Below are positions 1-47,778 of a stretch of 47,778 nt of DNA, piece by piece. The notes beneath the pieces were generated by a model. That model had not been told where the DNA came from, did no database searches, and saw only the letters and a program-made list of their open reading frames with translations. Both the position numbers and the translations under genes were made by a program. This stretch comes from Candidatus Coproplasma excrementipullorum. GTDB lineage: Bacteria > Bacillota > Clostridia > Christensenellales > Borkfalkiaceae. Position 1 is the stretch's first letter; each line of letters opens with the position of its first letter. The DNA is taken from NCBI GenBank assembly GCA_018714165.1, contig DVNU01000053.1, forward strand, positions 1-47,778, written 5' to 3'.

Positions 1-25
1 AATGCGCGCCCGCCTCTGTTTTTTA

Positions 26-1123
26 TTATCTGCCGTACTTAATTTCCTTATTGAGTTTGCGGATTTTGCGCTTTATGGGGAAGCACCAGAAGATGGAGAC
101 CAGCCACAGCACGCCCAGGCATATGAGCGAGACGACGCCCGAACCGCCGAAGGCAAGGCCTAAACTTTCGAGCATACCCGTCATGCCGGCCGCGCCGCCT
201 GCCGCCTCGCCACCCATGCTTGCAATGAGCGCAGGCGCAAACTTTATGCCGATTGCGGGCGCGAGCACGAACAGCGTGCCGGGAAGCCAGGCAGTGAGTT
301 TTACGTACCACATGGTGAAGCGCTTGTTTTTGAGGAAAATTCTGAAGAAGGCAATGAGCGCCATCAACAGCCACAGCGCGGAAGTGAGGCCTATGAACAC
401 GGCCGTCACGGCAAAGAGCGCCATACCCACAGTCTGAGCCTGTTCGTCGGACATTTCGGCAAGCGCGCTGTCGAGCATGCCGCCGATATCGGGCATGGCT
501 CCGCCCGTTTCTCCCTCTCCGCCTTCGCCGCCGAGCGAGGCAATGGCCTGTGTATAGGAGAAGGTGTTGTCCTCGTTTATTCCCGCGTCCACCATCTGAC
601 CGAACATATCGGAGATCTCGTCCAGCGTCTGCCCGTCGAGCGAATAGCCCATCTCCTGTGCAAAGGACTGTGCCGCGGCAGGGAATTGCGCCTTGGCCTC
701 TTCATATTGTCCCTCGCCGAGCAGATCGGTGACTGCGGTTATCTCGTCCACGGGCAGGTCTGCATACTCTTCAGACTGAGCCTGCGCGGCAGAGGCCACA
801 ATATATGCGATGAAACGGGGCATCGCCTGCTCTAGAATATCATCGACGGCAGCGGTGAGATCGCCGGCATTGCGGGTTATATAGTCGCGCACGGTCTGCG
901 CGTCGGGATCGACGCCGAGTTCCAGCGCGCTGAGGGGCATTATCTGAACGGTGACCTGTGCGCTGACGTCCTGAAGAACGTAGCCGAGCACCTCCGCCAT
1001 ATCCTCATTCTGCCCCTCTCCGCCCGTTTCGCCGTCAGCGCCGCCGTCGGTCTGACCGGACATCTCCGCCACCGCCGCAAAAGTATCGCCCGTGATTGCG
1101 ACATCGACCTTTATCATTGGCAT
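26..1123 (-). CDS. uncharacterised membrane protein with large soluble N-terminal part
   Basis: I do not recognise this 365-residue protein. Residues 1-230 are soluble, acidic and Gly/Glu-rich, with two low-complexity Gly-Glu stretches (near residues 26-40 and 200-212). Three hydrophobic segments follow at about 232-262, 275-305 and 330-352, and the protein ends with a basic tail. No signal peptide or N-terminal anchor is visible. The ATG at 1123 is preceded by an AAGGAGAG ribosome site at good spacing and by a TTGACA/TATCAT promoter about 100 bases upstream, so the start is well supported. It is transcribed away from its divergent neighbour at 1390. The function is unknown; the topology (soluble domain then three membrane spans) is all that can be said. 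Confidence 0.75.
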   Translation of the reverse strand: MPMIKVDVAITGDTFAAVAEMSGQTDGGADGETGGEGQNEDMAEVLGYVLQDVSAQVTVQIMPLSALELGVDPDAQTVRDYITRNAGDLTAAVDDILEQAMPRFIAYIVASAAQAQSEEYADLPVDEITAVTDLLGEGQYEEAKAQFPAAAQSFAQEMGYSLDGQTLDEISDMFGQMVDAGINEDNTFSYTQAIASLGGEGGEGETGGAMPDIGGMLDSALAEMSDEQAQTVGMALFAVTAVFIGLTSALWLLMALIAFFRIFLKNKRFTMWYVKLTAWLPGTLFVLAPAIGIKFAPALIASMGGEAAGGAAGMTGMLESLGLAFGGSGVVSLICLGVLWLVSIFWCFPIKRKIRKLNKEIKYGR

Positions 1124-1219
1124 AAACTCTCTCCTTATTGCTTAAACTTTTTGAGCCCATACATCAAACCGAGCCTATACGACGCCCTGTATAATACGGC
1201 ACCCTATATTATTATGTTG

Positions 1220-1249
1220 ATGATAGCATAAAATTACGCACGCTGTCAA
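1220..1249 (-). promoter_or_regulatory. sigma-A-type promoter for the 26-1123 gene
   Basis: Read on the minus strand, TTGACA (1244-1249), an 18-base spacer, and TATCAT (1220-1225). It lies about 97 bases upstream of the start codon. Confidence 0.6.
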
Positions 1250-1297
1250 TACCCGCTGCCAATAAACAGATACTGAAGAAGAAAAATAAACACACTG

Positions 1298-1326
1298 TTG
1301 ACAAACTCAGAGTAATGTGATAAAAT
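1298..1326 (+). promoter_or_regulatory. sigma-A-type promoter for the 1390-1872 gene
   Basis: TTGACA (1298-1303), 17-base spacer, TAAAAT (1321-1326). It is divergent from the promoter at 1220-1249 and gives a leader of roughly 57 bases. Confidence 0.65.
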
Positions 1327-1389
1327 TATGGCAGCGTTAAGGTGCTTTACACGGCACCTGCCGCAAATATTTTTATCAGGAGAGTTAAA

Positions 1390-1872
1390 ATGGTAAAACG
1401 TAAAACAAAAAAACTCAACACTGCCGCTCTGGTAGCAGCGGCAATAGCTCTTGTGGGCCTCGTGCTTGTAATCGTGGGCCTGGTCATCGACTGGGTTTCG
1501 CTGACCATAAGCGTGCCGCTTGTTGGTGATAGCACGATAACGGCCACCCTTGCCGACTGCGGCGGGGAGTACGCCGCCGAAGGCTTTGACGCAATGAACA
1601 CCTTCGCAATAATAACCGTAGTTGCGACGGCGTTATGTTTTTTGGCGAGCGCAGCGACGCTTGTGCTAAAAAACAAGATGGTTAAGCTTGTTGCGGTTAT
1701 TCTTGCCGCTGTAACCATTGTGTGCGCGATTATAACCATAATCTGCACATTCAGCTACTGCGGCGACGAAGGCGTATTTGCAAGCGCAGCGCCCGCTATC
1801 GGCGCCTGGCTGCTTACAGTCGGCGGCGTCATCGGCGGATTGGCCGGCGCATATGCCGCACTTAAGGCATAA
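1390..1872 (+). CDS. uncharacterised four-span membrane protein
   Basis: A 160-residue protein with a very basic N-terminus (residues 1-11) followed by four hydrophobic segments near residues 12-36, 70-94, 97-121 and 131-157. Segments 1 and 2 are separated by an extracytoplasmic loop with a Cys-Gly-Gly motif; a second Cys lies in the loop after segment 3, so a disulfide between them is possible (inference). The start is taken at the ATG at 1390 because AGGAGAG precedes it; an upstream in-frame ATG at 1342 has no ribosome site. It is a single gene with its own promoter and a strong terminator. Family unknown to me. Confidence 0.75.
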   Translation: MVKRKTKKLNTAALVAAAIALVGLVLVIVGLVIDWVSLTISVPLVGDSTITATLADCGGEYAAEGFDAMNTFAIITVVATALCFLASAATLVLKNKMVKLVAVILAAVTIVCAIITIICTFSYCGDEGVFASAAPAIGAWLLTVGGVIGGLAGAYAALKA

Positions 1873-1894
1873 ACTTACCCCCTTACAGAACTTA

Positions 1895-1933
1895 AGGCGC
1901 CCGCGCATTGAAAATGCGCGGGCGCCTATTTTT
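1895..1933 (+). terminator. rho-independent terminator
   Basis: A 15-bp perfect stem (1895-1909 with 1913-1927, loop GAA) followed by a T run. It ends the 1390-1872 transcript and faces the 3' end of mnmA. Confidence 0.8.
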
Positions 1934-1965
1934 TCATTTTAAATTTTAAATAGCATTTTAAGACA

Positions 1966-3039
1966 TTACAGTATAACTCCGCCGCCCAGGCACCGCTTTT
2001 GGTCGTAGAACACGGCGTACTGGCCCGGCGTTACGGCGCGCTGGGGTTCGTTAAAGTCGACGTGCGCCCCGCCGCGGTCGTTCAGCGTCACGGTTACGCC
2101 CTGTTCGCCCTGGCGATAGCGGAACTTTGCGCGGCAGGAAAATGTGGTTGATTGGGGGATATAGCCTATCCAATTGATATTTTCCACCTCGCAGTAGGTT
2201 GTGTACAGCGGGCTCTCGTCGCCGTGGGAGACGTAGAGAATGTTGTTCTTTACATCCTTTTTTACGACAAACCAGCGGCCGCTTTCGCCCGACTTGCCGC
2301 CCAGATTGACCCCCCTGCGCTGGCCGAGGGTGTAGTGCATAAGGCCTATGTGCTCGCCGACCTCCTCGCCGTCGAGGGTGAGTATTTTACCGGGCTGATT
2401 GGGGAGATATTGCGAGAGGAATGCGCGGAAATTGCGCTCGCCGATGAAGCATATGCCCGTTGAATCCTTCTTTTTTGCAGTGGCGAGGCCGTTTTTCACG
2501 GCGATTGCGCGCACCTCCTCCTTCTTTAAATTGGCGAGGGGAAAGAGTACCCGCTCAAGCTGTTCCTGCGTGACCTGGTTTAAAAAATAGGTCTGATCCT
2601 TGCCCTCGTCGGCGGCCTTTAGAAGATAGTGTCTGCCGTCGGCGTTGTGGTCTATGCCGCAGTAGTGGCCTGTGGCGATGTAGTCGGCACCCATCGAGAG
2701 CGCGTATTCGCGGAAGGGCCCGAACTTTATTTCGCGGTTGCACAGCACGTCGGGATTGGGCGTTCTGCCCGCAGCGTATTCGGCCAGGAAGTATTTGAAC
2801 ACCCTGTCCATATACTGCTTTGAAAAGTTGACCGAATAGTATGGCATATCCAGGAGCGAACACACGCGGCGGACATCCTCGAAGTCGCCCTCGGCAGTGC
2901 ACGCGCCGTTTGAATCGTCCTCCTCCCAGTTGAGCATGAACAGGCCTATTACGTTGTAACCCGCGTTTTTTAAGAGCAGGGCGGCCACGGAGCTGTCCAC
3001 CCCGCCGCTCATGCCAACGACAACCGTCTTTTTTTTCAT
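1966..3039 (-). CDS. mnmA: tRNA-uridine 2-sulfurtransferase MnmA
   Basis: Catalyses 2-thiolation of the wobble uridine (U34) in tRNA-Lys, -Glu and -Gln, using ATP and sulfur relayed from a cysteine desulfurase. Visible motifs: the PP-loop SGGVDSS (residues 11-17), ATGHYC, the GKDQTYFL motif, and the catalytic Cys pair at about C100 (in the NPDVLCN motif) and C197 (in STGICFIGE), then the LGQRRG C-terminal domain. Length (357 residues) is normal. I chose the ATG at 3039 (MKKKTVVVG); the frame is open to 3111, but the promoter overlaps that extra stretch, so longer starts are not transcribed from it. No Shine-Dalgarno is present; see the promoter entry. Confidence 0.96.
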   Translation of the reverse strand: MKKKTVVVGMSGGVDSSVAALLLKNAGYNVIGLFMLNWEEDDSNGACTAEGDFEDVRRVCSLLDMPYYSVNFSKQYMDRVFKYFLAEYAAGRTPNPDVLCNREIKFGPFREYALSMGADYIATGHYCGIDHNADGRHYLLKAADEGKDQTYFLNQVTQEQLERVLFPLANLKKEEVRAIAVKNGLATAKKKDSTGICFIGERNFRAFLSQYLPNQPGKILTLDGEEVGEHIGLMHYTLGQRRGVNLGGKSGESGRWFVVKKDVKNNILYVSHGDESPLYTTYCEVENINWIGYIPQSTTFSCRAKFRYRQGEQGVTVTLNDRGGAHVDFNEPQRAVTPGQYAVFYDQKRCLGGGVIL

Positions 3040-3045
3040 AATTTT

Positions 3046-3074
3046 ATTATAACACATCAGTTTAGCGTTTGCAA
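3046..3074 (-). promoter_or_regulatory. mnmA promoter, predicted to give a leaderless mRNA
   Basis: On the minus strand TTGCAA (3069-3074), 17-base spacer, TATAAT (3046-3051), then only six bases (3040-3045) to the mnmA ATG. The expected transcription start falls on or next to the ATG, and no ribosome-binding site fits in between. Confidence 0.65.
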
Positions 3075-3129
3075 TTAAAAATAAATATGCTATAATAATG
3101 CTTGCCAACACACGTTTCTGTATTTTTAA

Positions 3130-3350
3130 ATGAATTCTCGGCGGAAATCGCCTCCATGAATTGGCTGCGCCATGAATTTTCGGCGTATCGCCTCAATGAA
3201 TTCTCGCAATCGAAGATTGCTCCATTATTGTAGAAATTATTTAAAAATATCCCTCACCACATTGCAACTTTGAAAAAGTTGCAATTCATGCGCCCTTGAA
3301 AAAATGATTATTGAGTGTGAGGGATTCTCGGGGCGCAATTGCAATTCATT
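3130..3350. repeat. modular hairpin array, class B (ATGAATT joints), copy B1
   Basis: A string of short palindromes (for example GGCGGAAATCGCC-like, GGCTGCGCC, CGCAATCGAAGATTGC, GCAACTTTGAAAAAGTTGC) separated by TGAATT/AATTCA joints. It also has the AAATTATTTAAAAATATCCCTCACC block shared in part with copy B2. It fills the gap between mnmA and the DUF4250 gene and abuts the latter's start. Confidence 0.75.
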
Positions 3351-3355
3351 ATATC

Positions 3356-3532
3356 ATGACCCTCCCCGAAGATAATTTTATTCTGCTTTCATTCATAAAC
3401 ACAAAATTGCGCGACGAATATGACTCGCTTGAACAGTTCTGCGACGAAAACGGGCTTTCAACAGAGGATATATGCGGGCGAATGGCACAAATAGGCTATG
3501 AATACGACTCCGCGCGCAACGCGTTTAAATGA
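3356..3532 (+). CDS. DUF4250 domain-containing small protein
   Basis: A 58-residue protein matching the DUF4250 pattern as I remember it: an N-terminal LPEDNFILLSFINTKLRDEY-type segment, a Glu/Asp-rich middle and a closing IGYEYD motif. Function of the family is unknown. The ATG at 3356 is chosen because the family begins at this MxLP motif; the open frame starts at 3311 inside the repeat array. No Shine-Dalgarno precedes the ATG. The stop codon overlaps an ATGA reading into pepT, so the two genes are probably co-transcribed. Confidence 0.8.
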   Translation: MTLPEDNFILLSFINTKLRDEYDSLEQFCDENGLSTEDICGRMAQIGYEYDSARNAFK

Positions 3533-3540
3533 GGAAAACT

Positions 3541-4749
3541 ATGAGCGACGTACTTAAAAGATTTTTAAAATACGTAAAAATTGACACGCCCAGCGACGAG
3601 AAGAACGCCCAAAACACCCCCTCCACCCCCTGCCAGTTTGACCTTGCAAAGGCGCTCTGCGCAGAGCTGAAGGAGCTGGGGCTCGACGCGCGCATGACCG
3701 AACACGGCTATGTATACGCAAAGATACCCGCCAACGTGCCCGCAACGGCGGCCGTGGGGTTCATTGCCCACCTCGACGTGGTGAGCGAGCCCAAGGGTTA
3801 CGGCGTTGCGCCCAAGGTGATAAAATACACGGGCGGCGACATAGTTGTGGGCAACGGCGCGGTTATAAGCGAGGCCGACTGCCCCGCCCTTAAAAACTAT
3901 GCGGGAATGGACATAGTCACATCGGACGGTTCGACCATTCTGGGTGCCGACGACAAGGCCGGCGTGGCCGAAATTATGGCCATGGCGCAGTATATTAAGG
4001 ACAATCCAGAGTTCAGGCACGGAGATATAGGCATCGCCTTTACGCCCGACGAGGAGATAGGCCACGGCGCGGCGCTGTTCGACGTCAAGGCCTTCGGGTG
4101 CGACTTCGCCTACACCGTGGACGGCGAGGAGATCGGCGAACTGAGCTACGAGACGTTCAACGGCGCGGCCTTTACCTTTGAAGTCGAGGGCAAAAACATT
4201 CACCCCGGCTCGGCCAAGGGCAAGATGATAAACGCCGTGACTGTGGCAAGCGATATAATTTCACGCTTCCCCGAAGGCGAGCGGCCTGAAACGACCGAGG
4301 GGCGCGAGGGATACTATTTTATAAACGACATCTGCGGCAATGTTGAAAAGTGCACCATATCGGGCATAATCCGCGACCACGACAGCGCCGCATTTGCCGC
4401 CAGAAAGGCCTTTGCGCAGTCGGTTGCAGACGAATTCGCGGCCACATATGCGGGAAGGATTAAGTTTTCGATACGCGACCAATACTATAACTGCGCGAGG
4501 GTGATCGAGCCCGTTATGCACATAGTAGACGCCGCAGCCGAGGCCATGAGGGCCGAGGGCGTGGAGCCGCGGATCGAGCCGACGCGCGGCGGCACGGACG
4601 GAAGCAGTTTGTCCTTTATGGGTCTGCCCTGCCCCAACATTGCCACGGGCGGGCACAACGCGCACGGCCGCAACGAGTTTATACCCGTCCAGTGCATGGA
4701 AAAGACGGTAAACATACTTTTGGGCATAATTTCACGTTTTGTAAAGTGA
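3541..4749 (+). CDS. pepT: peptidase T (tripeptide aminopeptidase, M20B)
   Basis: Cytoplasmic di-zinc aminopeptidase that releases the N-terminal residue of tripeptides. Visible M20 motifs: HLDVV (first metal-binding His-x-Asp), LGADDKAG (bridging Asp), DEEIGHGA (catalytic base and metal Glu), HPGSAKGKMINA (dimerisation domain), and the C-terminal RGGTDGSSL...GGHNAHGRNEF with the last metal His. 402 residues, typical of PepT. The ATG at 3541 is preferred over the one at 3529 because GAGG lies seven bases before it. It is four codons past the DUF4250 stop. Confidence 0.95.
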   Translation: MSDVLKRFLKYVKIDTPSDEKNAQNTPSTPCQFDLAKALCAELKELGLDARMTEHGYVYAKIPANVPATAAVGFIAHLDVVSEPKGYGVAPKVIKYTGGDIVVGNGAVISEADCPALKNYAGMDIVTSDGSTILGADDKAGVAEIMAMAQYIKDNPEFRHGDIGIAFTPDEEIGHGAALFDVKAFGCDFAYTVDGEEIGELSYETFNGAAFTFEVEGKNIHPGSAKGKMINAVTVASDIISRFPEGERPETTEGREGYYFINDICGNVEKCTISGIIRDHDSAAFAARKAFAQSVADEFAATYAGRIKFSIRDQYYNCARVIEPVMHIVDAAAEAMRAEGVEPRIEPTRGGTDGSSLSFMGLPCPNIATGGHNAHGRNEFIPVQCMEKTVNILLGIISRFVK

Positions 4750-4784
4750 TTGACCCGTATATATGCGGCGATTAGCCGCTTAAC

Positions 4785-4861
4785 GCACCTGTAGCTCAGC
4801 TGGATAGAGCACAGACCTCCGACGTCTGGTGCCGATGGTTCGAATCCATTCAGGTGCACCA
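4785..4861 (+). tRNA. tRNA-Arg (anticodon CCG)
   Basis: A complete 77-base cloverleaf. Acceptor stem GCACCTG/CAGGTGC, D-arm TAGCTCAGCTGGATAGAGCA, anticodon stem CAGAC/GTCTG with loop CTCCGAC (anticodon CCG, reads CGG), T-arm with GGTTCGAATCC, discriminator A and an encoded CCA end (4859-4861). A GC-rich hairpin follows directly. Confidence 0.97.
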
Positions 4862-4862
4862 A

Positions 4863-4898
4863 CCCCCGCCCCGCGCCCTTCGGGCGTGGGGCGGGGTT
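4863..4898 (+). terminator. terminator hairpin after tRNA-Arg
   Basis: A long GC-rich stem around a TTCG loop starts at the base after the CCA end. The T tract after it is weak. The same hairpin is repeated at 5057-5091. Confidence 0.7.
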
Positions 4899-5044
4899 GC
4901 TATATAGTAAGTATTCGAACTGCGTAGCGCCGCACATATGGCCTGAATAACGCAGTTTGGCGCAATTGCGGCGCCCGCTCGCGCATCCACCACAGGTGGG
5001 TGCCTTGCCGAGGGGACCCCTTCGGGGTTTCGGCAATATCCGCT

Positions 5045-5091
5045 CAGGTGCACCAACCCCCGCCCCGCGCCCTTCGGGCGCGGGGCGGGCT
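5045..5091 (+). repeat. duplicated tRNA-Arg 3' end plus terminator
   Basis: Positions 5045-5080 repeat 4851-4886 exactly (36 bp: the last 11 bases of the tRNA gene including CCA, then the terminator stem). The match continues with one mismatch to about 5089. The two copies are 194 bp apart. This arrangement resembles the attL/attR footprint of integration at a tRNA 3' end, or a tRNA gene lost by deletion. Confidence 0.8.
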
Positions 5092-5109
5092 TATAATAAG
5101 GGGAATAAT

Positions 5110-6843
5110 ATGATTTTTAAACCGACATTTGAGGGCGGCGGGGTGCCGCTTGGCGAGTACCCCAGGCCGCAGTTCAGGCGGGACAGCTATCTGCCCCTCA
5201 ACGGCGAATGGGAGTATGCCATCACAAAATCTTCCGTACCACCGAAGGAGTATGACGGGCACATAGTTGTGCCCTATTCGCCCGAAAGCGCGCTTTCGGG
5301 CGTGGGACGACAGCTGAAAAGCGACGAGTTTATGCACTACTGCCGCACCTTTGCCCTGCCCGAAGGGTTCAACCGCGGCAGGGTGATAATAAACTTCGGC
5401 GCGTGCGACCAGATATGCACGGTGTTTTGCAACGGCGCCGAGATCGGCAGGCATGAGGGCGGATACCTGCCCTTCTCCTTCGACATAACCGAGCACCTTA
5501 AAGACGGCCCCAACCAACTTACGGTGGTTGTGACCGACGACGCCTCGTCCGACGTATACGGCAGGGGCAAGCAGAGTTATAAGCGCGGCGGCATATGGTA
5601 CACCGCGATAAGCGGCATATGGCAGAGCGTATGGCTGGAGAGCGTGCCGCCCGTCTTTTTGGACGGACTTAAATTGGTGCCCGACTATGAAAGCAAAACT
5701 CTTTGTATCTCTTGCCGAACCGTGGGAGGCGAGGGAGCCATTGACTACGCCATATATGACGGCGAACAACTTATAGCCGCCCGCCGCGGCGCGGCGGGCG
5801 GCGAGGTGTGCACGCTCAACGTTTCGACCTGCAAGCCGTGGTCGCCCGACAGCCCCGAACTGTACCGCGTGGTGATTGAATGCGGGACCGACAGGGTGGA
5901 GAGCTACTTCGGCCTGCGCTCATTTTCGCGCCAACAGCGGAGCGGAAGGCAGTACTTTATCTTAAACGGCAAGCCCGTATTCCAGAGCGGCCTGCTTGAC
6001 CAGGGCTACTGGGGCGAGGGCATTTACACGCCCGCAAGCAACAGGGAAATGTTTGACTGCCTTGTAAAGGTCAAGGCACTGGGCTTCAATATGCTGCGCA
6101 AGCACATCAAAATCGAGCCGATGCTGTGGTACTACTACTGCGATATCTTAGGTCTACTCGTGTGGCAGGACATGGTAAACGGCGGCGAAAAGTACCACCT
6201 TTTAAGACTGGCGCTGGGGCCCTTTTTAAACCTGCACCTGGACGACACAAACTATAAAAAGATGGGCAGGGGCAACGCCCGTTCGCGCAGGCAGTACCGC
6301 ATTGAGGCCGCAGGAACGGTGGGCGCGCTGTATAACTGCGTGTGCATCTGCCAGTGGACGCTGTTCAACGAGGGCTGGGGGCAGTTCGACTCGCTGAAAA
6401 TCTGCGAGCAGATGCGCGCGCTGGACGGCACCCGCCTGTACGACCACGCCAGCGGCTGGCAGGATATGGGCGGTGGGGATTTTTGCAGCAGGCACGTATA
6501 TTTCAGAAAGGTAAAGCTGAAAAACGACGGCGTGCGCATACTGGCGCTGACCGAGTTCGGCGGCTACTCCTTTAAAAACGGCGAGGGCAGGCGCGTGTTC
6601 AGCTATAAGCACTTTGCAAACCGTCAAAAATTTATGGCCGCACTCAAGGGGCTGTACCTAAACGAGGTTGTACCCGCGATAAGGGAACAGGCGCTGTGCG
6701 CGGCGGTGTATACCCAGCTGAGCGACGTCGAGGACGAGGTCAACGGCATCTTCACGCCCGACTGGCAGTGCAAAGTTGACGGCGACGAGATGCGCGCGAT
6801 AAACAGCGCACTCTACGCGGCGTTTGAGCAAAGTTTAATATAA
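5110..6843 (+). CDS. glycoside hydrolase family 2 protein
   Basis: A GH2-type retaining glycosidase (beta-galactosidase/beta-glucuronidase/beta-mannosidase superfamily) of 577 residues. It has an N-terminal jelly-roll sugar-binding domain (about 20-190), a short Ig-like domain (about 195-290) and a TIM-barrel domain from about 300. The acid/base Glu is E421 in the FNEGWG motif and the nucleophile is E482 in LTEFGG. No signal peptide is visible, so it should be cytoplasmic; no transporter gene is adjacent. The start is the ATG at 5110 with AAGGGGAA upstream; the frame is open back to 4957 across the tRNA repeat, which is not coding. Substrate cannot be told from the sequence. Confidence 0.9.
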   Translation: MIFKPTFEGGGVPLGEYPRPQFRRDSYLPLNGEWEYAITKSSVPPKEYDGHIVVPYSPESALSGVGRQLKSDEFMHYCRTFALPEGFNRGRVIINFGACDQICTVFCNGAEIGRHEGGYLPFSFDITEHLKDGPNQLTVVVTDDASSDVYGRGKQSYKRGGIWYTAISGIWQSVWLESVPPVFLDGLKLVPDYESKTLCISCRTVGGEGAIDYAIYDGEQLIAARRGAAGGEVCTLNVSTCKPWSPDSPELYRVVIECGTDRVESYFGLRSFSRQQRSGRQYFILNGKPVFQSGLLDQGYWGEGIYTPASNREMFDCLVKVKALGFNMLRKHIKIEPMLWYYYCDILGLLVWQDMVNGGEKYHLLRLALGPFLNLHLDDTNYKKMGRGNARSRRQYRIEAAGTVGALYNCVCICQWTLFNEGWGQFDSLKICEQMRALDGTRLYDHASGWQDMGGGDFCSRHVYFRKVKLKNDGVRILALTEFGGYSFKNGEGRRVFSYKHFANRQKFMAALKGLYLNEVVPAIREQALCAAVYTQLSDVEDEVNGIFTPDWQCKVDGDEMRAINSALYAAFEQSLI

Positions 6844-6857
6844 TGAAAAAATTAAAA

Positions 6858-6898
6858 GCCCCGCGGATATGGCCGTAATTCGGCCATATCCGCGAGGC
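6858..6898. terminator. bidirectional terminator hairpin
   Basis: A 14-bp perfect stem (6862-6875 with 6881-6894, loop TAATT) between the convergent GH2 and DUF697 genes. A T-rich run follows it on the minus strand. Confidence 0.7.
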
Positions 6899-6969
6899 AA
6901 TTATTTTCACTACAACTATTCACTATTCTCTATTAGCTTTTCACTGCATTGCGGCTGCGCCGCAACGCC

Positions 6970-7977
6970 TCACGCGCCCTGTCTGACGCGGGGATTTTTG
7001 CGCAGCTCCTGTTCGAGCTCCTCGCACGTCTCCTGAAGTTCAGCCTCGGTTTCGGCCACCTCTATGCCGTCGAGAATGTTCTGAAGGTTGTATTCCTTGT
7101 TGAGATACTTTATGGTCTGGAATCCGATGACGGCCGTCATCGTGCCGTTGGTGAGGCCCTGAATAGAGCTGTCCACCAGCGCCGAAATGGCCGTACCCAA
7201 AAACGGTATGCCCTTGGCCGCGTCGCCCATCGTCTTGACGATGCCGTTGCCGATTTTTACCGAGCCCAGGCCGTAGGCGATGAGCGCGTTCTGCACAACG
7301 GAGGCGAAGATTTTGACGAGCTTTGCGTCCGACGGACGGAAGCCGTACAGGAACACTATATCCTTTACGAGCTGAAGGTTGACGACTACCACGAGGGCCG
7401 CGTCTATGCGCGAACTCTGCGAGAGCGCGGAGTATGCCGCCGACTTTAAAGAGCACTTGAAGATTATCTCCCTGGCCGTCTTTTTAATCTTGCCCTTGTA
7501 AAGATCGGTAAGCGCGGCCTTCAGCGCCTCGTCGTCGCCCGACTTCAGGGCCACGGCCATATCGCCGACGATCTTGTCGTCGTACCAGCCGGCGCCGTCG
7601 ACGCTGGCATTGAAGTCGACAATTTTTTCGGCTATGTTGCGGCGCACGCGCTTGTTGTGGCGCTTGGCCTGCCAGGCGTGAGTGGAGTTGACGTTGGTTA
7701 AAAAGTAGTCCGAACGGCAGATTTTGACGACGGGCACTATGTAGATGAAGATAAACAGCACCGCCGAAACTGCCGCCGCGGCGTAGCCTGCATAGGGGTG
7801 GATGCCCCATATCTGCAGGGTAATGGAGAGCAGACACCATACGAGGAACACCCCGACGAGCGCGGCGAGGACAAAGAGCAACAGCCTGGCGCCGCGCGAA
7901 TTCTGGCGGCGGACATACTTGTCCTCGTAGTCGTAAATGGTCATATTTTGCTGATTATTCTTTTGCTTGTCTGACAT
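6970..7977 (-). CDS. DUF697/YcjF-like membrane protein
   Basis: 335 residues. The N-terminus (1-28) is polar and basic, followed by two membrane spans at about 31-54 and 62-86. A soluble helical region follows (about 95-190), then a C-terminal hydrophobic part (about 190-300) with small-residue-rich helices that resemble DUF697 (VVNLQLVKDIVFLYGF, then GNGIVKTMGDAAKGIPFLGT). The last 30 residues are a Glu-rich amphipathic helix. An AAGG ribosome site precedes the ATG at 7977. DUF697 proteins sometimes accompany small GTPases, but none lies nearby. Function is unknown; the DUF697 call is by pattern memory only. Confidence 0.6.
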   Translation of the reverse strand: MSDKQKNNQQNMTIYDYEDKYVRRQNSRGARLLLFVLAALVGVFLVWCLLSITLQIWGIHPYAGYAAAAVSAVLFIFIYIVPVVKICRSDYFLTNVNSTHAWQAKRHNKRVRRNIAEKIVDFNASVDGAGWYDDKIVGDMAVALKSGDDEALKAALTDLYKGKIKKTAREIIFKCSLKSAAYSALSQSSRIDAALVVVVNLQLVKDIVFLYGFRPSDAKLVKIFASVVQNALIAYGLGSVKIGNGIVKTMGDAAKGIPFLGTAISALVDSSIQGLTNGTMTAVIGFQTIKYLNKEYNLQNILDGIEVAETEAELQETCEELEQELRKNPRVRQGA

Positions 7978-8032
7978 ATAAATACCTTAACACAAAATTG
8001 CGCGGGACGCAAGCCTGTGAATGTGAAATTTT

Positions 8033-8836
8033 TTAAAGGTCTATGCCGAACTTATAGAGTTCGTTTTTGGGCACGCCCCTGTCCTTTGCGGCCTGCTTTA
8101 CGGCCGACTTTTTGTCCATTCCCCGGGCCATATAGTGGGCTATATGCTCGCGTTCGGACAGATTGTTGAGGGGATTTTCCACCTCGCCCGCGCCCTCGAC
8201 GATGAGCACATATTCCCCCCTCTTTTCGCCCGCAAGCCCCCCGGCCAGGGTGAAGGGCGTGGCCTGTTCGTGCACCTTGGTTATCTCGCGCACGGCCGAG
8301 GCTCGCCTGTCGCCGAAAACGGCGTACATGTCGCATATATAGCGGTCTACGTCCTGCGGGGCGGCGTGAAAGCAGAGGGTCAGATCGAGGTCTTTATACC
8401 TCTGCAAAAAGCGCCTGCGCTCGCCCTCCTTGTCGGGCAGAAAGCCCAAAAAGGCGAACCTTTCGGCGGGCAGGGCGGAGAGAACGAGGGCCGAGAGAAA
8501 GGCGTTTGCGCCGGGGACTATGGTATAGTCCACGCCCGCCTCCCTGAGGCGCACGCAGACGGTGTTGCCGGGGTCGGAGATGACGGGCATGCCCGCGTCC
8601 GAGATTACGGCCACCTGCTTGCCCTCGCGCGCGGCGGAAATTATCTTTTCGGCCGCCTGATTTTCGTTGAACTTGTGGCAGGAAAGCAGGGGCTTTTTTA
8701 TGTCGTACGCGTTTAAAAGCTTCAATGAATGGCGGGTGTCCTCGCAGAAGATGACGTCCGCCGCCCGCAAAACTTCAAGCGCGCGCAGGGAGATATCTTT
8801 TAAGTTGCCTATTGGGGTAGAGACGAAAGTAACCAT
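8033..8836 (-). CDS. rsmI: 16S rRNA (cytidine(1402)-2'-O)-methyltransferase RsmI
   Basis: SAM-dependent methyltransferase of the tetrapyrrole-methylase fold that methylates the ribose of C1402 in the 16S decoding centre. Motifs: VSTPIGNLKDISLRALE at the N-terminus, AADVIFCEDTRHS, SDAGMPVISDPG and VPGANAFLSALVLSALP, with a C-terminal helical domain. 267 residues, normal length. The start is the ATG at 8836 (MVTFVSTPIGNL); the frame is open to 8935 through a repeat array, but that stretch is array sequence. No Shine-Dalgarno is obvious. It lies downstream of the trmN-like gene as yabC lies near yabB in Bacillus. Confidence 0.95.
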   Translation of the reverse strand: MVTFVSTPIGNLKDISLRALEVLRAADVIFCEDTRHSLKLLNAYDIKKPLLSCHKFNENQAAEKIISAAREGKQVAVISDAGMPVISDPGNTVCVRLREAGVDYTIVPGANAFLSALVLSALPAERFAFLGFLPDKEGERRRFLQRYKDLDLTLCFHAAPQDVDRYICDMYAVFGDRRASAVREITKVHEQATPFTLAGGLAGEKRGEYVLIVEGAGEVENPLNNLSEREHIAHYMARGMDKKSAVKQAAKDRGVPKNELYKFGIDL

Positions 8837-8842
8837 AGATAT

Positions 8843-9101
8843 GTGAAATGCAAACTGTGTTTGCGTGAAACGCGCCTTCAGCGCGTGAAATAAATACCTG
8901 ACGGTATTTGTGAAATACACAGCTGCGCTGTGCATTACGGCACAATTTATGCGGCTACGCCGCAGACATACTCACCGAAACGCAACCTGTAAGGTTGCAT
9001 TTCACGCCGCCTTTGACAGGGCTGTTTGAAATGAGGAGTTGAGGAGGTATTTCATTCCGCGAAGCGGAATTTAACGCGCGCCTTTATGGCGCGCATCTCA
9101 C
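8843..9101. repeat. modular hairpin array, class A (GTGAAAT joints), copy A1
   Basis: Left half: short perfect hairpins (GCAAAC/GTTTGC, CGCGC/GCGCG, AAATACC/GGTATTT, ACACAGC/GCTGTG) each introduced by GTGAAAT. Then a GCGGCTACGCCGC hairpin, a GCAACC/GGTTGC hairpin and the core GCCGCCTTTGACAGGGC...TTGAGGAGG. Right half: TTCCGC/GCGGAA and GCGCGCC/GGCGCGC, followed by ATCTCAC. The stop codon of the upstream trmN-like gene (9098-9100) lies inside the terminal CTCAC. Confidence 0.85.
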
Positions 9102-9790
9102 CCGTCCGATCCAGCGGGGGAGTTTACAACCGTCTGGAGAATCTCCAATCCCGGCCGTCCGCCCTTGGCGGCCTCCACCATTATAAGGTAGGGCTTGCCG
9201 CCCGGCGTGCCGGACACGAACTGCAACCGCTTGGGCTCAAGCGAACGCGCCTTGAGCAAATAGATGACCTCCGCCAGCCTGTCCGCGCGGTTGACGAGCG
9301 CAAACCTGCCGCCATACTTCAACTTGCGATAGGCGGCCTCTATAATTTCGGGCAGGGTTATGGTTATCTCCTTGCGGCAGACGGCCTTTTCGTAAGATAT
9401 GTTATCAAACCCGCCGCGCTCGTAGGGAGGATTGCAGAGAATTAAGGAAAACTTGTCGTCGTACTCCCTGCCGATATCCTGAAGGCGGCAGCAGACGACT
9501 TTTACATTTTCAAACCCGTTGTACTCCACCGTTCGGCGGGACATATCCGAAAGGCTGTGCTGCATTTCAAACAGCGTTACCCCCGATATATGGCCGTTCA
9601 AACACAAAAAATGCAGGCCGACTATGCCGCTGCCTGCGCAGAAATCGGCAACCTTGTCGCCCGCCTTTGCGCGCGCAAAGCGGGAGAGGAGAATACTGTC
9701 CGACGTGAAGCGGTAGAGCTCCTTGTTCTGTATTATCTTTTTGTCGCCGAAGAGTTCTTCTAAAACCTCGCCGGGATTGAGCGTTACCAT
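9098..9790 (-). CDS. tRNA1(Val) (adenine(37)-N6)-methyltransferase family (YabB/TrmN6-like)
   Basis: A class I SAM-dependent N6-adenine methyltransferase. Residues about 45-58 hold the SAM-binding motif (VADFCAGSGIVGL) and the catalytic NPPY motif follows (CNPPYERGGF), which marks N6-adenine targets. The N-terminal region (MVTLNPGEVLEELFGDKK, then YRFTSDSILLSRFA) is typical of the YabB/YfiC group. 230 residues, normal. The ATG at 9790 has GAGG seven bases upstream; the two codons before it begin with TTG and are less likely. It belongs to the holB-ricT-yabB-rsmI order known in Firmicutes. The exact tRNA target is inferred from family. Confidence 0.88.
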   Translation of the reverse strand: MVTLNPGEVLEELFGDKKIIQNKELYRFTSDSILLSRFARAKAGDKVADFCAGSGIVGLHFLCLNGHISGVTLFEMQHSLSDMSRRTVEYNGFENVKVVCCRLQDIGREYDDKFSLILCNPPYERGGFDNISYEKAVCRKEITITLPEIIEAAYRKLKYGGRFALVNRADRLAEVIYLLKARSLEPKRLQFVSGTPGGKPYLIMVEAAKGGRPGLEILQTVVNSPAGSDG

Positions 9791-9844
9791 AAACAAACCT
9801 CGCCGTGCGCGGCAGGGCGCACAAAAAATAAAAGGAGCGGGAAC

Positions 9845-9882
9845 ATAAAAGAAAAAGGCGGAGGGAATTTTCCCGCCGCCTT
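9845..9882 (-). terminator. terminator after the ferredoxin gene
   Basis: On the minus strand an imperfect GC-rich stem (about 9856-9881) is followed by TTTTTCTTTT. It separates the ferredoxin gene from the trmN-like gene. Confidence 0.6.
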
Positions 9883-9901
9883 TGTCTTTGTAAATAAATG
9901 C

Positions 9902-10072
9902 TTATTCGGGCTTTACTGCACCGGTGGGGCATACACCTTCGCAGGCGCCGCAGTCGATGCAGGTATCGGGATCTACAACGTACTTATCGGAACCTTCGGA
10001 GATAGCAGACACGGGGCAGGTAGCGGCGCATGCACCGCAGCTTACGCATTCATCGGAAATTACGTGTGCCAT
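9902..10072 (-). CDS. 2[4Fe-4S] ferredoxin
   Basis: A 56-residue bacterial ferredoxin, too short for most ORF cut-offs. Two CxxCxxCxxxCP cluster motifs: residues 9-20 (CVSCGACAATCP) and 38-49 (CIDCGACEGVCP), related by internal duplication. It is a soluble low-potential electron carrier used in clostridial metabolism; its partner is not identifiable here. A GGAGG ribosome site precedes the ATG, with its own promoter upstream and a terminator downstream. It therefore appears to be an independent transcription unit set inside the tmk-rsmI block, in the place where yabA lies in Bacillus. Confidence 0.96.
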   Translation of the reverse strand: MAHVISDECVSCGACAATCPVSAISEGSDKYVVDPDTCIDCGACEGVCPTGAVKPE

Positions 10073-10127
10073 TGGTTGTTTCCTCCATTATATTTTACAT
10101 TGCGGCACAACCTGGTGCCACAATGAT

Positions 10128-10156
10128 ATTATATCACACTTTTTTTTGCGTGTAAA
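10128..10156 (-). promoter_or_regulatory. ferredoxin gene promoter
   Basis: Minus strand TTTACA (10151-10156), 17-base spacer, TATAAT (10128-10133). It gives a leader of about 50 bases. Confidence 0.7.
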
Positions 10157-10233
10157 GAGTGTATTCCATATTTTTTGCGCGGCGGCGCAACTTTTTGGCG
10201 CCGCCGCGCAAAAAGCTGGCGGACGGCGGGGAA

Positions 10234-11112
10234 TCAGTCGAGCAGTTTTTTGAGCTCCTCCTCGTCGACCTGCTCCTCCTCGTTGCTTACGGGCGCGGGG
10301 CCGCCGCGGCGGAATTTGATCTTGTCGGCGGGGAAGTCGCGGTAGGTGACGGCGTCCTTCTGCTCTATCTTGACCTTTACTTCCATCTTAAGCATATTGA
10401 CCGAAACCACGTGGCCCTTGCCTTCGGGCGTGTCCACCTCGGAGCCGAGCTTGGGCACCTTTTTGCAGGCCTCGGCGTAGTAATCGTTTTCATACGAAAG
10501 ACAGCACATCAGTCTGCCGCACAACCCCGAAATTTTGCCGGGATTGAGCGAAAGACCCTGGTTTTTGGCCATCTTTATGGAGACCTTTTTGAAGTCGGGC
10601 ATACAGCTGGAGCAACAGCACTCCCTTCCGCAGGGCGCTATGCCGCCTATCATTTTAATTTCGTCGCGGATGCCTATCTGGCGGAGCTCTATGCGCAGTC
10701 TGAATGCCGAGGAGAGCTCCTTTACCAGCTCTCTGAAGTCCACTCTGCCGTCGGCGGTGAAGTAGAAGGTGACTTTGCTGCCGTCGAAGGCGAATTCGCA
10801 GTCGACTATCTTCATTACCAGCCCGCACTTTTCGGCCTTTTCGCGCACGAGTCTGATCGCGTCCTCCTTCCTCTCCTCGTTGCGGCGGACGGTCTCCCTG
10901 TCCCTATCGGTGGCGATGCGCACTATGGGCTTTAAGGGGGAGACGATCTTGTCGTCCTCAACCTCTGCCAGGGGAATGACCACGGTGGCGAACTCCAGCC
11001 CGCGCGCCGTTTCGACAATGACGTCCATACCCTTCCGGTAGGTGTCCTTGCCGGGTGCAAAGTAGTATACCTTGCAGCCGTTTTTGAATTTTATACCAAC
11101 AATTTTTTCCAT
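10234..11112 (-). CDS. ricT: PSP1-domain regulator RicT (YaaT)
   Basis: 292 residues. The PSP1 C-terminal domain occupies about residues 55-150 and carries the family's Cys-rich signatures: a CGREC-type cluster with CCCSSC near residue 165-175 and GLCGRLMCCLSYE near 200. In Bacillus, RicT works with RicA and RicF in an Fe-S-bearing complex that directs RNase Y processing and affects sporulation; this is family knowledge. The C-terminal 25 residues are acidic and variable. The ATG at 11112 lies 22 bases inside holB, so the two are translationally coupled. The ricF and ricA genes are not in the window. Confidence 0.93.
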   Translation of the reverse strand: MEKIVGIKFKNGCKVYYFAPGKDTYRKGMDVIVETARGLEFATVVIPLAEVEDDKIVSPLKPIVRIATDRDRETVRRNEERKEDAIRLVREKAEKCGLVMKIVDCEFAFDGSKVTFYFTADGRVDFRELVKELSSAFRLRIELRQIGIRDEIKMIGGIAPCGRECCCSSCMPDFKKVSIKMAKNQGLSLNPGKISGLCGRLMCCLSYENDYYAEACKKVPKLGSEVDTPEGKGHVVSVNMLKMEVKVKIEQKDAVTYRDFPADKIKFRRGGPAPVSNEEEQVDEEELKKLLD

Positions 11113-12020
11113 TTATCGTTCTCCGTAATTACGCCGCAGGTGAGGTTGAACAGAAGGGAGGAGAAATTTGCATTGAACTTCAGGTCCTCCAGCGCCTTGT
11201 TTACGGCGTTTACCGCGTACAACAGTGCGGGCCGCGTGAAGATTGAGCCGCACATATCCTGTGACGAAAGGCTTTTTTTGAGCTCCTGAAAGTAGATGCG
11301 CTGAACCTGGCGCAACAGCTCGGTCTTTTCCTTTACGTCTGCATATTTCAAACTGACGTCCCCCGCCTTGCCTAAAGTTGAGGCCGAAGCCACCTCGTTT
11401 GCGGCGGACAAAATTTCCTTGAACCACCCGCCGGAGACCATGGCCTGGGCCTGTCCGAATATGCCCGAACAGCTGGCCGCGGCCAGCGCGTTGAGCTGTT
11501 TATCGCCCCCTGCGCGGTTGAGCGCGGAGAGAATCGCTCCCTCGGAAAAGGGCTCTATCTCCAGCAGTTTTACGCGCGAACGCACCGTCTGCAAAATTGG
11601 CGCAAGGGAAGTTGTGCCCAGAAGAAAGTACACACCGCGTGGCGGCTCCTCCAAAAGCTTTAAAAGCTTGTTCTGGACGAGGGCGGAGGCCTCGTCGAAG
11701 CAGGTGAAGATGTAGAGCTTTTTGTCGCCTTCGATGGGCTGAAGGGCGCTGTCGGCCGAAATTTCGTCGGCGTCTGCGACGGACGGCTTTTTGCCGGCGG
11801 CTGGATATATCTTGACATCCGAAAAGCTTTCGCCCATAATGAGCGAGCCCTCGCGACGGCTCTCGTCCGTTTCAAAGAGCGCCATTGCGAAGTATTTGAG
11901 CGCAAAGCGCAGGCTGGCCTCGTCCTGAAAGTACAGCATATATGCGTGCGAAGCGCGGCCTGCGGCCACGTCGCGCTTGAAGATTGCATATGCAGTTGTG
12001 CTTTCAAGAAGTTGACGCAT
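11091..12020 (-). CDS. holB: DNA polymerase III delta' subunit
   Basis: Clamp-loader subunit of the AAA+ superfamily, 309 residues. Recognisable parts: the SHAYML start of the ATPase domain, the ADADEISADSALQP segment that matches the usual DQIRxLQxx region, the QNKLLKLLEEPP motif (about residue 116-127) and the SRVKLLEIEPFS stretch. There is no intact P-loop, as expected for many delta' proteins. It overlaps ricT by 22 bases. Position after tmk and before ricT matches the Firmicute operon. The yaaQ and yaaR genes that usually separate tmk from holB are missing and a repeat array sits there instead. Confidence 0.93.
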   Translation of the reverse strand: MRQLLESTTAYAIFKRDVAAGRASHAYMLYFQDEASLRFALKYFAMALFETDESRREGSLIMGESFSDVKIYPAAGKKPSVADADEISADSALQPIEGDKKLYIFTCFDEASALVQNKLLKLLEEPPRGVYFLLGTTSLAPILQTVRSRVKLLEIEPFSEGAILSALNRAGGDKQLNALAAASCSGIFGQAQAMVSGGWFKEILSAANEVASASTLGKAGDVSLKYADVKEKTELLRQVQRIYFQELKKSLSSQDMCGSIFTRPALLYAVNAVNKALEDLKFNANFSSLLFNLTCGVITENDKWKKLLV

Positions 12021-12024
12021 AAGT

Positions 12025-12310
12025 GTGCGGCCTCCGCCGCAATTGCGCTTTCAGCGCGTGAAATGTTGCTTTCGCAACGTGAAATGCAAGCTACAGCTTG
12101 CGTGAAATGGCTACGCCGTGAAATGCACTGCTGCGCTGTGCGTTATGGCATAAATTATGCGGCGAAGCCGCAGAAATACTGACCTCAACGCAACCTGAAA
12201 AGGTTGCATTTCACACCGCCTTTGACAGGGCCGATTGAAATGAGGAATTGAGGCGGTATTTCACTCCGCGAAGCGGAATTTAGCGCGCGCCTTTATGGCG
12301 CGCATTTCAC
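12025..12310. repeat. modular hairpin array, class A, copy A2
   Basis: The clearest copy. In order: CGCGC-type, GTTGC/GCAAC, GCAAGC/GCTTGC, GGCTACGCC and GCAC...GTGC hairpins, each preceded by GTGAAAT; then GCGGCGAAGCCGC, GCAACC/GGTTGC plus ATTTCAC; the core ACCGCCTTTGACAGGGC...TTGAGGCGGT; then ATTTCAC, TCCGCGAAGCGGA, GCGCGCC/GGCGCGC and ATTTCAC. It lies inside the tmk-holB operon gap. Confidence 0.88.
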
Positions 12311-12322
12311 TGTCGAGTACAG

Positions 12323-12949
12323 TTACCCCTTCACTATTCCCCTCTCCACAAAGAGTTGCCAGATCTTATCGCCCGTCTCGTACTTTGTACCCGAACAGTC
12401 TATGGGGCAGATGTCGGGATACCTGCGCGCGAGCGCAAGATAGCCCTCGTACACCTTTTTATGGAAGGCGAGGCCGAGCTGTTCAATTCTGTCCCCCTCG
12501 TCGGCGCCGTGCTTACGCTCGAAGGCGTCTTCGGGGGAGATGTTGAGAAATATAGTAAGGTCGGGAGGACAGTTTTTGAGCGCAAAGGCGTTGATATCTG
12601 CCACATAGTCCTCGCCCAATCCCCTTGCGTAGCCCTGGTAGGCCAGCGAGGAATAGACGTATCGGTCGCAGATGACGAGCTTGCCCGCCTCAAGCGCGGG
12701 AATGACGCGCTCCTTTAAATGCTGGACGCGCGCGGCGGCGTATAACAGGGCCTCGCACTCGTCGCACATGGCCGTGTTCCTGCCGTCGAGAATAATTTCG
12801 CGTATGCGCTCGGCGATGGGACTGCCGCCCGGTTCGCGGGTGAGGATATAGTCGACGCCCGCCTCGTCAAGTTTTTGGGCGAGAAGTTTGAGCTGTGTGC
12901 TCTTGCCCGAACCTTCGCAACCTTCAAAGGTAACAAAAAAGCCTTTCAT
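12323..12949 (-). CDS. tmk: thymidylate kinase
   Basis: Phosphorylates dTMP to dTDP with ATP. The P-loop is FEGCEGSGKST (residues 8-18), the DR(Y/F) motif is DRYVYSSLAYQG (about 93-104), followed by the lid region, and the TREPGG substrate motif lies near residue 38. 208 residues, normal. Its start overlaps the stop of the upstream decarboxylase gene by four bases (ATGA-type), so the two are coupled, as for yaaO-tmk in Bacillus. Confidence 0.96.
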   Translation of the reverse strand: MKGFFVTFEGCEGSGKSTQLKLLAQKLDEAGVDYILTREPGGSPIAERIREIILDGRNTAMCDECEALLYAAARVQHLKERVIPALEAGKLVICDRYVYSSLAYQGYARGLGEDYVADINAFALKNCPPDLTIFLNISPEDAFERKHGADEGDRIEQLGLAFHKKVYEGYLALARRYPDICPIDCSGTKYETGDKIWQLFVERGIVKG

Positions 12950-14298
12950 CTCTTTACCACTTTTATCATTCCGCCGGACAGCCCGAAGGTGTTTTTGCTG
13001 TTTTCAAGGAGCTGGACGGCCCGCTCGGTGATTATTTCGCCCGCTATGACCACGGGCAGACAGGGCGGAGTTATGCCCACGTTTTCAGCGCACATATGAC
13101 CTGCGCTGCCCTTTAAGGGCACCCGCTCGTGCCGCGCTTTGAGCGCATACAGATAGCTGTAAGTGCGCGCCTGCGCAGGGATAAAGCGGGGTTTTTCAAC
13201 ATACGTACCCTGAAGTTTTTTATTTGTCGCCACTGACATGAGCGCAATGGCGAGCTTATCCAGCTCGCGCTTTGCAGTCGACGGCGAGAGGTAGAACAGA
13301 AGGTAGCGACCGTCGTTCATCTCGGCATATATGCCCCTCTTTTCAAGTTTTTCCTGCGCGAGCGCGGGGGATATGCCCAGAGGTTTGAAGTCCACCGCTA
13401 TCTTGGCCCAGTCGGCCGAGGGATAGAACGTGAAGGCCGAGAGGTTACTCTTAAAGACCTGCGCCGCCTCCTTTGTCTTTTTGTAGCGGTCGGGGTTGTT
13501 CTTGTAATACTTTACGCCGTACTCCACCGAGGCCATCACGGGGAAGGACGGCGAAGTGGTGCGGAATATGCCCATTGCCTCCTCCGCGACGGGAATGAGG
13601 CTTTCGTCGTTGACGCACACATATGCGCCCTGCGTGAGAGTGGGCAGAGTCTTGTGCGCGCCGTCCACCCACATATCGGCATATTTGCCGCAGTAGCCCG
13701 CGCGGTTCTCTCCCAGGGCGAGATGGGCGCCGTGCGCCCCGTCGCAGAACAGATACCTGCCCTGCGCCTTCAATATGGCGGCATAGTCGTCCAGCGGGGC
13801 TATATTGCCGTAGTAATCGGGCGAGGATATTATCATGCCCGCGATGTTTATATCGTTGACTACCAGCTGTTCAATAAGCTCGGGGTCGGGCGGAAGGAGC
13901 ACGCTGGCGTACTCTGCGCCCTGCACTATTACCGGCTCGACGGACAGCAGTCTGCAGGCATTGAACACGCTCTTGTGGCTGTTGCGCGGCACTATGAGCT
14001 TATTGCCGAAGCGCGAAGCCGCGTAAACGCACGCCATTACGCCCGACGACGAACCGTCGGTGGTGATGAAGGCGCGCTTTGCGCCGACAATTTCGGCTAT
14101 GTCGGCCTGGGCGGCGGCTATAGCGCCCGAAGGGTTTTGCAGATCGTCCGAAAAAGACAATTCGGTTATGTCCTTCTTTGCGCCGGGAAAACGGCGGACG
14201 AAGGCGCCCGCGCCCTTGTGACCGGGCATATGAAAGCGAAGCCTGTCGCGCGGAACGTATTTATTTAATTGGGAAAGAATGTGATAGGGATATTGCAT
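12946..14298 (-). CDS. Orn/Lys/Arg decarboxylase family PLP enzyme (YaaO-like)
   Basis: Fold-type I PLP enzyme of the prokaryotic ornithine/lysine/arginine decarboxylase family, 450 residues, without the N-terminal wing domain of inducible CadA. Motifs: RLRFHMPGHKG at the N-terminus, ITTDGSSSGVMA (PLP phosphate region), CDGAHGAHLALG, and the Schiff-base lysine in VDGAHKTLPTLTQGA. The family includes lysine and arginine decarboxylases involved in polyamine synthesis; the substrate cannot be assigned. It is the first gene of the tmk-holB-ricT block. No clear Shine-Dalgarno is seen (GGTAAGAG precedes the ATG). Confidence 0.9.
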   Translation of the reverse strand: MQYPYHILSQLNKYVPRDRLRFHMPGHKGAGAFVRRFPGAKKDITELSFSDDLQNPSGAIAAAQADIAEIVGAKRAFITTDGSSSGVMACVYAASRFGNKLIVPRNSHKSVFNACRLLSVEPVIVQGAEYASVLLPPDPELIEQLVVNDINIAGMIISSPDYYGNIAPLDDYAAILKAQGRYLFCDGAHGAHLALGENRAGYCGKYADMWVDGAHKTLPTLTQGAYVCVNDESLIPVAEEAMGIFRTTSPSFPVMASVEYGVKYYKNNPDRYKKTKEAAQVFKSNLSAFTFYPSADWAKIAVDFKPLGISPALAQEKLEKRGIYAEMNDGRYLLFYLSPSTAKRELDKLAIALMSVATNKKLQGTYVEKPRFIPAQARTYSYLYALKARHERVPLKGSAGHMCAENVGITPPCLPVVIAGEIITERAVQLLENSKNTFGLSGGMIKVVKR

Positions 14299-14476
14299 CT
14301 CTTACCATGAGTTTTTGTGATAATTTTACCTTGCTATCCTATATTACCACGTTTTTTTATTTTTTGCAAATATTTTATGTCTTGCCGCCAACATAAGGTC
14401 AACAAACAAAATTTGTCATTTGCGTCCGAGAGGTGGGGGAAGGAAAAATGGGGAGGAAATAATTGATAAAATAACG

Positions 14477-14502
14477 GGCGCGCCGCGTTTACGCGGCGCG
14501 CC
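14477..14502 (-). terminator. hairpin, probable lysS terminator
   Basis: A 12-bp perfect GC-rich stem (14477-14488 with 14491-14502). On the minus strand it is followed by CGTTATTTTATC, a weak T-rich tail. Confidence 0.5.
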
Positions 14503-14529
14503 TGTATAAGTTAAAGATTTAAAACAGAT

Positions 14530-14786
14530 CTTAGTTTAGCGATAGATTTCTCCGCTTCGGCGCGCTCTGCACGCCTTCGGTCGAAATGACAGATGGACCG
14601 GTCGGTCGACTGAAAATTTGTGCGTAGAGGCGCGGGGCTTATTCTCGCCCCGGTCTACTGAAAATCCGTGCAGAGATGCGAGTAAGACGCGGAGCGTGCG
14701 GAAGTTGCGAAGGAGCTTACTTAGAGGTAAGTGACTGAGCAAACCCGTAAACGCGACAAAGTATTGCGACGCATATATGCGCGGAT
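14530..14786. repeat. intergenic repeat-like block downstream of lysS
   Basis: The 14299-14786 gap holds no convincing gene. This part contains a short segment with TTTCTCCGCTTCGGCGCG and CTTCGGTCGAAATGACA that resembles a widespread intergenic repeat, two imperfect direct repeats (CGACTGAAAATTTGTGCG at 14607 and CTACTGAAAATCCGTGCA at 14654) and a near-palindrome GAGCTTACTTAGAGGTAAGTGAC. A 68-codon open frame on the minus strand is judged non-coding. Confidence 0.45.
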
Positions 14787-16304
14787 TTAGCGCTTAGGTT
14801 TCATTGTGGGGAACAGTATCACATCCCTAATCGTCGCACTGTCGGTCAAGAGCATAACCAACCTGTCGACGCCCATACCCAAACCGCCTGTGGGGGGCAG
14901 ACCGTACTCTAAGGCGGTGATGAAGTCCTCGTCGACCTGCGCATTGCAGCCGGGCTCGGCGGCGCGCTTTTCCTCGGCCTGCTTTACAAAGCGGGCCTTC
15001 TGGTCTATGGGGTCGTTGAGTTCGGAGAAGGCGTTGCCGAATTCGTGGGCGCAGATGAAGTACTCGAACCTCTCGGTGAAAGCGGGATCGGCGGGCTTGC
15101 GCTTGGCAAGGGGCGAGTTTTCAACGGGATAGTCGTAGACTATTGTGGGCTGAATGAGAGTATGCTCGACATATTCATCAAACAGCGCGATGAGCACGTG
15201 GCCCTTTGTGGCCTTGTCGCCTTCGGGCACCTCACAGCCGAGCGCCTTTGCGCAGGCGCGGGCGGCCGCGTCGTCCGCCCAGCTGTCATAGTCGGCGCCG
15301 CAGGCGGCCTTGACGGCCTCCTTCATCGTCACGCGCCTCCAGGGCGAGCCCATATCGATTTCGGTGCCCTGGTAGGTTATCTTGTCCGTGCCGCAGACGT
15401 TGAGGGTTATGGTTCTGTACATATTCTCGATGAGATCCATCATTCCCTTGTAGTCGGTGTAGGCCTGATACATCTCAACGGTGGTGAATTCGGGATTGTG
15501 GAAGGCGTCCATGCCCTCGTTGCGGAAGATGCGGCCGACCTCGTAAACGCGCTCCAGCCCCCCTACTATCAGCCTTTTAAGGTAGAGTTCGGTCTCTATG
15601 CGCAGGTACATATCGATGTCGAGCGCGTTGTGGTGGGTCTTGAATGGCCTGGCTGCCGCGCCGATCTCCAGCGTGGTCAGAACGGGCGTGTCGACTTCGA
15701 GATAGCCTAGATTGTCGAGGTAGGAACGGATTTCCTTTAATATCTTCGAGCGGGCGATAAAGGTTTTACGCACTTCGGGATTGACTATGAGGTCTAAATC
15801 GCGCTGGCGGTACTTTATGTCCATATTGGTAAGGCCGTGCTGCTTTTCGGGCAGGGGCAGAAGGGACTTGGACAGCATATCGATATGGTTGCAGTGAACG
15901 GAGATTTCGCCCGTCTGCGTCTTGAACACAAAGCCCTTTATGCCGACGATATCGCCGATGTCGTAGTCCTTTTTATAGGCCATATAGTCGGCCTCGCCGA
16001 CGTCGTCGCGCTTTACATATATCTGAATGAGGCCGTCGCGGTCGGAGATATGCGAAAAGGAGGCCTTGCCCATGATGCGGCGGGACATCAGCCTGCCCGC
16101 AATGGAGACCTGCTTGCCTTCGAGCTCGTCGAAGCGCTCTTTGATATATGTGGAGTTGGCGGTTACGTCGTACTTGGTCTTTTCGTAAGGGTTGTTGCCC
16201 TCGGAAACGAGCTTCGCCAGCTTTTCGCGGCGGATGCGCGCCTGCTCGGCGAGGAGTTCCCTCTCCTCCTCTTCGGTGGGGATGTTTGTGTTCTTCTCTT
16301 CCAT
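14787..16304 (-). CDS. lysS: lysyl-tRNA synthetase, class II
   Basis: Charges tRNA-Lys. 505 residues: an N-terminal OB-fold anticodon-binding domain (about 60-170) and a class II catalytic core with motif 1 (near residue 190-220), motif 2 (RIFRNEGMDAFHNPEFTTVE) and motif 3 (GLGMGVDRLVMLLT near the C-terminus). Length and motif order are standard. The ATG at 16304 is preceded by AAGGA. It lies downstream of greA in the same direction, a common Firmicute pairing (greA-lysS), separated here by a class B repeat array. Confidence 0.97.
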   Translation of the reverse strand: MEEKNTNIPTEEEERELLAEQARIRREKLAKLVSEGNNPYEKTKYDVTANSTYIKERFDELEGKQVSIAGRLMSRRIMGKASFSHISDRDGLIQIYVKRDDVGEADYMAYKKDYDIGDIVGIKGFVFKTQTGEISVHCNHIDMLSKSLLPLPEKQHGLTNMDIKYRQRDLDLIVNPEVRKTFIARSKILKEIRSYLDNLGYLEVDTPVLTTLEIGAAARPFKTHHNALDIDMYLRIETELYLKRLIVGGLERVYEVGRIFRNEGMDAFHNPEFTTVEMYQAYTDYKGMMDLIENMYRTITLNVCGTDKITYQGTEIDMGSPWRRVTMKEAVKAACGADYDSWADDAAARACAKALGCEVPEGDKATKGHVLIALFDEYVEHTLIQPTIVYDYPVENSPLAKRKPADPAFTERFEYFICAHEFGNAFSELNDPIDQKARFVKQAEEKRAAEPGCNAQVDEDFITALEYGLPPTGGLGMGVDRLVMLLTDSATIRDVILFPTMKPKR

Positions 16305-16331
16305 AGAAATCCTTTTAAATTATCGATATAT

Positions 16332-16609
16332 GGCAGTGTGCTGCCGCTAAATGCACGCTGCATTTGCATGAATTGAAAACGCTTGTGCGTTTTCATGAAT
16401 TGCCGCCTCAACCCCTCACTTCGATTGGGTTTATAGCATGGCGGCATGAATTGCAACTTTACAAGTTGCATTGTGGTGAGTAGTTATTTTTAAAGTATTT
16501 CTCACCGTAATGGAGCAATCGCAGATTGCGAGAATTCATGAAGGCTCTGCCTTCAATTCATTGAGGCACTTGTGCCGAAAATTCATGCGGCTAAAAGCCG
16601 CAATTCATG
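16332..16609. repeat. modular hairpin array, class B, copy B2
   Basis: ATGAATT/AATTCAT-joined hairpins (GAAAACGC/GCGTTTTC, GCAACTT/AAGTTGC, GCAATCGCAGATTGC-like, GGCACTTGTGCC, GCGGCTAAAAGCCGC). The core GCCGCCTCAACCCCTCACTTCGAT...GGCGGC is the class A core in reverse orientation. It also holds TGGTGAGTAGTTATTTTTAAAGTATTTCTCACC, an imperfect hairpin block. It fills the lysS-greA gap. Confidence 0.83.
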
Positions 16610-16625
16610 CGCGCGGGCGCACTGC

Positions 16626-17093
16626 TTATCTTATGCTGACGATCTTGAGCTTATATTCGCCGTTGGGCGCCACAACGAGCACCTCTTCGCCGATGCGATG
16701 GCGCATGAGCGCGGAGCCGACGGGAGACTCCGAGGAAATTTTGCCGTTCATAACGTCTACGTCGGTGACGGAGGAGATGGTGTAGGTTTCCTCCTCGCCG
16801 AACTCCTCGTCGAGCACGGTTACAACCGAGTTGAGGTGAACGTAGGAGTTATCTGTAATTTCCTCCTGAACGACGGCGTTTTTGATCTGGTATTCGATTT
16901 CGGCGATCTTGCCCTCGTTGGAGCGCTGTTCCTCGCGGGCGGCGTCGTACTCGGCGTTTTCCGAAAGGTCGCCGTGCGAACGGGCCTCGGCGATGCGCTC
17001 GATTATTTCGGGGCGCTTGGTCTTTACCAGATACTCAAGCTCCTCCTTCAAATCGTCAAGATTTTTTTGGGTCATTACAAACTGTTCTGACAT
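16626..17093 (-). CDS. greA: transcription elongation factor GreA
   Basis: Rescues backtracked RNA polymerase by stimulating transcript cleavage. 155 residues: an N-terminal coiled coil (about 8-78) with the acidic tip motif (GDLSENAEYDAA, residues 41-52) and a C-terminal FKBP-like domain (SPVGSALMRHRIGEEVLVVAPNGEY). A GAGG ribosome site lies upstream at long spacing. It has a consensus promoter at 17217-17245 and a structured leader of about 115 bases. Confidence 0.96.
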   Translation of the reverse strand: MSEQFVMTQKNLDDLKEELEYLVKTKRPEIIERIAEARSHGDLSENAEYDAAREEQRSNEGKIAEIEYQIKNAVVQEEITDNSYVHLNSVVTVLDEEFGEEETYTISSVTDVDVMNGKISSESPVGSALMRHRIGEEVLVVAPNGEYKLKIVSIR

Positions 17094-17140
17094 TTTGTTT
17101 TTATTACCTCTTATTGATATTTGATTGCAAATTTAAAATT

Positions 17141-17209
17141 TCTGCGGGCACGCCCGCTTTAAATAAACAAAGATATGTGGGCGAACGCACTATCCGACCA
17201 CATATCCAT
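17141..17209 (-). promoter_or_regulatory. greA leader hairpins
   Basis: In the greA 5' leader, GATATGTGG (17199-17207) can pair with CCACATATC (17172-17180) across a loop of about 18 bases, and GCGGGCGTGCCCGC (17144-17157) forms a second compact stem. Possible attenuation or mRNA-stability role is inference. Confidence 0.45.
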
Positions 17210-17216
17210 CTACTAT

Positions 17217-17245
17217 ATTATATATTGTCCGCATTTTTTTGTCAA
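17217..17245 (-). promoter_or_regulatory. greA promoter, near-consensus
   Basis: Minus strand TTGACA (17240-17245), 17-base spacer, TATAAT (17217-17222): both hexamers are perfect. Confidence 0.8.
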
Positions 17246-17267
17246 TTAAATAAAAGGGTCAACAGAC

Positions 17268-17333
17268 GATGAAATGCAGGCCTGCGTCCTGCGTGAAATA
17301 AAAACGGCAGGCCGCTTAAACGGCGCATTTCAC
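17268..17333. repeat. small class A hairpin array, copy A6 (no core)
   Basis: ATGAAAT, GCAGGCCTGCGTCCTGC hairpin, GTGAAAT, a GCCG...CGGC module and ATTTCAC, just before the stop codon of the aminotransferase gene. It has the joint sequences but lacks the CCGCC...GGCGG core. Confidence 0.6.
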
Positions 17334-17337
17334 TCTT

Positions 17338-18510
17338 TTACTTTCTGCTTTCCTTTACAAACTTCGTTATCCTGTCGATCGCCTCGGAGAGCTGGGACAT
17401 GCCCGTGGCGTATGAACAGCGCACGTGGTACAACCCCGCGTCGCCAAAGGCGGAACCGGGAACGACGGCGACCTTTTGCGAGCGCAGAAGGGCGTTTGCA
17501 AACTCCTCGCCCGTCATGCCCGTCGAGGCGACGGACGGGAACACGTAAAAGGCGCCCTTGGGCTGAAAACACTTTAAGCCCAGCGAGTTGAAGGCGTTGG
17601 CCAGGAACCTGCCGCGGCGGGCGTACTCATCCACCATCTCCTCCACCACGGCAAAGCCGTCGGTGAAGCCCTCGGCAAGGGCGGCGTTGGCGGCGTGCTG
17701 GCTGACGCGCGGCGCACACATTATAGTGTACTGGTGGATCTTGAACATAGCCTCGTCGATCTCGGGCGGGGCGCAGACAAAACCTACCCTCCACCCCGTC
17801 ATTGCAAAGGCCTTGGAAAAACCGCTTATCAGCACCGTTCGTGCGGACATATCATCGAACGAAGCGATCGAGGCGTGCTTGCCGACATATGTGAGCTCGG
17901 CATAAATTTCGTCCGAGATGACGAGTAAATCGTGCTTTTTTATCACGGGAATTATGGCCTGCAGCTGCTCTGCCGTCATAATGGCGCCCGTGGGGTTGTT
18001 GGGATAGGCCAAAATGAGCGCCTTGGTTTTGGGTGTTATAACCTCCTCCAATATCTGGGGCGTGAGAATGAAGTCGTTATCGGCCACGCAGTGCACGGCG
18101 ACGGGCGTGCCACCCGCGAGCGACACGGAGGGTGCGTAGGAGACATAGCAGGGTTCGGGCACTAAAATTTCGTCGCCCTCCTCGCAGATGGCGCGGAGGG
18201 TTAAATCTATTGCCTCGCTGGCGCCGACGGTGACTATGGTGTGGTCGGGGTCGGCGGGAATGGAGAAGCGCTCTTCAAGGTACCGGCAGATGTTTTTGCG
18301 CAGTTCGGGCAGGCCGCGGTTGCCCGTGTACTGGGTGAGGCCGCGCTTGACGGAGCGGATTGCCGCATCGCGGATAGACCAGGGCGTGACAAAATCGGGC
18401 TCGCCCACACCGAGTGAGATAGCCCCTTCCATTTCGGAGACTATGTCAAAAAATTTTCGTATGCCGCTCGGCTTAAGTTCAGCCGCGCGCCTGTTGATAA
18501 ATGAACGCAT
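17338..18510 (-). CDS. class I/II aminotransferase (aspartate/alanine-type)
   Basis: PLP-dependent aminotransferase of fold type I, 390 residues. Motifs: SLGVGEPDF (substrate-binding N-terminal loop), YTGNRGLPELR, PNNPTGA, SDEIYAELTY and the PLP-Schiff-base lysine K233 in SGFSKAFAMTGWRVG. This subgroup includes PatA/AlaT-like enzymes for aromatic or acidic amino acids; the substrate is not resolved. The start is the ATG at 18510; the open frame to 18546 enters repeat sequence. The adjacent Lrp/AsnC gene upstream, in the same direction, is a recurrent Firmicute pairing and likely controls it. Confidence 0.92.
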   Translation of the reverse strand: MRSFINRRAAELKPSGIRKFFDIVSEMEGAISLGVGEPDFVTPWSIRDAAIRSVKRGLTQYTGNRGLPELRKNICRYLEERFSIPADPDHTIVTVGASEAIDLTLRAICEEGDEILVPEPCYVSYAPSVSLAGGTPVAVHCVADNDFILTPQILEEVITPKTKALILAYPNNPTGAIMTAEQLQAIIPVIKKHDLLVISDEIYAELTYVGKHASIASFDDMSARTVLISGFSKAFAMTGWRVGFVCAPPEIDEAMFKIHQYTIMCAPRVSQHAANAALAEGFTDGFAVVEEMVDEYARRGRFLANAFNSLGLKCFQPKGAFYVFPSVASTGMTGEEFANALLRSQKVAVVPGSAFGDAGLYHVRCSYATGMSQLSEAIDRITKFVKESRK

Positions 18511-18524
18511 AATGATAATTAAAA

Positions 18525-18811
18525 ATGAATTGCGCGGCTTTGCCACGCGTGAATTGAATACTTCGTTTCTCGGCGGCAGTAAGGAGAGCAGCCGCCTCGG
18601 TCACCGTTCGGGCGACCTGATGCCCTCACTCACCTCGCAAGGCAAAACAGCAGATTACTGCTGTTTTGAGAATGCCTTGCTCGCCATGAATTGCCGCCTC
18701 ATCCCCCCACTTCGATTGAGCAGGCCATATGACGGCGTGAATTCTCGCAATCTGCGATTGCTCCATTGTGGTGATTATTTACTTTAAATAATCATACCGA
18801 GGCGGTGTAGG
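18525..18811. repeat. modular hairpin array, class B, copy B3
   Basis: GCGCGGCTTTGCCACGC-type hairpin and GTGAATT joints at the left. A 44-bp class C hairpin (18637-18680) is inserted, then ATGAATT, the core GCCGCCTCATCCCCCCACTTCGAT...GACGGC, a CGCAATCTGCGATTGC hairpin and the ATTTACTTTAAATAAT inverted repeat, ending at ACCGAGGCGGTGT. It fills the upstream region of the aminotransferase gene. Confidence 0.78.
18637..18680. repeat. class C hairpin repeat, copy 1
   Basis: GCAAGGCAAAACAGCAGATT followed by its near-complement ending in GCCTTGC. Stem AACAGCAG/CTGCTGTT plus outer GCAAGGC/GCCTTGC. Nearly identical to copy 2 (18955-18998); copy 3 at 28402-28444 is reversed and more diverged. Confidence 0.85.
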
Positions 18812-18835
18812 CAGTTTGCTTTTATGCCGTTAGTA

Positions 18836-19230
18836 TTTTCAAATAATTAATGTTTGCAAGCGAAACCACGCTTTCGCGCCGCAAGTTCGTAGCGGCTGTA
18901 ATGGCATCATCCGCTTTGGTCGCCGTTCGCACGTATAATGCGCTCACTGCTCTCGCAAGGCAAAACAGCAGATTACTGCTGTTTTGAGAATACCTTGCTC
19001 GTCTCAATTTGTTGCGACCAGCAACCTCAGCGGGGTGAATTTGCGCGATTATTCCTAAATAATTAACGTCGGAAATCGCAAGGTGGAATTCATTTCTACC
19101 GTTAAGCGATTTCACGACCAAAGCAACCTCGCTGCAAGTCGCACGGAGCCGCTTGCGGCGAGTACGACTTGAGCGAAATTAAAATAATTTACGTTACGAG
19201 GGGAATTGACTTCCCCGAAGTAGCCCCAAT
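18836..19230. repeat. class D repeat region between aminotransferase and Lrp genes
   Basis: No gene is visible in 18812-19373. The stretch holds modules shared with 28250-28545: a TTTGCAAGCGAAACCACGC segment (about 18852), class C hairpin copy 2, GGAATTCATTTCTACCGTTA followed by AGCAACCTCGCTGCAAGTCG (19085-19145), and AAAATAATTTACG. Order of the modules is similar in the two regions. Confidence 0.7.
18955..18998. repeat. class C hairpin repeat, copy 2
   Basis: Differs from copy 1 at one base (TACC for TGCC near the right end). It lies inside the class D region. Confidence 0.85.
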
Positions 19231-19373
19231 TTGCGAACCCTTTCGCCTCGGCAGGTGAATGTGGCGCAATTATATAAATGTAGGGCTATTTAAGATTGCG
19301 CCACAGAGGGCAGCGCCCTTAAATAACGGCGAGTTGGTGCATATCCTCTTATGCACAACGAGCGTTAACTTTT

Positions 19374-19865
19374 TTATGGCTGTACCGAAAGCCTGTCGCA
19401 GCTCTCGTCCTTCTTCATGAGCGCGCCCTCGACCTTGTACTTCTTTAATATAAAGTGCGTGGCAGTGGAGAGCACGGAGTCGTATGTGGAGATGCGCTCG
19501 GACACAAAGCGCGAGATGGACTTCAAAGACTTGCCCGCGACAATTACGGCCAGATCGTATGCGCCAGACATCAGGTACAAACTCTTTACCTCGCCGTGCT
19601 CGGCTATCTCCCGGGCGATGGTATCGAACCCCGAACCGCGCTGGGGTGTAACTTTCACCTCGATGAGCGCCTCAACGACGTCCTCGTCGAAGGCGTCCTC
19701 GTTGACGATGGCGGTGTACTTGACGATGACGCCGTCGTCCTCAAGCTTTTTTACCTTTGCGGCGGCCTCCTTTTCGCTTATGCCGAGCATTGCGGCAATC
19801 TTGGATGCGCTTGCTCGCGAGTCGGCCGTAAGAATGGCAACTATGTCCCTCTCTGTCTTTTCCAT
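19374..19865 (-). CDS. Lrp/AsnC family transcriptional regulator
   Basis: 163 residues. The N-terminal winged helix-turn-helix spans about 1-60 (DIVAILTADSRASASKIAAM then ISEKEAAAKVKKLEDDGVI) and the C-terminal RAM ligand-binding domain about 65-145 (VEALIEVKVTP, GAYDLAVIVAG). The family responds to amino acids and usually acts on a neighbouring amino-acid gene; the aminotransferase downstream at 17338-18510 is the obvious candidate target, although 860 bp of repeats lie between. A GAGGAAA ribosome site precedes the ATG at 19865. Confidence 0.92.
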   Translation of the reverse strand: MEKTERDIVAILTADSRASASKIAAMLGISEKEAAAKVKKLEDDGVIVKYTAIVNEDAFDEDVVEALIEVKVTPQRGSGFDTIAREIAEHGEVKSLYLMSGAYDLAVIVAGKSLKSISRFVSERISTYDSVLSTATHFILKKYKVEGALMKKDESCDRLSVQP

Positions 19866-20016
19866 AAATTTTCCTCTTCGCGCGGCGGGGCGCCGCCCCG
19901 CCGCGCGCTTAAAGATATTTTTATTATTTTATAACTTACATAACCTTTTGTCAAGATTATTTAAAAAATGCGTTTACAAAGCGCACCGTTTCTGCTAAAA
20001 TTGAGGTATGTTCAGA

Positions 20017-20268
20017 ATGTGGGGCAAGATAATCAAAGACGGCAAAATTATAAAGCAGGTGACTTACGAGCGCGTGGATAAGTTTACGTACTCATCCTTT
20101 TTCAACTACCTTGCGGACATCTGCGAGGAGCTGGACATAGCCACCCCCGTGCTCTTAAAGACTCACATATTCAACTACGCCAAGTTCAACACCGTAAAAT
20201 TTATCCCGCGCGACTTTGCCGAGAGCGTCGACTTTGACAGACTGGTCATAGAAAATATAACAGTTTAG
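20017..20268 (+). CDS. conserved small clostridial protein of unknown function
   Basis: 83 residues beginning MWGKIIKDGKIIKQVTYE and ending DFDRLVIENITV. I recognise the overall pattern (MWGRxxKxxR start, an internal EExCxxxDxxxPVxL segment, a FxPxDFxExxDFDxLxIxxI end) from a family common in Clostridia annotated only as hypothetical. GAGG sits nine bases before the ATG at 20017; the ATG at 20008 is too close to it. A single soluble alpha/beta domain is likely. It is divergent from the Lrp gene. Confidence 0.72.
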   Translation: MWGKIIKDGKIIKQVTYERVDKFTYSSFFNYLADICEELDIATPVLLKTHIFNYAKFNTVKFIPRDFAESVDFDRLVIENITV

Positions 20269-20334
20269 TCAACCCGTGTAAGGCGCCTTTGGCGCCGCGC
20301 TCATAATCGCGTGCAGACTGCCCATAATATTTAT

Positions 20335-20544
20335 ATGCGACTGTCCTGCATCATTTGTTCGGCAATTTTAATTATCTTAGGCATATGCGGGGGCGTTTAT
20401 GCGCTGACGGGATTTGACCTGCTCTCCTTTATATGCTTTAACCGTACCACCGCGTTGCGGGCCGTTCTGGCCGCGGGCGGCGTGTGCGCCTTATTTTTGG
20501 GCTATGCCCTGGCCGTGCTCAGGCCGTATAAGGGTTTGAAATAA
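20335..20544 (+). CDS. small two-span membrane protein, possibly DUF378-like
   Basis: 69 residues with two hydrophobic segments (about 3-26 and 38-61), Gly-rich in the first, separated by a short loop with Phe and Asn. The shape (GGVYALTGFDLLSF, then a second helix) resembles DUF378/YuzA, but the match is loose. The start is uncertain: a GTG at 20311 is also in frame. The ATG at 20335 has no Shine-Dalgarno but a CATAAT hexamer six bases before it, as seen for mnmA. It is downstream of the 83-residue gene and ends just before a strong terminator. Confidence 0.55.
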   Translation: MRLSCIICSAILIILGICGGVYALTGFDLLSFICFNRTTALRAVLAAGGVCALFLGYALAVLRPYKGLK

Positions 20545-20551
20545 TTTAAAA

Positions 20552-20596
20552 TATGCCGCCCTGCGGCGCTTTGTGCGCCGCAGGGCGGCATATATG
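20552..20596. terminator. bidirectional terminator hairpin
   Basis: An 18-bp perfect stem (20552-20569 with 20575-20592) between the convergent genes ending at 20544 and 20613. Confidence 0.75.
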
Positions 20597-20612
20597 CTTT
20601 AACCAACGCATT

Positions 20613-21494
20613 TTAAGACCACAGTTCGTCCATATCGAACCCGTTGACCTGAATGACTTCGAACAGGTCGCTGTTGGCGATATTCCTGGGCGAGACGACG
20701 GGCCCGCCCGTGCTGTCGATATCGTAGCCGAAGGCCTTATAGGCCTGCCAGACGAGGTGCGAACAGTGGGTGTTTATTACGTTGTCGGTCTGATCCTTGG
20801 GATAGAAGAAGCCGACAAACAGCGAATAGGGGATTCCGACGAGGTTTTCGCGCGCCCAGGCCGCTATTTCGGCGGCCTCCCCGGCGGAAATTTTGGGGCG
20901 GAGCACCAAGAAGTTTGTAGCCTGCCTGAACCAGCGCGTTCCGCTCGTGCGCGAGGGAGTACCCACCGACACGGCCTCCGCAATCCTGGCCGAGCCGCTG
21001 CTGCCGCCAGTGATTACCAGCGCGGCATGGCCGTTTATCCAGCCCATAGTGTGCACCGAAGCAGATATAAGCACGTCGCCCTCCCTTAAATCGACCATAT
21101 TGAAGTACTTATCGGGGAAGTAGTCGTGCGAGCTGAAGGGGAAGTCGGAGTCATGCTCGGTCTGCCCCTCAAAGAAAATGTCCTGCTGACAGCCTAAAAT
21201 AAAGGCAGTGTTGAGGGTCGTCTGACCCTCGAAGTACACGCGCGTGAGGCCCGTCTGATGATAGACAAAGTCGTAATCTTCGTCCGTCCAGTCGGCAATA
21301 TCCTTTTCAAGCACCTGTTCGAGCCCCTCAACGTCCATCTCGTAGTCGGGCGCGACGCGCATCATATTGTGTGCCACGGCGTTGGAAATGAGAAAAAACG
21401 CCGCTATGACGACTAGCGCAAAAAGGATGCTTGAAATAATTATTATGGCCCGCTTTAAGGGGCTTTTTTTGGTTTTTGCCTTGTTTGCGCTCAA
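20613..21494 (-). CDS. membrane-anchored permuted papain-fold (YiiX/YaeF-like) hydrolase
   Basis: 293 residues starting at a TTG (21492-21494) with GGAG eight bases upstream. A basic N-terminus, one membrane span (about 14-38), then an extracellular domain. The catalytic layout is His first (WINGHAALVI), Cys later (INTHCSHLVWQAYKAFGYD), which is the order of circularly permuted NlpC/P60 enzymes of the YiiX/YaeF and LRAT group. A GDVLISAS motif precedes the His, as in these families. Likely amidase or peptidase on cell-wall or lipid substrates (inference). The promoter at 21528-21556 rules out the longer ATG starts at 21668 and 21587, which lie upstream of it. Confidence 0.75.
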   Translation of the reverse strand: MSANKAKTKKSPLKRAIIIISSILFALVVIAAFFLISNAVAHNMMRVAPDYEMDVEGLEQVLEKDIADWTDEDYDFVYHQTGLTRVYFEGQTTLNTAFILGCQQDIFFEGQTEHDSDFPFSSHDYFPDKYFNMVDLREGDVLISASVHTMGWINGHAALVITGGSSGSARIAEAVSVGTPSRTSGTRWFRQATNFLVLRPKISAGEAAEIAAWARENLVGIPYSLFVGFFYPKDQTDNVINTHCSHLVWQAYKAFGYDIDSTGGPVVSPRNIANSDLFEVIQVNGFDMDELWS

Positions 21495-21527
21495 TGGTGC
21501 CGCTCCGTAAATTTCAAGATTGACCCC

Positions 21528-21556
21528 ATTATATACCTTTGCCAAAGAAAATGCAA
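21528..21556 (-). promoter_or_regulatory. promoter of the papain-fold hydrolase gene
   Basis: Minus strand TTGCAT (21551-21556), 17-base spacer, TATAAT (21528-21533), about 27 bases before the expected leader ends at the TTG start. Confidence 0.65.
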
Positions 21557-21565
21557 CACTGTGGC

Positions 21566-21770
21566 GGTGAAAAGAGCGTGAAAGCATTACGCTCCGCAGT
21601 GAAATGCAGGCCCGCGGCCTGCGTGAAATGGCTGCGCCGTGAAATGCCGCCTCAACTCCTCTTTTCAATCAACGCTGTCAAAGGCGGCAAAGCACGTTCA
21701 ATGTGATGTGTTGGGGTGCATTTCACAAATACCGCAGGTATTTATTTCACACACCGAAGGTGTATTTCAC
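21566..21770. repeat. modular hairpin array, class A, copy A3 (core reversed)
   Basis: GTGAAA joints, a GCAGGCCCGCGGCCTGC hairpin, GGCTGCGCC, then the core read as GCCGCCTCAACTCCTC...TGTCAAAGGCGGC (the opposite orientation to A1, A2 and A4). It continues with AAATACCGCAGGTATTT and ACACCGAAGGTGT hairpins joined by ATTTCAC. It sits between two minus-strand genes. Confidence 0.82.
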
Positions 21771-21780
21771 TATTATCTGA

Positions 21781-22791
21781 TTACTTGGCTTTTATCGAAA
21801 TTCCTGTATTTGCATCCTGATACATCACCCAGTAACCGCCGCCGTCGACGGGCACGTATGCCGCTCGGCCCTTTAAACTTTCGGGGCAGGGCGCGCCCGA
21901 AGCTACGGGCACGCCGTAGCACAGATATTTTGCACTGCCCCCGTCATATATCACGCCGAACGCATAGTGCGCGCCGTTGCCGTATGTGATTTTGGCCCAG
22001 CGCGAGCCGTCGATTACGTCCTCCAGCGCCTCGGCGCGGGGATAGGTGGAGAATATCTTTTTTATGTCTCCGCTCATCCTCTCATAGAACCCGCCGCCCG
22101 CAAGCTTTGGCTGAGCCGGCTCGTCGTCCTCTTCGGCGCGGAATTCTTCGCCCTCCTCTTCGGGAGAGCCGCCTATATGGAAGGCGCTGGTGGCGCACTT
22201 TATGGGCTTTTCATCCGACTCTGCGCCTTCTCCGCTCTGTTGCTCTGCGCAGGCAGACGGCGCGCTCTCGCCAGCGCCAGCAGTCTCTTCATGCGCGTCA
22301 ACTCCGCGCTCCTCTTCGGCCTCTTCAGGCGGGCGTACAGGGCCGCCGTTTTCATCAGCTTCCAGTTCATAATAATTTTCGTCGGCAATGGCTTCGTCGT
22401 CGTAGCTCGTCCGGGCGGCGCTCTCCTCGTGCTCGATGGCGCTCTGCACCGAGGCGAGAAGTTTTTGGTTGTCGCCGCAAACGGCGCAGGCGACGGGCGC
22501 CACCGAACCCGCACGGCAGAAGGTTATGAGGCAAGCAAAACCGTCAGTGGGGTCGAAGGGACACTCGCCCTCGTAAGCGGGCGAATCGAAGATGACCGCC
22601 GACGAGCCGTCGGTTATGCCGATACGGTAACACCCCTCGGTGAGGGGCGCGAAATTTATGAGCGAGGCTTCGGCCTTGAAATATCCCGCGTATGCCTCGC
22701 AGCGCACCAGACCCTTGAGCTCGCCGCCGTCGGCCGAGTAGCCGGCCTTTAAAGTTTTTATGAGCGCTATCCTTTTGACGTAACCTGCCAT
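21781..22791 (-). CDS. uncharacterised two-domain protein with acidic linker
   Basis: 336 residues. The N-terminal domain (about 1-115) is beta-rich, with Cys residues and a short CAVCGDN motif near 104. The middle (about 118-230) is a low-complexity Glu/Ala/Asp-rich linker. The C-terminal domain (about 235-336) is compact and aromatic-rich, with RWAKITYGNGAHYAFGVIYD, YLCYGVPV and GYWVMYQDANTG motifs. I believe the N- and C-terminal motifs recur in clostridial hypothetical proteins, but I know no function. GGGAG precedes the ATG at 22791. No signal peptide is visible. Confidence 0.78.
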   Translation of the reverse strand: MAGYVKRIALIKTLKAGYSADGGELKGLVRCEAYAGYFKAEASLINFAPLTEGCYRIGITDGSSAVIFDSPAYEGECPFDPTDGFACLITFCRAGSVAPVACAVCGDNQKLLASVQSAIEHEESAARTSYDDEAIADENYYELEADENGGPVRPPEEAEEERGVDAHEETAGAGESAPSACAEQQSGEGAESDEKPIKCATSAFHIGGSPEEEGEEFRAEEDDEPAQPKLAGGGFYERMSGDIKKIFSTYPRAEALEDVIDGSRWAKITYGNGAHYAFGVIYDGGSAKYLCYGVPVASGAPCPESLKGRAAYVPVDGGGYWVMYQDANTGISIKAK

Positions 22792-22900
22792 TGCACACTC
22801 CCGCAGTATTCTTTTGGTCTATTATATTTATTTGATGCGCGCGCAAAAGATGTATTTGTGTAAAAATATATACATTAATGAGGAATGTGGGGCGGGGAGA

Positions 22901-23142
22901 CACGAAATGCGCGGGCGTTGCCCGCGCGTGAAATACCTGCGGTATTCGTGAAATACACAGCTACGCTGTGCGTTATGGCAAAAATTATGCGACACAGCCG
23001 AAGAAATACTCACCTCAACGCAACCGAAAGGTTGCATTTCACACCGCCTTCGAAAGAACTGATTGGAATGAGGAGCTGAGGCGGTATTTCACGAAAACGT
23101 TTATAACGTTTTCATTTCACGCACGATGTAATCGTGCATTTC
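22901..23142. repeat. modular hairpin array, class A, copy A4
   Basis: GTGAAAT-joined hairpins (GCGCGGG/CCCGCGC, ATACCTGCGGTAT, ACACAGCTACGCTGTG), then GCAACCGAAAGGTTGC plus ATTTCAC. The core ACCGCCTTCGAAAGAACTGATTGG...GAGGCGGT follows, then ATTTCAC and GAAAACGTTTATAACGTTTTC and CACGATGTAATCGTG hairpins. The core here has diverged inside, but its ends and flanking joints are kept. Confidence 0.82.
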
Positions 23143-23144
23143 TC

Positions 23145-23178
23145 TGCTAGGCGCAGGCCTTAACGCCTGCGCCTAGCA
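23145..23178. terminator. perfect inverted repeat, probable terminator
   Basis: A 14-bp perfect stem (TGCTAGGCGCAGGC with its complement, loop CTTAAC), directly after array A4 and before the pckG promoter. Confidence 0.5.
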
Positions 23179-23197
23179 AATTTGCACGTTCATTTTG

Positions 23198-23226
23198 TTG
23201 CATTGCACAACAAATTTTGCTATACT
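23198..23226 (+). promoter_or_regulatory. pckG promoter
   Basis: TTGCAT (23198-23203), 17-base spacer, TATACT (23221-23226). The implied leader is about 190 bases. Confidence 0.55.
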
Positions 23227-23287
23227 GTTATACAGGGATACGATACATTGGCATAAATACCGCTTACGTGTATTGCACGATTTAAAC

Positions 23288-23332
23288 ATTGTGCCTCCTC
23301 TTTCACCCAACTATTACACGTTTTGGGTGAAA
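23288..23332 (+). promoter_or_regulatory. pckG leader hairpin preceded by the 13-mer ATTGTGCCTCCTC
   Basis: ATTGTGCCTCCTC (23288-23300) is followed at once by a 10-bp perfect stem (23301-23310 with 23323-23332, loop of 12). The same 13-mer plus a different-sequence stem occurs twice near queT (26693 and 27085). CTCCT could pair with the AGGAG of the pckG ribosome site (inference). Confidence 0.5.
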
Positions 23333-23421
23333 CTATGTTTAAAAAATTCAAAACATTAAAAATCCCGAATAATTTTTTATCCCATTAATTTTGTAAATAT
23401 TGCTTTAAGGAGATATCATAA

Positions 23422-25233
23422 ATGGCACTTACCAAGAATAAGAAAGTACTCGACTTTGTAGCCGAAAGCGCCGAACTTGCCCAGCCCGACCAGATAGTTT
23501 GGATTACGGGCGAACCCGCCCAGCTCGACGAGTTGAGGAAAGAGGCCGTAAAGAGTGGCGAACTAATAAAACTCAACCAGAGTATTCTGCCCGACTGCTA
23601 CCTGCACAGAACAAAGGTAAACGACGTTGCCCGCGTTGAGGACAGAACCTTCATCTGCACCAGTGATAAAGACGATGCAGGCCCCGTCAACTACTGGATG
23701 GATCCCAAACAGGCGTATGAACTGGCTTCCGAAATTGCGCGCGGCTCGATGAAGGGCAGGACTATGTATGTCATCCCCTATTCGATGGGCGTCGTCGGCT
23801 CTCCCTTCGCACGCTACGGCATAGAAGTGACCGATTCCATCTACGTCGTCCTCAATATGGACATTATGACGCGCGTGGGAGCCAATGTCTTGAAGGCCAT
23901 CGGCCCCGACGGCGACTTTATAAAGGGATTCCATGCAAAGTGCAACGTTGACGCGGACAACCGCTACATTATGCACTTCCCCGAAGACAACACCATAATT
24001 TCGGTAAACTCCGCATACGGCGGCAACGTTCTTTTAGGTAAAAAGTGCTTTGCGCTGCGCATAGCCTCCTACCTCGGCAAGAACGAGGGCTGGATGGCAG
24101 AACATATGCTGATACTCGGCGTAACCTTCCCCAACGGCGAAAAGAAGTATGTTGCGGCGGCCTTCCCTTCGGCCTGCGGCAAGACCAACCTTGCAATGCT
24201 CATTCCCCCCAAACACTACCAGGAGAAGGGCTACAAGATTGAGTGCGTCGGCGACGACATCGCCTGGATACGCGTGGGCGCAGACGGCAGACTTTGGGCC
24301 GTAAACCCCGAAAACGGTTTCTTCGGCGTGGCTCCCGGCACCAACGACCACTCCAATCCCAACGCCCTGGCCGCAACGAGGCGCGGAACGATTTTCACCA
24401 ACGTCGCCCTCGACACCGACAATATGACGGTATGGTGGGAGGGCCTCAACAAGGATTTACCCGAACACTGCATAGACTGGACGGGCAAGCCCTGGAGCCC
24501 CGCAAAGTTCGACAAGAAGGATAAGTCGACCTACGCCGCCCATCCCAATTCGCGCTTCACGGCGCCTGCGGCAAACTGCCCCTGTGTTTCACCCGAATTC
24601 AACTCCAAGGAGGGCGTGCCCCTTTCGGCCATCATCTTCGGCGGCAGAAGGGCTACCACCGCTCCCCTGGTGTATCAGTCGAGGGACTGGAACCATGGTG
24701 TGTTCATAGGTTCGGCTATGTCCTCCGAGACGACTGCCGCCGCCACGGGCGCAACGGGCGTTCTGCGCCACGACCCCATGGCAATGAAGCCCTTCGCGGG
24801 ATATCATATGGGCGACTACTTCCAGCACTGGATAGACATGGGCAAGGTTGTAAAGAATCCTCCCAAGATCTTCAACGTAAACTGGTTCAGACAGGACAAG
24901 GACGGAAACTTCATCTGGCCCGGCTTCGGTGACAATATGCGCGTGCTCGAATGGATTTTAAAGCGCTGCGACGACGGTGTGGACGCCGATGAGACGGCCA
25001 TAGGCTACGTGCCCAGACCCCAGGACATCGACCTTGAGGATATGGACTACGAAATCGCTCCCGGACACAAGTTCGGCCTTGAGGACCTTGAAGGCATACT
25101 CGAAGTAGACAAGGAAAAGTGGGCAAAAGAGGCCGACGAGATAGAGAGCTACTATAAGAACACCATAAAGACGAGGATCCCCGCAGAGCTGACAGAGTGT
25201 CTTGAGACGCTGAAAAAGAACTGCGCAAAGTAA
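23422..25233 (+). CDS. pckG: phosphoenolpyruvate carboxykinase (GTP)
   Basis: Interconverts oxaloacetate and PEP using GTP/GDP. 603 residues, typical of the GTP class (the ATP class is shorter and has a different P-loop context). Motifs: the P-loop with hyper-reactive Cys in FPSACGKTNLAML (about residue 249-261), the metal-binding GDDIAWIR, PNCPCVSP-type region (AANCPCVSPEF) and FGGRRATTAPLVY. A consensus AAGGAGATAT ribosome site precedes the ATG at 23422. It is a single gene with a long structured leader and its own terminator. In anaerobes it may run toward oxaloacetate as a CO2-fixing, energy-conserving step (inference). Confidence 0.97.
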   Translation: MALTKNKKVLDFVAESAELAQPDQIVWITGEPAQLDELRKEAVKSGELIKLNQSILPDCYLHRTKVNDVARVEDRTFICTSDKDDAGPVNYWMDPKQAYELASEIARGSMKGRTMYVIPYSMGVVGSPFARYGIEVTDSIYVVLNMDIMTRVGANVLKAIGPDGDFIKGFHAKCNVDADNRYIMHFPEDNTIISVNSAYGGNVLLGKKCFALRIASYLGKNEGWMAEHMLILGVTFPNGEKKYVAAAFPSACGKTNLAMLIPPKHYQEKGYKIECVGDDIAWIRVGADGRLWAVNPENGFFGVAPGTNDHSNPNALAATRRGTIFTNVALDTDNMTVWWEGLNKDLPEHCIDWTGKPWSPAKFDKKDKSTYAAHPNSRFTAPAANCPCVSPEFNSKEGVPLSAIIFGGRRATTAPLVYQSRDWNHGVFIGSAMSSETTAAATGATGVLRHDPMAMKPFAGYHMGDYFQHWIDMGKVVKNPPKIFNVNWFRQDKDGNFIWPGFGDNMRVLEWILKRCDDGVDADETAIGYVPRPQDIDLEDMDYEIAPGHKFGLEDLEGILEVDKEKWAKEADEIESYYKNTIKTRIPAELTECLETLKKNCAK

Positions 25234-25276
25234 TTTGCCCCGCATATATATGGCGATTAATGAATAATAAGTTAAT

Positions 25277-25315
25277 GAAGGCGGGCGGCACAAATGTGCC
25301 GCCCGCCTTCATTCT
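25277..25315 (+). terminator. pckG terminator
   Basis: A 16-bp perfect stem (25277-25292 with 25295-25310) with a tight loop, followed by ATTCTAT. Confidence 0.65.
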
Positions 25316-25388
25316 ATCGCCGCAAATTTTCCCTGCGGCGTAGCCGCATTCCCCCATTACTATGCCCCTACGAACACATTTAAGGCAT

Positions 25389-25419
25389 GCAAAAAGCGCG
25401 CGGAAAAATCCGCGCGCTT
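25389..25419 (-). terminator. terminator of the XRE regulator gene
   Basis: An 11-bp perfect stem (25394-25404 with 25409-25419, loop AAAA). On the minus strand TTTTTG follows. Confidence 0.7.
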
Positions 25420-25490
25420 AGTCGGTGTGGAAAAAACGTGCATAACGCAGGCCATTACCGGCCGCAACTATGCAAGCAGATACAGCGCCC

Positions 25491-25742
25491 TTACTTGTTG
25501 ACGCCGGGAACTTCAACCTCGTCGAATACGGGATCGTCGAGGAATTCAGCCATGGTCATGTTGAGTGCGCTGCAAACCCTGTAAAGAGTAGTCATGGAAA
25601 TGGAAGGGGTAGATTTGGTTCTGAAAATGTTGCAGACGCTCTGGCCCTTAACACCGGGAAGCTCTCTGAACTCCTTCTTCATCATACCTCTCTCTTTGAG
25701 GATACTGCCGAGTCTTTTTGCTACTGCTTCTGTGATTGTCAT
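25491..25742 (-). CDS. XRE-family helix-turn-helix regulator
   Basis: 83 residues, almost entirely one lambda-repressor-like HTH: AVAKRLGSILKERGMMKKEF (helices 1-2), LPGVKGQSVCNIFRTKS (recognition helix region) and TLYRVCSALNMTMAEFLDD (helices 4-5). The ATG at 25742 has GGAG seven bases upstream, so it is preferred to 25754. It stands alone with its own terminator. Its targets are unknown; the adjacent queT gene is separate by 140 bp in the same direction upstream on the minus strand. Confidence 0.85.
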   Translation of the reverse strand: MTITEAVAKRLGSILKERGMMKKEFRELPGVKGQSVCNIFRTKSTPSISMTTLYRVCSALNMTMAEFLDDPVFDEVEVPGVNK

Positions 25743-25886
25743 AATACGCTCCATAAAAATGAATTTAGTAGCCCATCCCTACTATTAAACAGTATATATA
25801 ACTTTATGATTATTTGCAAGTGTTTTTGTTGATTTTTTTGTGAAAAATATTAAAATTACCTTATATTTTACATTCATTCGACCCAG

Positions 25887-26462
25887 TCAGGCTTTTTTAA
25901 CATTTTTCTCTCCGTCGAAATTTTTATCGTCGAATCCGACAAGCGGAAGCATTACGCGCACCTTTTTATCTATAAGCCTCTTTAAGGCAAAATACAGCGG
26001 CGTGCCGATGGAAAATATCCACACAGTTTCGGTGAGAATCATTGAGCCGAATGTGTACCAATAGCCTATGGTATTGTCGCTCATCATAATAACCGCGGGA
26101 ATGATGAAGGCGTTTAAAATGATGTTGAAGAAGGCGCAGAGTACGAGTTTTAAAGCATCGTGCTTAAATAACCTGCCGCAGCCGAAGGAGAGCCCCGCCG
26201 CGGCGAGGGTTGCCAGGCTTCCCAAAAATATGTCGGGAGCGCCGTAAGCGGACAGCAGGTTTGCCAGCATGCAGCCGACGTACAGGCCGGGGATAGCCTC
26301 TACATAGAATACCGCAAGCACAACAAGGCCCTCGGCGGGACGGATCTGGAAGGGGCCGTATGCGAAGGGGTTGAGTACCCAGGTGAGGACGGCATACAGC
26401 GCGGCAATCAGGCCTGCCCTGCAGATCATAAGCGTGGTGAACTGAAATTTCTTCTTGTTCAT
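25887..26462 (-). CDS. queT: QueT family transporter (queuosine precursor uptake)
   Basis: 191 residues with five to six hydrophobic segments from residue 10 onward. The FQIRPAEGLVVLAVF motif (about 37-51) and GLYVGCMLANLL segment are typical of QueT (COG4708), an ECF-type S component for preQ1 or related queuosine precursors. The C-terminal 25 residues are charged. The start at 26462 (MNKKKFQF) follows family length, but no good ribosome site precedes it. The frame is open to a GTG at 26579 with AGGAG upstream; that stretch crosses a terminator hairpin, so it is taken as leader. A candidate preQ1-type riboswitch lies at 26592-26631. Confidence 0.88.
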   Translation of the reverse strand: MNKKKFQFTTLMICRAGLIAALYAVLTWVLNPFAYGPFQIRPAEGLVVLAVFYVEAIPGLYVGCMLANLLSAYGAPDIFLGSLATLAAAGLSFGCGRLFKHDALKLVLCAFFNIILNAFIIPAVIMMSDNTIGYWYTFGSMILTETVWIFSIGTPLYFALKRLIDKKVRVMLPLVGFDDKNFDGEKNVKKA

Positions 26463-26530
26463 TGTTTTGCAGTGTGTACGGCCAAGCAATAACCCCGTAC
26501 TATGCCCCATATAACGCTTTTTGAGGACAT

Positions 26531-26558
26531 AAAAAAGAGCGGGTTCAAAACCGCTCTC
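26531..26558 (-). terminator. intrinsic terminator in the queT leader
   Basis: Minus strand AGAGCGG/CCGCTCT stem with an eight-base loop, followed by TTTTTT. It lies between the pseudoknot and the queT ATG, the usual position of a riboswitch expression platform. Confidence 0.75.
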
Positions 26559-26585
26559 AAGGTGTTGTGCTTTACACACTTTCTC

Positions 26586-26631
26586 CTTTTCTCGGTTTTT
26601 TTATGCGGTAGTGTTGAGCCGAAAACCTACC
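26586..26631 (-). promoter_or_regulatory. candidate preQ1-class riboswitch (H-type pseudoknot) upstream of queT
   Basis: Minus strand order: GGTAG (26631-26627), GTTT, TCGG (26622-26619), CTCAACA, CTACC (26611-26607), an A-rich linker GCATAAAAAAA, CCGA (26595-26592), then GAAAAGGAG. GGTAG pairs with CTACC (P1) and TCGG in the P1 loop pairs with CCGA (P2). That is an H-type pseudoknot with an A-rich third loop, as in preQ1-I aptamers. The downstream gene is a queuosine-precursor transporter, the usual target. The loop sequences do not match the preQ1-I consensus exactly. Confidence 0.6.
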
Positions 26632-26692
26632 TCGTCGGCACAAATGCCCGTTCCGCGCAAGCCGTGCATAGCCCACCTTGCTCCTTTAGGGC

Positions 26693-26868
26693 ATTGTGCC
26701 TCCTCTTCGCGAAAATGCTACAGCTTTTCGCGAGGGCTTTTGAATTATTTTGCGCGCCTTCGCGCGAAAGCAAACTCACCTTTGCAAGCCCTGCTTACGC
26801 AGGTGCACACGCTTTAAGTTCGTTTGCTTATATTCGGGAGTTTTCTCCGTGCATACGCACGTCGAAAA
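26693..26868. repeat. 176-bp direct repeat, copy 1
   Basis: About 98% identical to 27085-27259 (one single-base and one two-base indel). It starts with ATTGTGCCTCCTC and a TCGCGAAAA/TTTTCGCGA hairpin, then GCGCGCCTTCGCGCG-, CTGCTTACGCAG- and TGCATACGCACG-type hairpins, ending at GTCGAAAA. The small open frames inside it on the plus strand (sharing MRAFARKQTHLCKP) are not genes. Confidence 0.92.
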
Positions 26869-27084
26869 CTCAAGTCTGCAAACAATGTATTTGCAGCGAG
26901 TTTTTTTATTTTGTCGGAAATCGCTTAACGCGAGAAGTGAATTCCCGCTTGCGATTTCTCGGCGTTAATTTTTTATAATTAGTTTGTTCTCTCCGATTAA
27001 ATCTGATTCTAATCGAAGTTTTTAAATTTTGTCGGGCGTCGCTTACGGCGAAATAAATTCGCCTGCTCCGCCTCGGAGCTATTT

Positions 27085-27259
27085 ATTGTGCCTCCTCTTC
27101 GCGAAAATGCTACAGCTTTTCGCGAGGGCTTTTGAATTATTTTGCGCGCCTTCGCGCGAAAGCAAACTCACCTTTGCAAGCCCCTGCTTACGCAGGTGTA
27201 CGCTTTAAGTTCGTTTGCTTATATTCGGGAGTTTTCTCCGTGCATACGCACGTCGAAAA
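27085..27259. repeat. 176-bp direct repeat, copy 2
   Basis: See copy 1. The 216 bp between the copies hold further hairpins (CGCTTAACGCGAGAAGTG..., GGCGTCGCTTACGGCG) and no gene. Together 26632-27326 is a gene-free repeat block between queT and khpB. Confidence 0.92.
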
Positions 27260-27326
27260 TTCTTATATTGTGGTCAAAAAGAAATGACGACAGGAATTGT
27301 CGACCATATTATATGGCGGCTAAAGA

Positions 27327-28196
27327 TTATTCCTCCGTTGATTCGGGTGTAACGGGCGTGGTCTCTTCCGTCTTGCCGGCGCCGCTGTTGCCGAGGAAGG
27401 TGCCGAAGCGTATCTCCCTCTTGGCCCTTGCGGGACGCGCCGAACGGGGAGCGGACGATCTTTCGCCCCTGTCCCTGCCGCCGCGGCGGTCGGAATATCT
27501 TCTTTCGCCCCTTCCTCCTTTTTCGCGCCTGTCGCCGTACTTCCTATCATTGCGGGGACGGCGCTCGTAGGGCTTTAAGTTGGCGGGGATTATAACCACA
27601 TATCTGTTGGGCTCGTCGCCCTCGCTTATGGTCTTTACATCCTCGCGGCCGGCGAGAGCGGAGTGGATAATTCTGCGCTCGTAGGGGTTCATGGGTTCGA
27701 GCTTATACTTCCTGCCCTTTTCAACGGCCTTTTTGGCCAGTTTTTCAGCGAGGGCCGTAAGCGTCTTGCAGCGGCTTTCGCGGTAGTTTTCGCAGTCGAC
27801 AACGACTTTTTTGTACTGCTCGTTGCCGATATTGGCAACCGCGCCGGCTATAGTCTGAATGGCATCGAGCACTTCGCCGTGATGGCCGATGACCTGGTGT
27901 GAATTCGCCGTCTGTACATTGATTTCAACCTTTTCTCCGTCGGAGACGATCTCAGAAAAAGCGTTGATCTTCAAGATTTCGAACAGACCGTCTATGAACT
28001 TTGCCGCGCGCTCGCCGTCGGTGGCGCGCTTTTCGACCTTTACCTTTGCCTTTGTTCCCCCAAGGCCGAAAATACCCTTTTTACCCTCGTCGATTATGGT
28101 TATTTCAGCTTCATCCCTTGTGATGCCGAGGGAAATGAGTCCGCTTTCGACGGCCTCTTCCACCGTCTTGCCGGTGAAAATGTTGTTTGATTCCAT
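27327..28196 (-). CDS. khpB: RNA-binding protein KhpB (Jag) with Arg/Gly-rich tail
   Basis: 289 residues. Jag N-terminal domain (about 5-55, with GKTVEEAVESGL and KKGIFGLGGTKAKV), KH domain (about 75-150, with GHHGEVLDAIQ in place of the GxxG loop), R3H domain (about 155-215, with MNPYERRIIHSAL). The C-terminal 75 residues are an unusually long basic RG/RD/RR-rich tail ending in a Thr/Glu segment. Family role: with KhpA, binds RNA and affects cell elongation. AGGAGAT precedes the ATG. It lies downstream of yidC in the ancestral order. Confidence 0.93.
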   Translation of the reverse strand: MESNNIFTGKTVEEAVESGLISLGITRDEAEITIIDEGKKGIFGLGGTKAKVKVEKRATDGERAAKFIDGLFEILKINAFSEIVSDGEKVEINVQTANSHQVIGHHGEVLDAIQTIAGAVANIGNEQYKKVVVDCENYRESRCKTLTALAEKLAKKAVEKGRKYKLEPMNPYERRIIHSALAGREDVKTISEGDEPNRYVVIIPANLKPYERRPRNDRKYGDRREKGGRGERRYSDRRGGRDRGERSSAPRSARPARAKREIRFGTFLGNSGAGKTEETTPVTPESTEE

Positions 28197-28249
28197 TTTT
28201 TCTATCTCCTGAAACGGCCAATATTTTTGCCGTTATAATATAGCAAAAC

Positions 28250-28545
28250 TGTTCTTTAAAATAATTAAGTCTGCAAGCAAAACCACTCTTTCGCGCAAAT
28301 ACTATAATTATAAATAATTTACGCCGAGCGGCGTAGGCGGAATTGACTTCTGCCGTTAAGCGCCGCCGACTACAGCAACCTCGCTGCAAATTGCACGATG
28401 AGCAAGGTATCTTCAAAACAGCACAGTGTTCTGTTTTGCCTTGCGAAGTGAGCGAGCGCAACAGGCTCGCAACGCGATGACCGAACACGGCGCCATTCAT
28501 TACGCCGTGTAAAACGCACAGCGACTACGATTTGAGCGACAATCT
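28250..28545. repeat. class C/D repeat region between yidC and khpB
   Basis: No gene is visible in 28197-28548. It shares with 18836-19230 a GTCTGCAAGCAAAACCAC segment, AAATAATTTACG, GGAATTGACTTCTGCCGTTA followed by AGCAACCTCGCTGCAAATTG (28339-28397), and a reversed class C hairpin at 28402-28444. It interrupts the yidC-khpB operon. Confidence 0.7.
28402..28444. repeat. class C hairpin repeat, copy 3 (reversed)
   Basis: GCAAGGTATCTTCAAAACAG, short loop, CTGTTTTGCCTTGC. It matches copies 1 and 2 in reverse orientation but with a different loop region, so the pairing is kept while the sequence has drifted. Confidence 0.75.
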
Positions 28546-28548
28546 TTT

Positions 28549-29856
28549 TTATTTTCCCTTGCTCATCTTCTTGTGTTCGGCCTGAAGCTCGCGCTTTTCA
28601 AACCACACGTTCATGGCCTTGTTTATGATGAGCGTAGTGATTATGGAATAGGTGGTGTTGGTGATCATATAGATAGAGAATGCCGAAGAGTACATAAACG
28701 CGAAAACACCGTACATTATGGGCATCAGAACCATCATCCACTTTGTGGTGCGCTGGGCAGAGCCGTCTACAGAGCTGAGCTCGTTGGTGGCCTTGTTGGA
28801 GCGCATGGATATGAACTGCTGCAACAGCATTACGCCGATTGACAGCACTATCAATATGAAGTAACCGTTATAATTTTCCTTCTGCTGTGTGAGGTCGGCC
28901 GTGACTTTGTTGTACGATTCCTCGTAGCTGTCGTCTATCGAAGCCGATGAAATTGAAGAGCGGAAGGTGGAAAAATCGGGAATTTCGCGGGAGAGCATTG
29001 AATCGGGATACCAGAGGTTTCTCACCCACAAGAAGTGGTTGCCCTCCGAAGATTCGTATCTCTCCATATATTTTTCCGCTACGTATGCCGCCGCATCGTC
29101 ATCGATATAGAATGCCACGAGAGTCATCCTCACCGCCTCGCGGGTGGCGTCGTCATCGCTGTTTTCGGCGCCCTCGACAATGCTGACGTCGGTATGAGAC
29201 TCAAGGTATTCATCCATAAGGGCCGAATAGGCTTCCTCTTCCGTCATTTCCGGCTGGCCTTCCTCAACATTGGCCGCACTATATACCTTAGCGAACGCCT
29301 CAAAATCCACTTTGAAATCGTACTCGCCGTCTCCTAAATCGTAGTGGTGCAAAAAGCCTTCGGGATTGGTAGTTTCGTCGTATACATACTGCTCAACGAC
29401 GCTGTTATAATCGCGCACCATATCGTTGTAACTTTCGAGCGTGGCGTACTGCGAGTAGGTTGAGAAGGCGTTGAAAACGACGATGAATATGACGAGCGAA
29501 ACTATCATGGGCAGGCAGGCGCTGAACATGGAATAGCCGCTCTTTTTCTGCAGCTCCATTACCTTCTGCTGGTAGAGGTTCTTGTCGTTGGCATACTGCT
29601 TTTGCAGTTTTTCCATCTGCGGCCTCATCTTTTCCATGATGAGGGACTGCTTTTTGGTTTTAATCCTCGAATATATGTCGAGCGGAAGGACGATAGTCTT
29701 TAATATGAGCGTAAACACTATGATGCCCACGCCGATTATGCCTATGCCCTCTATCAGCCACTGAATGACCGTGCCTATCCAATTTAGTTGAATTTCAGGT
29801 ATGGACTTGATTCCGTAGCCAAGCACGCCCTGGGAAAGATTTGCTAATAAATTCAT
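28549..29856 (-). CDS. yidC: membrane protein insertase YidC with large extracellular insertion
   Basis: 435 residues. The first core span (about 38-60) carries a Lys in LILKTIVLPLD where the groove Arg is usual. A cytoplasmic coiled-coil hairpin (about 65-110) and a second span (about 112-132) follow. A non-membrane, acidic region of about 145 residues (about 137-280) comes before the conserved FLWVRNLWYPD. The last three spans lie at about 335-357, 380-400 and 403-420. Typical Firmicute YidC/SpoIIIJ is near 260 residues, so the insertion accounts for the extra length. It is not lipoprotein-like: no lipobox Cys. Order rpmH-rnpA-yidD-yidC is conserved. Confidence 0.95.
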   Translation of the reverse strand: MNLLANLSQGVLGYGIKSIPEIQLNWIGTVIQWLIEGIGIIGVGIIVFTLILKTIVLPLDIYSRIKTKKQSLIMEKMRPQMEKLQKQYANDKNLYQQKVMELQKKSGYSMFSACLPMIVSLVIFIVVFNAFSTYSQYATLESYNDMVRDYNSVVEQYVYDETTNPEGFLHHYDLGDGEYDFKVDFEAFAKVYSAANVEEGQPEMTEEEAYSALMDEYLESHTDVSIVEGAENSDDDATREAVRMTLVAFYIDDDAAAYVAEKYMERYESSEGNHFLWVRNLWYPDSMLSREIPDFSTFRSSISSASIDDSYEESYNKVTADLTQQKENYNGYFILIVLSIGVMLLQQFISMRSNKATNELSSVDGSAQRTTKWMMVLMPIMYGVFAFMYSSAFSIYMITNTTYSIITTLIINKAMNVWFEKRELQAEHKKMSKGK

Positions 29857-29872
29857 TTAAATGTTCTGCGGG

Positions 29873-30166
29873 CTATAATACCCATCTCACTTTGAAATAA
29901 TTTTCGGGAGCGGGATCGTAGCCCCCCTTTGAAAGAGGGTTGCAGCGCAGTATGCGCCAGCAACCTAAAATTAACCCGGCTATTAAGCCGACGTTGTTCA
30001 AACAGCGCAGCGTGTATTCCGAACACGTAGGCTCATAAAGACATGTATGCCGCGAAAGAGTTTTCTGATAGAGTATTATCAGCCTCATCAACAGCATCTT
30101 TATATACGGTCTGAACACTGTGCGGCGGGCAAGTTTTAAAAGTTTTACCCACTTTGACTTTGACAT
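29873..30166 (-). CDS. yidD: membrane protein insertion efficiency factor YidD
   Basis: 97 residues. The family core is clear: LIILYQKTLS, then PTCSEYTLRCLNNVG, GCWRILRCNPLSKGGYDP, with three conserved Cys. The N-terminal 23 residues are basic and longer than usual; a start at the ATG at about 30097 (MLLMRLIILYQ) would give normal length. The ATG at 30166 overlaps rnpA by 22 bases, consistent with coupling. It assists YidC-dependent insertion at the inner face of the membrane. Confidence 0.93.
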   Translation of the reverse strand: MSKSKWVKLLKLARRTVFRPYIKMLLMRLIILYQKTLSRHTCLYEPTCSEYTLRCLNNVGLIAGLILGCWRILRCNPLSKGGYDPAPENYFKVRWVL

Positions 30167-30483
30167 AGCGAGTTGATTTTTTTGAAGCAGGTTACAAGGC
30201 CCTTTTCCACCTGGCTGTAGGTAAATTTTTCGCCCGCCTTAGGCAGAACGACTACCGAATAGTTCGCGCCGAGAAGGCAGACGTTTTTATCGTAAGCGGC
30301 GCGGATAAGTCTTTTGAGCCTGTTGCGCTGCACGGCCTTGCCGTGCTTTTTGGAGAGGGCTATTCCCATCACCTGCGCCGAAGAGGGCAAGTAAAGTAGT
30401 GTAATGCGAGGGGAAAACACTCTTTTTCCCCTCTTGAAAAGTTTCTGAAAGTCAGTATTTCTTTTTAGTCTTAAATAACGCAT
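30145..30483 (-). CDS. rnpA: ribonuclease P protein component
   Basis: 112 residues. The basic cofactor of RNase P needed for tRNA 5' maturation. The family signature is KHGKAVQRNRLKRLIRAAY (about 46-64), and the N-terminal LKRNTDFQKLFKRGKR is typical. It starts 16 bases after rpmH and overlaps yidD. Confidence 0.95.
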   Translation of the reverse strand: MRYLRLKRNTDFQKLFKRGKRVFSPRITLLYLPSSAQVMGIALSKKHGKAVQRNRLKRLIRAAYDKNVCLLGANYSVVVLPKAGEKFTYSQVEKGLVTCFKKINSLCQSQSG

Positions 30484-30499
30484 ACCGCATAGCCGGCAT

Positions 30500-30634
30500 T
30501 TAAGCGCTTATTCTCTTGCGACCCTTGTTTCTTCTTCTCTTCAAAACCTTTCTGCCTGCGGTGGATGCCATTCTCTTTCTGAAGCCGTGAACTTTGCTTC
30601 TCTGTCTCTTTTTGGGTTGGTAAGTTCTTTTCAT
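30500..30634 (-). CDS. rpmH: 50S ribosomal protein L34
   Basis: A 44-residue, extremely basic protein: [18 protein letters not shown] at the start, [18 protein letters not shown] in the middle, ending KRISA. It is a textbook L34. A GGAGAA ribosome site precedes the ATG. It is the first gene of the rpmH-rnpA-yidD-yidC-khpB series and follows dnaN directly. dnaA, normally between rpmH and dnaN, is missing. Confidence 0.98.
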
Positions 30635-30689
30635 TTTTTATTCTCCGTATACAAATTTTTGATTTTTTTGCGTAACTTTGCCCCTCACT

Positions 30690-30718
30690 ATTATATATAG
30701 GCGCAAATTATTCTACAA
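30690..30718 (-). promoter_or_regulatory. rpmH promoter
   Basis: Minus strand TTGTAG (30713-30718), 17-base spacer, TATAAT (30690-30695), in the 110-bp gap between dnaN and rpmH. Confidence 0.6.
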
Positions 30719-30744
30719 CATTATATTTTTTTATGGTTGAAGTG

Positions 30745-31854
30745 TCAAGCAATATTACTTGTCCTTACGGGTAAAATTAAATATAAACTGTCCTTATTGT
30801 CCTTATTCTGGCAGATAAAGGGCTGAACGTTGTTGTTGAAGGACAGCACTGCCTCGTCCTCGGTGAGGGCGTTTATGGCGTCTATTATGAACTTTGAGTT
30901 CATTGCTATCTTTAAATCCTTGCCCTCTGCCGCCGCCTTTACGGGCTCCTGCACGTTGCCTATTTCGGAGTTGGAAGTTATCTCTATCTTATCGGAGGTG
31001 ATGTCGAAGATAATAAGGCTGTTCTTGTCGTTGCGGACTAGTATGGCCGCGCGCTCTATGGAGGCCTTTAAAAGGTTTCTGTCCACCGTAACCACCGTCT
31101 GGAAGGCGCGGGGGATTATGTTTTCCTTTTTGATAAAGTCGCCGTTGTACAGCCTGGAGGTGAGGACGGTGTCGTCCACGCACACCAAAATTAAGCCGCG
31201 CTGGAGCTTGAGCTCGGTGTTGCCCTCGCCGGAGGGGAGCATCTTTTCGATTTCGTTGAGCGTTCTGGCGGGGCAGATAATCTCCATATTGTCGAGCGTG
31301 GAGGAGATTACCTTGCCCGAAGAAGTGGCCAGACGGAAGCCGTCGAGCGCGGTAACGCAGATGTCGTTGCCTGAGATTACTATCTGGCAGCCCTTCAAAA
31401 TGGGGCGGGAATCGTCGGTGGCGCAGCAGAAGGACGTGGAGGTTATCAACCTCTTGAGCTCGTCCGTGGCGATTACAACGCTGTTTTCGTTGATGTCCAC
31501 GTCGACCCTGGGGAAGTCGTCGGCGGGGAGAACCTGCAGCGAGGTCTGGCTGTCGGCATAGGTTATCTCCATCTTTCTGTCCTCGACGGCAAGGGTTATC
31601 TGCTCGCCTTCGAGCTTTTTGATGAAATCCGAAAAATACCTGCCGGGCACGCAGATGTCGCCCTCTTCATAAATTTCAGCCTTTATCCTCTTCTGAATGG
31701 ATATTTCGCCGTCGGTGGCGGTTAAAGTTAAACCGTCGTTGTGGGCAGACAGCTTTATGCACTCCATAACGGGTATGGTGGTTTTGGCGGCGCAGGCCTT
31801 TACGACCTTCAAAACGGCCTCTGACAGATTGATTCCTTCGCAAACAAGTTTCAT
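30745..31854 (-). CDS. dnaN: DNA polymerase III beta sliding clamp
   Basis: 369 residues built of three clamp domains (about 1-120, 128-245, 250-369). Recognisable segments: MECIKLSAHNDGLTLTATDGEISIQ, PADDFPRVD, RPILKGCQIVISGNDICVTALDGFRLA and the C-terminal LILPVRT that replaces the usual MPMR/K end. An AGAGGA ribosome site precedes the ATG at 31854. It faces rsmG across a 418-bp gap with DnaA-box-like sites. Confidence 0.97.
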   Translation of the reverse strand: MKLVCEGINLSEAVLKVVKACAAKTTIPVMECIKLSAHNDGLTLTATDGEISIQKRIKAEIYEEGDICVPGRYFSDFIKKLEGEQITLAVEDRKMEITYADSQTSLQVLPADDFPRVDVDINENSVVIATDELKRLITSTSFCCATDDSRPILKGCQIVISGNDICVTALDGFRLATSSGKVISSTLDNMEIICPARTLNEIEKMLPSGEGNTELKLQRGLILVCVDDTVLTSRLYNGDFIKKENIIPRAFQTVVTVDRNLLKASIERAAILVRNDKNSLIIFDITSDKIEITSNSEIGNVQEPVKAAAEGKDLKIAMNSKFIIDAINALTEDEAVLSFNNNVQPFICQNKDNKDSLYLILPVRTSNIA

Positions 31855-32272
31855 TTTATTCCTCTATGTCCCTCCCGCGGAAAATAAGACGGGATGTTGA
31901 ATGATTTTTTATTTTTTTATTAAAAAGGTTTTAGTATAATTAATAATAGGCGCGGTTCAATTGTTTATAACTTTTCAAATGCGCGCCGGATTTTGCGATT
32001 ACATAGATATAATAACAAAAAACTTGCAGAAATGCAACAAAATTGGGGCTGTTCGGGCTGTGGAAAAAGAGGGCTTTTGCTGTCGGTAAAGATGTGTACA
32101 AATTGTAACAAAGTTGATAACTTTTTTTGAACATCGGGAAGGCGAAGTAAGAAATTTGTCGCATTTTGTAAGTTATCGACAAATCAACTGTAAAAGAGGG
32201 CAATGTTTATAAAGTTATGTACAATCCACACAGTTGCAAAAATCCAACTGAATATGTTATAATGGACGGGAT
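31855..32272. other. dnaN-rsmG divergent intergenic region with DnaA-box-like 9-mers
   Basis: AT-rich, no gene. It contains near-matches to TTATCCACA: TTATCGACA (32173-32181), TTATGTACA (32215-32223), TTTTCCACA reversed (32059-32067) and TTATCAACT reversed (32112-32120), all within about 165 bp, with T-rich runs nearby. It may be part of oriC, or the dnaN control region. Confidence 0.5.
32234..32263 (+). promoter_or_regulatory. rsmG promoter with nearly leaderless start
   Basis: TTGCAA (32234-32239), 18-base spacer, TATAAT (32258-32263), and only nine bases to the ATG at 32273. A leader of about 0-3 bases is predicted. Confidence 0.6.
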
Positions 32273-32950
32273 ATGGATGTGAATTTTTACAGGAGCAAGG
32301 TTTACGGCGAGTTTGAAGGACAGTTCGAAAAGCTGTGGCAGATGCTCACCGAGTACAACCAAAAGTACAATCTTACGGCGATTACGGCAAAAGAAGATGT
32401 ATTTCTGAAGCATTTTTTGGACAGCGTCGTCGGCGAGAGCTGTTTTCCCGTCGGTGCAAACGTCTGCGAGATCGGCTCCGGCGGAGGATTTCCCTCTCTG
32501 CCCTTAAAGATAATCAGGGACGATCTGTCCTTCACCCTCATTGAGAGCACGGGTAAAAAGTGCAGTTATCTACAGGCAGTTGTCGATAACTTCAACTTTA
32601 AGGGAATGAAGGTTTTAAACATACGCGCCGAGGAGGGAGCGAGGGACAAATTGTTGAGAGAGAGCTTTGACGCGGCGGTAGCGCGCGCCGTGGCCAGGCT
32701 CAACACTCTGTGTGAATACTGTCTGCCCTTCGTCAAGGTGGGAGGAGTGTTTGTAGCCTACAAGGGCGACTGCGCCGAAGAGGTGAAAGAGGCTTCAAAC
32801 GCCATTAAAGTGCTGGGCGGAAGGCTGGAGAGAGTGGAAAATTTTGAGATAAACGGCGAAAAGCGCGCCCTGGTTGTAATAGGAAAGGTGGCCGCCACGC
32901 CTGAAAAGTATCCACGCGGCAGGGGGCTGGAGAGAAAAAAGCCGCTCTGA
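32273..32950 (+). CDS. rsmG: 16S rRNA (guanine(527)-N7)-methyltransferase RsmG
   Basis: 225 residues. SAM-dependent Rossmann methyltransferase: NLTAITAKEDVFLKHFLDS (about 34-52), SAM motif EIGSGGGFPSLPL (about 65-77), LIESTGKKCSYLQ, and the DAAVARAVARLNTLCEY motif (about 135). The mnmG and mnmE genes that usually accompany rsmG are absent. The first leading-strand gene to the right of the switch in gene direction. Confidence 0.95.
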   Translation: MDVNFYRSKVYGEFEGQFEKLWQMLTEYNQKYNLTAITAKEDVFLKHFLDSVVGESCFPVGANVCEIGSGGGFPSLPLKIIRDDLSFTLIESTGKKCSYLQAVVDNFNFKGMKVLNIRAEEGARDKLLRESFDAAVARAVARLNTLCEYCLPFVKVGGVFVAYKGDCAEEVKEASNAIKVLGGRLERVENFEINGEKRALVVIGKVAATPEKYPRGRGLERKKPL

Positions 32951-32966
32951 TTTTTTGTGATGTCAA

Positions 32967-32995
32967 GGGCGGCGCGGCCTGCGGCCGCGCCGCCC
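32967..32995 (+). terminator. GC-rich hairpin after rsmG
   Basis: A 13-bp perfect stem (32967-32979 with 32983-32995, loop TGC). No T run follows, so it may only stabilise the 3' end. Confidence 0.4.
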
Positions 32996-33017
32996 GATAA
33001 ATTTGTGAGAGGGAATA

Positions 33018-33461
33018 ATGAATTGCGCGTTTACCGGCCACAGACAGCTGGGCGAGTTTGACGAAAAACTCTTTAATATCAGCCTGAGAAATTTAATAAC
33101 GTTGCGCGGCGTGGATACCTTTTACAACGGAATGGCGCGCGGCTTTGACCTGCTTGCGGCCCGCAAGGTAATCGAGCTAAAGGACGAGTACAATCTGAAG
33201 CTCGTCGCCTGCATCCCCTTCGGCGGTCAGATAGACAGCTTGGGCCCCGCCGACAGGGAGATATATGCCAGAGTTTTGGAGTGTTGCGACGATATCCGCG
33301 TGCTCTCCGCCGCATATTACCCCGGATGTATGTACGCGCGAAACCGCTATATGGTCGACAATGCCGACATTGTCTACGCCTATTACAGCGGGGGAAAGGG
33401 TGGCACAAAGTATACGTTAGACTACGCCAGAAAGTGCGGCAAAGAGCTGTTTATTATATAA
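33018..33461 (+). CDS. SLOG/YpsA-like (DUF1273-type) Rossmann protein
   Basis: 147 residues beginning MNCAFTGHRQLG, the FTGHR motif of the YpsA/DprA-like SLOG group. It also has GMARGFDLLAARKVIEL (about 42-58) with the Gly-rich loop, VACIPFGGQ, and NRYMVDNADIVYAYYSGGKGGT (about 106-127), the region that binds nucleotide ligands in this superfamily. GAGGG lies upstream of the ATG. YpsA-like proteins have been linked to cell division in some Firmicutes, while other SLOG proteins sense nucleotides in conflict systems. The specific role is unknown. The downstream gene starts 49 bases later. Confidence 0.85.
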   Translation: MNCAFTGHRQLGEFDEKLFNISLRNLITLRGVDTFYNGMARGFDLLAARKVIELKDEYNLKLVACIPFGGQIDSLGPADREIYARVLECCDDIRVLSAAYYPGCMYARNRYMVDNADIVYAYYSGGKGGTKYTLDYARKCGKELFII

Positions 33462-33510
33462 ATTTTTCCGCTGAATGTCCATTGAACGGGCAATATATGG
33501 GGGTCAATTG

Positions 33511-34551
33511 ATGTTTTTTGGTTCCTTCAACAAAAAATTGAATTTTACAGAGAGTGACTATTCTGAGCAAAATTGCGGCGAAAAGGACGCTTTTAATCAA
33601 AATGAATACGAAAAAATTGCCACGGAGATAGGTTTTTATCTCGGCAGACGCGAGGAGTATTCGGCCCAGGAGGCATACGGGTATTTTCACGCCCGCTACG
33701 GCGCTTACCCCATAGATATGCGGCGGTTTTACGACTATTACAACACCTCGGCTACCTGCTTCTGGAATGAAAAAGTGCTCTCGGACGACAGGGATATTGA
33801 GAGCATTTCGCAGTATAAAGATTACTTTTGCTACCTGCGCGACGGAAAATACACCGACGAGCACAACATAACCTTTGTAATAGACCCCAATTTTGTTGAC
33901 GTTGACGGGTCAAAGAGGGGCGCGGCGGGCCGCGGGACAGGGCGTTACCTCGACAATATCATCGTGGTAATCGGGTCGTTTGACGATTTGAACATAAATT
34001 CAATGAAAGTACTTCTGGGCGATGGCTGCCGGCCAATAGAATATGCCCTGGAGTTTTTCAGGCGCCACTCGGGCAGCGGCGCGGGCATCTTAAGGCATAT
34101 AGTGGAAATGTTTAAGGACAGATTGGGAAAGCTCTACCCATACCCGCAGCGCATACATACGGCGCTTGAAAATGACGATATATGCCTCATTCACGTATAT
34201 GGCGAGGGAGAAGAACATAGTTTTTCAGTTAAATTTGCCCTGTCTCCCTCCCCCTGCCTTATTTTCTACGGCTATAATATGGAGGAAAACTTTCCACTCA
34301 CGGCCGTCGGCGTTGAAAATGTTATGTATTGGTGCAACACGGCCATTGAGTGCGGAAATTTGCTCGTTGCCGAGCTCGACGGCAGGGAAATTAACCGTTT
34401 TGAGTGGATTGCCCCGCATATATGCGGCGTTGAAGAGCTTGTCGCATTCTATATTGACGAGCTTTCCAAGAGCGGGAAGTATGCAATGAGCGGTACGGTT
34501 TTAAAGTACAGCAATTTTTTGGGCGAAGTGTTCCTTTCCGCCAGCATTTAA
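33511..34551 (+). CDS. uncharacterised protein, next to the SLOG gene
   Basis: 346 residues, not recognised. Soluble, with no membrane span or signal peptide. A helical N-terminal half (Glu/Tyr-rich, about 15-110), a middle segment with FVIDPNFVDVDGSKRG and a Gly-rich AAGRGTGRYLDNIIVVIGSFDD (about 125-170), and an alpha/beta C-terminal half ending with an amphipathic helix. GGGGG seven bases before the ATG at 33511 supports this start; the ATG at 33475 has no ribosome site. It is likely co-transcribed with the SLOG gene. A self-contained two-gene unit is possible. Confidence 0.7.
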   Translation: MFFGSFNKKLNFTESDYSEQNCGEKDAFNQNEYEKIATEIGFYLGRREEYSAQEAYGYFHARYGAYPIDMRRFYDYYNTSATCFWNEKVLSDDRDIESISQYKDYFCYLRDGKYTDEHNITFVIDPNFVDVDGSKRGAAGRGTGRYLDNIIVVIGSFDDLNINSMKVLLGDGCRPIEYALEFFRRHSGSGAGILRHIVEMFKDRLGKLYPYPQRIHTALENDDICLIHVYGEGEEHSFSVKFALSPSPCLIFYGYNMEENFPLTAVGVENVMYWCNTAIECGNLLVAELDGREINRFEWIAPHICGVEELVAFYIDELSKSGKYAMSGTVLKYSNFLGEVFLSASI

Positions 34552-34585
34552 ATACGTTAATTCAATGATATTGCCGAATGAATGG

Positions 34586-34625
34586 CCTATTGGAGCCCCC
34601 CTTTAACAAGGGAGGCTCCAATAGG
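34586..34625. terminator. hairpin after the 33511-34551 gene
   Basis: CCTATTGGAGCC/GGCTCCAATAGG (12 bp) extended by CCCTT/AAGGG; a long imperfect hairpin between convergent genes. Confidence 0.6.
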
Positions 34626-34660
34626 GTATAGAGTAGCGGCAGTTGTCCGCAACTAATTTA

Positions 34661-34700
34661 TTGGCCGCAGACAATTTTTATAAAAATTGTCTGCGGCCAA
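34661..34700. repeat. perfect 40-bp palindrome between convergent genes
   Basis: TTGGCCGCAGACAATTTTTA is followed without a spacer by its exact reverse complement. It lies between the unknown gene (plus) and yyaC (minus), 26 bp from the yyaC stop. A bidirectional terminator is the plain reading. Confidence 0.9.
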
Positions 34701-34725
34701 ATTATTAAAATTTATTCGTAAAATA

Positions 34726-35286
34726 TCAAAGTGCAGATTTTAGTGAACGGGAAGACAACAAATCCCTGTAAAAATCGGTTATCCCGTCGGCAATTATGTT
34801 TGCCATGCGATAGACCATATTGAGCCTGGTTGCCGAAAAAAGAGCGTAGTTGAACAGCGACTTTTCAGCCACGATACCCATTATCGAGACATCTCCCACG
34901 CGGGCAAGTTTTTTATCCGCGCCGCTGCCCGGCTTTATACCCTTCGGTGCTATTTTAATGAGGCCGATATCAGAGGCATCTCCCACAGCCGCATCTACCG
35001 CGATAATTTTTTGGCCGGGGTGACTGTTGCATAAAAAATTATTCATATATCCCACCTCCTTCGCGGTAATCGGCTTGCCCAGCGTACCGTAGACAAAAAT
35101 ATTGTGCTGCGAAAGGCGGTTTTTCAAAATTGTACCTACAAGCGGGCCGAGGGAATCACCTACGGACAGATCGCTGCCGATACATAAAACTACTGGTATA
35201 CTCCCGCACGATGGAAGTATTTTTTTTAAGGCCGCATATTCTCCATCGGCGGCTAAGGTATTGCACAAATTGAATGAGTAAATCAT
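34726..35286 (-). CDS. yyaC: putative sporulation protein YyaC (DUF1256)
   Basis: 186 residues. Motifs of the YyaC/GPR-like family: VVLCIGSDLSVGDSLGPLVG (about 32-51), VYGTLGKPITAKEV, IIAVDAAVGDASDIG and VGDVSIMGIV. The conserved Asp residues suggest an aspartic-type hydrolase related to the germination protease Gpr, though no substrate is established. In Bacillus yyaC lies beside spo0J-soj near the origin, and here it also flanks the origin candidate. AAAAGG precedes the ATG at 35286. It is the only minus-strand gene in the 32-44 kb stretch. Confidence 0.9.
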   Translation of the reverse strand: MIYSFNLCNTLAADGEYAALKKILPSCGSIPVVLCIGSDLSVGDSLGPLVGTILKNRLSQHNIFVYGTLGKPITAKEVGYMNNFLCNSHPGQKIIAVDAAVGDASDIGLIKIAPKGIKPGSGADKKLARVGDVSIMGIVAEKSLFNYALFSATRLNMVYRMANIIADGITDFYRDLLSSRSLKSAL

Positions 35287-36152
35287 GATATTGACCTTTT
35301 CAAAAAAATTACTACAAAATTATTGACCTGAAAAGGAAAAAATATCCATTGCAAATACCCTAAAAAACTGAATTTTGTAAGCCAGTTTAGTAATAATAAG
35401 ATTGCATATACTATTACTTGCACTTAAATTGCAATAAAATCTCTGAAATTTACCAAATCAAGATAAAAAATAGCCTATAATTTTAAATTAAATAAGTAAG
35501 GAATTACGGAAATATAAAGAATTCCTGTAATAATTTATATAAATTCATCAAAAATCAGAATTTTTATAAAAAATTATAAATTTTTATTATTTTTTGATAT
35601 TTTATAATACCAGGTGTCGGATTTTCAGATTTATGCTGTTATTTAGATTTTAGCCAAGCCAATCGTTAATTGAAGACTGATTCCGAATGTCAACTTGCAG
35701 GCCAGGCCGTTTTTACGCATAACTATTTAAGCTCTTCGATCAAAATAGCGGCATTTTTGTAAAACCGTATAAATAGCCCAAAATATTGTACAAACCGCTT
35801 AAAAGATTTTAACAACATTGCCATATCGCCATTGTCGTTCCGAATACGGATTGTTGAGTGGAAGACGCGCAGCAAAACTTAAATAAGCTATAAAAAAATC
35901 ACGGCCTTAGATATATATCAAAACACAAGCTGTACTTTATTTAAGTGAATTTCGTTCGGCCGTCAATCAGAGAGTTAGAAAAGATCTAACAAAAACACCA
36001 ATAATATTTTGATAATTTATTGCGCCATCTAAAATTTCATGCGCTACAATATTTTTTGCGCCGTATTTTGTACTGCGCCTATGAAACATTTTATTGTTTC
36101 TCACTATTTTTAAGCAAATTTCGGTGTATAAAGGATAAAATATATGGTCAAT

Positions 36153-36304
36153 TTATCTACAATTATGCCTGTAAAGGCTTTAAGATATAGCTATGTTATG
36201 GTTTTTTAGGTAAAAATCTTTTAATTGTTGATAATTTACCTTAACTTTATCAACAATTAATCATTTTATCAACATTTTATTGCTTACAAATTAATTTATC
36301 AACC
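36153..36304. promoter_or_regulatory. cluster of five DnaA-box-like sites
   Basis: TTATCTACA (36153-36161), reversed TTATCAACA (36226-36234), TTATCAACA (36247-36255), TTATCAACA (36266-36274), TTATCAACC (36296-36304). Each of the first four is one base from TTATCCACA. The last four starts are 21, 19 and 30 bases apart, near whole numbers of helical turns. A lineage-specific box TTATCAACA is suggested. Confidence 0.6.
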
Positions 36305-36329
36305 AAAATCACTAAATTTAGAGCGTTTC

Positions 36330-36345
36330 AGTTTCACGTGAAACA
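36330..36345. promoter_or_regulatory. parS site 1
   Basis: AGTTTCACGTGAAACA: 15 of 16 bases match the ParB site TGTTTCACGTGAAACA. Confidence 0.85.
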
Positions 36346-36372
36346 TTAAAAATATTAAAAAATTTGGCTGAA

Positions 36373-36388
36373 TGTTTCCCGTGAAACT
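36373..36388. promoter_or_regulatory. parS-like site 2
   Basis: TGTTTCCCGTGAAACT: 14 of 16 match. Confidence 0.7.
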
Positions 36389-36457
36389 AAATTCCGACAA
36401 AAATTTAATTAGCGCATTAAAAATAATTGTTAAAATATGTTATATTAAGCATATAAA

Positions 36458-36473
36458 TATTTCACGTGGAACG
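36458..36473. promoter_or_regulatory. parS-like site 3
   Basis: TATTTCACGTGGAACG: 13 of 16 match, with the CACGTG centre intact. Confidence 0.6.
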
Positions 36474-36559
36474 TTAAACAGGTTTATCAAAATTACATAC
36501 ATATCAGGTGAAAATCAAATAAAATTTGAGTGATACGCGCAAATTTTTCCTTTAAATAC

Positions 36560-36588
36560 TTGATATACTATTAATAATATGGTAAAAT
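36560..36588 (+). promoter_or_regulatory. ftsH promoter
   Basis: TTGATA (36560-36565), 17-base spacer, TAAAAT (36583-36588), about 60 bases before the TTG start. Confidence 0.6.
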
Positions 36589-36647
36589 AAATCTATCGTA
36601 AATAATATCATTATTTAGGGAGCAATTCCCAAAAAAGAGGTACGATT

Positions 36648-38648
36648 TTGAACAAAAAAAGCAGAATTATCACGTGGGTGATTATCATTTTGCTGGCTAT
36701 TGCCGCAATTGCGATAATCGTCACCACAACGCTCAATGGCGGCGCTCGCAGTATTAATTATGATGAGTTTGCCTCTTATGTTGAGAACAACAAGTATGAG
36801 ATTGTTGACGGCAGAGTTTATGATAAGTCAACCGGAGAGATTGCCAATGGTTATGGCATTGACGAGAACAATAATATAACCTATAACGGCGAACCTATCG
36901 TTAAGATAGTCAGGGTTGAGTTCAATCAATATCAGCTCAACGGCTATGTAATTGCGGCTAACGGCAACGAGGTCAGGGCGTATTATTGCTACGGCCCTTC
37001 GTTCTATTCGGCTCCGACTACTGACGGCGTACTCCAGACTTGGATGAGTTACGGCGTCAGCGTAGAATTTGCCAATCCCAATGCAGGCAGTGTTTGGGGC
37101 TCGGTGCTCCAGTTTGTTGTAATCATTGTGCTCTGCGTCGTGTTCTGGCTGATCATCAGATCGACGGCGGCAGGTGGCGGAAAGGCGATGTCTTTTGCAA
37201 AGACTAAGGCGCGCGTTTCCACAAATATTAAAGTGCGCTTCACAGATGTTGCAGGCGCAGAAGAAGAAAAACTTGAACTTGCAGAAGTTGTAGAGTTTTT
37301 GAAACAACCGAAGAAGTTTGCAGACCTTGGCGCAAGAATTCCCAAGGGTGTGCTGCTTGTAGGCCCTCCCGGAACGGGTAAAACGCTGTTTGCCAAGGCT
37401 GTTGCCGGTGAGGCCGGCGTTCCATTCTTCTCGGTTTCAGGTTCAGATTTCGTTGAAATGTATGTCGGCGTAGGTGCGTCGCGAGTGCGTGACCTCTTTG
37501 AAATGGCAAAGAAGAACCAGCCCTGCATCATCTTCATAGATGAAATCGACGCTGTGGGCAGGCACAGAGGTGCAGGCCTCGGCGGCGGTAACGATGAACG
37601 CGAACAGACGCTCAACCAGATTCTCGTTCAGATGGATGGCTTTGAGTCCAACGAGGGCGTCATAGTTATGGCTGCTACCAACCGCGCAGATATTCTTGAC
37701 CCCGCCCTGATGAGGCCCGGCCGTTTCGACAGACAGATTTATGTCAATCTTCCCGACGTCAAGGGTCGCGAGCAGATCCTCAAGGTTCACGCCCGCAACA
37801 AACCCATGGCTCCCGACGTCAACTTTAAGACGGTTGCAAGGATAACGGCAGGATTCTCCGGAGCAGACCTTGAAAACCTTTTAAATGAGGCGGCCATTCT
37901 CGCCGCACGTGCAAACAAGCAGTTTATAGGCAATTCCGAGCTCTACGAGGGCGTAAATAAGGTTCTTATGGGGCCTCAGAAGAAGAGCAGGGTTGTCACT
38001 GAAAGCGACAAGCGTATAACCGCCTATCACGAGGCCGGTCACGCCATCATTGCAAGGCTGTGCGAGCATTGCGATCCCGTTCAGGAAGTCTCCATCATCC
38101 CCCGCGGAAATGCTGCAGGCTATACAATGACCCGCCCCGACAACGACGATGCTCATATGTCTAAAAACAAGATTGAGGACTTTATCTGCATGGCCCTCGG
38201 CGGCCGCGTTGCGGAGGAGCTCGTCATCAAAGATATTACGACGGGCGCTTCTAACGACCTTGAGCGCGTAACTGAACTGGCCAAGAAGATGGTCACCGAA
38301 TGGGGCATGAGCGACAAGCTCGGTCTTGTGACCTTCGGTTCCAACTCTCAGACCGTATTCCTCGGCAAGGATATGGAGTATCATAACACTTATTCCGACG
38401 AGACGGCCAAAATTATTGATGATGAAATTCATTCAATAATCGAAAGCGGACACTCGCGTGCAACGGCCCTTCTCACCGAAAACAGATCTGTTCTTGATAA
38501 TATGGCACGAGTGCTCATAGAGAAGGAGACCATCTATACCGAGGAAGTCGATCTTCTGATGGAGGGTAAGGACTATAAGGAAGTGCTCGCCTATATGGAA
38601 GAACACGACAGTGCCAATAACGGCAATCCCTTTAAGAGATTTGAATAA
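36648..38648 (+). CDS. ftsH: ATP-dependent zinc metalloprotease FtsH
   Basis: 666 residues. A TTG start with AGAGG seven bases upstream. Two membrane spans (about 8-28 and 135-158) flank an extracytoplasmic domain. The AAA+ domain has Walker A GPPGTGKT (239-246), Walker [11 protein letters not shown], the second region of homology with [19 protein letters not shown], and the zinc protease motif HEAGH (461-465). Membrane-bound quality-control protease acting on membrane and unstable cytosolic proteins; needed for sporulation in Bacillus. It is placed directly beside the origin candidate, co-directional with replication. Confidence 0.97.
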
Positions 38649-38654
38649 TATGTC

Positions 38655-38689
38655 TTACCTATGCGCTATAAAATATAGCGCATAGGTAA
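38655..38689. terminator. 16-bp perfect inverted repeat after ftsH
   Basis: TTACCTATGCGCTATA with its complement, loop AAA, beginning seven bases after the ftsH stop. No T run follows; A-rich sequence and parS site 4 do. Confidence 0.5.
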
Positions 38690-38698
38690 AAAATATAT

Positions 38699-38714
38699 TG
38701 TTTCACGGGAAACA
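38699..38714. promoter_or_regulatory. parS site 4
   Basis: TGTTTCACGGGAAACA: 15 of 16 match, upstream of parA. Confidence 0.8.
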
Positions 38715-38834
38715 ATACTGTACTGTAGCTGTATTTTGATTGCTGAGGCTTAGATTAAGCCGTGTTTTATAGGGTTTGCAGCTTTTTACATATGCAGGAA
38801 GAGCCGCAAGTCGTTGAGTCAAGGAATGAAAAAT

Positions 38835-39596
38835 ATGGGAAAAGTTATATCTTTTACTAACAAAAAGGGCGGCGTTGGAAAGACGACAACTATAGTCAAT
38901 ATGGCTGCTTACTGTGCCGATCTCGGCAAAAAAGTTTTGCTTATTGATTTGGACAGTCAGGGTAATGCCACTACCGGCCTGGGATTTTCAAAGAGTGCCT
39001 TAAAAAAGTCGGTCTATGCCGTGCTTGTTGATGACGATAAAATTTCCAACAACATTTTGCCCACTGAAGTTCCGCTTTTGGATATTCTACCCGCAAATGT
39101 TGATCTGACGGGTGCGGAGGTAGATATGGTCTACAAACGCAGTCGCGAGGCTATTTTGAAGAACGCCCTCAAGGAAGTCAAGGCAAACTATGACTACATA
39201 TTTATCGACTGTCCGCCTTCGCTCGGTCTTCTGACGATAAATGCCTGGGTGGCCTCTGACTCGGTAATTATCCCTCTTCAGGCCGAATATTATGCAATGG
39301 AGGGCGTAAGCCAGCTTATGAATACCATTTCGATGGTAAAGCAGCATCTCAATCCCAACCTGGTGATCGAGGGGGTTGTAATTACGATGTACGACGGCAG
39401 GGCAAACGTCTCCAAGCAGATCACAGCCGAGATCAAAAAGTTTTTCAAAAAGAAACTCTACGAGATAATTATTCCGCGCAACATAAGACTCTCCGAAGCT
39501 CCAAGTCACGGTAAGCCGATTATGCTTTATGACCCTAAGTGCGTAGGGGCGAGGGCCTATAAGGCTCTCGCCGAAGAGTTTTTGTCCAAACAATAA
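38835..39596 (+). CDS. parA: chromosome partitioning ATPase ParA (Soj)
   Basis: 253 residues from MGKVISFTNKKGG. Deviant Walker A motif KKGGVGKTT (residues 10-18), switch I region, Walker B-like YIFIDCPPSLGLLT, and SEAPSHGKPI near the C-terminus. Dynamic ATPase that works with ParB-parS in origin segregation and regulates DnaA in Bacillus. The start is uncertain: in-frame alternatives are TTG at 38814 and ATG at 38826. AAGGA lies nine bases before the ATG at 38835. ParB follows 179 bp downstream. Confidence 0.95.
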   Translation: MGKVISFTNKKGGVGKTTTIVNMAAYCADLGKKVLLIDLDSQGNATTGLGFSKSALKKSVYAVLVDDDKISNNILPTEVPLLDILPANVDLTGAEVDMVYKRSREAILKNALKEVKANYDYIFIDCPPSLGLLTINAWVASDSVIIPLQAEYYAMEGVSQLMNTISMVKQHLNPNLVIEGVVITMYDGRANVSKQITAEIKKFFKKKLYEIIIPRNIRLSEAPSHGKPIMLYDPKCVGARAYKALAEEFLSKQ

Positions 39597-39775
39597 TATG
39601 TATATTCATTGCAGTAACGAATAATTTTATACGCATTATAATTCAAGTGCGCCCAGCTCTGAGAGCAATTTATAAATTTTAAAAATTTTTGATTAAAAAA
39701 CAGAATTTTTACGATACAATCAGGCATTCTTAAGTAAACTTAAGTAAAAAGTTATGCTGAGTGGAGGTAATATAT

Positions 39776-40702
39776 ATGGCTAAGGATACCGGGAAAGGAT
39801 TAGGCAAAGGTTTAGAGGCTCTGTTCGAGGAGACGGGTTCGGCTTTTGCCAACGTCTATGAAGGCAAATCGGCCTTTGCATCGTATACAGAAGAGGAGAG
39901 ACAGAATGCGTCGGAGATGAAGATTGCCGACATCTATCCCAATCCCAATCAGCCCAGAAAGAATTTTGACGAGCAGGCTATGCGCGAGTTGGCCGACTCA
40001 ATCAAAAAGCACGGCGTAATTATGCCCATCGTCGTCAATGACGACGGCAGCGGTAAATATATGATAATTGCGGGCGAAAGGCGCTACCGCGCGGCCAGAA
40101 TGGCCGGGCTGGACAGCATGCCTGTAGTTATACGCAATTACAGTGAACGGCAAATCAAAGAGATTTCGCTCATTGAAAACCTTCAGCGCGAGGATCTGAA
40201 CCCAATAGAGGCGGCCAGCGCAATGAAACAGTTGATGGTAGACTATAAGTTGACGCAGGATGAACTTGCCGAGCGCATAGGTAAATCCCGCCCCGCTGTT
40301 GCAAATACGTTGAGGTTGCTTTCGCTCACGCCTGAAGTTACAATGATGGTTGCTGAAGGTAAGCTTTCGGCCGGACACGCAAGAACGCTTGTGCCCCTGG
40401 CCCCTGATGACCAGATAGCCTTTGCTACCGACGCTGTAAAGAGCGGCATGTCCGTGCGCGAACTTGAAAAGAAGGTGCGTTCATATAATATCCCCGCCGA
40501 AGTCTTGGAGGAGCGCAAGAAAAAGAAGCGCGCTATAGCTTCGGTTGAGCTCAAAGATTTGGTAGAGCGCATGCGCTTTGCCTTCAGAACTAAAGTAAGC
40601 CTCATCGGCAACGATAAAAAGGGCAGAATATATATAGATTACTATTCGCGTGACGACCTCGACAGAATAGCTGAAATACTGGATATTATAGGCAAACAGT
40701 AA
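39776..40702 (+). CDS. parB: chromosome partitioning protein ParB (Spo0J)
   Basis: 308 residues. The N-terminal KGLGKGLEALF motif contacts ParA; the ParB/sulfiredoxin-like CTPase domain spans about 45-140 with GERRYRAARMAG (the CTP-binding GERRxRA box) and SLIENLQREDLNPIEAA; the HTH (about 150-200, LTQDELAERIGKSRPAVANTLRLL) binds parS; a C-terminal dimerisation domain follows. A GGAGG ribosome site precedes the ATG at 39776. Five parS-like sites flank it in this window. Confidence 0.97.
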   Translation: MAKDTGKGLGKGLEALFEETGSAFANVYEGKSAFASYTEEERQNASEMKIADIYPNPNQPRKNFDEQAMRELADSIKKHGVIMPIVVNDDGSGKYMIIAGERRYRAARMAGLDSMPVVIRNYSERQIKEISLIENLQREDLNPIEAASAMKQLMVDYKLTQDELAERIGKSRPAVANTLRLLSLTPEVTMMVAEGKLSAGHARTLVPLAPDDQIAFATDAVKSGMSVRELEKKVRSYNIPAEVLEERKKKKRAIASVELKDLVERMRFAFRTKVSLIGNDKKGRIYIDYYSRDDLDRIAEILDIIGKQ

Positions 40703-40738
40703 TAATAGGGCTTAAAGGCCAATGATTTGATTAAATTT

Positions 40739-40780
40739 CGGGCAAAATTGCTGATTTTCTGCAATTTTGCCCGATTTTTT
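40739..40780 (+). terminator. parB terminator
   Basis: A 12-bp perfect stem (40739-40750 with 40762-40773) followed by ATTTTTTATTATT. It overlaps the start of a spurious 101-codon frame. Apart from this and parS site 5, the 718 bp from 40703 to 41421 is AT-rich and shows no gene. Confidence 0.85.
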
Positions 40781-41092
40781 ATTATTTTGGCTAAAAAACC
40801 TGAAAAATGCAGAAAATGCTCAATTTTTCTTAAAAATATAAAATTTTTGGTAAGAAAAGTAAGGAATATTTTGCGCTTATTAAGGTTTACCTTATTTGTT
40901 AGTGCGTTTCTGATTATGTATTTATCAGTTTGGTTGCTTGTAGTAATTAGAAATGGTTTTGATTTGCTATTTTTAGTCTTTTTGATCGTAAATTTTTGTA
41001 TTGTTTTTTTGATTTATTATGAGTTTTTATAATTTTTTTTGTGTTTTTAGATAAGTTTTGCTCAATCTTTGTGTAGGTAATGTTGACGTTAA

Positions 41093-41108
41093 TGTTCCAC
41101 GTGAAATA
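41093..41108. promoter_or_regulatory. parS site 5
   Basis: TGTTCCACGTGAAATA: 15 of 16 match the TGTTNCACGTGAAACA consensus. Confidence 0.8.
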
Positions 41109-41421
41109 TTTAATGTTCTTTCATATATGATGATTCAGATAGTTTAGTTATCTTGATTGTTGACAACCCTGTCGTCTGCTTTATAATAATTTATGATTAT
41201 TTCTCCAATTTTGAAATAATATTGTATTCGATTTTGTCAATATTTCCCTTTTTTGTTGTTTGTTTAAATATTGCGTTGTGTCAACCTTTTAACTGTGTAA
41301 ATTGCAGGTTATATCGGTATTGCATTATAATTATGATAAAATTTAAGCTTTGCTATTGTATTGTTAAAATAATTATGTTATAATTGTTTTGCTGGTATAT
41401 GCTGTTCATAAGGGAGAGAAT

Positions 41422-41862
41422 GTGACAACTTCAATAAAGCGTTTTAAAACAAAAATTGTTCTGTCCGAGCGGAGCGTTACACTGCAAAAGCGGTTTTCAG
41501 GCCGCAAGTTGAAGTTTCTGACCTGGGAAGAGATAAAAGCCGTAGGTTTTTATGTGGGTTATGTTCCTGCTATGGGGATCGATGTGTGCACACTTTATCC
41601 CAAAGTTTTGCCGGAGTTTTACGTCAGCTATTATGACGATTTGAATATTTTCGTCTATTTTTCGACGGTCAGGCCCGTGGGGTTCGGCCTTGAGGACGTT
41701 CTGCCTGTGTTCAGGGATGAACGGAGCATCTGCCTGAATCTCGGCGGCGGACAGCAGACAAGTCTGTCCACAATTTCAAAAATTGCGCGCAAAACTGCCC
41801 AAAAGATAAGGATGCATTACAGCGGCGACATAATCAATGTCAACGCCGTATATCATAAATAG
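41422..41862 (+). CDS. uncharacterised protein, possibly PH-like domain
   Basis: 146 residues from a GTG start with GGGAGAGA upstream. The first half reads KTKIVLSERSVTLQKRF, FLTWEEIKAVGFYVGY, a strand-turn-strand pattern with a W-E-I motif like bacterial PH domains. The second half ends with a helix KIARKTAQKIRMHYSGD. No membrane span. It may belong with the ABC genes 254 bp downstream, but it has no evident functional link. Family not established. Confidence 0.6.
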   Translation: MTTSIKRFKTKIVLSERSVTLQKRFSGRKLKFLTWEEIKAVGFYVGYVPAMGIDVCTLYPKVLPEFYVSYYDDLNIFVYFSTVRPVGFGLEDVLPVFRDERSICLNLGGGQQTSLSTISKIARKTAQKIRMHYSGDIINVNAVYHK

Positions 41863-42116
41863 TGCTTTAATTTGTGTATTTGCGCAGGCTTTTATCTTAA
41901 TATTCATTTAATCTGTTTCAGAGTGCGGATATTGTTCTTTGAACTTTATTGCAGATAATCTATATTGCGCCGAGGTGTAAAAACCGCACTATAGCAAATT
42001 TCTTGCGCCTGTCTCTGAGAACAAATTTTAAAAATTTAAAATTTTGCCCTGAATTTTAATTTTTTTGAGTGGGTTTTTATGCTCATTTTCGGGCAAAAAA
42101 ATTATAAGGAGAGAAT

Positions 42117-42815
42117 ATGAACGAAATTCTTGAGTGTCAGGGGCTGACCAAGTTGTACGGCAAGTTCGTCGCGCTCGACAACGTCAGCTTTGCCGCTCCG
42201 ACGGGCGGCGTCGTCGGTCTGCTCGGCCCCAACGGCAGTGGCAAGTCAACATTTATCAAACTTGCCATGGGCATGCTTCAGCCCACTTCGGGCAGTATAA
42301 CTATCGACGGCATGGCGCCCTGTCCCGCATCTAAGGCCATTACGGCATACCTGCCCGACGCCAACTATCTCGACGAGCACCTGCGCGTGGATGGGCAGGT
42401 AAAGTACTATGCGGACTTCTTTGCCGACTTCAACCACGACAAGTGCGAAGCGCTTCTCTCGCGCCTGGGTATCTCGCCAAAGCAGAAGATCAAGGCGCTG
42501 TCCAAGGGCAACAAGGAAAAGCTGGGGCTCATCCTCACGATGTCGCGAGACGCAAAGCTGTATATCCTCGACGAACCCATCGCCGGCGTCGACCCCGCCG
42601 CGCGCGACTTTATTCTCGATACAGTCATGGCTAACCGCGCGGAGGGCTCAACCATCTTCCTCTGCACCCACCTCATTGCCGATATCGAACCCATACTCAC
42701 GCACGCAATATTTTTAAACCGCGGCCAGGTGGTTATGCAGTCGTCTGTCGACGACGTACACGTAAACCAGGGCAAGACGCTAGATGAACTTTTCAGGGAG
42801 GTGTTCAGATGGTAG
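42117..42815 (+). CDS. ABC transporter ATP-binding protein
   Basis: 232 residues. Walker A GPNGSGKST (about 37-45), signature region reduced to LSKGNKEKLGL (in place of LSGGQ), Walker B LYILDEPIAGVDP (about 152-164) and switch His in FLCTHLI. This degenerate signature is usual in the YtrB/CcmA-like exporters. AAGGAGAG precedes the ATG. The stop overlaps the permease start by seven bases, so the two form one exporter. The transported substrate is unknown. Confidence 0.92.
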   Translation: MNEILECQGLTKLYGKFVALDNVSFAAPTGGVVGLLGPNGSGKSTFIKLAMGMLQPTSGSITIDGMAPCPASKAITAYLPDANYLDEHLRVDGQVKYYADFFADFNHDKCEALLSRLGISPKQKIKALSKGNKEKLGLILTMSRDAKLYILDEPIAGVDPAARDFILDTVMANRAEGSTIFLCTHLIADIEPILTHAIFLNRGQVVMQSSVDDVHVNQGKTLDELFREVFRW

Positions 42816-43579
42816 CAAAACTTATCAAGCACGAGCTCTACCGCATATCCCGCGTGGCGGCCATTCCCGCCGCGGCAATGCTTGCTCTTGCCATAATTTT
42901 CCGCATTTCCCTCATAAATTACAGCGGCGAAGTTGCCCTGCCAGTCATCATAGGCATATTTTACGGCGTCGCCGTGTTGGGCACCTTGCTCGTGTGCGCC
43001 TGGGTGGGAATCTCACGGTTCTACACCACGCTCTTCACCCGCGAGGGGTATATGACGCTTTCTCTGCCCGTCACGGCAGACCAGCTTATAATTTCCAAAC
43101 TCCTCTCGTCCATAGTTGCCGTAATTTGCGGCTTTATGGTATGCATGCTTTCGCTGTTCATCCTTATGATCGGCCAGCAGGTGAATCTGAACGTAGTGTT
43201 TGATGAAATTTTTTCGGTTTTAAGTCAGTTCTTTAATAGCTATTCAGAGGCCTTCGGCGGGCTGTACATCTTCGAGAGTGTGCTTCTCGGCATAATATCC
43301 GTGCCTCAATCGTTGCTTTTGTTCTACCTTGTAATGAGTATAGGCCAGCTGGCTACGGTCAAAAACCGCACGGTAATCACGGTTGTCATCTACTTTGCCG
43401 CCGCCTTTGTGTGGAGCATAATCAATGAAATTGTATGCATCCCCGTGCTCAATGCTGCGGCAGAGGTCTCAATCCACCTGATGATGTGGATACGTATAAT
43501 CTTTGCGGCCGCAGTGACTGTGGGCAGTTACTTCATCGTCCGCCACATAATAAAGAACAAAGTCAATCTCATAGCCTGA
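42809..43579 (+). CDS. ABC transporter permease (six-span)
   Basis: 256 residues with six hydrophobic segments (about 15-38, 45-70, 100-125, 155-180, 190-212, 225-247). It begins MVAKLIKHELYRISR, a common start for ABC-2-type permeases. Translationally coupled to the ATPase upstream. Role in export of a peptide, antibiotic or cell-wall stress ligand is typical of the family but not visible here. Confidence 0.85.
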   Translation: MVAKLIKHELYRISRVAAIPAAAMLALAIIFRISLINYSGEVALPVIIGIFYGVAVLGTLLVCAWVGISRFYTTLFTREGYMTLSLPVTADQLIISKLLSSIVAVICGFMVCMLSLFILMIGQQVNLNVVFDEIFSVLSQFFNSYSEAFGGLYIFESVLLGIISVPQSLLLFYLVMSIGQLATVKNRTVITVVIYFAAAFVWSIINEIVCIPVLNAAAEVSIHLMMWIRIIFAAAVTVGSYFIVRHIIKNKVNLIA

Positions 43580-43655
43580 TTGACCCCCATATATGCCGCC
43601 GCGAACGCGGCGGCATTATGCATTTCTATATAGTATGGTGCTAAGGGAGGGACAA

Positions 43656-44423
43656 ATGATTAAAGTGCTGGCCATAGGCAACAGCTTTTCGCAGGACGCA
43701 CTGGCCTATCTTCACGGAATAGCGGAGGCAGGCGGAGTGGAAATCGAGGCCTGCAACCTCTTTATCGGCGGGTGCAGTTTAGAGCAGCATTGGAACAATA
43801 TCCTGAGCGGCGAGGCCGCATACGAATACGAAAAAAACGGGCAGAGCACGGGCACCTATATTTCGATAGAGGCCGCACTATGCGCCGATGAATGGGATTA
43901 TGTGGTCACCCAGCAGGCCAGTCACGACAGCGGAATGGAGCAGAGCTACTTTCCCTATATAGATGATATTGCCGCCTTTATCCGCAAAAAGGCGCCCGGG
44001 GCGCGCCTTGCTCTGCACCAGACCTGGGCATATGAGTCGGACAGTCTGCACCCCGCCTTTGCGCGGTACGGCTACAGCCAGCAGGAGATGTTCAACCGCC
44101 TTTCGCAGGCATATAGTATGGCCTCAACAGCAATTAACGCGCCGCTCATACCCAGCGGCGGGGTCATTCAGACTCTTCGCGGCCGCCCGCCCTTCAACTA
44201 CGGCCACGGCGGAATGTCGCTCTGCCGCGACGGGTTTCATATGAACATAATTTACGGCCGCTATCTCCTCGGCGCGGTGTGGTACAGATTCCTCACGGGC
44301 AACAGCTTGGCGGACAATGCGTACATTCCCCGCACCGCCCTTGCGCCCAACGCCGTCTGCGACGGGAAAATCATCGGTTTACTCAAAGGCGCCGTGGACG
44401 AGCTGGTGAGGGGGGAGGAGTGA
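43656..44423 (+). CDS. DUF4886 SGNH-hydrolase-like protein
   Basis: 255 residues. It begins MIKVLAIGNSFSQDALAYLH, the SGNH block I (GNSFS, catalytic Ser) with the DUF4886 sequence, and has GCSLEQHW, VVTQQASHDSG (Asn/Gln oxyanion region) and a late DGFHMN motif with the Asp and His of the triad. Cytoplasmic (no signal peptide). Enzyme of the GDSL/SGNH esterase-like fold, perhaps acting on acylated carbohydrates (family inference). GGGAGGG precedes the ATG; the frame is open to 43593 without a ribosome site. Confidence 0.88.
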   Translation: MIKVLAIGNSFSQDALAYLHGIAEAGGVEIEACNLFIGGCSLEQHWNNILSGEAAYEYEKNGQSTGTYISIEAALCADEWDYVVTQQASHDSGMEQSYFPYIDDIAAFIRKKAPGARLALHQTWAYESDSLHPAFARYGYSQQEMFNRLSQAYSMASTAINAPLIPSGGVIQTLRGRPPFNYGHGGMSLCRDGFHMNIIYGRYLLGAVWYRFLTGNSLADNAYIPRTALAPNAVCDGKIIGLLKGAVDELVRGEE

Positions 44424-44430
44424 ATAGTTA

Positions 44431-44467
44431 TTAAAAGGAAGAGCGGTAAAACCGCTCTTCCTTTTAA
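44431..44467. terminator. bidirectional terminator
   Basis: A 17-bp perfect stem (44431-44447 with 44451-44467, loop AAA) between the convergent DUF4886 and ypeB genes. TTTTAA follows on plus and TTTTAATAA on minus. Confidence 0.8.
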
Positions 44468-44480
44468 CTTATCCGTATTT

Positions 44481-46277
44481 TTACAGAACTGCCCTGCCCT
44501 GGGCGGTGCCGACTACGGTTAAAACCTGCACTTCGTTGCCTGTGGCCGCGTCTACATAAACAAAGTAGTCGCTGCCGTCAAACTTGCCCGCAAACTCATA
44601 GCACAGCACTTCCTGTCCGTCCACGGGTATGAGCGCCAGGCGTGAAGAGGTCACTTCAATTCTGCCGTCTATCACGCTCTGCGCCTCGGCTTTTGTTATC
44701 GTTGCCCCCGCAATATCCCTCTGCGAATGGTTCATAACATAGCTCATCGCCTCGGCGCCCGTCACAATGCCGCGCTCCTCGCACACCTTAACTTTTACCA
44801 TGTCGGGATAGAGCACAACGCCGTTCTGCACGGGGCAGAAGTTGATGTTGCACGTCGTTCCGTTCTCGCTCACCCACACGGGTTCGAGGTTTTCAAAGCC
44901 CAGCGCCTTTAAAAAGTCCGCGGCAATGTCGCGGCAGCGTTCAACAGAAAAGTTGTGCTGGGTGCACTCCTTGTAGCTGTCGAACATCACCATTTTGCCG
45001 CCCTTCTTCGAAAGTTGCGCCAGCATCTCGCCGTCGTCCGTCATCAGGGTGATGTTGTAGAAGGCCAGGTTTCCCCTGGTCGCTTCACCCGTGCACCTGG
45101 CGTCGGTAACCTTATAGTCGGCGAATATCTCGCGGGCAATGCTCTCGGCCTCGGCCTGGCTGACTTCGGCCATGCCCTCAAAGACGGAGGGATTGGTGTC
45201 CTCGCTGTTTTGTGAGAAGGGCCCGTCGAATATACCCTTGGGCTCCTCTATTACGTTGTTCTGAATGTCGTTGAACGAACCTTCGAGCACGCTGCCCTTG
45301 CCGCGCATGAGCGCTATGATGTCGCCGTTGTTTGCGGAGGCCACGATCTCGTTGAGTGCGCGCTTGAGCTTTAAGTTGTTGCGGTACATATATTCAAGGC
45401 TGGATATCTGCCACTCTTCCAGCTCGCCGCCTGCCGCAACGGTGTACAGCATACTCTGCGCGCTGTCGCCCATCTTGTTCAAAAAGCTTGCCATCTCTTC
45501 GGTCAGGGTAATTTCAAGGGGCAGGCGCTCAAGCACAACTTCGGCCATCTCGCTCTCTATCGCGATGTCCGTAAGCACCCTGGCGCGGTCGGTAGAGGAG
45601 GTGGACACCCTCGCCTTTGCAAGGTTGGAGTCAAGGTTGTCGACAATCGAGTTGAGCTCGTAGAGCGACTGCGTCTGCATACCCGCCATATTGGTCTGCA
45701 TTGCCGACATATTCATCCATCCGTAAGTGACTATGGTGGCGAGAACGAGCGAGGTTGCGCCCAGGGAGATGACCGCCGCCAGCCAGCCGCCGAATCCGGG
45801 CGAGTGGCGCTTTTCCTTTCTTTCGGCCTGCTTCTGGGCGCGCACCTTAAGGCGGTGTTCGCGCTTTGCCTGCCGCTCGGCCGCGGCTGCCTCACGCTTG
45901 GCCGCGCGGGCCTCTATTTTGGCGGCGCGCGCCTCCTTTTTCTCCTCGGCGCGCGCCTTTTTGCGCTCGTTTTTAAGCTCCCTGGCCTTTAACTTGCGTT
46001 CCTTGTTCGCCTCTGCGCGCTTGTGCCTGTCGGCCTTTCGCTGGGCCATATCCTTGGCCGAATTGCTCTTTTTGGCCTTAGTGTCGGCGTTCTTTTTCTT
46101 GCTCTGCCGTCTGGCGCGGTCGCCGCTCGTTGCCTTTACGGGCCTGTTGTTGCCCAGCTCTTCAACCGACGCGGTGTCACCTGCCGCCTGCTCGCTTTTG
46201 CGTTTGTTTTCGTCGGTGCGGGTCAGGCTCTGCGCCTTCTTTGCCCCGCTGGATATATTCTTCTTCTTTTCGCCCAT
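44481..46277 (-). CDS. ypeB: germination protein YpeB with long basic N-terminal extension
   Basis: 598 residues; the usual YpeB is near 450. One membrane span (about 162-187) precedes the YpeB domain. Before it lies a roughly 158-residue Lys/Arg/Ala/Glu-rich coiled-coil-like segment with no homology to normal YpeB. The C-terminal half has repeated PepSY-like units (EAESIAREIF, ERCRDIAADFLKALGF, KAEAQSVIDGR). YpeB is the partner needed for SleB assembly and stability in the spore inner membrane and cortex. It starts 10 bases after sleB with AGGAGG, in the classical sleB-ypeB order. Confidence 0.93.
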   Translation of the reverse strand: MGEKKKNISSGAKKAQSLTRTDENKRKSEQAAGDTASVEELGNNRPVKATSGDRARRQSKKKNADTKAKKSNSAKDMAQRKADRHKRAEANKERKLKARELKNERKKARAEEKKEARAAKIEARAAKREAAAAERQAKREHRLKVRAQKQAERKEKRHSPGFGGWLAAVISLGATSLVLATIVTYGWMNMSAMQTNMAGMQTQSLYELNSIVDNLDSNLAKARVSTSSTDRARVLTDIAIESEMAEVVLERLPLEITLTEEMASFLNKMGDSAQSMLYTVAAGGELEEWQISSLEYMYRNNLKLKRALNEIVASANNGDIIALMRGKGSVLEGSFNDIQNNVIEEPKGIFDGPFSQNSEDTNPSVFEGMAEVSQAEAESIAREIFADYKVTDARCTGEATRGNLAFYNITLMTDDGEMLAQLSKKGGKMVMFDSYKECTQHNFSVERCRDIAADFLKALGFENLEPVWVSENGTTCNINFCPVQNGVVLYPDMVKVKVCEERGIVTGAEAMSYVMNHSQRDIAGATITKAEAQSVIDGRIEVTSSRLALIPVDGQEVLCYEFAGKFDGSDYFVYVDAATGNEVQVLTVVGTAQGRAVL

Positions 46278-46287
46278 CTTTTACCTC

Positions 46288-47019
46288 CTATATGGCAAAC
46301 ACGTGCTTACCTATAACGGTAACCGTCTCTCTGCCGAAAATCCAGCTGCTCGTCGCCACGGCGGGGTTGTAGTAGTAAAGGCACCCGTAGGTGGGATCCC
46401 AGCCGTTCAAAGCGTCGCTAGCCGCGTTCATCGCCGTCTGGTCGGGCTCTAAATTTATCTGTCCGTCGCTCACGGCCGTAAAGGCGTTCTTCTGGTATAT
46501 TACGCCCGCAATGGTGTTGGGAAAGGCCGGGCTGTCCACGCGGTTGAGTATCACCGCGCCCACGGCCACCTGGCCGGTGTAGCTCTCGCCTCGCGCCTCT
46601 GCATATATGCACTTGGCCAAAAGGTACAAGTCCGAACTGGTGTAGGCGGAGTTGCCCGTGCTCTTGTTTTCATTGTCAAGAACTTTAACGCTGTCGTTCA
46701 TGCCCAGAGCGGCAAATGTAGCCTTGCCCGCCACGCCGTCTGCCGTCAGCCCGTTCTTGCGCTGGAAGTACTTGACGGCCTCAACCGTCCTGCTTCCGTA
46801 AACGCCGTCAACTTCGCCGTCGTAGTAGCCCCACATTTTCAGGCGGCGCTGAAGTTCCTTCACCTCGCCGCCCGTCGAGCCCTGTTTCAAAACGGCCGTC
46901 TCAACAACCGCCGCGGTGAGCAGGGAATTGTCCTGCATTTGTAAATTGACTGCCGCATATCCCGCAAACAACGCCACCGTCGCCGCCAGGGCTATGCCCG
47001 CTTTAAGTGCTTTTTTCAT
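46288..47019 (-). CDS. sleB: spore cortex-lytic enzyme SleB
   Basis: 243 residues. Signal peptide or anchor (about 6-24), a PG_binding_1 domain (about 45-105, QGSTGGEVKELQRRLKMWGYY and GSRTVEAVKYFQ), and a Hydrolase_2 catalytic domain (about 130-243, AKCIYAEARGESYTGQVAVGAVILNRV). E139-type Glu in the YAEARGE motif is the catalytic residue of the family. It degrades cortex peptidoglycan (lytic transglycosylase) during germination. GGGAGG lies about 12 bases before the ATG. Co-transcribed with ypeB, and 43 bp after spoIIR. Confidence 0.96.
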   Translation of the reverse strand: MKKALKAGIALAATVALFAGYAAVNLQMQDNSLLTAAVVETAVLKQGSTGGEVKELQRRLKMWGYYDGEVDGVYGSRTVEAVKYFQRKNGLTADGVAGKATFAALGMNDSVKVLDNENKSTGNSAYTSSDLYLLAKCIYAEARGESYTGQVAVGAVILNRVDSPAFPNTIAGVIYQKNAFTAVSDGQINLEPDQTAMNAASDALNGWDPTYGCLYYYNPAVATSSWIFGRETVTVIGKHVFAI

Positions 47020-47062
47020 CTAAATTTCGTTCCTCCCGCAGTGCCTTCAAGCATCGCTTTAT

Positions 47063-47596
47063 TCAGCCCTGCATAAAAAATTTATCTATTATGTCTTGTA
47101 TCAAACTGCGGTACTTAACGTCTGCCGAGGCGGCCGTGAAGCACAGCGGCGGGTATATAACGCACCACCAGTTGTCGCCCGTGCCCTCGCCCAGCTCAAT
47201 TATCAGCGCGTCGTATTCTCCCGCCTCTAAGGTCGCGCCGTCGTAAACGCGGGTGGGGAAGTATTCGCGCCTCACCTCCGCCCTGGCGGTGTAGCTCACA
47301 CCCAGGCGTGCGAGGGCCCCGTCGCACACATCCTCAATCTCGTCCGTAAGGCCGCCGATGATGCCCATCGCGCGCTCCTTTGTGGTGCACTCCGCCACAT
47401 ACGGCGTGATGAACTGCACAACTTCGTCTTTGACTTTATATTTTATCTGCTGGTCGAAGTCAGAGTTAGAGTTGGCGCGCACGTGTATGCGCAGGTATTC
47501 GCTCTCCGCCTGCTGTGCGGAAGATATCTGCGTTGCCGTCAGTACCGTTGCAATTAAGATGAGTAAAACACAAAAAGTTATACAAATTTTTTTCAT
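47063..47596 (-). CDS. spoIIR: stage II sporulation protein R (SpoIIR)
   Basis: 177 residues. An N-terminal signal or anchor (about 3-25) followed by the SpoIIR domain: EYLRIHVRANSNSDFDQQIKYKVKDEVV (about 33-60), and C-terminal GTGDNWWCVIYPPLCF (about 139-154). In the forespore, made under sigma-F, it is exported to the intermembrane space and triggers SpoIIGA to process pro-sigma-E in the mother cell. No clear Shine-Dalgarno is seen. A candidate sigma-F promoter lies immediately upstream. Confidence 0.95.
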   Translation of the reverse strand: MKKICITFCVLLILIATVLTATQISSAQQAESEYLRIHVRANSNSDFDQQIKYKVKDEVVQFITPYVAECTTKERAMGIIGGLTDEIEDVCDGALARLGVSYTARAEVRREYFPTRVYDGATLEAGEYDALIIELGEGTGDNWWCVIYPPLCFTAASADVKYRSLIQDIIDKFFMQG

Positions 47597-47601
47597 AGCT
47601 C

Positions 47602-47631
47602 TGTTATGGCCGGCAGTTATGTAATTTATAC
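47602..47631 (-). promoter_or_regulatory. possible sigma-F promoter for spoIIR
   Basis: Minus strand GTATA (47627-47631), 15-base spacer, GGCCATAACA (47602-47611), which fits GYATA-15-GGNRANANTN except at two positions. It ends five bases before the ATG, so a leaderless transcript would follow. Confidence 0.35.
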
Positions 47632-47677
47632 ATAATTAATTAAGTAACATAATTTGCGCCGCGGCGCGGCTGGCACA

Positions 47678-47778
47678 GTGAAATGCGCGCTACGCGCGCG
47701 TGAAATTCCGCTTCGCGGAATGAAATACCGCCTCAACCCCTCATTTCAATCAACCATATCAAAGGCGGTGTGAAATGC
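47678..47778. repeat. modular hairpin array, class A, copy A5 (cut by window end)
   Basis: GTGAAAT, GCGCGCTACGCGCGC, GTGAAAT, TCCGCTTCGCGGA, TGAAAT, then the core in reversed orientation (ACCGCCTCAACCCCTC...ATCAAAGGCGGT), then GTGAAATGC at the edge. It lies upstream of spoIIR. Confidence 0.85.

Follow-up and report, generated by a model that had tools for sequence, protein, structure and literature searches.

Hairpin arrays joined by a heptamer in a Candidatus Coproplasma genome probably belong to a family of small mobile DNA elements with a four-helix-bundle protein gene

Introduction

The window analysed here is 47,778 nucleotides long and forms contig 33 in the genome of Candidatus Coproplasma excrementipullorum, which spans 1.72 Mb and is 81% complete. 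At five places in it, short hairpins are joined by the heptamer GTGAAAT on the left of a core and by ATTTCAC on the right. The question raised by this locus is what such arrays are: parts of a mobile element, structured RNAs, repeats that grew where they stand, or signals kept for gene expression. Two kinds of bacterial repeat offer a starting point for comparison. MITEs are short copies that lack a gene, have inverted ends and are related to a copy that bears one, and REP/BIME sequences, associated with RAYT, are inverted pairs of palindromes that share a constant foot.

Results

The heptamer GTGAAAT occurs 33 times in the window, compared with a mean of 6.2 and a maximum of 13 after shuffling, and the over-represented joint and the hairpins at five places were arranged as the original prediction had described them (Table 1). 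Some of its details needed amendment. The five places share joints and hairpins, but in the copy at 21566 the core is degenerate and shortened, and the copy at 47678-47778 has the same build but is cut by the window end, which is also the contig end. The joint and the core, proposed to be the only constant parts, do recur; some of the outer joints, however, are degenerate (ACGAAAT, ATCTCAC and ATTTCTC). Complete cores also carry a longer conserved element of ~43 nt, ACCGCC...GGCGGT, and an inner core motif, GTTRWGGT / ACCYCAAC, was seen by eye. Across the genome, 79 joint-unit-joint pieces were found, against 2 for a reversed control pattern, and the arrays read in selected stretches amount by our own count to about 30 elements or element parts. 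A lone hairpin at 17268-17333 that has GTGAAAT, together with a near ATTTCAC, is perhaps an element remnant.

The hairpins had been called perfect, and a perfect Watson-Crick stem of at least 4 is present in 53 of the 79 units (shuffled mean 0.67, maximum 5 in 500 rounds) but absent from the other 26. That the stems differ and keep pairing was borne out: the two halves of a unit paired in 48 of 70 distinct units, whereas halves exchanged among different units of equal size paired in 71 of 660 cases. Growth by addition of palindromes beside the heptamer is a possible process that would fit the varying number of units.

Table 1. Array copies in the window, their parts, neighbouring genes and Gut-1 matches
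Feature	Coordinates	Strand	Basis or remark
Copy 1, gene-less element	8843..9101	.	joints and hairpins
Methyltransferase gene, neighbour of copy 1	9101-9796	-	
rsmI, neighbour of copy 1	8036-8836	-	
Gut-1 matches, copy 1	8834-8896, 9044-9130		below cut-off
Copy 2, gene-less element	12025..12310	.	joints, hairpins, junction comparison, alignment to gene-bearing copy
tmk, neighbour of copy 2	12326-12949	-	
holB, neighbour of copy 2	11094-12020	-	
Gut-1 match, copy 2	12203-12312		over cut-off
Copy 2, left arm	12058..12124	+	hairpins joined by GTGAAAT
Copy 2, core	12125..12207	.	inner hairpins, GTTATGG / ACCTCAAC motif; place of the ORF in the gene-bearing copy
Copy 2, right arm	12208..12310	-	ACCGCC...GGCGGT at 12215-12257 and hairpins joined by ATTTCAC
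Copy 3, gene-less, shortened core	21566..21770	.	joints and hairpins
Gut-1 match, copy 3	21715-21788		below cut-off
Copy 4, gene-less	22902..23144	.	joints, hairpins, alignment to gene-bearing copy
PEP carboxykinase gene, with copy 4 upstream	23422-25230	+	
Copy 5, limited to left arm and long element	47678..47778	+	cut by contig end
Gut-1 match, copy 5	47676-47778		over cut-off

In a covariance-model search, two arms in the window exceeded the gathering score of Rfam RF01706, 'Gut-1 RNA', and the whole genome contains 37 matches, of which 9 are over the cut-off. The model extends over three hairpins joined by GUGAAAU, which is a single arm, and is without the inverted second arm and the core. 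The original prediction that the arrays match no known repeat family stands for the whole element, which RF01706 leaves undescribed, but not for one arm, which is Gut-1. Carriers of Gut-1 make up 7 of the 61 genomes in a set of relatives. Its presence in the genus is patchy, at 4 of 37 genomes including the source genome (32, 17, 34 and 2 matches); outside the genus, 3 of 24 genomes carry it. A scan of a larger collection for three joints in a row returned at least 119 stretches, many of them chance matches; among the matches listed, stretches with paired units came mostly from gut Clostridia MAGs, together with two Akkermansia/Akkermansiaceae MAGs. Among the matches listed from a viral scan, L193, L259 and L290 were kept as array-like, L259 being doubtful.

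The loops of the hairpins are biased on one strand. d(cGNNAg) constitutes a loop family. Read on the ATTTCAC strand, the triloops of distinct hairpins from the collection loci are closed by C-G in 56 of 57 cases and have the form GNA in 39 of 57, and the tetraloops have the form GNNA in 31 of 43, 13 of these 31 with a pyrimidine in third place. Loops of the type d(GNA) with a C-G closing pair are described as a stable DNA family in the available excerpt of PMC5815330. For the collection set, folding energies under DNA parameters favoured the ATTTCAC strand by 37 to 4 of 104 (p = 6e-8), and those under RNA parameters by 33 to 13, which was not significant (p = 0.09). In the source genome the loop bias is weaker (triloops closed by C-G in 27 of 29 and GNA in 15 of 29; tetraloops GNNA in 3 of 15), and the strands did not differ in energy, at 6 to 4 under both DNA and RNA parameters (not significant). 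The same tendency was seen in arrays built on other heptamers (16 loci, oriented by the analyst to the C-richer strand), with C-G closure in 68 of 76, GNA in 22 of 47 triloops against 4 TNC, and GNNA in 12 of 25 tetraloops against 1 TNNC. The occurrence of C(GNA)G and C(GNNA)G loops on one strand favours DNA over RNA, weakly so in the source genome.

Copies 1, 2 and 4 sit between or upstream of protein genes, and these three of the five sites were compared with their counterparts in relatives; in support of the proposed insertion, the junction was much shorter in most relatives. The tmk-holB junction (copy 2) measures 302 bp here and at most 14 bp in 21 of the 28 relatives with both genes, from 29 loci listed among 37 matching relatives. 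It is 10 bp in the closest listed relative, whose Tmk is 80% identical, and 28-241 bp in the other 7, whose genomes are without Gut-1 matches. The methyltransferase-rsmI junction (copy 1) measures 261 bp here and at most 16 bp in 12 of the 21 relatives with both genes, from a sample of 28 relatives' loci; it is 48 bp in the closest relative, and two are longer than here (363 and 1027 bp). At the copy 4 site, upstream of the PEP carboxykinase gene, the divergent gene is 631 bp away, compared with 164-346 bp in 16 of the 17 relatives with that gene and 828 bp in one. Long junctions without the element in some relatives (7 of 28 at tmk-holB and, with lengths of up to 1027 bp, 9 of 21 at rsmI) count against a mobile element.

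ORFs were compared stop to stop across 52 array loci, some of them chance loci. One family recurred in 6 of the 52, and in five of these the ORF lay at the array or no more than 35 bp away. The family is PF05635 (NCBIfam TIGR02436, 'four helix bundle protein'; solved relative 2rld), which also goes by the names 'S23' and '23S rRNA intervening sequence protein' and has no known catalytic domain. It exceeded the cut-off in 9 of the 61 genomes of the relatives set, 6 of which carry Gut-1; both were present in 6 genomes, PF05635 only in 3, Gut-1 only in 1 and neither in 51 (p = 1e-5). In a larger set of 297 genomes from the order, some of them shared with the 61, PF05635 was found in 69 and Gut-1 in 65, with 49 having both, 20 PF05635 only, 16 Gut-1 only and 212 neither (odds ratio 32, p = 5e-26); Gut-1 carriers may be missed in this larger set because no more than 15 candidates per genome were scored. 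A genome with 34 Gut-1 matches and no PF05635 match (G029, 76% complete), together with the 16 of the 65 genomes with Gut-1 in the larger set that are without PF05635 at the threshold used, speaks against a mobile element of this kind.

The PF05635 gene is absent from the window copies. It is present, however, in a further copy in this genome (L322, on contig 52), which consists of a left arm, the ORF and a right arm and has the same joint as the window. The two halves of this copy could be aligned to copies 1, 2 and 4 of the window, with a poorer alignment to copy 3. With copy 2 the identities are 47/58 and 58/79, and the scores are 53 and 69, compared with 27 and 30 for the best shuffled alignments; the gap between the aligned parts is 6 bp in copy 2 and about 404 bp in L322. 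These window copies look like the element of L322 without its gene. Two more PF05635 genes (L306 and L324) flank an apparent ruvB on contig 7 of the source genome (25023-27067) and adjoin telomere-like CCCTAAC/CCCTAAT heptamers; TTAGGG-type repeats also occur in the arrays adjoining L034 and L041.

Arrays of other heptamers surround PF05635 genes elsewhere. The joints are again 7 nt long (GTTAAAT, GTTATAT, GTGATAT, GTGATGC, ATGAAGC, GCGATAT and GTGATGT), and many loci have tandem heptamers without hairpins, inverted across the gene, such as (AATTCAG)n-gene-(CTGAATT)n, (AATGCAG)n-gene-(CTGCATT)n and (GAGAGTG)n-gene-(CACTCTC)n. PF05635 was present in 20 of the 22 genomes reached via contigs of other groups. 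The most frequent 7-mer reached a count of at least 5 near the gene in 29 of 42 loci, compared with 2 of 42 far from it, the 42 being the returned loci over the cut-off, with 7 below it or partial excluded; for 30 returned loci in other phyla the figures were 13 and 0. As this plain count is unclean, with a value of 5 reached by 6 of the 27 tmk controls and by 2 of the 7 Y1 controls, exact period-7 tandems were preferred as a measure. These occurred near the gene in 21 of 42 loci and far from it in 7 (other phyla, 14 and 3 of 30), and in 1 of 27 tmk controls. Periods 4, 5, 6 and 9 were not raised near PF05635, and period 8 gave 2 against 0 in each set; at one Flavobacterium gene (L355) the repeats look like period 8 rather than 7.

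A rough automatic rule divided 76 PF05635 loci into 35 tandem, 19 hairpin and 22 neither, with errors that include assigning the gene-bearing L322 to 'none' and calling L306 'hairpin' although it is tandem by eye. The 22 loci at which the rule detected no array count against the mobile-element reading. On a protein tree with few columns and weak support the array classes were clustered, the hairpin class requiring 10 changes against 16.0 when shuffled, and did not form one clade. Of 59 plasmid and phage records listed or counted, 12 were read by eye; each of the 12 showed arrays of heptamers or hairpins, in one case degenerate; the phage collection contained 2 records with a PF05635 protein.

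Plasmids allowed filled and empty sites to be compared. In a Trichormus plasmid the gene and its arrays lie between two genes, with GTAAT flanking the insert on both sides, and Tolypothrix and Nostoc carneum plasmids (97.8 and 97.5% identical) have the exact empty site. The gene and both inverted arrays form one 428-bp piece that is present or absent between near-identical plasmids. In a Scytonema plasmid the insert is shorter by two heptamers, and a Nostoc plasmid has a degenerate remnant. Two more plasmid groups include filled and empty forms with altered junction bases, and there is also one gene-less remnant. In Picosynechococcus PCC 7003 the gene lies between cas10 and cmr3, and pAQ6 of PCC 7002 is without it. 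In a Nostoc plasmid the element splits a TAATG stop/start overlap that is intact in two others, the repeated bases being ATG. As the end repeats differ by case in these plasmids (GTAAT; ATG), they do not point to a constant target duplication, which counts against a mobile element. In four plasmid loci (L429, L430, L432 and L434) the gene lies within defence operons, at cas10/cmr3, drmD/pglX, hsdS/hsdR and helicase/methylase junctions. In L439 and L440 (Nostoc plasmids), the gene for WP_114080759.1 is inserted one gene upstream of the junction that a different element occupies in L435, so that a single operon has taken insertions at two adjacent junctions.

Discussion

The explanation that we regard as probable is that small mobile DNA elements of one family end in these arrays, that the complete form of such an element carries a PF05635/TIGR02436 gene, and that the window copies are gene-less, MITE-like derivatives. 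A complete element would comprise one four-helix-bundle gene flanked by inverted arrays of an element-specific heptamer, and there appear to be two classes, one with heptamers in tandem and one, the class in the window, with the heptamer alternating with a small hairpin. Any need for the protein, and the way of moving, are inferences. The protein, which is a homopentamer in the solved relative, may act on the arrays as single-stranded or extruded DNA, and gene-less copies would be moved in trans. Cutting and joining would be carried out by host replication or repair enzymes, or by another enzyme; a mobilising enzyme was not found in a transposase search that covered Y1_Tnp only. The stems may be free to change because the shape and the heptamer are what would be recognised.

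Of the alternatives, passive growth of the arrays at gene junctions by slippage and recombination, with the PF05635 gene as a passenger or drawn to such places, would account for the varying number of units (L398 has two heptamers fewer than L390), for arrays without the gene and for the lack of a known enzyme. We consider it unlikely, however, as the gene and both inverted arrays come and go as one piece between near-identical plasmids, and the same core occurs with and without the gene. Slightly less likely still is that the arms are transcribed and work as structured non-coding RNA, in line with Rfam. Two window arms are over the gathering score, RNA hairpin energies are good on both strands, and PMC2864571, in the part available, lists Gut-1 from human gut samples and rates it most likely a non-coding RNA of unknown function. 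Against such a role stand the two arms in opposite orientation around a core, the roughly 30 dispersed copies, the lack of Gut-1 in most relatives and the same architecture built on other heptamers; the cGNAg/cGNNAg-type loops, with a pyrimidine in third place in 13 of 31 GNNA tetraloops, are also unlike the GNRA loops of RNA.

It is highly improbable that these are regulatory or terminator arrays kept for expression at operon junctions: they do lie at gene junctions, and some adjoin terminator-like hairpins by eye, but they are absent at the same junctions in most relatives, and their location can be explained by selection against insertion within genes. Movement of REP/BIME-like elements by a RAYT (Y1 transposase) is largely refuted and has almost nothing left to recommend it beyond the inverted pairing of palindromes that share a constant foot. 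The original prediction had suggested a search for RAYT/TnpA genes, and PF01797 turned out to be absent from 6 of the 7 Gut-1 carriers among the relatives, the source genome included, and present in 16 of the 54 non-carriers; the associated gene is PF05635 instead. Unlike REP/BIME sequences, the arrays show no Y1 association and have more hairpins per arm and a long core. A CRISPR array was ruled out by the 7-nt repeat and the palindromic units, as CRISPR has repeats of some 20-40 nt and unrelated, non-palindromic spacers.

Several known systems resemble the arrays in part. As in MITEs, there are inverted arms and a gene-bearing relative with the same ends, but the search for Y1_Tnp showed no associated transposase, the plasmid cases showed no constant target duplication, and the ends are arrays. 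Gut-1 corresponds to one arm, and differs as a family without the second inverted arm, core or gene that is read as RNA. The 23S rRNA intervening sequences with S23p, for example in Coxiella, are described in the excerpt of PMC4990558 as a selfish element, with tandem heptamers before the Coxiella ORF and a pentameric relative. The same protein family is encoded here, in the contig-52 copy and not in the window copies. Those sequences lie, according to the same excerpt, in 23S rRNA helices and are cut from the rRNA by RNase III, whereas the present elements are intergenic hairpin arrays with many copies per genome; no rRNA was found in the window by Rfam search, and a location in 23S rRNA was not seen. 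We file the elements as a variant of S23p-encoding selfish elements, which are themselves already known. Avd of the diversity-generating retroelements is a distant relative of the protein (NF033474 against a tandem-class protein, E = 6e-7, below the cut-off), but unlike in those retroelements no reverse transcriptase was seen in the elements read.

Heptamer repeats have been reported as over-represented or abundant elsewhere: GGGAATC in Xanthomonas and GGGGA(C/T)T in Nostoc (PMC4692102, in excerpt), and TAACTGA in Beggiatoaceae (PMC4679880, likewise). They too form dispersed intergenic arrays, some of them inverted, and the excerpts do not state a link to S23 or intervening sequences. Among the open-licence matches listed in a literature search, no paper joined S23/PF05635 to intergenic heptamer or Gut-1 arrays. 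A bolder proposal, which we regard as possible rather than probable, is that these elements make up a new class of transposable element that occurs in many bacterial phyla. The sole product would be a small protein, a four-helix bundle with no catalytic site known, the ends would be arrays of an element-specific heptamer, and movement would be as hairpin-folded single-stranded DNA; such elements, whole in part or decayed, would then be the source of much unexplained heptameric repeat content, of the Gut-1 'RNA' and of the intervening sequences in 23S rRNA.

The four-helix-bundle protein is listed as CRISPR-associated in the available portions of PMC3936711 and PMC10910872, which may be explained by insertion at operon junctions, including cas10-cmr3; arrays at PF05635 genes might conceivably also be mistaken for CRISPR arrays. 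The finding points to mobile DNA of a kind that is widespread in bacteria and poorly understood. If true, it would give one testable cause for the Gut-1 'RNA', for the over-represented heptameric repeats of many bacteria and for the S23/IVS protein.
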